Positions 1 through 32,006 of a stretch of 32,006 nt of DNA are shown here, piece by piece; the stretch's first letter is position 1, and every line of letters starts with the position of its first letter. This DNA comes from an uncultured Fibrobacter sp. (lineage in GTDB: Bacteria; Fibrobacterota; Fibrobacteria; Fibrobacterales; Fibrobacteraceae). The stretch is taken from positions 1 through 32,006 of the forward strand of contig CAMKNA010000027.1 of NCBI GenBank assembly GCA_946414075.1, given 5' to 3'. The notes beneath the pieces are model-generated. The model was not told where the DNA came from and did not search any database. It was given only the letters and a program-made list of their open reading frames with translations. A program made the position numbers and the translations under genes.

Positions 1-38
1 AGATCTTCTTGAGTTCCGAATTTGAGATTTTGAGACAT
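1..38 (-). CDS. rpsA: Probable 30S ribosomal protein S1, N-terminal fragment (cut by window edge)
   Basis: Only the first 12 codons and part of a thirteenth are visible, reading M-S-Q-N-L-K-F-G-T-Q-E-D from an ATG at 38-36 on the minus strand. The call rests mostly on position: rpsA follows cmk in very many bacteria, and this frame opens 35 bases after the cmk stop in the same direction. No clear Shine-Dalgarno sequence precedes it, which is common for rpsA. The protein sequence seen is too short to prove the family. Confidence 0.45.
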   Translation of the reverse strand, partial: MSQNLKFGTQED

Positions 39-73
39 ATTGTTTAGTTGGGTTGCGGAACAAAGGATTCAGG

Positions 74-745
74 CTACGCCACTACACCTACGTAGTCGAG
101 AATCTTTTGAACCTGTTGTTGGATTGAGATGTGTGTAGTGTCAATTTCGATTGCGTCGTCCGCCTTTTTCAAAGGGGCGTTGGCGCGGGAAGAGTCCAGG
201 CGGTCCCGCTCAGCGAGATTGGCCAGGACTTCCTCATAGGTCACCTTTTCGCCTTTTTCAAGGAGTTCCTTGTAGCGGCGTTCGGCACGGACATTCAGGT
301 CCGTGACCATAAAAAACTTGTACTTGGCATCGGGGAACACCACGGTTCCAATGTCGCGACCATCCAGAATGCAGCTTTGCCTTTTGCCAATTTCACGCTG
401 CTGCTTGGTCATGGCGGCCCGAACCGACGGCAGGGCGCAGTAGATGCTCACATTGCTGGACACCTTCATGCCGCGGATTTCGGATTCGCGACTCACCCCG
501 TTAATCAAGATATGGTTCTCGGCATCGAACCCAAGGGTCAGGTTTTCCAGCAGCTGGTCCATGGCGGGGCCATCCTCGGCGGGCAGTCCTGCATCCAGGG
601 CCACGAGGGTCACGGCGCGGTACATGGCGCCAGTGTCCAGATAGGTGATTCCCAGAGTCTTTGCGACAATCTTAGCGGTGGTACTCTTACCGGTACCCGA
701 ACCGCCATCCAGGGCTATCACGAAATTCTCGCCACTTTTAGTCAT
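74..745 (-). CDS. cmk: Cytidylate (CMP/dCMP) kinase
   Basis: Phosphorylates CMP and dCMP with ATP in pyrimidine salvage and CTP/dCTP supply, in the cytoplasm. The N-terminus carries the P-loop GGSGTGKST followed by LDTGAMYRAVTL, the typical Cmk nucleotide- and CMP-binding start. Further on are the CMP-binding LDGRDIGTVVFPDA and the lid-region AERDRLDSSRANAPL motif. The open frame extends to a GTG at 772, directly against the upstream stop codon. The ATG at 745 gives 223 residues, closer to the family length of about 220-230, so it is preferred. It lies between a small lipoprotein gene and a probable rpsA, the common cmk-rpsA arrangement. Confidence 0.95.
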   Translation of the reverse strand: MTKSGENFVIALDGGSGTGKSTTAKIVAKTLGITYLDTGAMYRAVTLVALDAGLPAEDGPAMDQLLENLTLGFDAENHILINGVSRESEIRGMKVSSNVSIYCALPSVRAAMTKQQREIGKRQSCILDGRDIGTVVFPDAKYKFFMVTDLNVRAERRYKELLEKGEKVTYEEVLANLAERDRLDSSRANAPLKKADDAIEIDTTHISIQQQVQKILDYVGVVA

Positions 746-772
746 AAGTGGGGCGAAATATAGAAATTTCAC

Positions 773-1201
773 CTACCACACATCGTAAAAATACTGGTGT
801 TCTACCCCTGTAAAGGCATCAGCGTATATGACTTTAGACCCAGAATCGTAAACTGTCAGGCTGTAATTGCCGTCTAAACTGAACTGATAATAATAATCGC
901 CATAGTACGGATCATAGTCGTAAACATACTCATCCGACCAAAAATAATAGGGGCCCGAGCCATCGTAATAAACGGTCGCATCGCCATTTCTATCCACTTT
1001 CACATATACCGACAAACGGGAAGACAGGGAATAATAATCACCGCATAGGTAATCGCCACCCATCCAGGAACAATCCCGACCATAAAAATAGAGAAAATCA
1101 AGCCTTGCCTGATAGCCATGATCAGAAGCATCTGATCCCCAGTCCCCGCAACCTACGAGAACCATGGCCAGACTAAACAAAAGAATCAATAGGTGTTTCA
1201 T
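773..1201 (-). CDS. Small Tyr/Asp-rich lipoprotein, function unknown
   Basis: A 142-residue protein of unrecognised family. The N-terminus is a classic type II signal peptide: MKHLL, a hydrophobic core, and lipobox LVGC with Cys18 as the predicted lipidated residue. The mature part is exceptionally rich in Tyr, Asp, Gly and Ser, with clusters such as YDYDPYYGDYYYQ, and looks like a short beta-rich extracytoplasmic domain. The stop lies 27 bases before the preferred cmk start. Upstream is another lipoprotein gene in the same direction, with a hairpin in the gap. The ATG at 1201 is preceded by a weak purine-rich AAAGAG. No function is proposed. Confidence 0.75.
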   Translation of the reverse strand: MKHLLILLFSLAMVLVGCGDWGSDASDHGYQARLDFLYFYGRDCSWMGGDYLCGDYYSLSSRLSVYVKVDRNGDATVYYDGSGPYYFWSDEYVYDYDPYYGDYYYQFSLDGNYSLTVYDSGSKVIYADAFTGVEHQYFYDVW

Positions 1202-1213
1202 GTCTCTTTACAA

Positions 1214-1241
1214 GAATCCCCCGACCAGAGTCGAGGGAATC
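1214..1241 (-). other. Imperfect hairpin between two lipoprotein genes
   Basis: Arms at 1214-1225 and 1230-1241 can form a 12-bp stem with two mismatches around a 4-base loop. It sits just upstream of the ATG at 1201 and just after the gene ending at 1264. No T-run follows on the minus strand, so it is not a textbook terminator. It may be an attenuator, an mRNA processing or stability element, or chance. Confidence 0.35.
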
Positions 1242-1263
1242 CTAAAAATTAGTTTATTCAAAA

Positions 1264-1866
1264 TCAATCGGATTCGTAGTCGCCGTGGACTTCTTCTTCG
1301 GCAGCTTCGGTGTTCTCGTCCTGGAACTTTTCAGGAGCCTGCAAATCACGGGTACTACCATACTTACGCTTTTCATCATCCGTCAACTTATTGGAATAGA
1401 CAATGTCCTCTTGTTCCTTGTTGGCTTCTTCCTGTTCCTGTTGCATTACACGCTGGCCTTCTTCCAGGCGGCGACGGATATGTTCCTTCTCCATCTCTTC
1501 CAGATTGGAACCCACCTTGGCCTGTTCTTCGGACATCTTATAGCGTTCATTGGCTTCGTCCATAGCATCCTTGATGCCAATCAAGCGGCCCTTGTAGTCC
1601 ACCTTGAGACCTGCCTTACGGAGGGTAGACAGCGGCAAGCGGCGGGCGGCAACCTTGTACTCTTCCTTGAATTCGTCACCATCGCTAATTTCGCTGGCTT
1701 CATCTGCCGTCACATAATCCAAAGCCTCTGCCCAACGGGAACTCTGCACGCAAGAGGTGAAACCCACTAAGGCGTTGTCAATCGCCTCGGGATCACTAGA
1801 ACCCGAACCAGCGCAACCGGCAATCACCATCGCTACAAAAGAAATACCCATCAAAAGTTTTTTCAT
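1264..1866 (-). CDS. Predicted lipoprotein with charged helical C-terminal half
   Basis: A 200-residue protein of no recognised family. The open frame extends upstream, but the ATG at 1866 is chosen because GGAGGA lies 8 bases before it and it starts a clean lipoprotein signal, MKKLLMGISFVAMVIAGC, with the lipidated Cys at residue 18. The mature N-terminal half, about residues 25-95, is a small folded region. Residues about 110-165 are rich in Glu, Lys, Arg and Gln with EMEKEHIRRRLEEGQRV-type heptads, probably a long helix or coiled coil. The acidic tail ends HGDYESD. It is divergent from the TraB-family gene across a 136-base gap and leads towards a second lipoprotein gene and cmk. Confidence 0.8.
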   Translation of the reverse strand: MKKLLMGISFVAMVIAGCAGSGSSDPEAIDNALVGFTSCVQSSRWAEALDYVTADEASEISDGDEFKEEYKVAARRLPLSTLRKAGLKVDYKGRLIGIKDAMDEANERYKMSEEQAKVGSNLEEMEKEHIRRRLEEGQRVMQQEQEEANKEQEDIVYSNKLTDDEKRKYGSTRDLQAPEKFQDENTEAAEEEVHGDYESD

Positions 1867-2002
1867 AGGATTTTCCTCCGAAAAAATTATCCCTATCAAA
1901 TATACACATTTTTTATTGGAAAAGGCACTTTTGACCATTTTTTTGCATTTTCTGCCGTTTTTTACAGGCAAGGGGTCCCGTTTTTCTATTTTTTCGCCCG
2001 TT

Positions 2003-3175
2003 ATGAGCGAAAATGCGGACATCTATCGAATTTCTACCACCGACAGCAGAGAAATCATCCTTGTGGGCACAGCCCACATTTCCCAGGTTTCCAAGGAGCT
2101 GGTCAAGGAAACTATCGAAAACGAGAAACCCGACACCGTATGTGTGGAACTGGACGCAGGCCGCATGCAATCCCTCAAGGACCCCGACCGCTGGAAAAAC
2201 ACCGACCTGAAAGAGGTCATCAAAAAGAAACAGCTTGCCACTCTCATTGCCAACCTGGTATTGGGTTCCTACCAGAAGCGCATGGGTGCCCAGACCGGAG
2301 TCAAGCCAGGCGCCGAACTGAAAGAAGCCGTCAACGAAGCCGAGAGCAAAGAAATTCCCGTTGTTCTCGCCGACCGGGACATCAAGATAACGCTTAAAAG
2401 GGCCTGGGCCTGCACACCATGGTACCGCAAACTAAGTCTTCTAGGGGGACTTTTCGGAAGCATCTTTGACAAGACCCAGGTCAGCGAAGAGGAACTAGCC
2501 AAAATCAAGGAACAGGATACCCTAAGTGCCATGATGCAGGAGTTCGGCAAGACCTTCCCCGAAGTGAAAAAGGTTCTCATCGACGAGCGGGACCAGTTCC
2601 TGGCCAGCAAGATTAAGGGAGCCCCAGGAAACAAGGTGGTGGCCGTGGTGGGAGCCGGGCATGTCAAGGGCATCGCCAGCATCATCAGCGAAAACAAGGA
2701 ACTGCCCAGCGAAGAGTCCATTTCCGTCATTCCCAAGAGCTCCCCCATCTGGAAGATTATCGGCTGGGCCATTCCCGTAGCTATTATTGCAAGCATTATC
2801 TACATCGGGTACCAGACAGGCATCGAGAAGGCCGGCGAACTGAGCCTCCAATGGGCTATGCTTACCGGCGGCGGCGCCATGCTGGGCGCCATCATCGCAG
2901 GCGGTCACCCGCTGACAGTTCTTGTTGCATTGGTCATGGCCCCCTTTACAGGGCTTACGCCACTTATCGGCGTCGGGTTCTTTACCGCCCTTACCCAAGT
3001 CTACATGCGACCTCCAAGAGTCCAAGAAATGGAAACCCTGAGCGAGGACATCTGGCAGGTCAAGCACTGGTGGAAAAACCGCGTCACCCGCGTCATCCTA
3101 TGCTTTCTGTGTCCAGGAATCCCCGCCATCGTCGGGAAGATCCTTGCGATACTTAAGATTTACCAGGCGATGTAA
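2003..3175 (+). CDS. TraB/PrgY family membrane protein
   Basis: A 390-residue member of the TraB/PrgY/GumN-type family, relatives of which are putative metal-dependent peptidases; PrgY limits peptide pheromone activity in Enterococcus. The N-terminal domain has the family marks: VGTAHIS near residue 22, VCVELDAGR near 50, and GAGHVKGI near 220. After about residue 250 there are several hydrophobic segments, for example IPVAIIASIIYIGY and LTVLVALVMAPFTGLTPLIGV, giving a membrane-anchored C-terminus. The frame is open further upstream, but the ATG at 2003 places the start at the usual family position and matches family length. It is divergent from a lipoprotein gene and convergent with glgE. 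The physiological substrate is unknown. Confidence 0.85.
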   Translation: MSENADIYRISTTDSREIILVGTAHISQVSKELVKETIENEKPDTVCVELDAGRMQSLKDPDRWKNTDLKEVIKKKQLATLIANLVLGSYQKRMGAQTGVKPGAELKEAVNEAESKEIPVVLADRDIKITLKRAWACTPWYRKLSLLGGLFGSIFDKTQVSEEELAKIKEQDTLSAMMQEFGKTFPEVKKVLIDERDQFLASKIKGAPGNKVVAVVGAGHVKGIASIISENKELPSEESISVIPKSSPIWKIIGWAIPVAIIASIIYIGYQTGIEKAGELSLQWAMLTGGGAMLGAIIAGGHPLTVLVALVMAPFTGLTPLIGVGFFTALTQVYMRPPRVQEMETLSEDIWQVKHWWKNRVTRVILCFLCPGIPAIVGKILAILKIYQAM

Positions 3176-3180
3176 TTAGA

Positions 3181-3262
3181 CCGCTCGCGCCCAATCAACT
3201 ATCGAGTCTCCGAAAGGCGCTCGCTCTCGCCCCCACGACTCGTTAATACGAGTCGCTTGTGG
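3181..3262. other. GC-rich hairpin region between convergent genes (possible bidirectional terminator or dispersed repeat)
   Basis: The gap between the convergent TraB-family gene and glgE contains a perfect 8-bp inverted repeat, CGACTCGT-TAAT-ACGAGTCG, at 3236-3255. Several CGCTCGC-like words lie to its left. There is no T-run on either strand, so termination is inferred from position only. The texture differs from the coding sequence and could be an intergenic repeat. Confidence 0.4.
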
Positions 3263-3297
3263 CTCACGAAGTCCGCCCACGTATTCGCCAGCGACCT

Positions 3298-5028
3298 CTA
3301 TATTTTCTTCACGACGAACAAGTGGCCGGGAGCCTTTGCCGGATCCAGACGTACAAAATTCTTGCTGCCACGCCACACGAAGCTGTCTCCAGTAACCACA
3401 TCCTTCAAAAAGTAGAAGGCGTCTTCTGCCATGCCCAGCTTGGACATATTGATTTCCACCAGGCCTTCCTGTGGGTGGTCCATGTCCATGTTGCACACGC
3501 ACAGGATAATGTCGTCGCCAGTCTTCTTGGAGTACACCATCAGCTGGTCGTTCTGGGCGTAATGGAATTCCAGGTTGTCGTATTCCTGCAGGGCGATGTG
3601 TTCCTGACGGGCGGTGTTCACCCGACGGACAAAGTCCTGGATGCCCGGGCCAGACCAGTTGTGAACCTTGTACTGGTACTTCTCGCTGTCGGCCAGCTCT
3701 TCCTTTACCGGGGACGGAATATTCTCGCACAGTTCGTAACCGTTGTACATGCCCGTGAGACTGGAAAGGGTCGCCGCCAAAAAGTAGCGCTGCTTAAAGG
3801 CATTGGGGCCCTTGTAGGCCAGGTACTTCGGGAAAATGTCCGGCGTGGTCGGGAAGAAAATGCCCCTCATGTATTCCTTGGCGCCACTCTGGGTCAGTTC
3901 CTTCAGGTACTGCTCGAATTCCCACTTGGCAGAGCGCCAAGCGAAATAGGTGTAGCTCATGTCAAAGCCAGACTTAGCCAGGCGATGCATCATCTTCGGG
4001 CGGGTAAAGGCTTCGGCCAAGAACACCAGCTCCGGACGCTTCTCCTTCACATCGGCGATGAGCCACTCCCAGAAGGGGAACGGCTTGGTATGAGGATTGT
4101 CGATACGGAAAATCTCCACACCCTTGTCGGCCCAGAACAAGATGATGTTCTCGATTTCCTTCCACAGGGCCTTATAATTTTCGTTATAATAGTCGAAAGG
4201 ATAAATATCCTCGTACTTCTTGGGCGGGTTTTCCGCGAATTTGATGGAACCGTCCGGTTCGTGGTAGAACCATTCCGGATGACTCTTCACATAAGGGTGG
4301 TCTGGGCTGCAGTTCAGGGCAATGTCCAGTGCAAGACGCAGTCCCTTATCGCGAGCAGTCTTGGCAAAATGCTCGAAATCCTTCATGGTTCCCAGTTCCG
4401 GGTCCACATCGTAATGACCGCCATGCTTGTTACCCACGGCATAAGGGCATCCCGGTTCAAGCGGCTTGCCCTTCTTATCTACTTTGGCATGCAAAGCATT
4501 GTTCGCCCCCTTACGGTTCGTAACACCTATGGGGTGGATCGGCACGAGATACACCGTATCAAAGCCCAGGTCCACAATGTAGTCCAGCTGCTTTTCACAA
4601 TCCTTCCAGGTGGCGCTCTTCTTCGGGTCTGTCCCCTGGCTCTTAGGCCACATTTCGTACCAGGTACCCACACGACTATAGGTGGGGTCTACCCTGAGTT
4701 TCATCACGGGTGATTCTGTAGGAACATCCTTGGGCTCTAGGGTCCAGGCACAAATCTTGTATTCATAGTAGCCGATGTTATTGACCGTGAAGGAGCCTTC
4801 CCACTGGTCGTTATCCACAAAGTGCATGGGAGCCTTCTCCCATTTCTTCTTGGAGTCGTGACGATAGAAAATCGCCGCGTCGTACTTTTCGTGGCTGTGG
4901 CGGAAAATATCCGCGGTGAGCGTGACGGTATCACCCGGTTCACGCTTGAGCATAAAGCGCCCCCCTTCGATTTGGGGGCAAATGTTTTCGATAACCAGAT
5001 TGTCTTTGAGGGTAGGAATAGTAGCCAT
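3298..5028 (-). CDS. glgE: GlgE-type alpha-1,4-glucan:maltose-1-phosphate maltosyltransferase (GH13)
   Basis: Transfers maltose from alpha-maltose-1-phosphate to the non-reducing end of alpha-1,4-glucan in the GlgE route to storage or capsular glucan. The 576 residues begin with the GlgE N-domain opening, VIENICPQIEGGRF at 12-25. The (beta/alpha)8 barrel follows, with WYEMWPKS at 123-130, PIHPIG at 163-168, NPPKKYEDIYP, FRIDNPHTKPFPFWEWLI with the nucleophile Asp310, and FLAEAFTRPKM with the acid/base Glu339. Characterised actinobacterial enzymes are about 660-700 residues and carry a helical S domain between the N-domain and the barrel. Here only some 25 residues join them, so that insert appears to be missing. 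The gene starts 16 bases after the rodA stop and is the last gene of the rod-shape operon. No treS, pep2 or glgB is present here. Confidence 0.9.
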   Translation of the reverse strand: MATIPTLKDNLVIENICPQIEGGRFMLKREPGDTVTLTADIFRHSHEKYDAAIFYRHDSKKKWEKAPMHFVDNDQWEGSFTVNNIGYYEYKICAWTLEPKDVPTESPVMKLRVDPTYSRVGTWYEMWPKSQGTDPKKSATWKDCEKQLDYIVDLGFDTVYLVPIHPIGVTNRKGANNALHAKVDKKGKPLEPGCPYAVGNKHGGHYDVDPELGTMKDFEHFAKTARDKGLRLALDIALNCSPDHPYVKSHPEWFYHEPDGSIKFAENPPKKYEDIYPFDYYNENYKALWKEIENIILFWADKGVEIFRIDNPHTKPFPFWEWLIADVKEKRPELVFLAEAFTRPKMMHRLAKSGFDMSYTYFAWRSAKWEFEQYLKELTQSGAKEYMRGIFFPTTPDIFPKYLAYKGPNAFKQRYFLAATLSSLTGMYNGYELCENIPSPVKEELADSEKYQYKVHNWSGPGIQDFVRRVNTARQEHIALQEYDNLEFHYAQNDQLMVYSKKTGDDIILCVCNMDMDHPQEGLVEINMSKLGMAEDAFYFLKDVVTGDSFVWRGSKNFVRLDPAKAPGHLFVVKKI

Positions 5029-5044
5029 AGTAGTCTAAATATAA

Positions 5045-6298
5045 CTACTGGCGATGACCCTGGAATCTCATGCAAAGCAACGCCCCAACCAAAACCATGC
5101 AGGTGAGAGCAAAGGACCCCCCATAAGAGAGAAACGGCAGGGGAAGTCCCGTCACAGGCATAAGTCCGATGGTCATGGCGATGTTCACAAGGATATGGAA
5201 AAGGAATATGGTGGAAGCCCCCATGGTAATCAGGGTAATAAAGGGGTCCGAGAAAAGCTTGCAGGTAGAGGTGGCGCGCCACAAAAACAGGAAATAGAGC
5301 ACAAGAATCGCAGCACAACCCATAAAGCCAAACTGCTCCCCCAGCACGCTAAAAATAAAGTCCGTGTGTTCTTCGGGCAAGAAAGCCAAGTTGGTCTGCG
5401 TCCCGTGACCAAAGCCCTTCCCCTTGAGACCGCCAGAACCAATAGCGGTCAGGGATTGCAGAACCTGGTAGCCATCACCAAGAGGGTCGCTCATGGGGTC
5501 CAGGAAGGTATTCACGCGTTTCTGCTGATGGGGCTGTAGCATGTTCCAAGCCATGGAACTAGCGTAACCCGCAAAGATGTTCACCACCAAGAAGACAATG
5601 GTCAGAACTTTCGGCAAACGACGGCGCACCAGGGAGAACACCACCGCGCAAATCAAAAGGCCCCAGAGCACCTGATAAAGCGTCGTCTGGGAATGGGAAA
5701 ACAGCACCGAAAGAAGCGGGCTTGCCAGCAAGAACATATCCGTCAGGGTAAGTCCCGCAAAGAAAAACCCCACATAGGTTACCGCGATAAAAACCAGAGC
5801 CGTACTCAAGTCGGGCTGTTTCAGAACCAGGGCAAAGGGCACAATGAACAGCAACATCGGAACAACAAAGCTCTTCAGTTTGAACAGGCTCACCGGATGC
5901 CTGGAAAGCCAGTAGGAAATCGTAAGCAGGTAGGCAATTTTTGCAAACTCCGAAGGCTGCAACTTGAAAATGCCAAGGTCAATCCAGCGGCCGGCACCCT
6001 TCACCACATCGCCAGCAAAGAAAAGTACTACCACCAGCAACACCAGGGATGCCGCATACATGGGCACCACCATTCTCTTGAGCCAATCCAATCTCAAGAA
6101 CACAATGCCCGCCGCAATGGCACTACCACAAACAAAGTAGATGATCTGTCTAAACCAGAATGTTTCGTAAAAAACGACCTTCTCGTTATTGGTGGCCGAA
6201 TAGACCAGCAGCACTCCGCAGACCATAAGGCAGAGCGTCAAGAAAAGGAAAAACCAGTCCACCTTCAGGGTCTTGTCCAAAAAACGACCTGAACTCAT
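5045..6298 (-). CDS. rodA: RodA, SEDS peptidoglycan polymerase of cell elongation
   Basis: Polymerises lipid II into glycan strands in the inner membrane together with PBP2. The 417-residue polytopic protein shows about ten membrane helices. The SEDS signature is present: DPLGDGYQVLQSLTAIGSGG, GKGFGHGTQ, and LAFLPEEHTDFIFSVLGEQFG, then a C-terminal PVTGLPLPFLSYGGS. The start codon overlaps the mrdA stop as ATGA (6295-6298) and is preceded by AAGGAGG at good spacing, consistent with coupled translation of the two partners. glgE follows after 16 bases. The family is certain. RodA rather than FtsW is supported by the mre and PBP2 neighbours. Confidence 0.96.
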   Translation of the reverse strand: MSSGRFLDKTLKVDWFFLFLTLCLMVCGVLLVYSATNNEKVVFYETFWFRQIIYFVCGSAIAAGIVFLRLDWLKRMVVPMYAASLVLLVVVLFFAGDVVKGAGRWIDLGIFKLQPSEFAKIAYLLTISYWLSRHPVSLFKLKSFVVPMLLFIVPFALVLKQPDLSTALVFIAVTYVGFFFAGLTLTDMFLLASPLLSVLFSHSQTTLYQVLWGLLICAVVFSLVRRRLPKVLTIVFLVVNIFAGYASSMAWNMLQPHQQKRVNTFLDPMSDPLGDGYQVLQSLTAIGSGGLKGKGFGHGTQTNLAFLPEEHTDFIFSVLGEQFGFMGCAAILVLYFLFLWRATSTCKLFSDPFITLITMGASTIFLFHILVNIAMTIGLMPVTGLPLPFLSYGGSFALTCMVLVGALLCMRFQGHRQ

Positions 6299-8136
6299 TT
6301 CTTGTCCTCCTTCCCGAAGTACGCCATCATCACCTTACGGGCAATGGGGCCCGAAACCGCGCCACCACCGCCTGCCGCTTCCATAATCACAGCAACCGCA
6401 ATTTCAGGATTGTCCAGAGGGGCCACAGCCGCATACCAGGCATGGGTCTTTTCCCCTTTTTTCCATTCGCCAGAACCGGTCTTCGCCCCCACACGGATAT
6501 CGGGCACACGGCCCCGTTTTCCCGTTCCTCCGGGATGGTTTACCACAGAATCCATAGCGGCCATCAGTATACGATGCGTCTCTGTTTTCATCTTACCGGA
6601 GCGAACTATTTCCGGCTCGTATTTCCGAACCACATTCCCTTCACTATCACGCAATTCCTTCATAAAGTGGGGCCGATAAACACCCTTGTTGGTGGCAAGG
6701 GAACCCACCAGGACCGCCTGCTGCAAGGGCGTCACGATCTGCCCCTGTCCAATAGACAGATTCAGGATAAGGCCCCTAGCCCAGCGCCAACCCAAGCGCT
6801 TGTTCCGCAAGTTGAAAGAAACGGAATCCGGGAGCCACCCGCCCTTCTCGCCGGGAATATCTACCCCAAGGGGTTTCTCCCCCAAGCCAAACCGTCGGCC
6901 GAATTCGTTGATGCGGGTCATGTCAATTTCAAGGCCAGCTTGATAAAAGAAAACATCACAACTGAGACGGATGGCGTTCACCACATTCAGACTTCCGTGC
7001 GTCCCCCAGCATTTCTGATAGCGAGCTCCATACTGAAATCCTCCCGTACAGGACTTAGGATAGCGTTTGTATTCCGACAGCACCCCGTATTCTAGCCCCG
7101 CACCTGCAGTCACCAGCTTGAACACCGACGCTGGCGGGTAAGTTCCCGAGATAGCACGGTTGGTAAGTGGACGCAGGGAATCCAAAGCCACCTGGGCCCA
7201 GCCTTTATTCCGCTCCCTTTTTTTCAGGGAAAAAATATTCGGGTCCAGTCTCGGAGAACTCACCATGGCAAGAATCTCCCCGTTTCTTGGGTCAATAGCC
7301 ACCAATGCACCACGAGCCGTATCCGGAATGGCTTCTTCCGCCACCTTCTGCAATTTCAGGTCAATGGTCGATACCAAATGGAGTCCAGGAATCGGAGCCT
7401 TGCTGTCCACCCCTTTCACCAGGCTGATTTCACGACCGGAAGCATTCACTTCCACCACCTTCACGCCGTTCACACCACGAAACTCCTGGTCGTAGAACTG
7501 CTCCAGCCCCTTTTGTCCTATACGGTCGCCCTGGGAATAATTTTCGTACTCAGGCAATTTCAGCTGTTCTTCGGAAATCTCGCTGGTATACCCCAGCACA
7601 TGGGACGCCAATGTGCCATAGGGATAGTCCCTACGGGATTCAATCAGCGTTACAACACCAGGCAAACTTTCGGAATGCTCTTCTATAATGGAAACCTGTT
7701 CCGGCGAAGCATCTTCCAATATACGGATAGGCCTGTTCTTGATCCAGCGGGTACGCTGAAAAGCCGTATCCAACGAAAGGGAATCAAACACCCTCTTGCC
7801 TTCACCATCCACAATGTGGAGCAGGGCGTTAAATACGGAGTCACGGCCGGCCTTTTTTTTGGGCAGGTTCAACGACAGCAAGGCAATCTGGTAAGAAGGC
7901 CGGTTTCGCACCAGAACTTCGCCATTCCGGTCATAGATAAAGCCCCGCTCCGCCACCAATTCCACACGACGCAGGCGGTTATTTTCCGAACGTTGGAAAT
8001 TTTCGTCATAGTGGGTGTGTTGCAGGGAATAAAGCCTAAAAAGGAGAATAACAAAAAGCACAAACACGGCGGTCATGTAGACCAGCACATTCCAGTTCCG
8101 ATTTTGAACACTCTCGTTATCGGACTTGCTAAACAT
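6295..8136 (-). CDS. mrdA: Penicillin-binding protein 2, elongation transpeptidase
   Basis: Class B PBP that cross-links peptidoglycan made by RodA. The 613 residues comprise a short cytoplasmic N-terminus, one membrane anchor at about 18-35, and a pedestal domain with RGFIYDRNGEVL and GQKGLEQFYDQEFRG. The transpeptidase domain has SVFK (337-340, active-site Ser337), SCD (392-394) and KTG (552-554). The open frame continues 17 codons upstream, but the ATG at 8136 is preferred. It overlaps the end of mreD by 8 bases and is preceded by AAAGGG. It sits in the order mreB, mreC, mreD, mrdA, rodA typical of rod-shaped bacteria. Confidence 0.96.
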   Translation of the reverse strand: MFSKSDNESVQNRNWNVLVYMTAVFVLFVILLFRLYSLQHTHYDENFQRSENNRLRRVELVAERGFIYDRNGEVLVRNRPSYQIALLSLNLPKKKAGRDSVFNALLHIVDGEGKRVFDSLSLDTAFQRTRWIKNRPIRILEDASPEQVSIIEEHSESLPGVVTLIESRRDYPYGTLASHVLGYTSEISEEQLKLPEYENYSQGDRIGQKGLEQFYDQEFRGVNGVKVVEVNASGREISLVKGVDSKAPIPGLHLVSTIDLKLQKVAEEAIPDTARGALVAIDPRNGEILAMVSSPRLDPNIFSLKKRERNKGWAQVALDSLRPLTNRAISGTYPPASVFKLVTAGAGLEYGVLSEYKRYPKSCTGGFQYGARYQKCWGTHGSLNVVNAIRLSCDVFFYQAGLEIDMTRINEFGRRFGLGEKPLGVDIPGEKGGWLPDSVSFNLRNKRLGWRWARGLILNLSIGQGQIVTPLQQAVLVGSLATNKGVYRPHFMKELRDSEGNVVRKYEPEIVRSGKMKTETHRILMAAMDSVVNHPGGTGKRGRVPDIRVGAKTGSGEWKKGEKTHAWYAAVAPLDNPEIAVAVIMEAAGGGGAVSGPIARKVMMAYFGKEDKK

Positions 8137-8620
8137 GACCCTTTTTCTTTTTTCCAATAGACAGATGGAAGTAAATTGCTGCGACAAACAGCGTATAGGC
8201 GCATTCAGGGAGCGTCTTGGAAAGGAACAAGTTGGTAATTACATCCTTCTCCAGTCCCGTCAAGAAATAATAAACCATGTCGCAAACAAAGAATCCAAAA
8301 CCAAGAACCCCGAGCTTCATGGGCAAATTCAAGGTCAAGAATCTCTCTTCCAGCTGGCCCACCAGGAACCCAAGCACCGTCATAGAAATCGTGTTTGCGC
8401 CGAGCCATTCCATAGGGCCGTAGACATCCTGTGTAAATCCTGCACAGAACCCCCAGAAGCAGCCCGCCGCAGGGCCGAACTTGATGGCAATAGACACAAT
8501 CATGATCACAACAATATCTGGGCTTGCACCGAACAGTTGAATCCACTCGGCAACGGTCGTCTGCAGCACAAAGCAGACGATAAAGATCAACAGGACCCTT
8601 AACCACTTCAAGCTATTCAT
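8129..8620 (-). CDS. mreD: MreD, rod-shape membrane protein
   Basis: Small polytopic inner-membrane component of the elongasome that works with MreC and MreB. The 163 residues form about five hydrophobic helices, with the family-like core PDIVVIMIVSIAIKFGPAAG and FCAGFTQDVYGPMEWLGANT. The tail is basic (GKKKKGHV). Sequence identity in this family is low, so the call leans on length, topology and position between mreC and mrdA. It overlaps both neighbours by 8 bases, suggesting translational coupling. AGGA lies 8 bases before the ATG. Confidence 0.9.
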   Translation of the reverse strand: MNSLKWLRVLLIFIVCFVLQTTVAEWIQLFGASPDIVVIMIVSIAIKFGPAAGCFWGFCAGFTQDVYGPMEWLGANTISMTVLGFLVGQLEERFLTLNLPMKLGVLGFGFFVCDMVYYFLTGLEKDVITNLFLSKTLPECAYTLFVAAIYFHLSIGKKKKGHV

Positions 8621-9440
8621 CTAACAGTTCCTGCACAACCCATTCCGCATCTTTACCCATCACAAACACCTCTTCCAGGGACGAGAACTCCTGAAAAGGC
8701 ACAACATCCATCAATTGCATCACTTCCAAATCAGAGGGACGAATACGATTCACTGTTCCCACAGGAATTCCCTTCGGGAAAATACCTCCCAGTCCAGAGG
8801 TAATTAGGGTGTCCCCCACCTTCACGCCCGCATGAGTGGGGATCATGGCCGAAAGGGTACGGCCATCCACAGATTCCAAAAAGCCCACCACGCGGGTCCT
8901 GCGCTCTAGTACAGACAACTTAAGATTCGGATCTACTAGCAGCTGCACCCTGGAATGGGTCAATGATGTTTTTGACACCTTGCCCACCAGGCCATTCATG
9001 GAAAACACAGGCATGTCTTCTTTAATGCCTCTCGTCGTACCCCGATTAATGACAAGGGTGGTCAAAAATCTCCCTGGATTATGACCGACTACACGCGCCG
9101 TTACAATGGGGTAATCCCACTTGTCATCAAAACGCACCAGGGCATGCAGTCGGGCAAGTTCTTGCAACGCCTCGCTGGCATAATATGTTTCTTGCCGAAG
9201 TCTCGCATTTTCTTCTTTCAGCATTTCATTTTCGTGAGCCACCGAGCGAAACTCGTCCACAGATGAAATCACCAACTGCGCCGGATAAAATACCGAAGCG
9301 AGAGCAGAAGATACTATGCTCTTCTGCGTAGCCTCCGGGGCCTGACGCATGAATATACCGAGCAATAAGAAGAATGCAAAGGCAACGATGCCATGCTTCT
9401 GCGAAAACAAACCGACAATAAAGCGAAACGCTCTAAGCAT
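8613..9440 (-). CDS. mreC: MreC, rod-shape determining periplasmic scaffold
   Basis: Bitopic elongasome protein that activates PBP2/RodA and links to MreD. The 275 residues start with a basic cytoplasmic stretch and one membrane helix (GIVAFAFFLLLGIFM). A coiled coil with ENEMLKEENARLRQET follows at about residues 68-100. The beta-rich MreC domain contains NPGRFLTTLVINRGTTRGI, GLVGKV, SRVQLLVDPN and DTLITSGLGGIFPKGIPVG, all characteristic. The start is 21 bases after the mreB stop, and the end overlaps mreD by 8 bases. Confidence 0.95.
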   Translation of the reverse strand: MLRAFRFIVGLFSQKHGIVAFAFFLLLGIFMRQAPEATQKSIVSSALASVFYPAQLVISSVDEFRSVAHENEMLKEENARLRQETYYASEALQELARLHALVRFDDKWDYPIVTARVVGHNPGRFLTTLVINRGTTRGIKEDMPVFSMNGLVGKVSKTSLTHSRVQLLVDPNLKLSVLERRTRVVGFLESVDGRTLSAMIPTHAGVKVGDTLITSGLGGIFPKGIPVGTVNRIRPSDLEVMQLMDVVPFQEFSSLEEVFVMGKDAEWVVQELLDE

Positions 9441-9461
9441 CGAGGACCATTTTCAAATGGA

Positions 9462-10484
9462 CTAGTTCGACGAAGCTATCAATACCGGGCGATACTTGTC
9501 CAAGTCTTCCAGAATACGAGCTGCACCCTTGCACACGCACACCAGCGCTTCATCAATGACATTCACGGAAAGGCCCGTTTCCTTGCGGATACGTTCATCA
9601 AAACCGCGCAGCTGAGAGCCGCCACCAGTCATGATAATACCCTTGTCGTAAATATCAGCAGAGAGTTCCGCAGGAGTCATGCTCAAGGCCTGTTTCACCG
9701 CTTCGACAATGGCGGTCACAGGCTCGTTCAAGGCTTCGCGAATTTCTGTGCTGTTGATGGTCATAGTACGGGGCATTCCCGCAATAAAGTCATGACCGCG
9801 AACTTCCATGGAAAGTTCTTCTTCCAGGGGGCTTGCAGAACCAATCTGGATCTTGATCTGTTCGGCAGTGCTTTCACCCACATGCAGGTTGTACATAGTG
9901 CGCAGGTAGCGGACAATGGCTTCGTCCATCTCGTCACCACCCACGCGCACGGAAGCGTTACAGACCGTACCGTTCAATGCAATTACGGCTATATCGGATG
10001 TGCCACCGCCAATATCCACAATCATATTGCCTACCGGATCTTCTACCGGGATTCCCATACCCACAGCCGCAGCCATGGGCTCGTGAACCAGGTGAACTTC
10101 CTTAGCACCGGCCTGCTTCGCGGCATCGATCACGGCACGCTTCTCCACTTCGGTGATGCCACTGGGCACACCAACCACCACACGAGGTTTCACCATCCAA
10201 AGCGGGTATTTCTGCACACGCTTAATGAAGGTCTGGAGCAAGGTCTCCACAAGTTCAAAATCCGCAATCACGCCATCGCGCATGGGGCGAACAGCTCGGA
10301 CCTCCCCTGGAGTACGGCCCAGCATCTTCTTTGCCTCAAAGCCAATGGCGGACACCCTGTTGTTCTTGCTGTCCACGGCAATCACCGTAGGCTCGTTGAT
10401 TACAATTCCCTGACCTGCAACATGAACCAAGGTGTTGGCGGTTCCAAGGTCAATACCGATATCGCACGAAAATAGTCCAAACAA
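9462..10484 (-). CDS. mreB: MreB, actin-like rod-shape protein (TTG start)
   Basis: Forms membrane-bound filaments that guide lateral wall synthesis. The 340 residues carry the actin-fold nucleotide motifs DIGIDLGTANT (8-18) and DIGGGTSDIA (157-166), plus VGVPSGIT, HEPMAAAVG and TGGGSQLRG. The only start that keeps the conserved N-terminus MFGLFSCDIGIDLG is a TTG codon at 10484-10482. The next in-frame Met is beyond residue 50. AGAGGG lies 7 bases upstream of the TTG, supporting it. It leads the mre operon. A promoter candidate at 10518-10546 would give a leader of about 25 bases. Confidence 0.96.
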   Translation of the reverse strand: MFGLFSCDIGIDLGTANTLVHVAGQGIVINEPTVIAVDSKNNRVSAIGFEAKKMLGRTPGEVRAVRPMRDGVIADFELVETLLQTFIKRVQKYPLWMVKPRVVVGVPSGITEVEKRAVIDAAKQAGAKEVHLVHEPMAAAVGMGIPVEDPVGNMIVDIGGGTSDIAVIALNGTVCNASVRVGGDEMDEAIVRYLRTMYNLHVGESTAEQIKIQIGSASPLEEELSMEVRGHDFIAGMPRTMTINSTEIREALNEPVTAIVEAVKQALSMTPAELSADIYDKGIIMTGGGSQLRGFDERIRKETGLSVNVIDEALVCVCKGAARILEDLDKYRPVLIASSN

Positions 10485-10517
10485 AATGTTTCCCTCTATG
10501 TGAAGATTTTGTTAATA

Positions 10518-10546
10518 AATATAGTATTTGGTGTTTAATTCTTCAA
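10518..10546 (-). promoter_or_regulatory. Promoter candidate for the mreB-led operon
   Basis: On the minus strand, TTGAAG (10541-10546) and TATATT (10518-10523) are separated by exactly 17 bases, a good sigma-70-type match. The -35 box and part of the spacer lie inside the end of the upstream lipoprotein gene. The predicted transcript would start about 25 bases before the mreB TTG. Confidence 0.6.
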
Positions 10547-10900
10547 AGTATCGGCCCCAAAGAATAGAACCTTATAATACCTGTCCCATTGCCGTGCCGA
10601 TGCGTCGTAACGATATTTGCGCTTTTCATGGAGCGCCATGTCCTTGTAAATAAAGTAATCCACCTCGGCATAGGCAGAATAGATCTCCGCCTCGGCTCCA
10701 GAAAACAGCCTGAAATCCTTAACACGATAATAGGGCGTATCCAGCAGGGCATCACGGCTTCCCGCCTTCATGGTTTCCGCCACCATGAACTTCAAGTCTT
10801 CCTGAAGGTAGGCTTCTAGCTTCTTCTCTATCCGGTCCGTCCGTTCGGAACAACCGACAAACAATAATGCAAAAGCGATAGCAGAGAGAATCTTCTTCAT
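10535..10900 (-). CDS. Small predicted lipoprotein, function unknown
   Basis: A 121-residue protein with a type II signal peptide, MKKILSAIAFALLFVGC, lipidated Cys at residue 17. The mature part begins SERTDRIEKKLEAYLQEDLKFM, an amphipathic helix, and continues with a Tyr-rich region (IYSAYAEVDYFIYKDMALHEKRKYRYD) that may be a small alpha/beta domain. The frame extends nine codons further upstream, but the ATG at 10900 places the signal peptide correctly. It precedes mreB in the same direction, and the mreB promoter candidate overlaps its 3-prime end. No family recognised. Confidence 0.7.
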   Translation of the reverse strand: MKKILSAIAFALLFVGCSERTDRIEKKLEAYLQEDLKFMVAETMKAGSRDALLDTPYYRVKDFRLFSGAEAEIYSAYAEVDYFIYKDMALHEKRKYRYDASARQWDRYYKVLFFGADTLKN

Positions 10901-10950
10901 ACTTGAAAATGTAGAAATAAATTCCACACTTCACATTCCCCACTAGTCAC

Positions 10951-10977
10951 AAAAAAACGCCCCCATGGCGGGAGCGT
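10951..10977 (-). terminator. Intrinsic terminator after the outer-membrane barrel gene
   Basis: On the minus strand an 8-bp stem, ACGCTCCC and GGGGGCGT with one G-T pair, encloses a 5-base loop and is followed directly by a run of seven T. It lies 23 bases after the stop codon of the gene ending at 11001. Confidence 0.88.
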
Positions 10978-11000
10978 ATTCAAGTCCTGTTACAAACAAA

Positions 11001-12293
11001 TTAGAACGAGTATGTCGCAGAGATCCTAGAGAACATGCGGCCTTCACCCTGGAAGGGGTTGCGGAACAGCAAGTCTTCAGCAACGGTCACATCGATCTTC
11101 AGCTTTTCTTCGATATTGATACCGAAGCCAAAGCCAACATGGTCGTCGGCAGTACCATCAGCCAAGGGGTTCGTGCTGAAGAAATTTCCGTCATCACGGC
11201 AGATTCCGTGGCCAGTCTTGTTTCTGGAATTCACATCGCACTGGGTATAGAGGATAGACTTCTGACCGCCGACGCGAATCACGAACCAATCCCACCAAAT
11301 GTTGCGCTCGATACCAAAGGTAATCATGCCACCAATATCGGTGCGCTTATCCCAATTGGGGTGGTCTTCGCCCTGGGAGTTATATATGGACTCCCCTGTT
11401 TCGTAATCGTAATACCAGTCATGGGCCTTGAGCTTGTTCCAAACGAAATCTGCGCCCATCCAGAAGAAGCCTCTGTCAAGGGCCACATTAATACCAAGAC
11501 CAGCCTGAGCGTGCTTGTCTTCGATACCGGGAGCCTGCATCAACTTCATAGAGAAGGCGGGCACCAGTTCGCCATCCAGGGCATCCAAAGTAAAGAATGC
11601 ACGGGACTTGGCCAGGAAGGAGAAATCTCCGTCATCAAAGAAGCTCTGATGGTCCGGACCATACTGGATACGGGCCAAACCAAACGAGAACTCGAAATCG
11701 ACATTACTGCCGAACTGCAAGTTCAAGCCACCATCAGCCTGTATCGCAGACGCAAAGGCATCGTTATTTACCTGGTAATCCCCGCTTTCAGTCTTTTCAC
11801 CACCATCCTGGTGGGCAATGTAAATGTGCAAGCCCCAGGCATCACCGTTAGAAAGGGTGCCACCCAAGAAACCATCAAAGTTGGTCACAGTCTCAGGCAC
11901 GGCAGTCGTGTCACTGGAAGATTCACCGACAACCTTCGTGGGGAAATAGCGCATCAGGTCGTTGTTGATTCGGCCAAACAAGCCACCGATGGAGAGACGC
12001 GGATCCGGATTGTTCTCGTCACCCAAGGACAGCGAGAAGATACCGCCGAAGTTCGGGTGCTGCGGATCCACATTCGTTCCCGCAGCCACATCCTGGGTAT
12101 AAGGTCCGAATTCACCAATCAAGTAGTTCGGATACAAGTTGATGTTTGCAGCATTGTCGAAAATGCTCACGTCATCCATGATGTAGGTAGTGTTCTTGCC
12201 CATGGATTCCACACGGGCGAAGGTTGCAAATGCAGACCCCACACCGAGGACGCCGAAGGAAAGACCCACTGCCGCAGCTGTTTTAAAGTTCAT
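11001..12293 (-). CDS. Predicted outer-membrane beta-barrel protein
   Basis: A 430-residue secreted protein. The signal peptide MNFKTAAAVGLSFGVLGVGSAFA is cleaved after AFA. The mature chain has alternating amphipathic strands rich in Gly and aromatics and ends in the aromatic strand RMFSRISATYSF, with a C-terminal Phe as usual for barrels inserted by the BAM machinery. The segment NAANINLYPNYLIGEFGPY resembles the N-terminal region of barrels that list 'empty' or 'good' structures, but no named family is certain. AGGAG lies 8 bases before the ATG. It has its own downstream terminator and is separated from the ExbD/AgmX operon by another, so it is probably a single transcription unit. It could be a porin or transporter. 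Confidence 0.8.
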   Translation of the reverse strand: MNFKTAAAVGLSFGVLGVGSAFATFARVESMGKNTTYIMDDVSIFDNAANINLYPNYLIGEFGPYTQDVAAGTNVDPQHPNFGGIFSLSLGDENNPDPRLSIGGLFGRINNDLMRYFPTKVVGESSSDTTAVPETVTNFDGFLGGTLSNGDAWGLHIYIAHQDGGEKTESGDYQVNNDAFASAIQADGGLNLQFGSNVDFEFSFGLARIQYGPDHQSFFDDGDFSFLAKSRAFFTLDALDGELVPAFSMKLMQAPGIEDKHAQAGLGINVALDRGFFWMGADFVWNKLKAHDWYYDYETGESIYNSQGEDHPNWDKRTDIGGMITFGIERNIWWDWFVIRVGGQKSILYTQCDVNSRNKTGHGICRDDGNFFSTNPLADGTADDHVGFGFGINIEEKLKIDVTVAEDLLFRNPFQGEGRMFSRISATYSF

Positions 12294-12323
12294 TACAGGA
12301 CTCCTGTTAAAATATCTGCCATA

Positions 12324-12352
12324 AAGTTAAATATATTCTTTGAAAACCGCAA
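12324..12352 (-). promoter_or_regulatory. Weak promoter candidate for the barrel gene
   Basis: The minus strand shows a TATATT -10 candidate about 35 bases upstream of the ATG at 12293, with a poor -35 (TTTATG) 17 bases before it. The -10 matches the form seen at better promoters in this window. The -35 does not, so confidence is low. Confidence 0.3.
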
Positions 12353-12362
12353 CATAAAAATG

Positions 12363-12398
12363 AAAAAAGACCGTGCTTTTCGCACGGCCTTTTTTAGC
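12363..12398 (-). terminator. Intrinsic terminator at the end of the ExbB/ExbD/AgmX operon
   Basis: A 6-bp GC-rich stem (CCGTGC / GCACGG, with further outer pairs) and a 5-base loop are flanked by six A on one side and seven T on the other. It can therefore work on either strand. It sits 18 bases after the stop codon of the AgmX-like gene ending at 12416. Confidence 0.88.
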
Positions 12399-12415
12399 AT
12401 ATCGCTAGACCTGAA

Positions 12416-13354
12416 TTATTCAGAGAAGGTGAACGGAATGGTTACCGTGGTGTTACCGGACTTCACCTTGCTGAACTTCCAGCGACTAACGGCAGTCTTG
12501 ATTTCGCCATCAAACTCGCCGTAACCAGTGGTGGAAGAAGCAATGGAAATGCTGATAACTTCACCGCCCGGAGCGATCGTGAACTTCAGGGTAACCTTAC
12601 CCTGGAATCCCGGTTTCTTCTTCAGGAACTTGTTATAGATGTGGCGCAGACCCGGAGTACGCTGACGCACAACCTTCATGATGTCTGCAGCGGAACGAGA
12701 TCCACCACCGGCACCCATGTCGATATCGCGTTCAGACGGAGTCCTGATGGAGCCCTTAGCCTTGGTAGCGATACCACCGCCACCGCCGCCGAGAAGACCT
12801 GCCAGGCCGTCACCGATACCACCGGAACCACCTTCGGCATAACCTTCGTTAAAGCCACCATCAGCCTTACCGCGACGACCACCGAGAACGGTCTTACCCG
12901 TCGTCTGGAGGCCAGCCACGTCCTTCAGCACCTTGTCGATGTCCTTAGAGAACTTCTGGTTCTTCATAAGGTCGTATGCACCGGCAGATGCGTTCTTGGT
13001 CTGAGCAGTCAAGAGCTTAAGCACGCCACGAGTCTGGGGAGCGTTGGGCTGACCCTTACCACGCGGCTTGCCACCACCACCAGCCTTCTTACGAGGCTTC
13101 TTGGGCTCTTCCTTCTTCTTCTCTTCCTTCTTCTCTTCCTTCTTTTCATCGATGGTCATAGAAGCAGTAAGATCAGCAGCGGCAGAGTCGTCGAACACGA
13201 CTTCGTCCACCACCTGTTCGTACATGGAAGCCCAAAGGCAGATAGCCAAAGCTACGACTAAAGAGATACCGGCAATAGCACCCATCTTCTTGTCGGATTC
13301 CGGCATCAGGGACGCTACTAACGGATCCATTTCGGGAGTATTCTTTTTAGCCAT
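12416..13354 (-). CDS. TonB/AgmX-like energy-transducer protein
   Basis: A 312-residue protein likely to pass force from the ExbB/ExbD motor to periplasmic partners. It has a short cytoplasmic N-terminus and one membrane helix at about 25-44. A Lys/Glu/Pro-rich stretch follows at 70-92 (EKKEEKKEEKKKEEPKKP), then a Gly-rich linker at 156-220. The C-terminal domain at about 222-312, with GFQGKVTLKFTIAPGGEV and RWKFSKVKSG..TVTIPFTF, is of the TonB / AgmX-PglI C-terminal type. The ATG at 13354 is used because GAGGAA precedes it and it starts 2 bases after the second exbD stop. Longer upstream frame has no support. Last gene of the operon, followed by a strong terminator. The AgmX match suggests a Glt-like role, but classical TonB function is possible. 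Confidence 0.87.
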   Translation of the reverse strand: MAKKNTPEMDPLVASLMPESDKKMGAIAGISLVVALAICLWASMYEQVVDEVVFDDSAAADLTASMTIDEKKEEKKEEKKKEEPKKPRKKAGGGGKPRGKGQPNAPQTRGVLKLLTAQTKNASAGAYDLMKNQKFSKDIDKVLKDVAGLQTTGKTVLGGRRGKADGGFNEGYAEGGSGGIGDGLAGLLGGGGGGIATKAKGSIRTPSERDIDMGAGGGSRSAADIMKVVRQRTPGLRHIYNKFLKKKPGFQGKVTLKFTIAPGGEVISISIASSTTGYGEFDGEIKTAVSRWKFSKVKSGNTTVTIPFTFSE

Positions 13355-13356
13355 AA

Positions 13357-13851
13357 TTATTCCTCCCCTCCGTTCTTCTGCATAACGGCGAATGCAATGT
13401 GCGTGTAGCCAGAGAAGCCACAAGTGGCCATGACCTTATACATTGCATCGTAAGGGATGTTCTTGTCGATCTGCACAATGATGTTACCGGCTTCGTCAGC
13501 AGGAAGACCCATCTTGAGGGCGTGTTCCTGTTCCGTTGCGCGGCGTTCCTTAAGAACGGAGTCCACCTTGGTCACAAGAAGATCTTCTTGCTTCAAGACG
13601 TCTTCGGTAGGAACGATCTTTGCGTTATCGACCACAACGTAGTTGTTATCGACCACGACCGTCAGAGCCACTTCCTTCGGCTGCACCTTGGAGGTAGACA
13701 CCGGAAGGATGAGGTTTTCGGCCTGGGTCAAAAGCTGACCTTCAGCGTCCAAGTTCTTGATCATGAACACCAGAATAATGGTCATCATGTCCATCATGGA
13801 CGTCAAAGAGAAAGGTACGTCTTCGCTAAATTTACGAGTTCTTCTAGCCAT
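13357..13851 (-). CDS. exbD: ExbD/TolR-family proton-channel protein (with membrane Asp)
   Basis: A 164-residue inner-membrane protein that works with an ExbB/TolQ pentamer to turn proton flow into motion. It has a short cytoplasmic tail and one membrane helix at about 15-33 (SLTSMMDMMTIILVFMIK) containing Asp21. This is the position of the conserved proton-relay Asp of ExbD and TolR. A periplasmic domain of about 125 residues follows. It begins 2 bases after the stop of the upstream ExbD-like gene and is followed at once by the AgmX-like gene. It and its upstream neighbour both begin M-A-R, supporting a duplication within the operon. Confidence 0.9.
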   Translation of the reverse strand: MARRTRKFSEDVPFSLTSMMDMMTIILVFMIKNLDAEGQLLTQAENLILPVSTSKVQPKEVALTVVVDNNYVVVDNAKIVPTEDVLKQEDLLVTKVDSVLKERRATEQEHALKMGLPADEAGNIIVQIDKNIPYDAMYKVMATCGFSGYTHIAFAVMQKNGGEE

Positions 13852-13853
13852 GA

Positions 13854-14741
13854 TTAACCTCCCAGCTTAGCAAGGTTGATCTTGCTGAAACCGGCTTCTT
13901 TAGCGCGGTCCATAAGTTGAATGATCTTATCGAACTGGGTGTCGTCGTTAGCAACGATGATGATGTTATCGACGTCTTCGAGGTCAATGAACTGCGTATG
14001 GATCTGAATCAGGTCCTTAGCGATCAAGTCGTAAGCAGACAGCGGGTAGATGATGTTCTTTGCAGCCACATCCGGTTTCAGCGTACGAGCCGAGTTCGGA
14101 GTGAGGGTTGCAAGCACAGCGCCTGCGCTCGGCTTCTTGAGCATCGGCGGCGGGGTCAGACCCATAGCGCCTTCGCCAGGAGCAGCGAGGAATGCGTTGT
14201 TACCGTCCACGTATGCGCTGTCAGGCACATTTTCGGACTGAGAAGAATACACGGCCCAAATCACGCGGCCCGGGTCTTCTTCGGATTCCTTGTTGATGGC
14301 CCAGAGTTCGATGGATTCGATTTCATAAAGATACTTTTCTTTATCCATTTCGGATCCGTCTTTGCACTTGGGACCATGACCGCTTTCCACGGCCGACTTC
14401 ACATCTTCCGGCGCATACGTAATGAGCTGCGCATCGGACTTGCAACGGAACGTCCACATTTCCTTGAAGTAAACGTTCGGCTGGAAACCACCGCGGGCAC
14501 CGATCACCAGATATTCACTGGTAATAGCGAGCGAGAGGTTAAGAGCCTGCTGGTCCGGTTCCGGAGGAGTCTCGTTATCCATATTCATCATGCTGCGTTC
14601 CGGCATGTTGATTTCGACGATAGCGAGCTTAGAGAAGGCGGTCATAGACAACAGCATAGGAATCAGGATTGTGAACAAGCCCATCGCCGGCAACAGGTCC
14701 GGTTCTTCAGGCTTGGCTGGTTTCTTAAGTTGTCTTGCCAT
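13854..14741 (-). CDS. ExbD/TolR-like protein lacking the membrane Asp, with enlarged periplasmic domain
   Basis: A 295-residue paralog of the next gene. It has the same layout: short basic tail, one helix at about 16-36 (LLPAMGLFTILIPMLLSMTA), and a periplasmic domain. No acidic residue is inside the helix. Aligned from the start without gaps, residue 21 is Gly where the neighbour has Asp21. The periplasmic part is about twice usual ExbD size and contains two Cys (FRCKSDAQ, GPKCKDG) that may form a disulfide. The last 50 residues (VDNIIIVANDDTQFDKIIQLMDRAKEAGFSKINLAKLGG) resemble the normal ExbD/TolR C-terminal fold. It lies 39 bases after the exbB stop. Likely a structural partner of the proton-conducting ExbD rather than a proton relay itself; this is inference. 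Confidence 0.85.
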   Translation of the reverse strand: MARQLKKPAKPEEPDLLPAMGLFTILIPMLLSMTAFSKLAIVEINMPERSMMNMDNETPPEPDQQALNLSLAITSEYLVIGARGGFQPNVYFKEMWTFRCKSDAQLITYAPEDVKSAVESGHGPKCKDGSEMDKEKYLYEIESIELWAINKESEEDPGRVIWAVYSSQSENVPDSAYVDGNNAFLAAPGEGAMGLTPPPMLKKPSAGAVLATLTPNSARTLKPDVAAKNIIYPLSAYDLIAKDLIQIHTQFIDLEDVDNIIIVANDDTQFDKIIQLMDRAKEAGFSKINLAKLGG

Positions 14742-14780
14742 TTTTTTATAACTCCGTTAAAATTATCTCTCTGTTTTCGA

Positions 14781-15401
14781 TTAAGCGAGGGAGTTGATAA
14801 TCTTGAGGCCCTTTTCTTCCATTTCCTGGATGAGGCGTTCGGAGTTCATGTTGAGGAGGCCGACGATGACCAGAAGAGGCACAGCGGAGAGAAGGCCGAG
14901 GAGCGTAGTACCCATAGCGATAGCAATACCATCGGAAAGGGCCTTGGCACGTTCAGCAGCCGGCTTGTTAGCCACGGCATCGAAGGTGTAGATCAGACCG
15001 TAAATGGTGCCCATAAGTCCAAGCAACGTGGAGATGGAAGCCATAACCTGAATGATGCTGATATAACGAGTAAGACGAGGAGCTTCGGTCAGGAACACTG
15101 CGTCGCAAGCAGCGGACATGGTTTCGCGACCACCGTTACGGGCAGCAACGATTGCAGCCATCACGCGAGCGATCGGGAGCTTGGTTGCGTTGGCATAGCT
15201 GAGAGCTTCATCATAGCGCTGAGCAGAGATGTGAGTGCCGAACTTGGCCAAGAAATCCTTACGGCCCTTAGCGCTCTTCACCATGATGTAAAGGAAGCGT
15301 TCAACAGAGAAGCCGAGGCCAATCATGAACACCACGAGGATGATCCACATGAACTGGTAACCATCAGATTCAGGGCTGAAGGATTGAAGCATTTTAGACA
15401 T
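14781..15401 (-). CDS. exbB: ExbB/TolQ/MotA-family proton channel
   Basis: A 206-residue inner-membrane protein with three helices: about 17-37, 112-140 and 158-182. The family core is clear, with TLLGLMGTIYGLIYTF (125-140) and GIAIAMGTTLLGLLSAVP (158-175). These line the channel and hold ExbD/TolR. AAAGGAG lies 7 bases before the ATG. Two ExbD-like genes and an AgmX-like gene follow closely, so this is the stator core of the operon. One TolQ-type with two TolR-type genes mirrors the AglR-AglQ-AglS set of Myxococcus. Classical ExbB or TolQ function cannot be excluded. Confidence 0.93.
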   Translation of the reverse strand: MSKMLQSFSPESDGYQFMWIILVVFMIGLGFSVERFLYIMVKSAKGRKDFLAKFGTHISAQRYDEALSYANATKLPIARVMAAIVAARNGGRETMSAACDAVFLTEAPRLTRYISIIQVMASISTLLGLMGTIYGLIYTFDAVANKPAAERAKALSDGIAIAMGTTLLGLLSAVPLLVIVGLLNMNSERLIQEMEEKGLKIINSLA

Positions 15402-15547
15402 TAGTGTACTCCTTTAGAGTTGTTTTTTGGTTTGTTTTTTGAATTCTTAAGTTCATATTTATTTTTTTTAGAGCGTTTTAGGGAGTCTTGCCGCCGTAAA
15501 ACTTTATTTACAGCATGAAAAACACCCCTAAACCATCCAAAAGGCGA

Positions 15548-15571
15548 GGGAACCCTATGAACAAGGTTCCC
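15548..15571 (-). terminator. Hairpin between the large TPR gene and exbB (partial terminator or attenuator)
   Basis: A perfect 7-bp inverted repeat (GGGAACC / GGTTCCC) with a 10-base loop lies 20 bases after the stop of the 1279-residue TPR gene. On the minus strand it is followed by only a short T-run (CCTTTTGG), so termination would be partial. The rest of the 190-base gap up to exbB is AT-rich and no convincing promoter was found in it. Confidence 0.45.
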
Positions 15572-15591
15572 GTAAAATTGTTTTTACCGCA

Positions 15592-18500
15592 CTACTTTTT
15601 CTTCTTTCCCTTCTTTTTCGGGGCAGGAGCAGCAGCCGGGGCGGCCTCGGGTTCAGCACCAGATTCAGAAGCGCCTACTTCTTCACCTGCAGCACCGGCA
15701 GCGGAGGGAGCCGGAGCCATCTGAGCCTTCAGTTCAGCCAGTTCAGCCTTCAACTTTTCGTTCTCGGCCTTGGCTTCCTTGATAATATCGCGGTAGGTAT
15801 TGAGCTTTTCTTCCGGAGTCATGACTTCGGACTTGGAAATCTGCTCGATACGAGCCTTTGTCTTGAAGTATGCCGGGTCGGCAAACAAGGTAGACGGGTC
15901 GAACTTTTCGATCTTGGTGTTCAAGGTCTCATTGTTTTCGTCCATCTGCTTCAAGAGTTCGAACAGCTTGGCAGTCCACTGGTTATCGATACCGTAGTGG
16001 GCCGAAGCCTTAATACCGGTGGCGCACACAGGTACGGCAGCCTGCTTTGCAGCGTCGGACTTGTTGTTAAGTTCTTCGCGGTAGGCTTCCAAGTCTTCGT
16101 GAGCCATTTCGATAGCGTCTTCCTTGACCGCGCCTTCGTATTCAACATATTCCTTTACGATGGCAGCAGAGTCAGGCAGCGGAGCGTTGGCGAAAGCGTC
16201 AGCCACTTCGGCAAACACAGCGCACTGCTGGTAGTACATTTCGATATAGCCTTCTTCGGCCTGTACCACATCCTGGTTGTAGAAGCCCTGGTCACGAGCA
16301 AGGTCGATGTTCTTCTGGAAGATGGGGCGTGCCTGATCGTAGTAGGGAGGCAGCTGCTGCACGATAGTAATGCGTTCAGCAAACATCTCTTCTTCGCCCT
16401 TGGCGCTCTTTTCCTGTTCACGCACCTTGGTGGCCATGACCACGAAGAGCATACCCATCTTGTTGGTGGCACGGAAGGTCCACTTTTCAGATGCGTAAGA
16501 CGCAGACTTGGAGTAGTGGCCCATGGCGGCCTGCAGGATTTCCACCAACTTCTTGATGGTAGCGGCCTTTTCCTTTTCCTTGCCCTTCAGGACATAGGGG
16601 TCCATCTTGTTGTACTCATGTTCACCCAAATAGAAAGCCGCTTCTGCAGGAACACCCGGATCGGCGTTCTTAATCTGCAGACCGTACTTGTCGTAATTCT
16701 TAAGGGTCTGGTCATAATCGGCAACAGCCTTGTCCTCTTCCTTAAGTTCCATGTAGGCACGAGCAGCACCGATGTAGGCAGCGATCAGCTTTTCCTTGTC
16801 TTCGGTGTAGTTCTTAATGAAGAAGTGGTATTCCTTAGCAGCATCTTCCCACTTCTTGGCATTGGCATAGGCAACGGGAATGCTGAAGGCGGCATCCAGA
16901 GCGTAGGTGCTCTTGGGATAGTCATGGACCAGATCCTTGGAGCAGCGGATGGCTTCGTCGGTCATCTGGGCTTCGTCATAGCTCAAGCAGGCGCTATACA
17001 GGAAGCTGGGAGTCCGTTCATCCTTAGGATAGCGCTTGTAGGCCAATTCGTAGGTCACAGCAGCCTGCTTCTTGTCCGGGATGGAGTCGAAGGTCTGGGC
17101 AGCAAAACCGATAGCCTGGAAAGCCATAGAATCTTGCGGGAAGTTGTTGGTAATGAACAGGAAGGTCTGAGCAGCCTGACGGGGGTTACCGGCCTTCTTG
17201 TAGTTGCTAGCGGCACGCAAGATACCCTTGATAGTCAGGGACGAAGAAGCGTACTGCTTGGGCAACATCATAAATGTTTCAGCAGCCTGTTCGTTCTTGT
17301 TTGCCTTTTCGTAGGCAACACCAGCTTCGAACACGGCCTTGTCAGCGAAGGAAACCAGCGGGTAGCGCTTCACGAGAGCCAAGTAGGCAACAGCACCTTC
17401 TTCGTAGCGCTGGGCCTTAACAGCCTTTTCAGCCTTCTGGAAGAGCACGGCCGCAATAGCCTTCTCGATTTCCTTGGCCATGGAGTCGTTCTTAGTGGCC
17501 TTCACATCGTGATACTGCTTGTACAGCCATTCGAATTCCACCAAGGCTTCATCCAGCTGGTCAGATTCCAGCAAGGACTGAGCCAACATACGACGAATAA
17601 GCAAAATGTATTGGTGATCCGGATAGCGCTGCACCAGGTCGCGCAACACAGTCACAGCAGTCTTATACTGCTTAGCTTCGTAATGAACGATGGCAGCGTT
17701 ATAAGCAAGTTCTGCGGCTTCCTTGTTCTGACCAAACTTGGCCATGTACTTGTCCACCTGAGCGAAGTAAGCCTTTGTCTCTTCGCCGTTATAGGCCTTG
17801 GCGGCGTCACCACCATACTTCTTGGTCTTGGCGGCTTCGCGGGACTGGTCCATCATGAGCACAGCGTTGTACGCGGCTTCTTCCTTCTTCAGGAGTTCCT
17901 TATCACCCATGGGACGGCGTCCGTAACGGGTCGTATCGGAATCCACGATCCAGTTGAACATCTTGGCAGCGTTGGCAAACTGTTGCATTTCCTGGTAAAC
18001 CAGAGCCAAGTTGATGTGGACCCTGTATTCATCCCAAGACGGTTCCTTGGCGTAGCGCTTCAGGAACGCTTCGTAAGCCTTGATGGCTTCGGCATACTGC
18101 TTCTTGCCGGCTTCCAGGTCACCTTCCTTAGTGAGCTTGGCGGCACGAGCATGGTGGTACTGCGGAATATCGAGCATGGCACCACGAATTGCCGTTTCTG
18201 CGTTCTTCACCGATTCAGGATACTTCTGGTTCTTCTTGTACCAAGAAGAGTTACGGTCATAACGCTTCACCACCACATAGCGATGCTGTTGAGCTTCCTC
18301 GAACTTCTGCTGAATGATGAGGATTTCGATCATGGCAATATCAGCCAGAGGAGCATCGATATAGTCCGGGTTGATAGACATCAAGCGCTTGAAGGACTGC
18401 ACCGCTTCTTCGTTACGGTCGTGGTCCTTATTCTTCATACCAATACGATAGTACACGGAATCCTTGAAGGGAACCTTCTTGTCCTTCAAGAAAGCTTCAG

Positions 18501-19431
18501 CTTCGGCAACACCACCGCCTTCCAAGTCGGAGAAGGAGGCCGCCATGAAGTCCATAGCTTCTGCGCGCAAGTCTGCAGGGTATTTACCCTTGTCGGCACC
18601 GATGATGTAATCGTAGTACTTGACGGCAGCAGTTTCGTATTCAGCGATGTTGTAGTAAGATTCAGCCAAGTGGTACATGGCGAGAGCCGCTTCCTTACCC
18701 GTCAGGTTTTCGAAGCCAGTCACCTTCTTGTAAGCCTCAATAGCATCGCGGAACTTACGGTTCATAAAGTGGTATTCGGCTATACGGAGCCATGCCTTAG
18801 GCACAAGGCCGTTGTTCGGGAAGTTACGGACCAGGCGATCGCGGAGGCGGAAAGCCTTTTCGTCTTCGCCGCTAGCTTCCTGCACGGCGGCAGCCTGATA
18901 CAGCACCATGGGGGTCTTGTCTTCTTTGGGATACTTGTCGATGTATTCCAAGAAGTAGCCCAAGGACTTCTGGTGGTCGGCCTTCGGGAATTTGTCGATA
19001 TCAGCGCACTTGGCCGGCTTGTTATCGCGGTCGGCGCACCAAGCCACATCTTCTTCGTACTGGGCCTGTTTATCCAAGAAAAGCTTTTCTTCCAGCTGGA
19101 ACTGGTAGTGACCTAACTGCTGCAAGGCAGATGCACAACGCTTATTCTGCTTGCCCTTACAATTGTTCACCTGCTTTTCCCACTGCTGAATAGCAGAGCG
19201 CATGCCCTCTTCATCGAGACCGCCCGAACGGCAAGCCTGGGCAGCCTGGTTTTTGAGAAGCTTGTAAGAATTAGCGCAATCCTTATATTTCGCAGAGCCC
19301 TTTTCCATGGACTTGCACTTAGCATAGAGCTTCTTCGCTTCTTCAGTTTTATCCTTACAGGGATCAGAAGCGGCAAAGGATGTTCCCACTAGGGAAAGTA
19401 CCATCGCCGTTAAGAGTAAGATTCGTTTCAT
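15592..19431 (-). CDS. Large periplasmic TPR-repeat protein
   Basis: A 1279-residue secreted protein. The signal peptide MKRILLLTAMVLSLVGTSFA is followed by a Cys-containing N-terminal region (SDPCKDKTEEAKKLYAKCKS). From about residue 160 to 950 there are many tandem TPR and Sel1/YbgF-like helical repeats, for example KAWLRIAEYHFMNRKFRDAIEAYKKV and AELAYNAAIVHYEAKQYKTAV, indicating a long superhelical protein-binding scaffold. The last 150 residues include a coiled coil (ENEKLKAELAELKAQ), an Ala/Pro/Glu-rich linker and a basic tail KKKGKKKK. It follows the barrel-TPR gene after 46 bases. Likely a periplasmic bridge between the ExbB/ExbD motor and the outer membrane, by analogy with TPR proteins of Tol-Pal and Glt systems. 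Confidence 0.85.
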   Translation of the reverse strand: MKRILLLTAMVLSLVGTSFAASDPCKDKTEEAKKLYAKCKSMEKGSAKYKDCANSYKLLKNQAAQACRSGGLDEEGMRSAIQQWEKQVNNCKGKQNKRCASALQQLGHYQFQLEEKLFLDKQAQYEEDVAWCADRDNKPAKCADIDKFPKADHQKSLGYFLEYIDKYPKEDKTPMVLYQAAAVQEASGEDEKAFRLRDRLVRNFPNNGLVPKAWLRIAEYHFMNRKFRDAIEAYKKVTGFENLTGKEAALAMYHLAESYYNIAEYETAAVKYYDYIIGADKGKYPADLRAEAMDFMAASFSDLEGGGVAEAEAFLKDKKVPFKDSVYYRIGMKNKDHDRNEEAVQSFKRLMSINPDYIDAPLADIAMIEILIIQQKFEEAQQHRYVVVKRYDRNSSWYKKNQKYPESVKNAETAIRGAMLDIPQYHHARAAKLTKEGDLEAGKKQYAEAIKAYEAFLKRYAKEPSWDEYRVHINLALVYQEMQQFANAAKMFNWIVDSDTTRYGRRPMGDKELLKKEEAAYNAVLMMDQSREAAKTKKYGGDAAKAYNGEETKAYFAQVDKYMAKFGQNKEAAELAYNAAIVHYEAKQYKTAVTVLRDLVQRYPDHQYILLIRRMLAQSLLESDQLDEALVEFEWLYKQYHDVKATKNDSMAKEIEKAIAAVLFQKAEKAVKAQRYEEGAVAYLALVKRYPLVSFADKAVFEAGVAYEKANKNEQAAETFMMLPKQYASSSLTIKGILRAASNYKKAGNPRQAAQTFLFITNNFPQDSMAFQAIGFAAQTFDSIPDKKQAAVTYELAYKRYPKDERTPSFLYSACLSYDEAQMTDEAIRCSKDLVHDYPKSTYALDAAFSIPVAYANAKKWEDAAKEYHFFIKNYTEDKEKLIAAYIGAARAYMELKEEDKAVADYDQTLKNYDKYGLQIKNADPGVPAEAAFYLGEHEYNKMDPYVLKGKEKEKAATIKKLVEILQAAMGHYSKSASYASEKWTFRATNKMGMLFVVMATKVREQEKSAKGEEEMFAERITIVQQLPPYYDQARPIFQKNIDLARDQGFYNQDVVQAEEGYIEMYYQQCAVFAEVADAFANAPLPDSAAIVKEYVEYEGAVKEDAIEMAHEDLEAYREELNNKSDAAKQAAVPVCATGIKASAHYGIDNQWTAKLFELLKQMDENNETLNTKIEKFDPSTLFADPAYFKTKARIEQISKSEVMTPEEKLNTYRDIIKEAKAENEKLKAELAELKAQMAPAPSAAGAAGEEVGASESGAEPEAAPAAAPAPKKKGKKKK

Positions 19432-19477
19432 TATTCTCTATCCACCTATAATTTCTATAAAATGGGATGAACCCGGA

Positions 19478-21706
19478 TTACTCCAGGTCATCCAATTCCT
19501 CCAGTTCCTGAGCGGCACCGGAACCACCAGCACCTCCAGCCATCTTGGTCTTGACGGTTGCCAGAGTGAAGCCGGCGTCATCCAAAATACGCTTACGGTT
19601 GGATTCGAAGCGGTCACTCTGGATGGACCTTTGCGTAAACGCAGCGTAGTCTTCGATAGCCTGGTTGGCCTTGTCAAAGTCGGGCTTCAAAGCTTCGCGC
19701 TTGCTTTCCACACGAGGCGTGGGCAGCTGACGGGCAAGGTCAAGGGCCTTGACCTGCACAGAATCGAAGTCGTTCTGCATCGCTTCGTAAGCCTGGCGGG
19801 CACTGTCACGGGCGGCCACAGAAACCACCGGCTGTTCAGTGCGCTTTTCAGCCTGTTCCAGAGACTTCACGGCCTTGTTGTAATCCTTCTTGATGAAGTA
19901 GCAGTAACCCTGAACCAGGTAGGCTTCGGAAACCAGGAAGGATTCCGGAAGGTTGCTGATAATCCAGTTGGCAGGCTTCAAGGCCTCGTCGGGCTTGTTC
20001 ACCTTGAGGAAGGACCATGCAATGCCGAGCATAGCTTCGTCATACACGGGAGAACCCGGTTCCACTTGGCCGTACATCTGAGCGGCGGCAGCCACATCGG
20101 GCTTTTCACCAGAGAAGTAGATATGGCCGAGCTTCACCTTGGCGGCATCCTGCAGGTCGCGTTCAGACTGGTTGGAAACCGGCTGTTCCGTAATGTCGCG
20201 GAAGCAGTTTTCAGCTTCTTCCCACTTGCCCATACGGCTGTAGGCGATACCCATGGTGTAACGGGCGTAGAAGTAGTTGGCGTTACCGGGGAGAATGGCA
20301 GCGAGCAGGTCCACAGATTCCTGATAGAGGCCCTGTTCGAACTTAATCTGACCAGCAATATAGTCAGCGTCCGCCTTCACATCGCTCTTGCCGAACACCT
20401 GGACGATGTTCTGGTACTTGGCCATAGCGTCGGTGTACTTGCCTTCCTTATAGTCGATGTTCATCAACTGGAAGTGGTACTTGGCATTCTGTTCCGTTCT
20501 GGGATAGCGCTTGATAGCGTCTTCGTAAACGGCACGGGCAGCCTTGTGCATGCGGAGGTTTTCAAAAGATTTTGCCTTGTAGAAAGCGGCCTGGTCCACC
20601 AAGTGGAATGCAGGGTACTTAGTCTGAACCTTACCGAAGGCATAGGCGGCTTCCAAGAACTGACGGTTCAAGTAAAGACGCATAGCGGCACGGTAGTCGT
20701 TTTCAGGTTCGATCTTCAAACGACGGTAACGATCTTCGCCGATCTTCTCTTCACGAGTGTCACCGAAGCGGGTGGTGAGCTTCACGGCCCAGATAAAGCC
20801 ACGGTTCTTCTTGGCATAAAGATCGTCATGGGACATTTCCAAGTCAAGCTGCAGATAACGGAAGAAACTTACATCCTTCACATTAACCGTAGCGCCGGCA
20901 ACGGGATAGCCTTCCTTGGTGAAACGAAGACGAACACCCAAGTGCGGGGACAGGTAGTAGGTCACGGTGAAGCTTTCTTCCAGGTTCATGCCTTCACCAC
21001 CTTCCTCATCGTCGTGCATCACATCGATGATGGAAAGTTCGGCCTTGGCTTCGAGAGCGCGGTTAAGCCCACGATAGAACAAGGACAGGTTCAGGTTAGC
21101 GGGAATCTTGTACGCTTCGCTTTCCGTGAACAGAACCACTGTGGGCGCGTTTTCGTCTGCAGTGCTAACTGCAGGCTGAATGGCGTTTTGCAGAGCCAAG
21201 CCAACGAACAAGTCACCGAACTTGGAGGAAGAAAGCGGGTTCCAGCTCACACCAATGTCCGCACCGAAGGTCATGTGCTTCACTTCGTCGAACTGGTTGA
21301 TGTAGAGTATGGAAATGTCGACACCCAGGGCAACGCAGTGCAACAAGTTGTACGCATAGCCGAGCAAGAAGGCGAATTCGTCATAGGACTTGCCACCATC
21401 AATGGACGCACCGTTCTCGAAGAAGGAGAAGCCGATGGTGTGCTTGTAATCCATAGGGAATGCCAAACTAACATATTCCTGGCTAGCCTCACCGCTGATG
21501 GAGCTGAAGAAAGCAGCACTCACTTCCAGCTGGTCGGTCATGGCGATTCCAGCGGGGTTAACATACATGGCGGTATTGTTACTACCAAATTCACCGAACC
21601 AGTCGTTTTGCTGGTATTTGTGCGGGGAGTAGACTGCTTCAGCATACAGAGCGCTGGCAGCCACTGTAAGTCCGAGGACTGACGTTTTGATGAAACTAGT
21701 ACGCAT
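19478..21706 (-). CDS. Outer-membrane barrel (PorV/UPF0164-like) fused to TPR repeats
   Basis: A protein of about 742 residues. The signal peptide MRTSFIKTSVLGLTVAASALYA is followed by a barrel-like region to about residue 340. That region starts with NTAMYVNPAGIAMTDQLEVSAAF, the 'NPAG' pattern of PorV/UPF0164-type barrels. From about 350 to 610 there are TPR repeats, for example AAYAFGKVQTKYPAFHLVDQAAFYKAKSFENL. A helical acidic tail ends ELEELDDLE. Three ATG codons are in a row (21712, 21709, 21706). GGAG lies 3 bases from the first and 9 from the third, so the second or third is likely used. The OmpA gene stop is within 15 bases and its TAA overlaps the ribosome-binding site, implying coupling. 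Probably the outer-membrane docking part of the operon product. Confidence 0.85.
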   Translation of the reverse strand: MRTSFIKTSVLGLTVAASALYAEAVYSPHKYQQNDWFGEFGSNNTAMYVNPAGIAMTDQLEVSAAFFSSISGEASQEYVSLAFPMDYKHTIGFSFFENGASIDGGKSYDEFAFLLGYAYNLLHCVALGVDISILYINQFDEVKHMTFGADIGVSWNPLSSSKFGDLFVGLALQNAIQPAVSTADENAPTVVLFTESEAYKIPANLNLSLFYRGLNRALEAKAELSIIDVMHDDEEGGEGMNLEESFTVTYYLSPHLGVRLRFTKEGYPVAGATVNVKDVSFFRYLQLDLEMSHDDLYAKKNRGFIWAVKLTTRFGDTREEKIGEDRYRRLKIEPENDYRAAMRLYLNRQFLEAAYAFGKVQTKYPAFHLVDQAAFYKAKSFENLRMHKAARAVYEDAIKRYPRTEQNAKYHFQLMNIDYKEGKYTDAMAKYQNIVQVFGKSDVKADADYIAGQIKFEQGLYQESVDLLAAILPGNANYFYARYTMGIAYSRMGKWEEAENCFRDITEQPVSNQSERDLQDAAKVKLGHIYFSGEKPDVAAAAQMYGQVEPGSPVYDEAMLGIAWSFLKVNKPDEALKPANWIISNLPESFLVSEAYLVQGYCYFIKKDYNKAVKSLEQAEKRTEQPVVSVAARDSARQAYEAMQNDFDSVQVKALDLARQLPTPRVESKREALKPDFDKANQAIEDYAAFTQRSIQSDRFESNRKRILDDAGFTLATVKTKMAGGAGGSGAAQELEELDDLE

Positions 21707-21719
21707 CATCATCTACTCC

Positions 21720-23237
21720 TTATTTCATATCCGTGCGCTTGAATTCGATACGACGGTTCTGCGCACGCCCTTCGGGGGTTTTGTTGGAGGCCACCGGCTT
21801 GGAATCGCCCATACCTTCGGTCTCAATTCGACTTTCGGAAATGCCGTTTTCAACGAGGAAGTTCTTCACGGCAGCGGCGCGGTCTGCAGAAAGCTGTTTG
21901 TTCTTATCCTTGGAACCAACGTTGTCTGTATGGCCGACAATCTTGAATGTAGCTTCGGTAAAGGTTTCCATGATGTCCACCACCTTCATGAGGGAGATGT
22001 GGGAATCAGGAGTAATAGTAGCCTTGCCGGATTCGAAGTTCACGCCTTCGAGAACGAACACCTTCTTGGGCGGCTGCGGGACTTCATCCGGGCAACCGTC
22101 TTCATCCTTATAGCTGTTCGTAGTTTCAGCCTGTTCGGGGCAGAGGTCAACGCCCTTGCACACATGAGCAAAGTTGGGGAGCAAGCCCTTGGCTTCGACC
22201 CACGGATCGCAGAGACCGTCGCGGTCGTTGTCGGCATCCGGGCAGCCATCGTCATCCTGGTAACCGTCGAAGTCTTCAGCTTCTTCGGGGCAGTTGTCGA
22301 GGCCGGTGCAGACGCTTGCGTACTTGTCGGAAACGCCTTCTTCGGAAACCCACGGATCGCAAAGGCCATCGCCATCGGTATCCGGGTTACGGGTTTCTTC
22401 GACCACTTCTTCTTCCTTCACCAGTTCGGCGGCAGTCAGACCGATGTCGGCCTTGCCCTTACCGCGCTTGAGCATCGGCGAGGTGGACTGGCAGTAGAAG
22501 TTCGGCTGCGACAGCGAGTGGTTGATGAACTTCGGATCCAAAGAAACGTTCGTGCGGTTCACCTTGATGAACTGGTTGAACGGATAGTAGTTCTTGTAGA
22601 TGTTGTTGTATTCCACCTTCGTCTGACCGGCAGCCGGGTCAGCAAACACACCGTAGTAGTGGTTTTCCATAAAGATGTTGTTACGGGCGATAATGTTGGT
22701 CGGGCCCTTCAAAGCAAGGCCAGAGTAGCCGTTGCGGAGCACGACGTTCTGTTCGACGTAGGCATCGAGCGACTTCGCACCCCAGGCGAGAATGCCGGAC
22801 CAGCGGTTGCCATAGACCACGTTATTGCGGAGCCAAGGCAAGGAAATAAAAGCACCGATACCAGTTGCGTGGTTATCGATCACATAGCAATGATGAATGT
22901 AGGGAGCTGCGTTTTCGCAAAGGATACCTTCGAGACCGTTCCTCACTGTGAAGTGCGACATTTCGGCGCCCGAAGTACCCATGACGGTCGGACCTCGACG
23001 CCCACCATCAATGATGGTAGTCAAGGGGTCCTCGCCCTTGAGGACAACACCCATGATAAGGGTGATGTTTTCATTGTAAACACCGCGTTTGACAAGGATT
23101 GTATCCCCGGCATCCGCATTTCCGAGAGCATCAGCAATCTTTGCGAAATCGCCAGGCACGTTGATATTCTTTGCCATGGCGGTTCCAGAAAGAAGCATCG
23201 CCCCGGCCGTAATTAAGACCAGTTTCTTTAGGGTCAT
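21720..23237 (-). CDS. Beta-helix / thrombospondin-3 / OmpA-domain outer-envelope protein
   Basis: A 505-residue protein from the ATG at 23237, which gives a clean signal peptide (MTLKKLVLITAGAMLLSGTAMA); upstream frame from a TTG at 23255 is less likely. Residues about 25-255 form a right-handed parallel beta-helix of NosD/DUF1565 type (GDTILVKRGVYNENITL, NVVYGNRWSGILAWG). Residues about 283-385 hold two Asp-rich thrombospondin type-3-like blocks (DTDGDGLCDPWV, DDDGCPDADNDRDGLCDPWV), expected to bind calcium. Residues about 392-505 are an OmpA/Pal peptidoglycan-binding domain with GHTDNVGS, NKQLSADRAAAVKNFL and AQNRRIEF. First gene of the operon. Its OmpA end could serve the Pal role in a Tol-Pal-like system, while the beta-helix faces out or binds glycan. 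The surface placement is inference. Confidence 0.9.
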   Translation of the reverse strand: MTLKKLVLITAGAMLLSGTAMAKNINVPGDFAKIADALGNADAGDTILVKRGVYNENITLIMGVVLKGEDPLTTIIDGGRRGPTVMGTSGAEMSHFTVRNGLEGILCENAAPYIHHCYVIDNHATGIGAFISLPWLRNNVVYGNRWSGILAWGAKSLDAYVEQNVVLRNGYSGLALKGPTNIIARNNIFMENHYYGVFADPAAGQTKVEYNNIYKNYYPFNQFIKVNRTNVSLDPKFINHSLSQPNFYCQSTSPMLKRGKGKADIGLTAAELVKEEEVVEETRNPDTDGDGLCDPWVSEEGVSDKYASVCTGLDNCPEEAEDFDGYQDDDGCPDADNDRDGLCDPWVEAKGLLPNFAHVCKGVDLCPEQAETTNSYKDEDGCPDEVPQPPKKVFVLEGVNFESGKATITPDSHISLMKVVDIMETFTEATFKIVGHTDNVGSKDKNKQLSADRAAAVKNFLVENGISESRIETEGMGDSKPVASNKTPEGRAQNRRIEFKRTDMK

Positions 23238-23322
23238 ACTGCTACGTTTCTCCAATCATAGAACACATAAATTCGTTTAACTTTATCATTTGCCGAAACC
23301 GACAAACATAAACCCAGGTGAG

Positions 23323-23351
23323 AATATACCTCAAAAAACGGGTTTAGTCAA
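23323..23351 (-). promoter_or_regulatory. Promoter candidate for the ompA-led envelope operon
   Basis: On the minus strand TTGACT (23346-23351) and TATATT (23323-23328) are 17 bases apart, matching the consensus at five of six positions each. The transcript would have a leader of about 80 bases. The -35 box lies within a short inverted repeat (GGTTT/AAACC, 23341-23354). Confidence 0.65.
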
Positions 23352-23355
23352 ACCA

Positions 23356-23387
23356 TTTCCGCGAAAACAGCCCTGTTTTCACGGAAA
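23356..23387 (-). terminator. Long hairpin after the histone H1-like gene
   Basis: Arms at 23356-23370 and 23373-23387 form a 15-bp stem, perfect on the minus-strand RNA if one G-U pair is counted. It lies 34 bases after the stop of the gene ending at 23422 and just upstream of the ompA operon promoter. There is no long T-run beyond it, so it may be a terminator, an mRNA-stabilising end, or an insulating hairpin. Confidence 0.5.
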
Positions 23388-23421
23388 AAGGGTCTAAAGT
23401 CGGTACCAAGCAAATTAAAAA

Positions 23422-23622
23422 TTACGATGCGGGGGCCTGGGAATCCTTCCCTTCCTCCTTCTTCGCCCCCTGGATGGACACGCGAATTTCCTGGCAGGTC
23501 TTCTTGATGTCCTGCAGGACCTTGCGGGCACGAGTGCCGGCAGACTTGTTTCCGCGCTCGAACTTTTCGTACTCGCGCTTGAAGTTTTCGACTTCCTGTT
23601 CAAGGTCATTTACTAAGCTCAT
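23422..23622 (-). CDS. Histone H1-like (Hc1-type) small basic protein
   Basis: A 66-residue protein with the pattern of the bacterial histone H1-like/Hc1 family: a heptad-like N-terminus (LVNDLEQEVENFKREYEKFE), then GNKSAGTRARKVLQDIKKTCQEIRVSIQ, and a short charged tail. Family members in Bacteroidetes and Chlamydia are linked to DNA compaction or binding. The frame is open further upstream, but the ATG at 23622 is preceded by GGGAG at 9 bases and gives the family start. It is a single-gene unit between a large hairpin and the mqn operon. The DNA-binding role is taken from the family, not shown here. Confidence 0.8.
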   Translation of the reverse strand: MSLVNDLEQEVENFKREYEKFERGNKSAGTRARKVLQDIKKTCQEIRVSIQGAKKEEGKDSQAPAS

Positions 23623-23688
23623 AATAGAACTCCCATAAAAAAGATGCTTCCTGGAAAATAAATAAAGTTTTTGATAAAAATTCGCCAT

Positions 23689-23743
23689 TTTGTAAATTTA
23701 AAGATACATTAACGAATTATTACAAGTTTTTTTGATTTACAAA
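23689..23743. repeat. 9-bp inverted repeat upstream of the histone H1-like gene
   Basis: TTTGTAAAT at 23689-23697 and its exact complement ATTTACAAA at 23735-23743 flank an AT-rich 37-base spacer. This is in the 128-base gap between mqnD's stop and the H1-like start. It may be a pair of regulator sites. The AT-rich setting makes chance possible. Confidence 0.3.
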
Positions 23744-23750
23744 CACTTTA

Positions 23751-24542
23751 TCAACAATCTGATAACAACCAAAGTCGTTCCAACGATGCCGTTCCTTTTT
23801 CCCCAATAGTCTCCGTAAAATCATTTACGAACATTTTTATGTGAGATTCTATAACATTTTTTTCCTCTATTTGGGCCATTTTCTGGATAAAGGGCGTCAC
23901 CATTTCACCCCTTGCCCAAGCCATCTTTAGACTCTCGCGAATCTCCGACTCTATTTGCGCAACCATCTCCTGCGAAAAACTTTTCTTAGCGACCGCAATT
24001 CCCAACGGAATCGGAGACTGCGTTTCCTGTTCCCAATAGGCGCCCAGGTCCTGCAACAGGTGGAGACCATCCCGTTTCCAGGTAAAACGGTGTTCATGTA
24101 TGGTCACCCCCTGAGAAACGGATCCCGCAAGCAGGCCCCTATACACCTCGTCGAAAAAGGCGTATTGGAGACGGGGCCTATCCCCGAAATTTTTTTCATA
24201 CCAAAACCTGAACAAGAGCGCCGCCGTGGTATTTTTCCCTGGCAACACGGTTGACACCCCGGAATCAAAGGACTCGCCCCTGCTTGAAAGCAACAAAGGG
24301 CCACATCCGTAACCAATCGCCCCACCGCAACCGAGAACCTGGTAAGTTTCCCGGACTGCCGGAAAAATCCGGGCGCTAACTTTAGCCACATCCAGCTTGC
24401 CCGCCATGACCATTTCGTTCAAGGTCTGAACATCGGCATAGTGAACTTCCCACTGAAACGGGGAATTCTTTAATCCCTTAACGAGATTTTCGTAGATGAA
24501 AGTGTCGTTGGGACAGGTGGAGATACCGAGAGAGAGACGCAT
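23751..24542 (-). CDS. mqnD: 1,4-dihydroxy-6-naphthoate synthase (menaquinone, futalosine pathway)
   Basis: Converts cyclic dehypoxanthine futalosine to 1,4-dihydroxy-6-naphthoate, the last ring-forming step of the futalosine pathway. The 263-residue protein begins MRLSLGISTCPNDTFIYENL, the MqnD form of the MqnA/MqnD periplasmic-binding-protein fold. It also has ADVQTLNEMVMAGKLDVAKVS and GCGGAIGYGCGPLLLSS. An alternative GTG start lies 3 codons upstream at 24551; the ATG is preferred. mqnB is immediately upstream, which fixes the pathway. The other mqn genes are not in the window. Confidence 0.92.
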   Translation of the reverse strand: MRLSLGISTCPNDTFIYENLVKGLKNSPFQWEVHYADVQTLNEMVMAGKLDVAKVSARIFPAVRETYQVLGCGGAIGYGCGPLLLSSRGESFDSGVSTVLPGKNTTAALLFRFWYEKNFGDRPRLQYAFFDEVYRGLLAGSVSQGVTIHEHRFTWKRDGLHLLQDLGAYWEQETQSPIPLGIAVAKKSFSQEMVAQIESEIRESLKMAWARGEMVTPFIQKMAQIEEKNVIESHIKMFVNDFTETIGEKGTASLERLWLLSDC

Positions 24543-24563
24543 AGCGGTCACACTTCACATTGG

Positions 24564-25217
24564 TCATTGTATCAGTTGGTCCAAGACTTGGGTTTTGAGA
24601 GCAGAAAGGGCATCAGCTATTTTCCAGGAGGACTCGTCGCGATCGGTCGCAATATTGCTTACCGCACGAAACTGGTAGCCTGGCACGCCAAAAGCCTTAC
24701 ACACGGCAAAGAATGCCGCACCTTCCATGTTTTCCACCTGAATCTGAAAGGTCGATTCGCGACGGTTCCCCAGGTACTGCGTTCCCGTGCAGCAGTTGAC
24801 CGTTCCCCCAGCAACTTCAGGGATAGCCGCTAGGCACAACGGCAATTCACGGAAAGAGGCTCCCTTGTAGCGGACCTCTTTAGAAGCCAAGCTCTCCCAA
24901 GGTATAAAGTGCCCTTCCCTACTCTGAGCACCCATGTCGGCAACGACCTCGGTGTCGACACGGACAACATCCCCTACCCGGAGCCCACTGTTCGGGTAGG
25001 CACCACAAATTCCAAGTAAAAAGGACCGCTCGTACTTTTTTTGACTAAAGAAACGAGCCAAGTTTGCAGAAAAATCTACAGCGCCAACACCAGCTATTGC
25101 CGCATCCACGGCGCTCTCAATCAACGCTGGCGTAGAAGATGCCACCACGGCAGAAACATTCTTGAAGAAAAAGCTAAATTCTTGCTTGGACGCAAAGACT
25201 AACAAGGTTCCCGCCAT
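24564..25217 (-). CDS. mqnB: Futalosine hydrolase
   Basis: Splits futalosine (or the related nucleoside) to dehypoxanthine futalosine and hypoxanthine in menaquinone synthesis. The 217 residues have the nucleoside phosphorylase/MTAN fold marks: IAGVGAVDFSANLA, GICGAYPNSGLRVGDVV, VENMEGAAFFAVC (161-173) and FRAVSNIATDRDESSWKIADAL. This last segment is typical of MqnB rather than MTA/SAH nucleosidase. GGAG lies 5 bases before the ATG. It is the third gene of tyrS-pfkB-mqnB-mqnD, with gaps of 16 and 21 bases on either side. Confidence 0.92.
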   Translation of the reverse strand: MAGTLLVFASKQEFSFFFKNVSAVVASSTPALIESAVDAAIAGVGAVDFSANLARFFSQKKYERSFLLGICGAYPNSGLRVGDVVRVDTEVVADMGAQSREGHFIPWESLASKEVRYKGASFRELPLCLAAIPEVAGGTVNCCTGTQYLGNRRESTFQIQVENMEGAAFFAVCKAFGVPGYQFRAVSNIATDRDESSWKIADALSALKTQVLDQLIQ

Positions 25218-25233
25218 AAGGACTCCACAAAAG

Positions 25234-26190
25234 CTACTCCAGCTTTTCGATAGCTTCCTTGAATTCGGCTTCTAGCTCACTTACGCGGGCAAGGTCCAAA
25301 TCCCAGGGTTTGTCCACTTCGCAACGGGAAACGGCCACGGCTGTGGCCTTGACAAGGCATTCCTCGAAGCTCATGCCTTCACCATCGGCATAGAGCCAGC
25401 CGGCAAAGAAAGAATCCCCTGCACCAATGTTGTTCTTCATGGTGATCGCAGGAGGCTGCAGCTGCATCCCCTGGAATTTCTTTTCTACAAAACGGAATGC
25501 CCTGACCGGAGAATCGCCATCGGTCACCACCAGATTCTTGATGGGGAGTCGTTCCAAAACTGCAGTGGCCGTCATTTTCCAGAACTGGGGACTGGAGGTA
25601 ACCTGTGGAATTCCCAGGCGAGTCAAGAGCTTGCAATACTCCTGCATGTTAATTTTCAATAATTCCACACCCTTAGAAAGCCAGGTATCGATACCTTCAA
25701 TGGCATCAATAAACACTCGCTTGCCCGTGAAGTCCAGGGAATTTATCTTCTCCAGGTCAAAGGCTTGGGGGAAAGACCCGCATAGAGCGACACATTGGGT
25801 AGATGTCCAGTGTTCGTTCAACGTCTGAAGAAAATCCTCATTCTCATTGCCTGTCAAAACAGGGGACGGTTCAATGAGTTCGGTCGTGCTTCCGCCACTT
25901 ACGATGGTGGTGCAAATGCGGGTCGGCTCCTTAATCCACACGGGGGCCTGCTGGATTCCACAAGTGGACAGCTCGTCAAAAATTTTCGAACCGTGGCCGC
26001 CCCCCAAAAAATGCATCAGTAGCGGAATTCCGCCCAAGCGCTGAAGAACGCGACCACAATTGACACCCTTACCCGATGCATACTCTTCGACCTTACTGAT
26101 GCGATGGACTTCACCAGGGGTAAACTTGTCCAAAAAGAACAAACGCTGCCAGGCAGGATTGAGACCGAGAATAAGGATTTCTTGAGCCAT
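25234..26190 (-). CDS. PfkB-family sugar(-phosphate) kinase, 1-phosphofructokinase-like
   Basis: A 318-residue ribokinase-family enzyme. The N-terminus (ILILGLNPAWQRLFFLDKFTPGEVHR, SGKGVNCGRVLQRLGG) is that of the 1-phosphofructokinase / tagatose-6-phosphate kinase branch. The C-terminal motif NNIGAGDSFFAGWL holds the catalytic Asp259 and anion hole. The TDGDSP segment fits the ATP site. Substrate cannot be assigned: there is no fructose PTS gene beside it. It starts 7 bases after the tyrS stop and is followed by mqnB after 16 bases, so it is co-transcribed with genes of unrelated function. Confidence 0.85.
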   Translation of the reverse strand: MAQEILILGLNPAWQRLFFLDKFTPGEVHRISKVEEYASGKGVNCGRVLQRLGGIPLLMHFLGGGHGSKIFDELSTCGIQQAPVWIKEPTRICTTIVSGGSTTELIEPSPVLTGNENEDFLQTLNEHWTSTQCVALCGSFPQAFDLEKINSLDFTGKRVFIDAIEGIDTWLSKGVELLKINMQEYCKLLTRLGIPQVTSSPQFWKMTATAVLERLPIKNLVVTDGDSPVRAFRFVEKKFQGMQLQPPAITMKNNIGAGDSFFAGWLYADGEGMSFEECLVKATAVAVSRCEVDKPWDLDLARVSELEAEFKEAIEKLE

Positions 26191-26197
26191 AGTAAAC

Positions 26198-27415
26198 CTA
26201 GAAGTTCACCTTGTAGAACTTTCGCTTGCCCACCTGGACAACCAGCTGGTCTGCGCCCTTTATTTGAACCTGAGACTGCGGATCGGCAAGCTTTTCGCCC
26301 GCTATCTTCACGCCGCCGTTCTGGACCATGCGACGGGCTTCGCCTTTGCTTGCAAAGGCCTTGATTTCGACGAGCAGGTCCAGGGCACCGTAGGTGCCGG
26401 CCGCCACGCTGCATTCGGCAGCATCGCTCGGGATAGCGTTACCGCTGTGGATTTCGCGTTCCTTGGCAGCGGCGGCCTCGGCGGCTTCTGCGCCGTAGTA
26501 CTGCGTCACGATATCGATAGCGAGGCGGTGCTTGGCATCGTTGGGGTTCATCTTGCCTGCGGCAATGTCAGCCATCATCTGCTTGATTTCTGCAAGCGGA
26601 ATGTTGGTGAGGAGTTCGAACCAGTTCTCGACGATGCTGTCGGCGAGGCTGTAAATCTTGTGGTACATCACGTCGGCGGGTTCGTTGAGACCCACGTAGT
26701 TGCCGATGGACTTACTCATCTTGACCTTGCCGTCGGTACCGAGGAGAATCGGCATGAAGAGACCGATCTGCGGTTCCATGCCTTCGAAAAGCTGCAAGTC
26801 GCGACCGCGAAGCACGTTGAACTTCTGGTCGGTACCGCCGAGTTCCACGTCGCTGTTGATGGCGACGGAATCGTAACCCTGCATCATGGGGTACATGAAT
26901 TCGTGTAGGCTGATCGGCGTATTGGCGGCATAGCGGTTGTGGAAGTCTTCGCGTTCAAGCATCTGAGCCACGGTAAACTGGCCCATGAGTTCGGTCACCT
27001 TGCTGAACGGGAGCTTGGAGAACCATTCGCCGTTGTAGTGGATTTCCACCTGGTCGCGGCGGACCACCTTGAAGAACTGTTCCTGGTATTCCTTCGCGTT
27101 TTCCAGCACCTGTTCGTGAGAAAGACGGGGACGGGCCTTGTTGCGGCCACTAGGGTCACCAATCTGAGCCGTGTAGTCACCCACGATGAGCACCACGGTA
27201 TGACCCAAGTCCTGAAACTGGCGGAGCTTGCGCATCACAACGGTATGACCGAAATGAACATCCGGAGCAGTGGGGTCCACGCCCATCTTGATACGGAGAG
27301 GCTTGCCCGTTTCATAGGACTTCTGGAGTTTCTTTTCAAGTTCATCCTGCGGCACGATATCGACTACGCCGCGCATCAAAATTTCAAGTTGTTCTTTAAC
27401 AGGACGGAATTGCAT
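26198..27415 (-). CDS. tyrS: Tyrosyl-tRNA synthetase
   Basis: Charges tRNA-Tyr. The 405 residues have the class I motifs HFGH (54-57) and KMSKS (232-236) and the tyrosine/tRNA pocket segment NSDVELGGTDQKFNVLRGRDLQ. A C-terminal S4 RNA-binding domain lies at about 345-405. The HFGH form and sequence style fit the TyrZ-like subtype found in many Gram-negatives. No Shine-Dalgarno sequence is visible before the ATG; the leader ends in AACTAAAAAC. First gene of an operon with a pfkB-type kinase, mqnB and mqnD. Confidence 0.96.
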   Translation of the reverse strand: MQFRPVKEQLEILMRGVVDIVPQDELEKKLQKSYETGKPLRIKMGVDPTAPDVHFGHTVVMRKLRQFQDLGHTVVLIVGDYTAQIGDPSGRNKARPRLSHEQVLENAKEYQEQFFKVVRRDQVEIHYNGEWFSKLPFSKVTELMGQFTVAQMLEREDFHNRYAANTPISLHEFMYPMMQGYDSVAINSDVELGGTDQKFNVLRGRDLQLFEGMEPQIGLFMPILLGTDGKVKMSKSIGNYVGLNEPADVMYHKIYSLADSIVENWFELLTNIPLAEIKQMMADIAAGKMNPNDAKHRLAIDIVTQYYGAEAAEAAAAKEREIHSGNAIPSDAAECSVAAGTYGALDLLVEIKAFASKGEARRMVQNGGVKIAGEKLADPQSQVQIKGADQLVVQVGKRKFYKVNF

Positions 27416-27419
27416 GTTT

Positions 27420-27460
27420 TTAGTTATCAGTTAGTTGTTATAACAGGATAAATATAGAAT
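27420..27460 (-). promoter_or_regulatory. AT-rich promoter region of the tyrS operon
   Basis: The 61-base gap between the propeller lipoprotein and tyrS contains a TATATT and a TATAAC -10-like box on the minus strand. TTACTA lies 18 bases before the second. Neither has a strong -35, so only the general location is offered. Confidence 0.3.
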
Positions 27461-27476
27461 TAGTAACGATTCAGGT

Positions 27477-28694
27477 TTATTCCACAACGCGGAGGATATC
27501 ATATTTACCACTATAGAGGCCTTCAAATCGCTCTCCCCGAAGGGCATAAATGTTTCCTTTTGAATCCGCAATCACGCTAACATAGTCTTCTTTTGACCCG
27601 CAAGCTTCCTGGACCTTGAAATCCTTTCCATTCCTTGAAGTAAAAACATACCCATTAGTGCCAACCGCAACTAAAACTCCGTTCGACACAACCATTGAAG
27701 CTTCACGCATCAATGTATTAGCCCAATAATCCCCATTCATCAAATTTACGCGAGTCCAGTTCTTCAAGTCTTTTGAATAATACAGATTTCCGCTTCCGCC
27801 CCATCCCACATTCGATACATACACATCCCCAATACGCGCAAGAGACCACCCTATATTTTCCATCATGTAAGTCGTATCCCAAGTAACCATATCCCTAGAA
27901 TAAAGAAGCGCAGTCCTCCAATTCACATCAACCGTTTCACCTGCATCATTCTTAAAAGGATGCCAGTAGCCAACTAAAACAAAATGAGCCGAATCATTAG
28001 AAATGGCATCATTAATTGAGTGTATCCCGTCCGCAAAATCAAAAGCAATCGGATTCCAAACAGAAGCATCTTCGGAATAATAGAGTTTGTCATTTTCACT
28101 CTTGTAGAAATACTTATCATCACAGGTTAAAAATATTTCACCATGAACGGAATCGCATTCCCAATTCCTAGCATCGTGCGAATGACAGATTTCGCGATTC
28201 GAATCGTCTCCCCACCCATCGGAACGAACCAACGCCAGTTTGTCGCCTACAATGCAAAGCTTGTTACCTTCTTGCTTGTATAAATAGTGTTCAAAGGCAG
28301 CATACTTTTGCCAGGAGGACGACCCGTTCTTTTTGACATAAAAAGTATCTATAGCGGGATCATCTTCATGACCATAAAACCCATGCAGACTCTGATAACG
28401 GGGAATCGCAACCAGGTCATCGCCATAAAAACCAAAACTCAAAATATAGTACGATGTATCCAACTCAGGCGAAGATTTAAATTGCAGGCCTTCTACCAGC
28501 TCGCAAGATAGCGCAGGCGGTTCAACATATTCCACAACAGTGTCCACAACCGCTCCAGAAGAAAGTTCTTCCGAAGAAGACGAATCCCCCGCATCAGGGT
28601 CAATGACTTTGGAACCGCTGGAAGAATCGTCAGAACAAGCGTAAACAAAAGCCAACACTAACAGAGACAAGAAAAACTTAACGAAATATTTCAC
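27477..28694 (-). CDS. Lipoprotein with Asp-box-like beta-propeller repeats
   Basis: A 405-residue surface-type lipoprotein. The start is GTG at 28694 with AAGGGA about 7 bases upstream. The signal peptide ends in FVYAC, lipidated Cys20. A Ser/Asp linker (SDDSSSGS, GDSSSSEELSSG) follows. The body carries repeated (Y/H/T)S-x-(D/N)-x3-(W/F) motifs: HSHDARNW (171-178), YSEDASVW (206-213), YSRDMVTW (265-272), YSKDLKNW (306-313) and TSRNGKDF (352-359). These resemble BNR/Asp-box blades of sialidase-like propellers. The gene is visibly more AT-rich than its neighbours. Function unknown; ligand binding or glycan contact at the surface is possible. Confidence 0.8.
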   Translation of the reverse strand: MKYFVKFFLSLLVLAFVYACSDDSSSGSKVIDPDAGDSSSSEELSSGAVVDTVVEYVEPPALSCELVEGLQFKSSPELDTSYYILSFGFYGDDLVAIPRYQSLHGFYGHEDDPAIDTFYVKKNGSSSWQKYAAFEHYLYKQEGNKLCIVGDKLALVRSDGWGDDSNREICHSHDARNWECDSVHGEIFLTCDDKYFYKSENDKLYYSEDASVWNPIAFDFADGIHSINDAISNDSAHFVLVGYWHPFKNDAGETVDVNWRTALLYSRDMVTWDTTYMMENIGWSLARIGDVYVSNVGWGGSGNLYYSKDLKNWTRVNLMNGDYWANTLMREASMVVSNGVLVAVGTNGYVFTSRNGKDFKVQEACGSKEDYVSVIADSKGNIYALRGERFEGLYSGKYDILRVVE

Positions 28695-28729
28695 TAGAAA
28701 TCCCTTAATTTTGAGATAAAGGCTATCAT

Positions 28730-30259
28730 TTATTTTGTAAAAGAGCCAAGGTCTATACCAAGCTGATTTATTTTATATGTAATAATGCGAGGCGTAGTGG
28801 AAAGGCTGCGTGCTGCTGCAGCAATCTTGCCCTTGCTACTTTTGAGCGCGTCGCAAATAATGTCCTTTTCGTAGGCTTCGACCATCCGTTTGAGATTGCC
28901 ATTCACGGGAGTGCCGCTGGTTTCGGCGGTCTGCAATGTGGTCGGGAAATGGTGCGGGTAGATAACATCCTCGTCGGCCACAAGGACGGCGCGTTCGATT
29001 CCGTTCTCGAGTTCACGGACATTTCCGGGCCACGGATAACTCATGAGCATGTTGATGGTCGTACGCGCAAGACGTCGGACATTCTTACCTACGATACGGC
29101 AATAGTGTTCAACGAAATGGTCTGCCAAAAGAACAATGTCCGTCTTGCGGTTACGAAGGGGCGGTACATATATCGGGAAGATGTGCAGCTGGTAGTAGAG
29201 ATCTTCGCGGAAGGTTCCTTCTTCCACCATCTGCTGGAGATTCTTGGTGGTAGCCGCAATCACGCGCACATCCACCTTCTTGGAAATACGGGCGCCTATG
29301 CGTTCCACTTCGCCATCCTGCAACAGGCGCAAAAGTTTCACTTGCAAATTCGGCGACAGTTCTCCCACTTCATCGAGAAACAGCGTGCCGCCGACCGCTT
29401 GTTCTATACGTCCTGGCGTTTCGGCAAAAACACCCACAAGAGCGCCACGAACACTACCGAACAGCTCCCGATCCAATACCGACTCCGGCATGGAAGCACA
29501 ATGGACGCGAACGAACGGCCCCATACTGCGATCGGAGCGGTAATGGATGGCTTCAGCCACAAGGCCCTTACCCGTACCGACCTCTCCGAAAATAAGTGCT
29601 GGAAGGGGGCTTTTCGACACCTGGTCGATCTGCGCGTACACACGCTGCATCTCGCTAGAGCGTCCAATGATATTGTCGGGCTGGAAACGATCCTTGAGTT
29701 CCAGAGTCAAGCGTTCGTTTTCAGCCTTCAGGAGTTCGTTTTCTTCGCGGGCTTCGCGCCGAAGCTTCACCGCCGCCGCAAGCATCTGCGCAATGATTTC
29801 CAGCAAGCGTAATTTTTCGGGAAGTTCCTCTTCTACCGGGTTCTGTACATCGGCACTGAAGGCGCCAATCACCTGATGCTCCATAATCACAGGCACGCAA
29901 AGGAAAGCCTTGTCTTCGGTCTTACCACGCCCCGTACGGTCCAAGAAGTCCGGATCTTTTGCAACAGAGGGAATAATAATGGGCTTACCAGTCTCCACGA
30001 CACGTCCCGTAATGCCCTCACCCACCTTGTAGCGGCCCTTACGGGCCTGGCGGCTGCTCAAGCCCTCTGCAATTTCGATGGAGATTTCGCCAGTGTGACG
30101 GTTGTACAGGGTGAGCGTAGCATGCTCAACTTTCATCGTTGACTCAACGACTTCAAGAATCGGATGAGCCACATTTTCAAAATCCAAACTTTGATTCAAG
30201 ATAGAACTGATCTTGTAGAGCAGTTCAAGTTCAAGGATTTTATTTTGAGCGTTAGGCAT
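28730..30259 (-). CDS. GAF / AAA+ / Fis-type transcriptional regulator (NtrC/NifA family, degenerate GAFTGA loop)
   Basis: A 509-residue enhancer-binding-protein-like regulator. Residues about 25-165 are a GAF sensor (KVGEGITGRVVETGKPIIIP). A linker coiled coil is at 167-190. The AAA+ domain spans about 195-425, with Walker A GEVGTGKG (225-232), Walker B GTLFLDE (291-297) and PWPGNVRELEN. The C-terminal Fis-like helix-turn-helix is at about 475-503. The sigma-54 contact loop, normally GAFTGA, reads GALVGV (272-277). The usual GESGTGKE also differs. It may therefore act without sigma-54 or be a repressor. The ATG at 30259 is chosen because it aligns with family starts; no Shine-Dalgarno is obvious. 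It is followed by the propeller lipoprotein gene, a possible target. Confidence 0.9.
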   Translation of the reverse strand: MPNAQNKILELELLYKISSILNQSLDFENVAHPILEVVESTMKVEHATLTLYNRHTGEISIEIAEGLSSRQARKGRYKVGEGITGRVVETGKPIIIPSVAKDPDFLDRTGRGKTEDKAFLCVPVIMEHQVIGAFSADVQNPVEEELPEKLRLLEIIAQMLAAAVKLRREAREENELLKAENERLTLELKDRFQPDNIIGRSSEMQRVYAQIDQVSKSPLPALIFGEVGTGKGLVAEAIHYRSDRSMGPFVRVHCASMPESVLDRELFGSVRGALVGVFAETPGRIEQAVGGTLFLDEVGELSPNLQVKLLRLLQDGEVERIGARISKKVDVRVIAATTKNLQQMVEEGTFREDLYYQLHIFPIYVPPLRNRKTDIVLLADHFVEHYCRIVGKNVRRLARTTINMLMSYPWPGNVRELENGIERAVLVADEDVIYPHHFPTTLQTAETSGTPVNGNLKRMVEAYEKDIICDALKSSKGKIAAAARSLSTTPRIITYKINQLGIDLGSFTK

Positions 30260-30275
30260 GATGGCGTAAAGATAC

Positions 30276-30311
30276 GAAAGAAAAAGGAGACCCCGGAACA
30301 GAGTCCGGGGT
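30276..30311 (-). terminator. Intrinsic terminator after yqeY
   Basis: A perfect 8-bp stem, ACCCCGGA / TCCGGGGT (30290-30297 and 30304-30311), with a 6-base loop is followed on the minus strand by CTCC and a T-rich run. It lies about 50 bases after the yqeY stop and just before the GAF/AAA+ regulator gene. Confidence 0.75.
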
Positions 30312-30327
30312 GCCAATGCGGGTCTGG

Positions 30328-30360
30328 ATCCTTCCCCTGAAACAAGTTCAGGGTCAGGAT
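30328..30360. repeat. REP-like palindrome next to the yqeY stop
   Basis: ATCCTTCCCCTGAA and TTCAGGGTCAGGAT form a 14-bp stem with two mismatches around ACAAG. The stem end abuts the yqeY stop. Together with the GC-rich palindrome 17 bases away it has the look of dispersed extragenic palindromes seen in many genomes, but copies elsewhere cannot be checked here. Confidence 0.45.
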
Positions 30361-30361
30361 G

Positions 30362-30832
30362 TTACTTCAACGCTTCCTGGACCAAAGCGGATGCGCGCTT
30401 GGCGTCGAAACGGCCCTTGACCTTCGGGGAAAGTTCCTTCATGATTTTGCCCATGTCCTTGGGACTGGAAGCCCCAGTAGCGGCCTTGATTTCGGCAATG
30501 AGCGCCTTGACTTCGTCTTCGGTCATTTCGGCAGGCATGTACTTGCGATAGAGCGCAATGCAGGTTTCTTCGGCAGGAATCTTGTCCATGAAGCCACCCT
30601 TCTTGAGAATTTCGATGGCTTCTTGCTTCTGCTTTACACTGCGAGCGAGAACATCGACGCACATCTCGTCGGTGATGCTATCGGTAATCTGCGCAGGGGT
30701 GGCCCCCTGCTTCATCGCCTCGTTCTTAATGTCGGAATGGAGTGTACGGAGCGTTCCGAGAGTTTCGGAATCGTGCGCCTTCATGGCGGCCTTGACATCA
30801 TCCAGAATTCTTGTCAGCAATGCACTGCTCAT
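30362..30832 (-). CDS. yqeY: GatB/YqeY domain protein
   Basis: A 156-residue member of the GatB/YqeY family, which shares the C-terminal helical domain of the GatB subunit of Asp/Glu-tRNA amidotransferase; free-standing members have no settled function but often sit beside rpsU. Recognisable segments are LGTLRTLHSDIKNEAMKQG, ARSVKQKQEAIEILKKGG, YMPAEMTEDEV and PKDMGKIMKELSPKVKGRFD. An AGGGG lies about 7 bases before the ATG at 30832. rpsU lies upstream in the same direction, with a terminator hairpin between. Confidence 0.92.
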   Translation of the reverse strand: MSSALLTRILDDVKAAMKAHDSETLGTLRTLHSDIKNEAMKQGATPAQITDSITDEMCVDVLARSVKQKQEAIEILKKGGFMDKIPAEETCIALYRKYMPAEMTEDEVKALIAEIKAATGASSPKDMGKIMKELSPKVKGRFDAKRASALVQEALK

Positions 30833-30884
30833 ATTTTACCCCTGGCGGTTTATGCCCCGCACCTGGCATTTTGGTTAGAACTCT

Positions 30885-30924
30885 AAAAACACGCAACGAG
30901 CCACCGGTGGTGGACCGGCGACTC
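30885..30924 (-). terminator. Intrinsic terminator after rpsU
   Basis: Minus-strand stem GAGTCGCCGGT / ACCGGTGGCTC, 11 bp with two G-U pairs and a 5-base loop, is followed eight bases later by a run of five T. It lies 32 bases after the rpsU stop. Confidence 0.7.
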
Positions 30925-30956
30925 ATTTCAAATCAAAACCCTTTTAACCGCTACAA

Positions 30957-31166
30957 TTAGTAGAGACGCTTGCGGTTCTGGTCAGCGATTTCCTTGAGAC
31001 GCTTGCGACGAGCAGCCGTTTCGATACGCTTCTTTTCTTCGGAAGGCTTCTCGAAGCGCTGGCGCTTCTTGACATCGGAAATGATGCCATTCTTTTCGCA
31101 GGACTTGGTGAAACGCTTGAGAGCGCGTTCAAAAGGTTCGTTGGACTTAACAATTACGCCGATCAC
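30957..31166 (-). CDS. rpsU: 30S ribosomal protein S21 (GTG start)
   Basis: Small-subunit protein that helps start-site recognition. The 69 residues begin MIGVIVKSNEPFERALKRF and continue to RRKRLKEIADQNRKRLY, a full and typical S21. The start codon is GTG at 31166, with AAGGA 6 bases upstream; no in-frame ATG fits. Preceded by a good promoter and followed by a terminator hairpin, then yqeY. Confidence 0.96.
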   Translation of the reverse strand: MIGVIVKSNEPFERALKRFTKSCEKNGIISDVKKRQRFEKPSEEKKRIETAARRKRLKEIADQNRKRLY

Positions 31167-31209
31167 GATGATCCTTTGGTTGAGTTGGTAATTCGTTTTT
31201 GGATAGCCA

Positions 31210-31238
31210 AATATATTTAACTACCCGAATTTCGTCAA
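31210..31238 (-). promoter_or_regulatory. Promoter of rpsU
   Basis: On the minus strand TTGACG (31233-31238) and TATATT (31210-31215) are separated by exactly 17 bases. Predicted leader is about 35-40 bases. This is the clearest promoter in the window. Confidence 0.7.
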
Positions 31239-31276
31239 GGGAAAGGCCATTTTTGCACATTTTCTTCATTTATAAC

Positions 31277-31305
31277 TTGCGGATTATCAAAGACTTATGT
31301 ATATT
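31277..31305 (+). promoter_or_regulatory. Promoter candidate of the SPOR-domain lipoprotein gene
   Basis: TTGCGG (31277-31282), 17 bases, TATATT (31300-31305). The -10 and spacing match the other promoters here; the -35 is weaker. A perfect 7-bp hairpin (CCAAAAG / CTTTTGG, 31320-31337) follows in the leader. Confidence 0.5.
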
Positions 31306-31319
31306 ATGGCAAAATACGG

Positions 31320-31337
31320 CCAAAAGACAACTTTTGG
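31320..31337 (+). other. Leader hairpin upstream of the SPOR-domain lipoprotein gene
   Basis: CCAAAAG and CTTTTGG form a perfect 7-bp stem with loop ACAA, 20 bases before the Shine-Dalgarno GGAG. It could stabilise the mRNA 5-prime end. No regulatory ligand is suggested. Confidence 0.35.
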
Positions 31338-31366
31338 AGATTTTAACAAGAAAAACGGAGATTTCA

Positions 31367-32006
31367 ATGAAATCACTCTCGATTTCCACCCTAGTTACCG
31401 CAGCTTTTGCCTGCTTTATGCTGACTGCCTGCGAAAGCAGCGAAGACGATGTCGTCCCCCAGATGACCATCAAGAGACCGGCTAAGACAGCCGAAGCCAA
31501 GGCCCCTTCCTCTGACGAGCCTGAACTGGTACCCATCCAGTCCCTTTCTGCAAAGAAGGGCAAGGCCCCCAAGGCCGAGAAGGTGCAGCTTCCTCCCGGT
31601 AGTGTCAAACCTGAAGAAGACGGCCAGTATGTAATTCAGGTCAGTATCCAATCCTCCAAGAAGGCTGCCGACGCCATCGTCAAGAAGCTGGCAGACCAGG
31701 ATATCGAGGCCTATGTCGTGGAAGTTGAAAATCCAGGCGAACTAGAAGGAACATTCTACCGCGTCCGTATCGGTTATTTCTCCACAGTCCAGAGAGCCCA
31801 GGCCTACGGCCAAGATGTTCTCGCACAGTTGAACTTCGGTTGGTGGGTAGACAACAGCAACAACGACGAAGTCGGAAAGCCTAGTTCTGATGAAGGTTCT
31901 GCCGCACCTGCCGCCCAGCCTGCTCCCGCCGCTAAGCCTGCTCCGGCACCGGCACCTGCCGCCCAGCCTGCTCCCGCCGCTAAGCCTGCTCCGGCACCGG
32001 CACCTG
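31367..32006 (+). CDS. SPOR-domain lipoprotein, C-terminus beyond the window
   Basis: The frame from the ATG at 31367 stays open to the window end (213 codons). GGAG lies 6 bases before the start. The signal peptide MKSLSISTLVTAAFACFMLTAC is of lipoprotein type, Cys22. Residues about 87-162 form a SPOR domain (GQYVIQVSIQSSKKAADAI, YRVRIGYFSTVQRAQAYGQD), a fold that binds denuded septal peptidoglycan. From about residue 179 a Pro/Ala-rich linker is made of exact 16-residue repeats and continues past the edge. Likely a cell-envelope protein acting at division or wall remodelling; similar domains occur in RlpA and FtsN. The missing C-terminus may hold another domain. Confidence 0.88.
   Translation, partial: MKSLSISTLVTAAFACFMLTACESSEDDVVPQMTIKRPAKTAEAKAPSSDEPELVPIQSLSAKKGKAPKAEKVQLPPGSVKPEEDGQYVIQVSIQSSKKAADAIVKKLADQDIEAYVVEVENPGELEGTFYRVRIGYFSTVQRAQAYGQDVLAQLNFGWWVDNSNNDEVGKPSSDEGSAAPAAQPAPAAKPAPAPAPAAQPAPAAKPAPAPAP
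31907..32006 (+). repeat. 48-bp perfect tandem repeat in the SPOR lipoprotein gene
   Basis: Two exact 48-base copies (31907-31954 and 31955-32002), with the first 4 bases of a third at the window edge. Each encodes the 16 residues PAAQPAPAAKPAPAPA. The array stays in frame and its full copy number is not visible. Confidence 0.9.

Follow-up and report, generated by a model that had tools for sequence, protein, structure and literature searches.

A Glt-type envelope gene neighbourhood of Fibrobacter and many myxobacteria for a predicted motor with an aspartate-less ExbD subunit

Based on gene order, homology and the state of one transmembrane residue, Fibrobacter and many myxobacteria have a common envelope gene neighbourhood for a predicted motor in which the first of two tandem ExbD-type subunits (ExbD1) lacks the proton-carrying aspartate (Asp), and which likely works with half as many proton sites as usual. 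Cellulose induction of the Fibrobacter succinogenes counterparts and a Fibrobacteres 'core complex' described in 2011 were already known. The new element is an Asp-less ExbD1 beside an Asp-bearing ExbD2: we found no earlier report of such a subunit in open PMC papers, as judged from titles and the opening lines of abstracts, and the accessible parts of two motor-evolution papers do not mention an Asp-less partner.

The window, i.e., the whole 32,006-nucleotide stretch of Fibrobacter DNA that was analysed, contains seven open reading frames (P1–P7), all on the minus strand, and the sequence confirmed the order given in the initial annotation. P1 (21720–23237; 505 aa from the ATG at 23237) is a secreted beta-helix protein with a C-terminal OmpA domain (Pfam OmpA, 1.3e-25; Beta_helix, 2.2e-13); these two labels of the initial annotation were borne out, whereas its TSP3 label was returned by no model. 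P2 (19478–21712; 744 aa) is a predicted barrel-TPR fusion, in line with the earlier description, with TPR domains and, in the structure model, a predicted FadL/PorV-type beta-barrel (residues ~31–321) fused to a TPR superhelix (~331–735). Domain models also agreed with the earlier descriptions of P3 to P7. P3 (15592–19431) is a secreted TPR protein of 1,279 aa that is GltD-like by position, and it is separated from the motor genes by a 190 bp gap (15402–15591) in which a scan returned no minus-strand promoter- or terminator-like sites and whose length varies among relatives. P4 (14781–15401; 206 aa) is an ExbB/TolQ/AglR-type proton-channel protein (Pfam MotA_ExbB, 1.3e-21), followed by two ExbD-family proteins, P5 (ExbD1, an Asp-less ExbD/TolR-type protein; 13854–14741; 295 aa) and P6 (ExbD2; 13357–13851; 164 aa; Pfam 6.9e-15). 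The periplasmic part of ExbD1 is longer and carries a strand-rich insertion (~106–212) within a TolR-like fold. P7 (12416–13354; 312 aa) is a one-helix protein with a TonB-like C-terminal domain of the AgmX/PglI (GltG) type (NF033768). The strong closing terminator noted previously was recovered by a site scan as a 14-pair stem with a T tail (12395–12363). Directly beyond it lies an eighth minus-strand gene that the initial annotation omitted (P8; 11001–12293; 430 aa), with a signal-like start and no matching Pfam family, which we read as a putative outer-membrane protein.

To place this gene set in its phylum, Fibrobacterota genomes were searched (match in 137 of 150) and 33 regions, hand-chosen for spread, were fetched. 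The genes are not scattered among relatives: P4–P7 (ExbB, ExbD1, ExbD2, and TonB/AgmX) occur together in 34/34 fetched Fibrobacterota loci based on HMM matches, a proportion that is not a prevalence, given that loci were selected by similarity to the ExbD1 of the window. The complete seven-gene set is present in 26 of these loci, P3 in 31, and P1 in 26. The P2 HMM matches 31 loci, with a separate P2 protein in 26; in L060, L062, L063, L064, and L066 the match is the P3 protein itself. Two loci (L054 and L055) contain P4–P7 with P1–P3 absent nearby. P8 adjoins P7 in 28/34 loci (HMM). This clustering exceeds chance. Thr132 and Thr166 of ExbB are retained in all 34 loci. In L072, P7 is truncated by the contig end, and it was missed by BLAST and counted by the HMM.

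The transmembrane Asp is absent from ExbD1 in 34/34 Fibrobacterota loci and present in the aligned ExbD2 in 34/34; an Asp in both ExbD-type subunits, as in AglRQS, is hence not found in these motors. In the window, ExbD1 has Gly21 (codon 14679–14681, minus strand) at the site occupied by the proton-carrying Asp in AglQ-type proteins and in ExbD2, and Asp21 of ExbD2 (codon 13789–13791, minus strand) is the sole Asp at the site within the pair. The initial annotation, which had read P5 and P6 as two ExbD/TolR-like proteins, overlooked this loss. Among the 120 homologues listed, none has D or E at position 21 of ExbD1, and L, L, I, P, and L are invariant at +1, +5, +6, +7, and +9, respectively, which argues that the helix is constrained rather than decaying. 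The +7 Pro (Pro28 in the window; codon 14658–14660, minus strand) accompanies the Asp loss: it occurs in 30 of the 34 Fibrobacterota loci (four are without it) and, in a Myxococcota-centred set, in 35/35 Asp-less vs 0/48 Asp-bearing ExbD1 proteins. In Myxococcus ExbD1, the Asp is residue 28, and the accessible part of one study reports that the AglQ D28N substitution stops the AglRQS motor (PMC3858216), so the natural loss sits at a motor-killing position. One published model holds that MotAB turns only when both Asp residues are protonated (PMC9389320). Together with the effect of D28N on a motor with two Asp-bearing subunits, this model implies that a single-Asp motor is not expected to function through simple loss. 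The ExbD1 helix (residues 17–34) was modelled at low confidence (pLDDT ~50).

A Myxococcota-centred search matched 149 of 188 genomes, and the best 30 gave loci. Forty regions were fetched by rank and contig extent, including 11 around loci already in the set, and duplicates were removed by sequence. Loci L153–L182 were inspected by eye only, and the useful ones were re-fetched as L183–L190. Loci L183–L279 yielded 94 distinct ExbB genes (HMM E ≤1e-25), of which 11 were dropped for having fewer than two called ExbD ORFs; among those dropped, L199 and L233 have an Asp-less ExbD1, and L185 and L190 an Asp-bearing one. The remaining 83 two-ExbD motors (ExbD1/ExbD2) comprise 47 D/D, 35 with N, S, or G in ExbD1 and D in ExbD2, a single D/A (L274, the only motor in which just the ExbD2 Asp is lost), and none lacking both, proportions that are not prevalences in a sample ranked by similarity to Fibrobacterota ExbB. 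The ExbD2 Asp is thus kept in 82/83 motors. The ExbB profile also finds Myxococcus genes with two ExbD genes behind them (5e-47 and 3e-45), and the Myxococcus locus L186 has Asp in both. On the ExbB tree, Asp-less motors do not group in a single clade, and three changes are required.

The neighbourhood differs with the motor state in the large loci (two of 48 were without an assigned state). P3 matches were found in 18/18 large Asp-less vs 1/28 D/D loci (long protein in 17 vs 0; 9e-34 to 7e-125), matches to the TPR half of P2 in 17/18 vs 1/28 (separate long protein in 16 vs 0), P7 matches in 17/18 vs 1/28, and GltE matches in 18/18 vs 2/28. A contig end truncates the eighteenth Asp-less locus (L229), whose only P3 match (3e-11) is to an opposite-strand ORF of 272 aa; in L232 the P2 match is not a separate long protein. 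Clusters of the order GltC-GltD-GltE-AglR-ExbD1-ExbD2-GltG-like exist in Myxococcota and often adjoin polysaccharide-export genes. Two of the large loci match the GltC, GltE, and GltG models (best 4.9e-15, 3.7e-31, and 4.5e-50). The earlier suggestion of a lineage-specific machine is consequently rejected: many Myxococcota loci have homologues of P3–P7 arranged in this order. Within the loci examined, only P1 and the barrel portion of P2 seem to be specific to Fibrobacterota.

The initial annotation had likened the operon to both Tol-Pal and AglRQS-Glt; it has a conserved gene order and is closer to the latter, and the genome has a Tol-Pal operon at another site. As in the Agl-Glt and Agl-Nfs machinery of Myxococcus xanthus (AglRQS, GltG/NfsG), the operon combines an ExbB, two ExbD-type proteins, an AgmX-type TonB-like protein, and TPR proteins. 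Regarding the Glt/Agl core complex, two ExbD genes follow an AglR-type ExbB in 34/34 Fibrobacterota loci, P7 has the GltG-type AgmX/PglI C-terminal domain, and P3 is the long GltD-like TPR gene, a likeness drawn from its position and its Myxococcota counterparts. P2 has no GltC match at E <1, and its counterpart in L225 matches GltC (4.9e-15); P2 aligns to the GltC-like Myxococcota counterparts by TPR nodes only. Its TPR half appears to be related to these proteins. The same kinds of genes are clustered in the core complex (gltC, D, E, and G with aglR, Q, and S) that Luciano et al. described in 2011 and listed for one Fibrobacteres member; the accessible part of that paper has no word on an Asp-less subunit (PMC3169522). 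The Fibrobacter set differs from Agl-Glt, in which Asp is predicted for both AglQ and AglS (PMC9389320), in its Asp-less first ExbD, its barrel fused to a GltC-like TPR protein, its beta-helix/OmpA protein, and its lack of GltE in the operon. When a Myxococcota GltE was used as the phmmer query, a GltE-like gene was found near the operon in one of the 34 Fibrobacterota loci (L062). Agl-Glt/Nfs transports surface polymers, according to the part of PMC3858216 available.

By order, name, and mass, P1–P3 are the counterparts of FSU_2396, FSU_2397, and FSU_2398 of F. succinogenes S85, and P4–P7 of FSU_2400, FSU_2401, FSU_2402, and FSU_2403. Gene order and names are the same and masses are close; the P3 counterpart differs in predicted pI (6.5 vs 8.5). 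Published work found all seven S85 proteins to be more abundant on cellulose and, in the part of the paper accessible to us, viewed them not as one machine but as a cellulolytic surface complex (the OmpA and TPR proteins) and a TonB-type importer (FSU_2400–2403) (PMC6851124).

Overall, we lean toward a Glt-type envelope machine, likely with a heterodimeric single-Asp axle, whose predicted proton motor would probably run on one proton site instead of two. Five ExbB (P4) subunits would surround one ExbD1 and one ExbD2, and the single Asp of ExbD2 would visit the five ExbB sites in turn, giving ~5 protons per revolution instead of ten, with the Pro-bearing ExbD1 helix as its passive partner. Movement of the motor may be relayed via the GltG-like P7 to P3, as the TPR scaffold in the periplasm, and to the TPR portion of P2, and carried through the outer membrane by the P2 barrel, with the OmpA domain of P1 predicted to hold peptidoglycan. 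In Fibrobacter, such a machine would likely work on surface adhesion and cellulase complexes, moving them or holding them in place, and its cargo in Myxococcota would likely be exported polysaccharide. It is possible, if rather unlikely, that the axle is instead an ExbD2 homodimer with two Asp residues and that ExbD1, with its one helix, plays an accessory part away from the pore, e.g., as a peptidoglycan- or TonB-binding adaptor. Retention of the ExbD2 Asp in every Fibrobacterota locus and in all Myxococcota-centred motors except L274 would suit a homodimer, and the longer periplasmic part of ExbD1 with its inserted segment would suit an adaptor; however, the ExbD-type helix of ExbD1 is still strongly constrained, 47 related motors have Asp in both subunits, and the subunit without Asp in L274 is the other one, which a fixed accessory role would not predict. 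A proton site shifted to Asp15 of ExbD1 (position -6), with both subunits carrying protons, seems highly improbable: this Asp occurs in 31/34 Fibrobacterota loci and in 119 of the 120 homologues listed, but Asn replaces it in the other three loci and in 20 of the 35 Asp-less ExbD1 proteins of the Myxococcota-centred set (Asp in 15).

A second Tol-Pal operon, a possibility that the initial annotation had raised, was found in the same genome (L039), where TolQ-, TolR-, TolB- (316 bits), Pal- (119 bits), and YbgF-like genes form one operon with a gene that is TolA-like by position; the possibility that the seven-gene operon is Tol-Pal was rejected on the basis of these TolQ-, TolR-, TolB-, and Pal-like genes. 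That it is a divergent Tol-Pal system for outer-membrane integrity is hardly credible, despite the OmpA domain of P1, the P3 match to the YbgF model, and weak matches of P4 and P6 to TolQ and TolR, in view of the L039 genes; scores fall below the strict equivalog cut-offs. P1 falls far below the Pal cut-off (59.8 vs 125 bits). The earlier statement that TolA, TolB, and YbgF are missing holds insofar as no TolB is among the seven, but P3 exceeds the YbgF cut-off (127 vs 90 bits), which we read as a TPR cross-match. We also regard as improbable a TonB/ExbB/ExbD uptake system for cellodextrins, which was proposed for the S85 proteins from their induction on cellulose, as given in the accessible part of PMC6851124. 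P7 does exceed the cut-off of the TonB C-terminal model TIGR01352 (45.2 vs 27.1 bits), but it scores higher with AgmX/PglI (81.1 bits, E = 4.8e-23, cut-off 40) and with the GltG equivalog model (62.8 bits, below the cut-off of 650); moreover, TPR scaffolds are the neighbours, no TonB-dependent receptor is among the seven genes, and the genome has two further ExbB-ExbD clusters that include a TonB-like gene (L037 and L038). The Tol-Pal and TonB-ExbB-ExbD systems of this genome share with the operon an ExbB/ExbD motor and an OmpA or TonB-type domain, but they are separate clusters with one Asp-bearing ExbD/TolR gene each. The type IX motor GldL-GldM is likewise a proton motor acting on surface proteins, and the barrel and TPR parts of P2 are similar to chains from type IX translocon structures; P4–P6 had no match to a GldL or GldM model at E <1. 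SprA was found in 39/39 Fibrobacterota genomes searched, and the GldL, GldM, and GldN models each matched 0/21, with control genomes likewise giving no match. These counts, together with the PorV-type barrel and GltC-like TPR arm of P2, led us to consider the doubtful idea that a single-proton-site motor (ExbB5-ExbD1-ExbD2, ~5 protons per turn) replaced GldL-GldM in driving type IX cellulase display in Fibrobacterota.

Two equivalent Asp sites are the premise of models for 5:2 proton motors, and whether AglQ and AglS pair with themselves or with each other is, according to one review, not known (PMC9389320). The motor described here is widespread and expressed in F. succinogenes, with Asp gone from one tandem subunit and a co-varying Pro, which makes the dimer question directly testable: the single-Asp reading predicts an obligate heterodimer and a motor with half as many proton sites and another gear ratio. 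The motor also connects Fibrobacter genes known to be induced on cellulose with a family of machines known for moving polymers on cell surfaces. Unlike axle-type pairs beside a TolQ-like gene are also known from paired vWA proteins with a TolR-like transpore helix, but a conserved Asp is described in each partner in the accessible part of that report (PMC12204202). When P4 (E ≤0.001) and P6 (E ≤1) were searched by sequence against solved structures, the matches were TolQ, ExbB, and ExbD chains and no AglRQS entry; the same searches also gave a TMH4C4 chain (4.9e-4) and YbgC (0.64).

The operon proposed in the initial annotation was recovered as seven minus-strand genes (23237 to 12416) in the order given there, encoding a beta-helix/OmpA protein (P1), a barrel-TPR protein (P2), a TPR protein of 1,279 aa (P3), ExbB (P4), ExbD1 (P5), ExbD2 (P6), and a TonB/AgmX protein (P7), closed by a 14-pair terminator (12395-12363) downstream of P7. 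The window is the entire contig C27, and its parent genome is 82% complete. A minus-strand scan of the 190-bp gap upstream of P4 found no promoter- or terminator-like site; promoter-like matches across the region did not exceed the shuffle level (9 observed, 9.6 expected), and thus no claim is based on them. Very long plus-strand ORFs antisense to the operon (up to 1,039 aa; e.g., 15997-19116) are probably shadows of the coding strand.

An ExbD1 search gave matches, part of which were other proteins, in 137 of 150 genomes (84 of the 89 better ones). Homologues with 76-88% identity came from Fibrobacter sp., and more distant ones from Fibromonas, Chitinispirillaceae, and Chitinivibrionales. Some Fibrobacter ORFs (ca. 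255-664 aa; e.g., G004:C7:189979-190416, G111:C12:29346-29783, G086:C2:562-1005) matched ExbD1 partially, mostly at residues ~140-291 with roughly 37-58% identity. When 33 regions picked for spread were compared with the window using HMMs, P4-P7 occurred together in all 34 Fibrobacterota loci (P7 of L072 being a contig-end fragment), P3 in 31, and the complete set in 26, which bears out the conserved order expected in the phylum. L054 and L055 retained P4-P7 with P1-P3 absent from the vicinity, four loci (L060, L062, L063, L066) were without P1 and without a separate P2 next to P3, and L064 and L067 stop close to contig ends. The next gene, P8 (11001-12293), adjoins P7 in 28 of the 34.

The window's ExbD1 carries Gly21 at the slot of the transmembrane proton-carrying aspartate (Asp), and ExbD2 carries Asp21. 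Outside the phylum, Myxococcota genomes were reached through MglA and then searched with an ExbB profile, which was used because the test was meant to avoid selection by ExbD1. This Myxococcota-centred set, including a few records not so labelled (e.g., Nitrospirae L264, D/D), held 94 distinct ExbB genes, 83 of them followed by two ExbD ORFs. Residues at the ExbD1/ExbD2 Asp sites were D/D in 47 motors, N/D in 27, S/D in six, G/D in two, and D/A in one, shares that are not prevalences because similarity to Fibrobacterota ExbB determined the ranking of loci. None of the 83 motors was without Asp in both ExbDs, and the sole reciprocal motor was L274 (G357:C257, ExbB at locus 1372-2157), with Asp in ExbD1 and Ala in ExbD2. 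Asn occupied the slot in 39 of 69 Asp-less ExbD1 proteins (12 + 27). Seven residues further (Pro28 in the window), proline was found in 30 of 34 Fibrobacterota loci and, in the Myxococcota-centred set, in 35/35 Asp-less versus 0/48 Asp-bearing ExbD1. In the ExbB tree (120 rows), the Asp-less label required three changes compared to 37 in shuffles. A D/D group is nested within the Asp-less Myxococcota group, so the state is not one clade and implies either repeated losses of Asp or a regain, between which the root does not discriminate. A second Myxococcota D/D family lies back to back with another D/D motor (L189, L235, L240-L242, L244, L246, L249, L252, L254, L258, L259).

The 48 large Myxococcota-centred regions comprised 18 with an Asp-less motor, 28 with a D/D motor, and two without assigned state. 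HMM matches to P3 (18/18 vs. 1/28), P2 (17/18 vs. 1/28), and P7 (17/18 vs. 1/28) separated Asp-less from D/D loci, as did GltE-like (18/18 vs. 2/28), Wza-type polysaccharide-export (13/18 vs. 0/28), and putative barrel genes (8/18 vs. 0/28); P1 matched 1/18 and 4/28. Restricted to separate long proteins, the counts were 17 vs. 0 (P3) and 16 vs. 0 (P2): at L229, a locus truncated at a contig end, P3 matched a 272-aa ORF of the opposite strand, the P2 match at L232 is that locus's own P3, and those in D/D loci are ORFs of 281-284 aa. At L225 and L238, the GltE (1.4e-24 and 3.7e-31) and GltG (4.5e-50 and 1.4e-37) models, and GltC at L225 (4.9e-15), fell under strict cut-offs; the AgmX/PglI domain at both and Poly_export at L225 (2.1e-20) were above theirs. 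Wza-type export-like genes lie directly downstream of Glt-like clusters at L225 (15967-16575, followed by an epimerase gene), L228 (16026-16850), and L238 (15505-16134). The Asp-less Myxococcota loci (GltC/GltE/GltG-like) correspond to the gene set named the core complex by Luciano et al., which, in the part of that paper available, lists one Fibrobacteres member (PMC3169522). Based on the sequences compared, Asp-less ExbD1 occurs in two phyla, tied to core-complex loci. In the accessible portions of the literature searched, the link of the operon to cellulose and a Fibrobacteres core complex of Glt-like type are already described, and there is no mention of an Asp-less ExbD partner, of its tie to core-complex loci, or of its presence in two phyla.

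In the Myxococcus loci L186 and L187, Asp of the first ExbD is residue 28; according to excerpts of PMC3858216, AglQ D28N abolished proton conduction and paralysed the machine. The available part of PMC9389320 predicts Asp in both AglQ and AglS, states that homo- versus heterodimer is unknown, puts the proton cost of one turn of a 5:2 motor at ten, and refers to a model requiring protonation at both sites. Natural motors with Asp-less ExbD1, if working, must do so by another way than the both-site model or AglQ D28N suggests. We think that ExbD1 and ExbD2 form a heterodimeric axle carrying a single proton site, which would give about five steps per turn and half the usual proton use. The main rival is an ExbD2 homodimer axle with ExbD1 outside; the heterodimer is consistent with the finding that no motor is doubly Asp-less, with the D/A exception, and with the co-varying proline.

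Seven Fibrobacter succinogenes S85 proteins (FSU_2396, 2397, 2398, 2400, 2401, 2402, and 2403) match P1-P7 in names and order. Masses agree as well (window vs. S85, kDa), with 83.7 vs. 83.84 (P2), 145.1 vs. 146.67 (P3), 22.4 vs. 23.06 (P4), 32.5 vs. 32.44 (P5), and 32.8 vs. 32.45 (P7); the pI of P3 disagrees (6.5 vs. 8.5). In the accessible text of PMC6851124, all seven rise 1.2- to 1.73-fold in abundance on cellulose, FSU_2396 and 2397 are placed in a complex with cellulases by reference to Arntzen et al., and a TonB-type importer is proposed for 2400-2403; that of PMC4619616 reports FSU_2401 and 2403 detected on cellulose only. Because Agl-Nfs is known to move surface polymers (PMC3858216, in part), the operon, by analogy, likely moves or holds surface cellulase or adhesion complexes. 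The initial interpretation, a lineage-specific envelope, gliding, or substrate-adhesion machine, stands in part, its core being shared with Myxococcota. SprA was present in 21/21 relatives, counting the window's genome (2,281-aa frame, G000:C7:27001-33570), in 18/18 further Fibrobacterota genomes, and in 0/8 Myxococcota genomes searched; GldL, GldM, and GldN were each found in 0/21 genomes by a search without positive control. A bolder and unlikely reading is that, in Fibrobacterota, the Glt-type motor serves type IX display.

The window's genome has six MotA/ExbB-family places. One is a Tol-Pal operon at L039, with TolQ (153.5 bits), TolR (80.8), TolB (316.3), Pal (119), and YbgF (51.3) each the best or expected model, all under strict cut-offs, and a TolA-like gene assigned by position. 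The Tol-Pal operon whose presence elsewhere had been raised initially does exist, with these sub-threshold scores, and equating the window operon with Tol-Pal was rejected given this separate locus. Four further places fall in two clusters, L037 (7589-11908) and L038 (6864-11097), with ExbB-fusion, ExbB, ExbD, TonB-like, and TPR genes (TonB and TPR labels by reading), which resemble Vibrio TonB2/TtpC systems. As read from sequence, the ExbD or TolR at L037, L038, and L039 each retain the transmembrane Asp.
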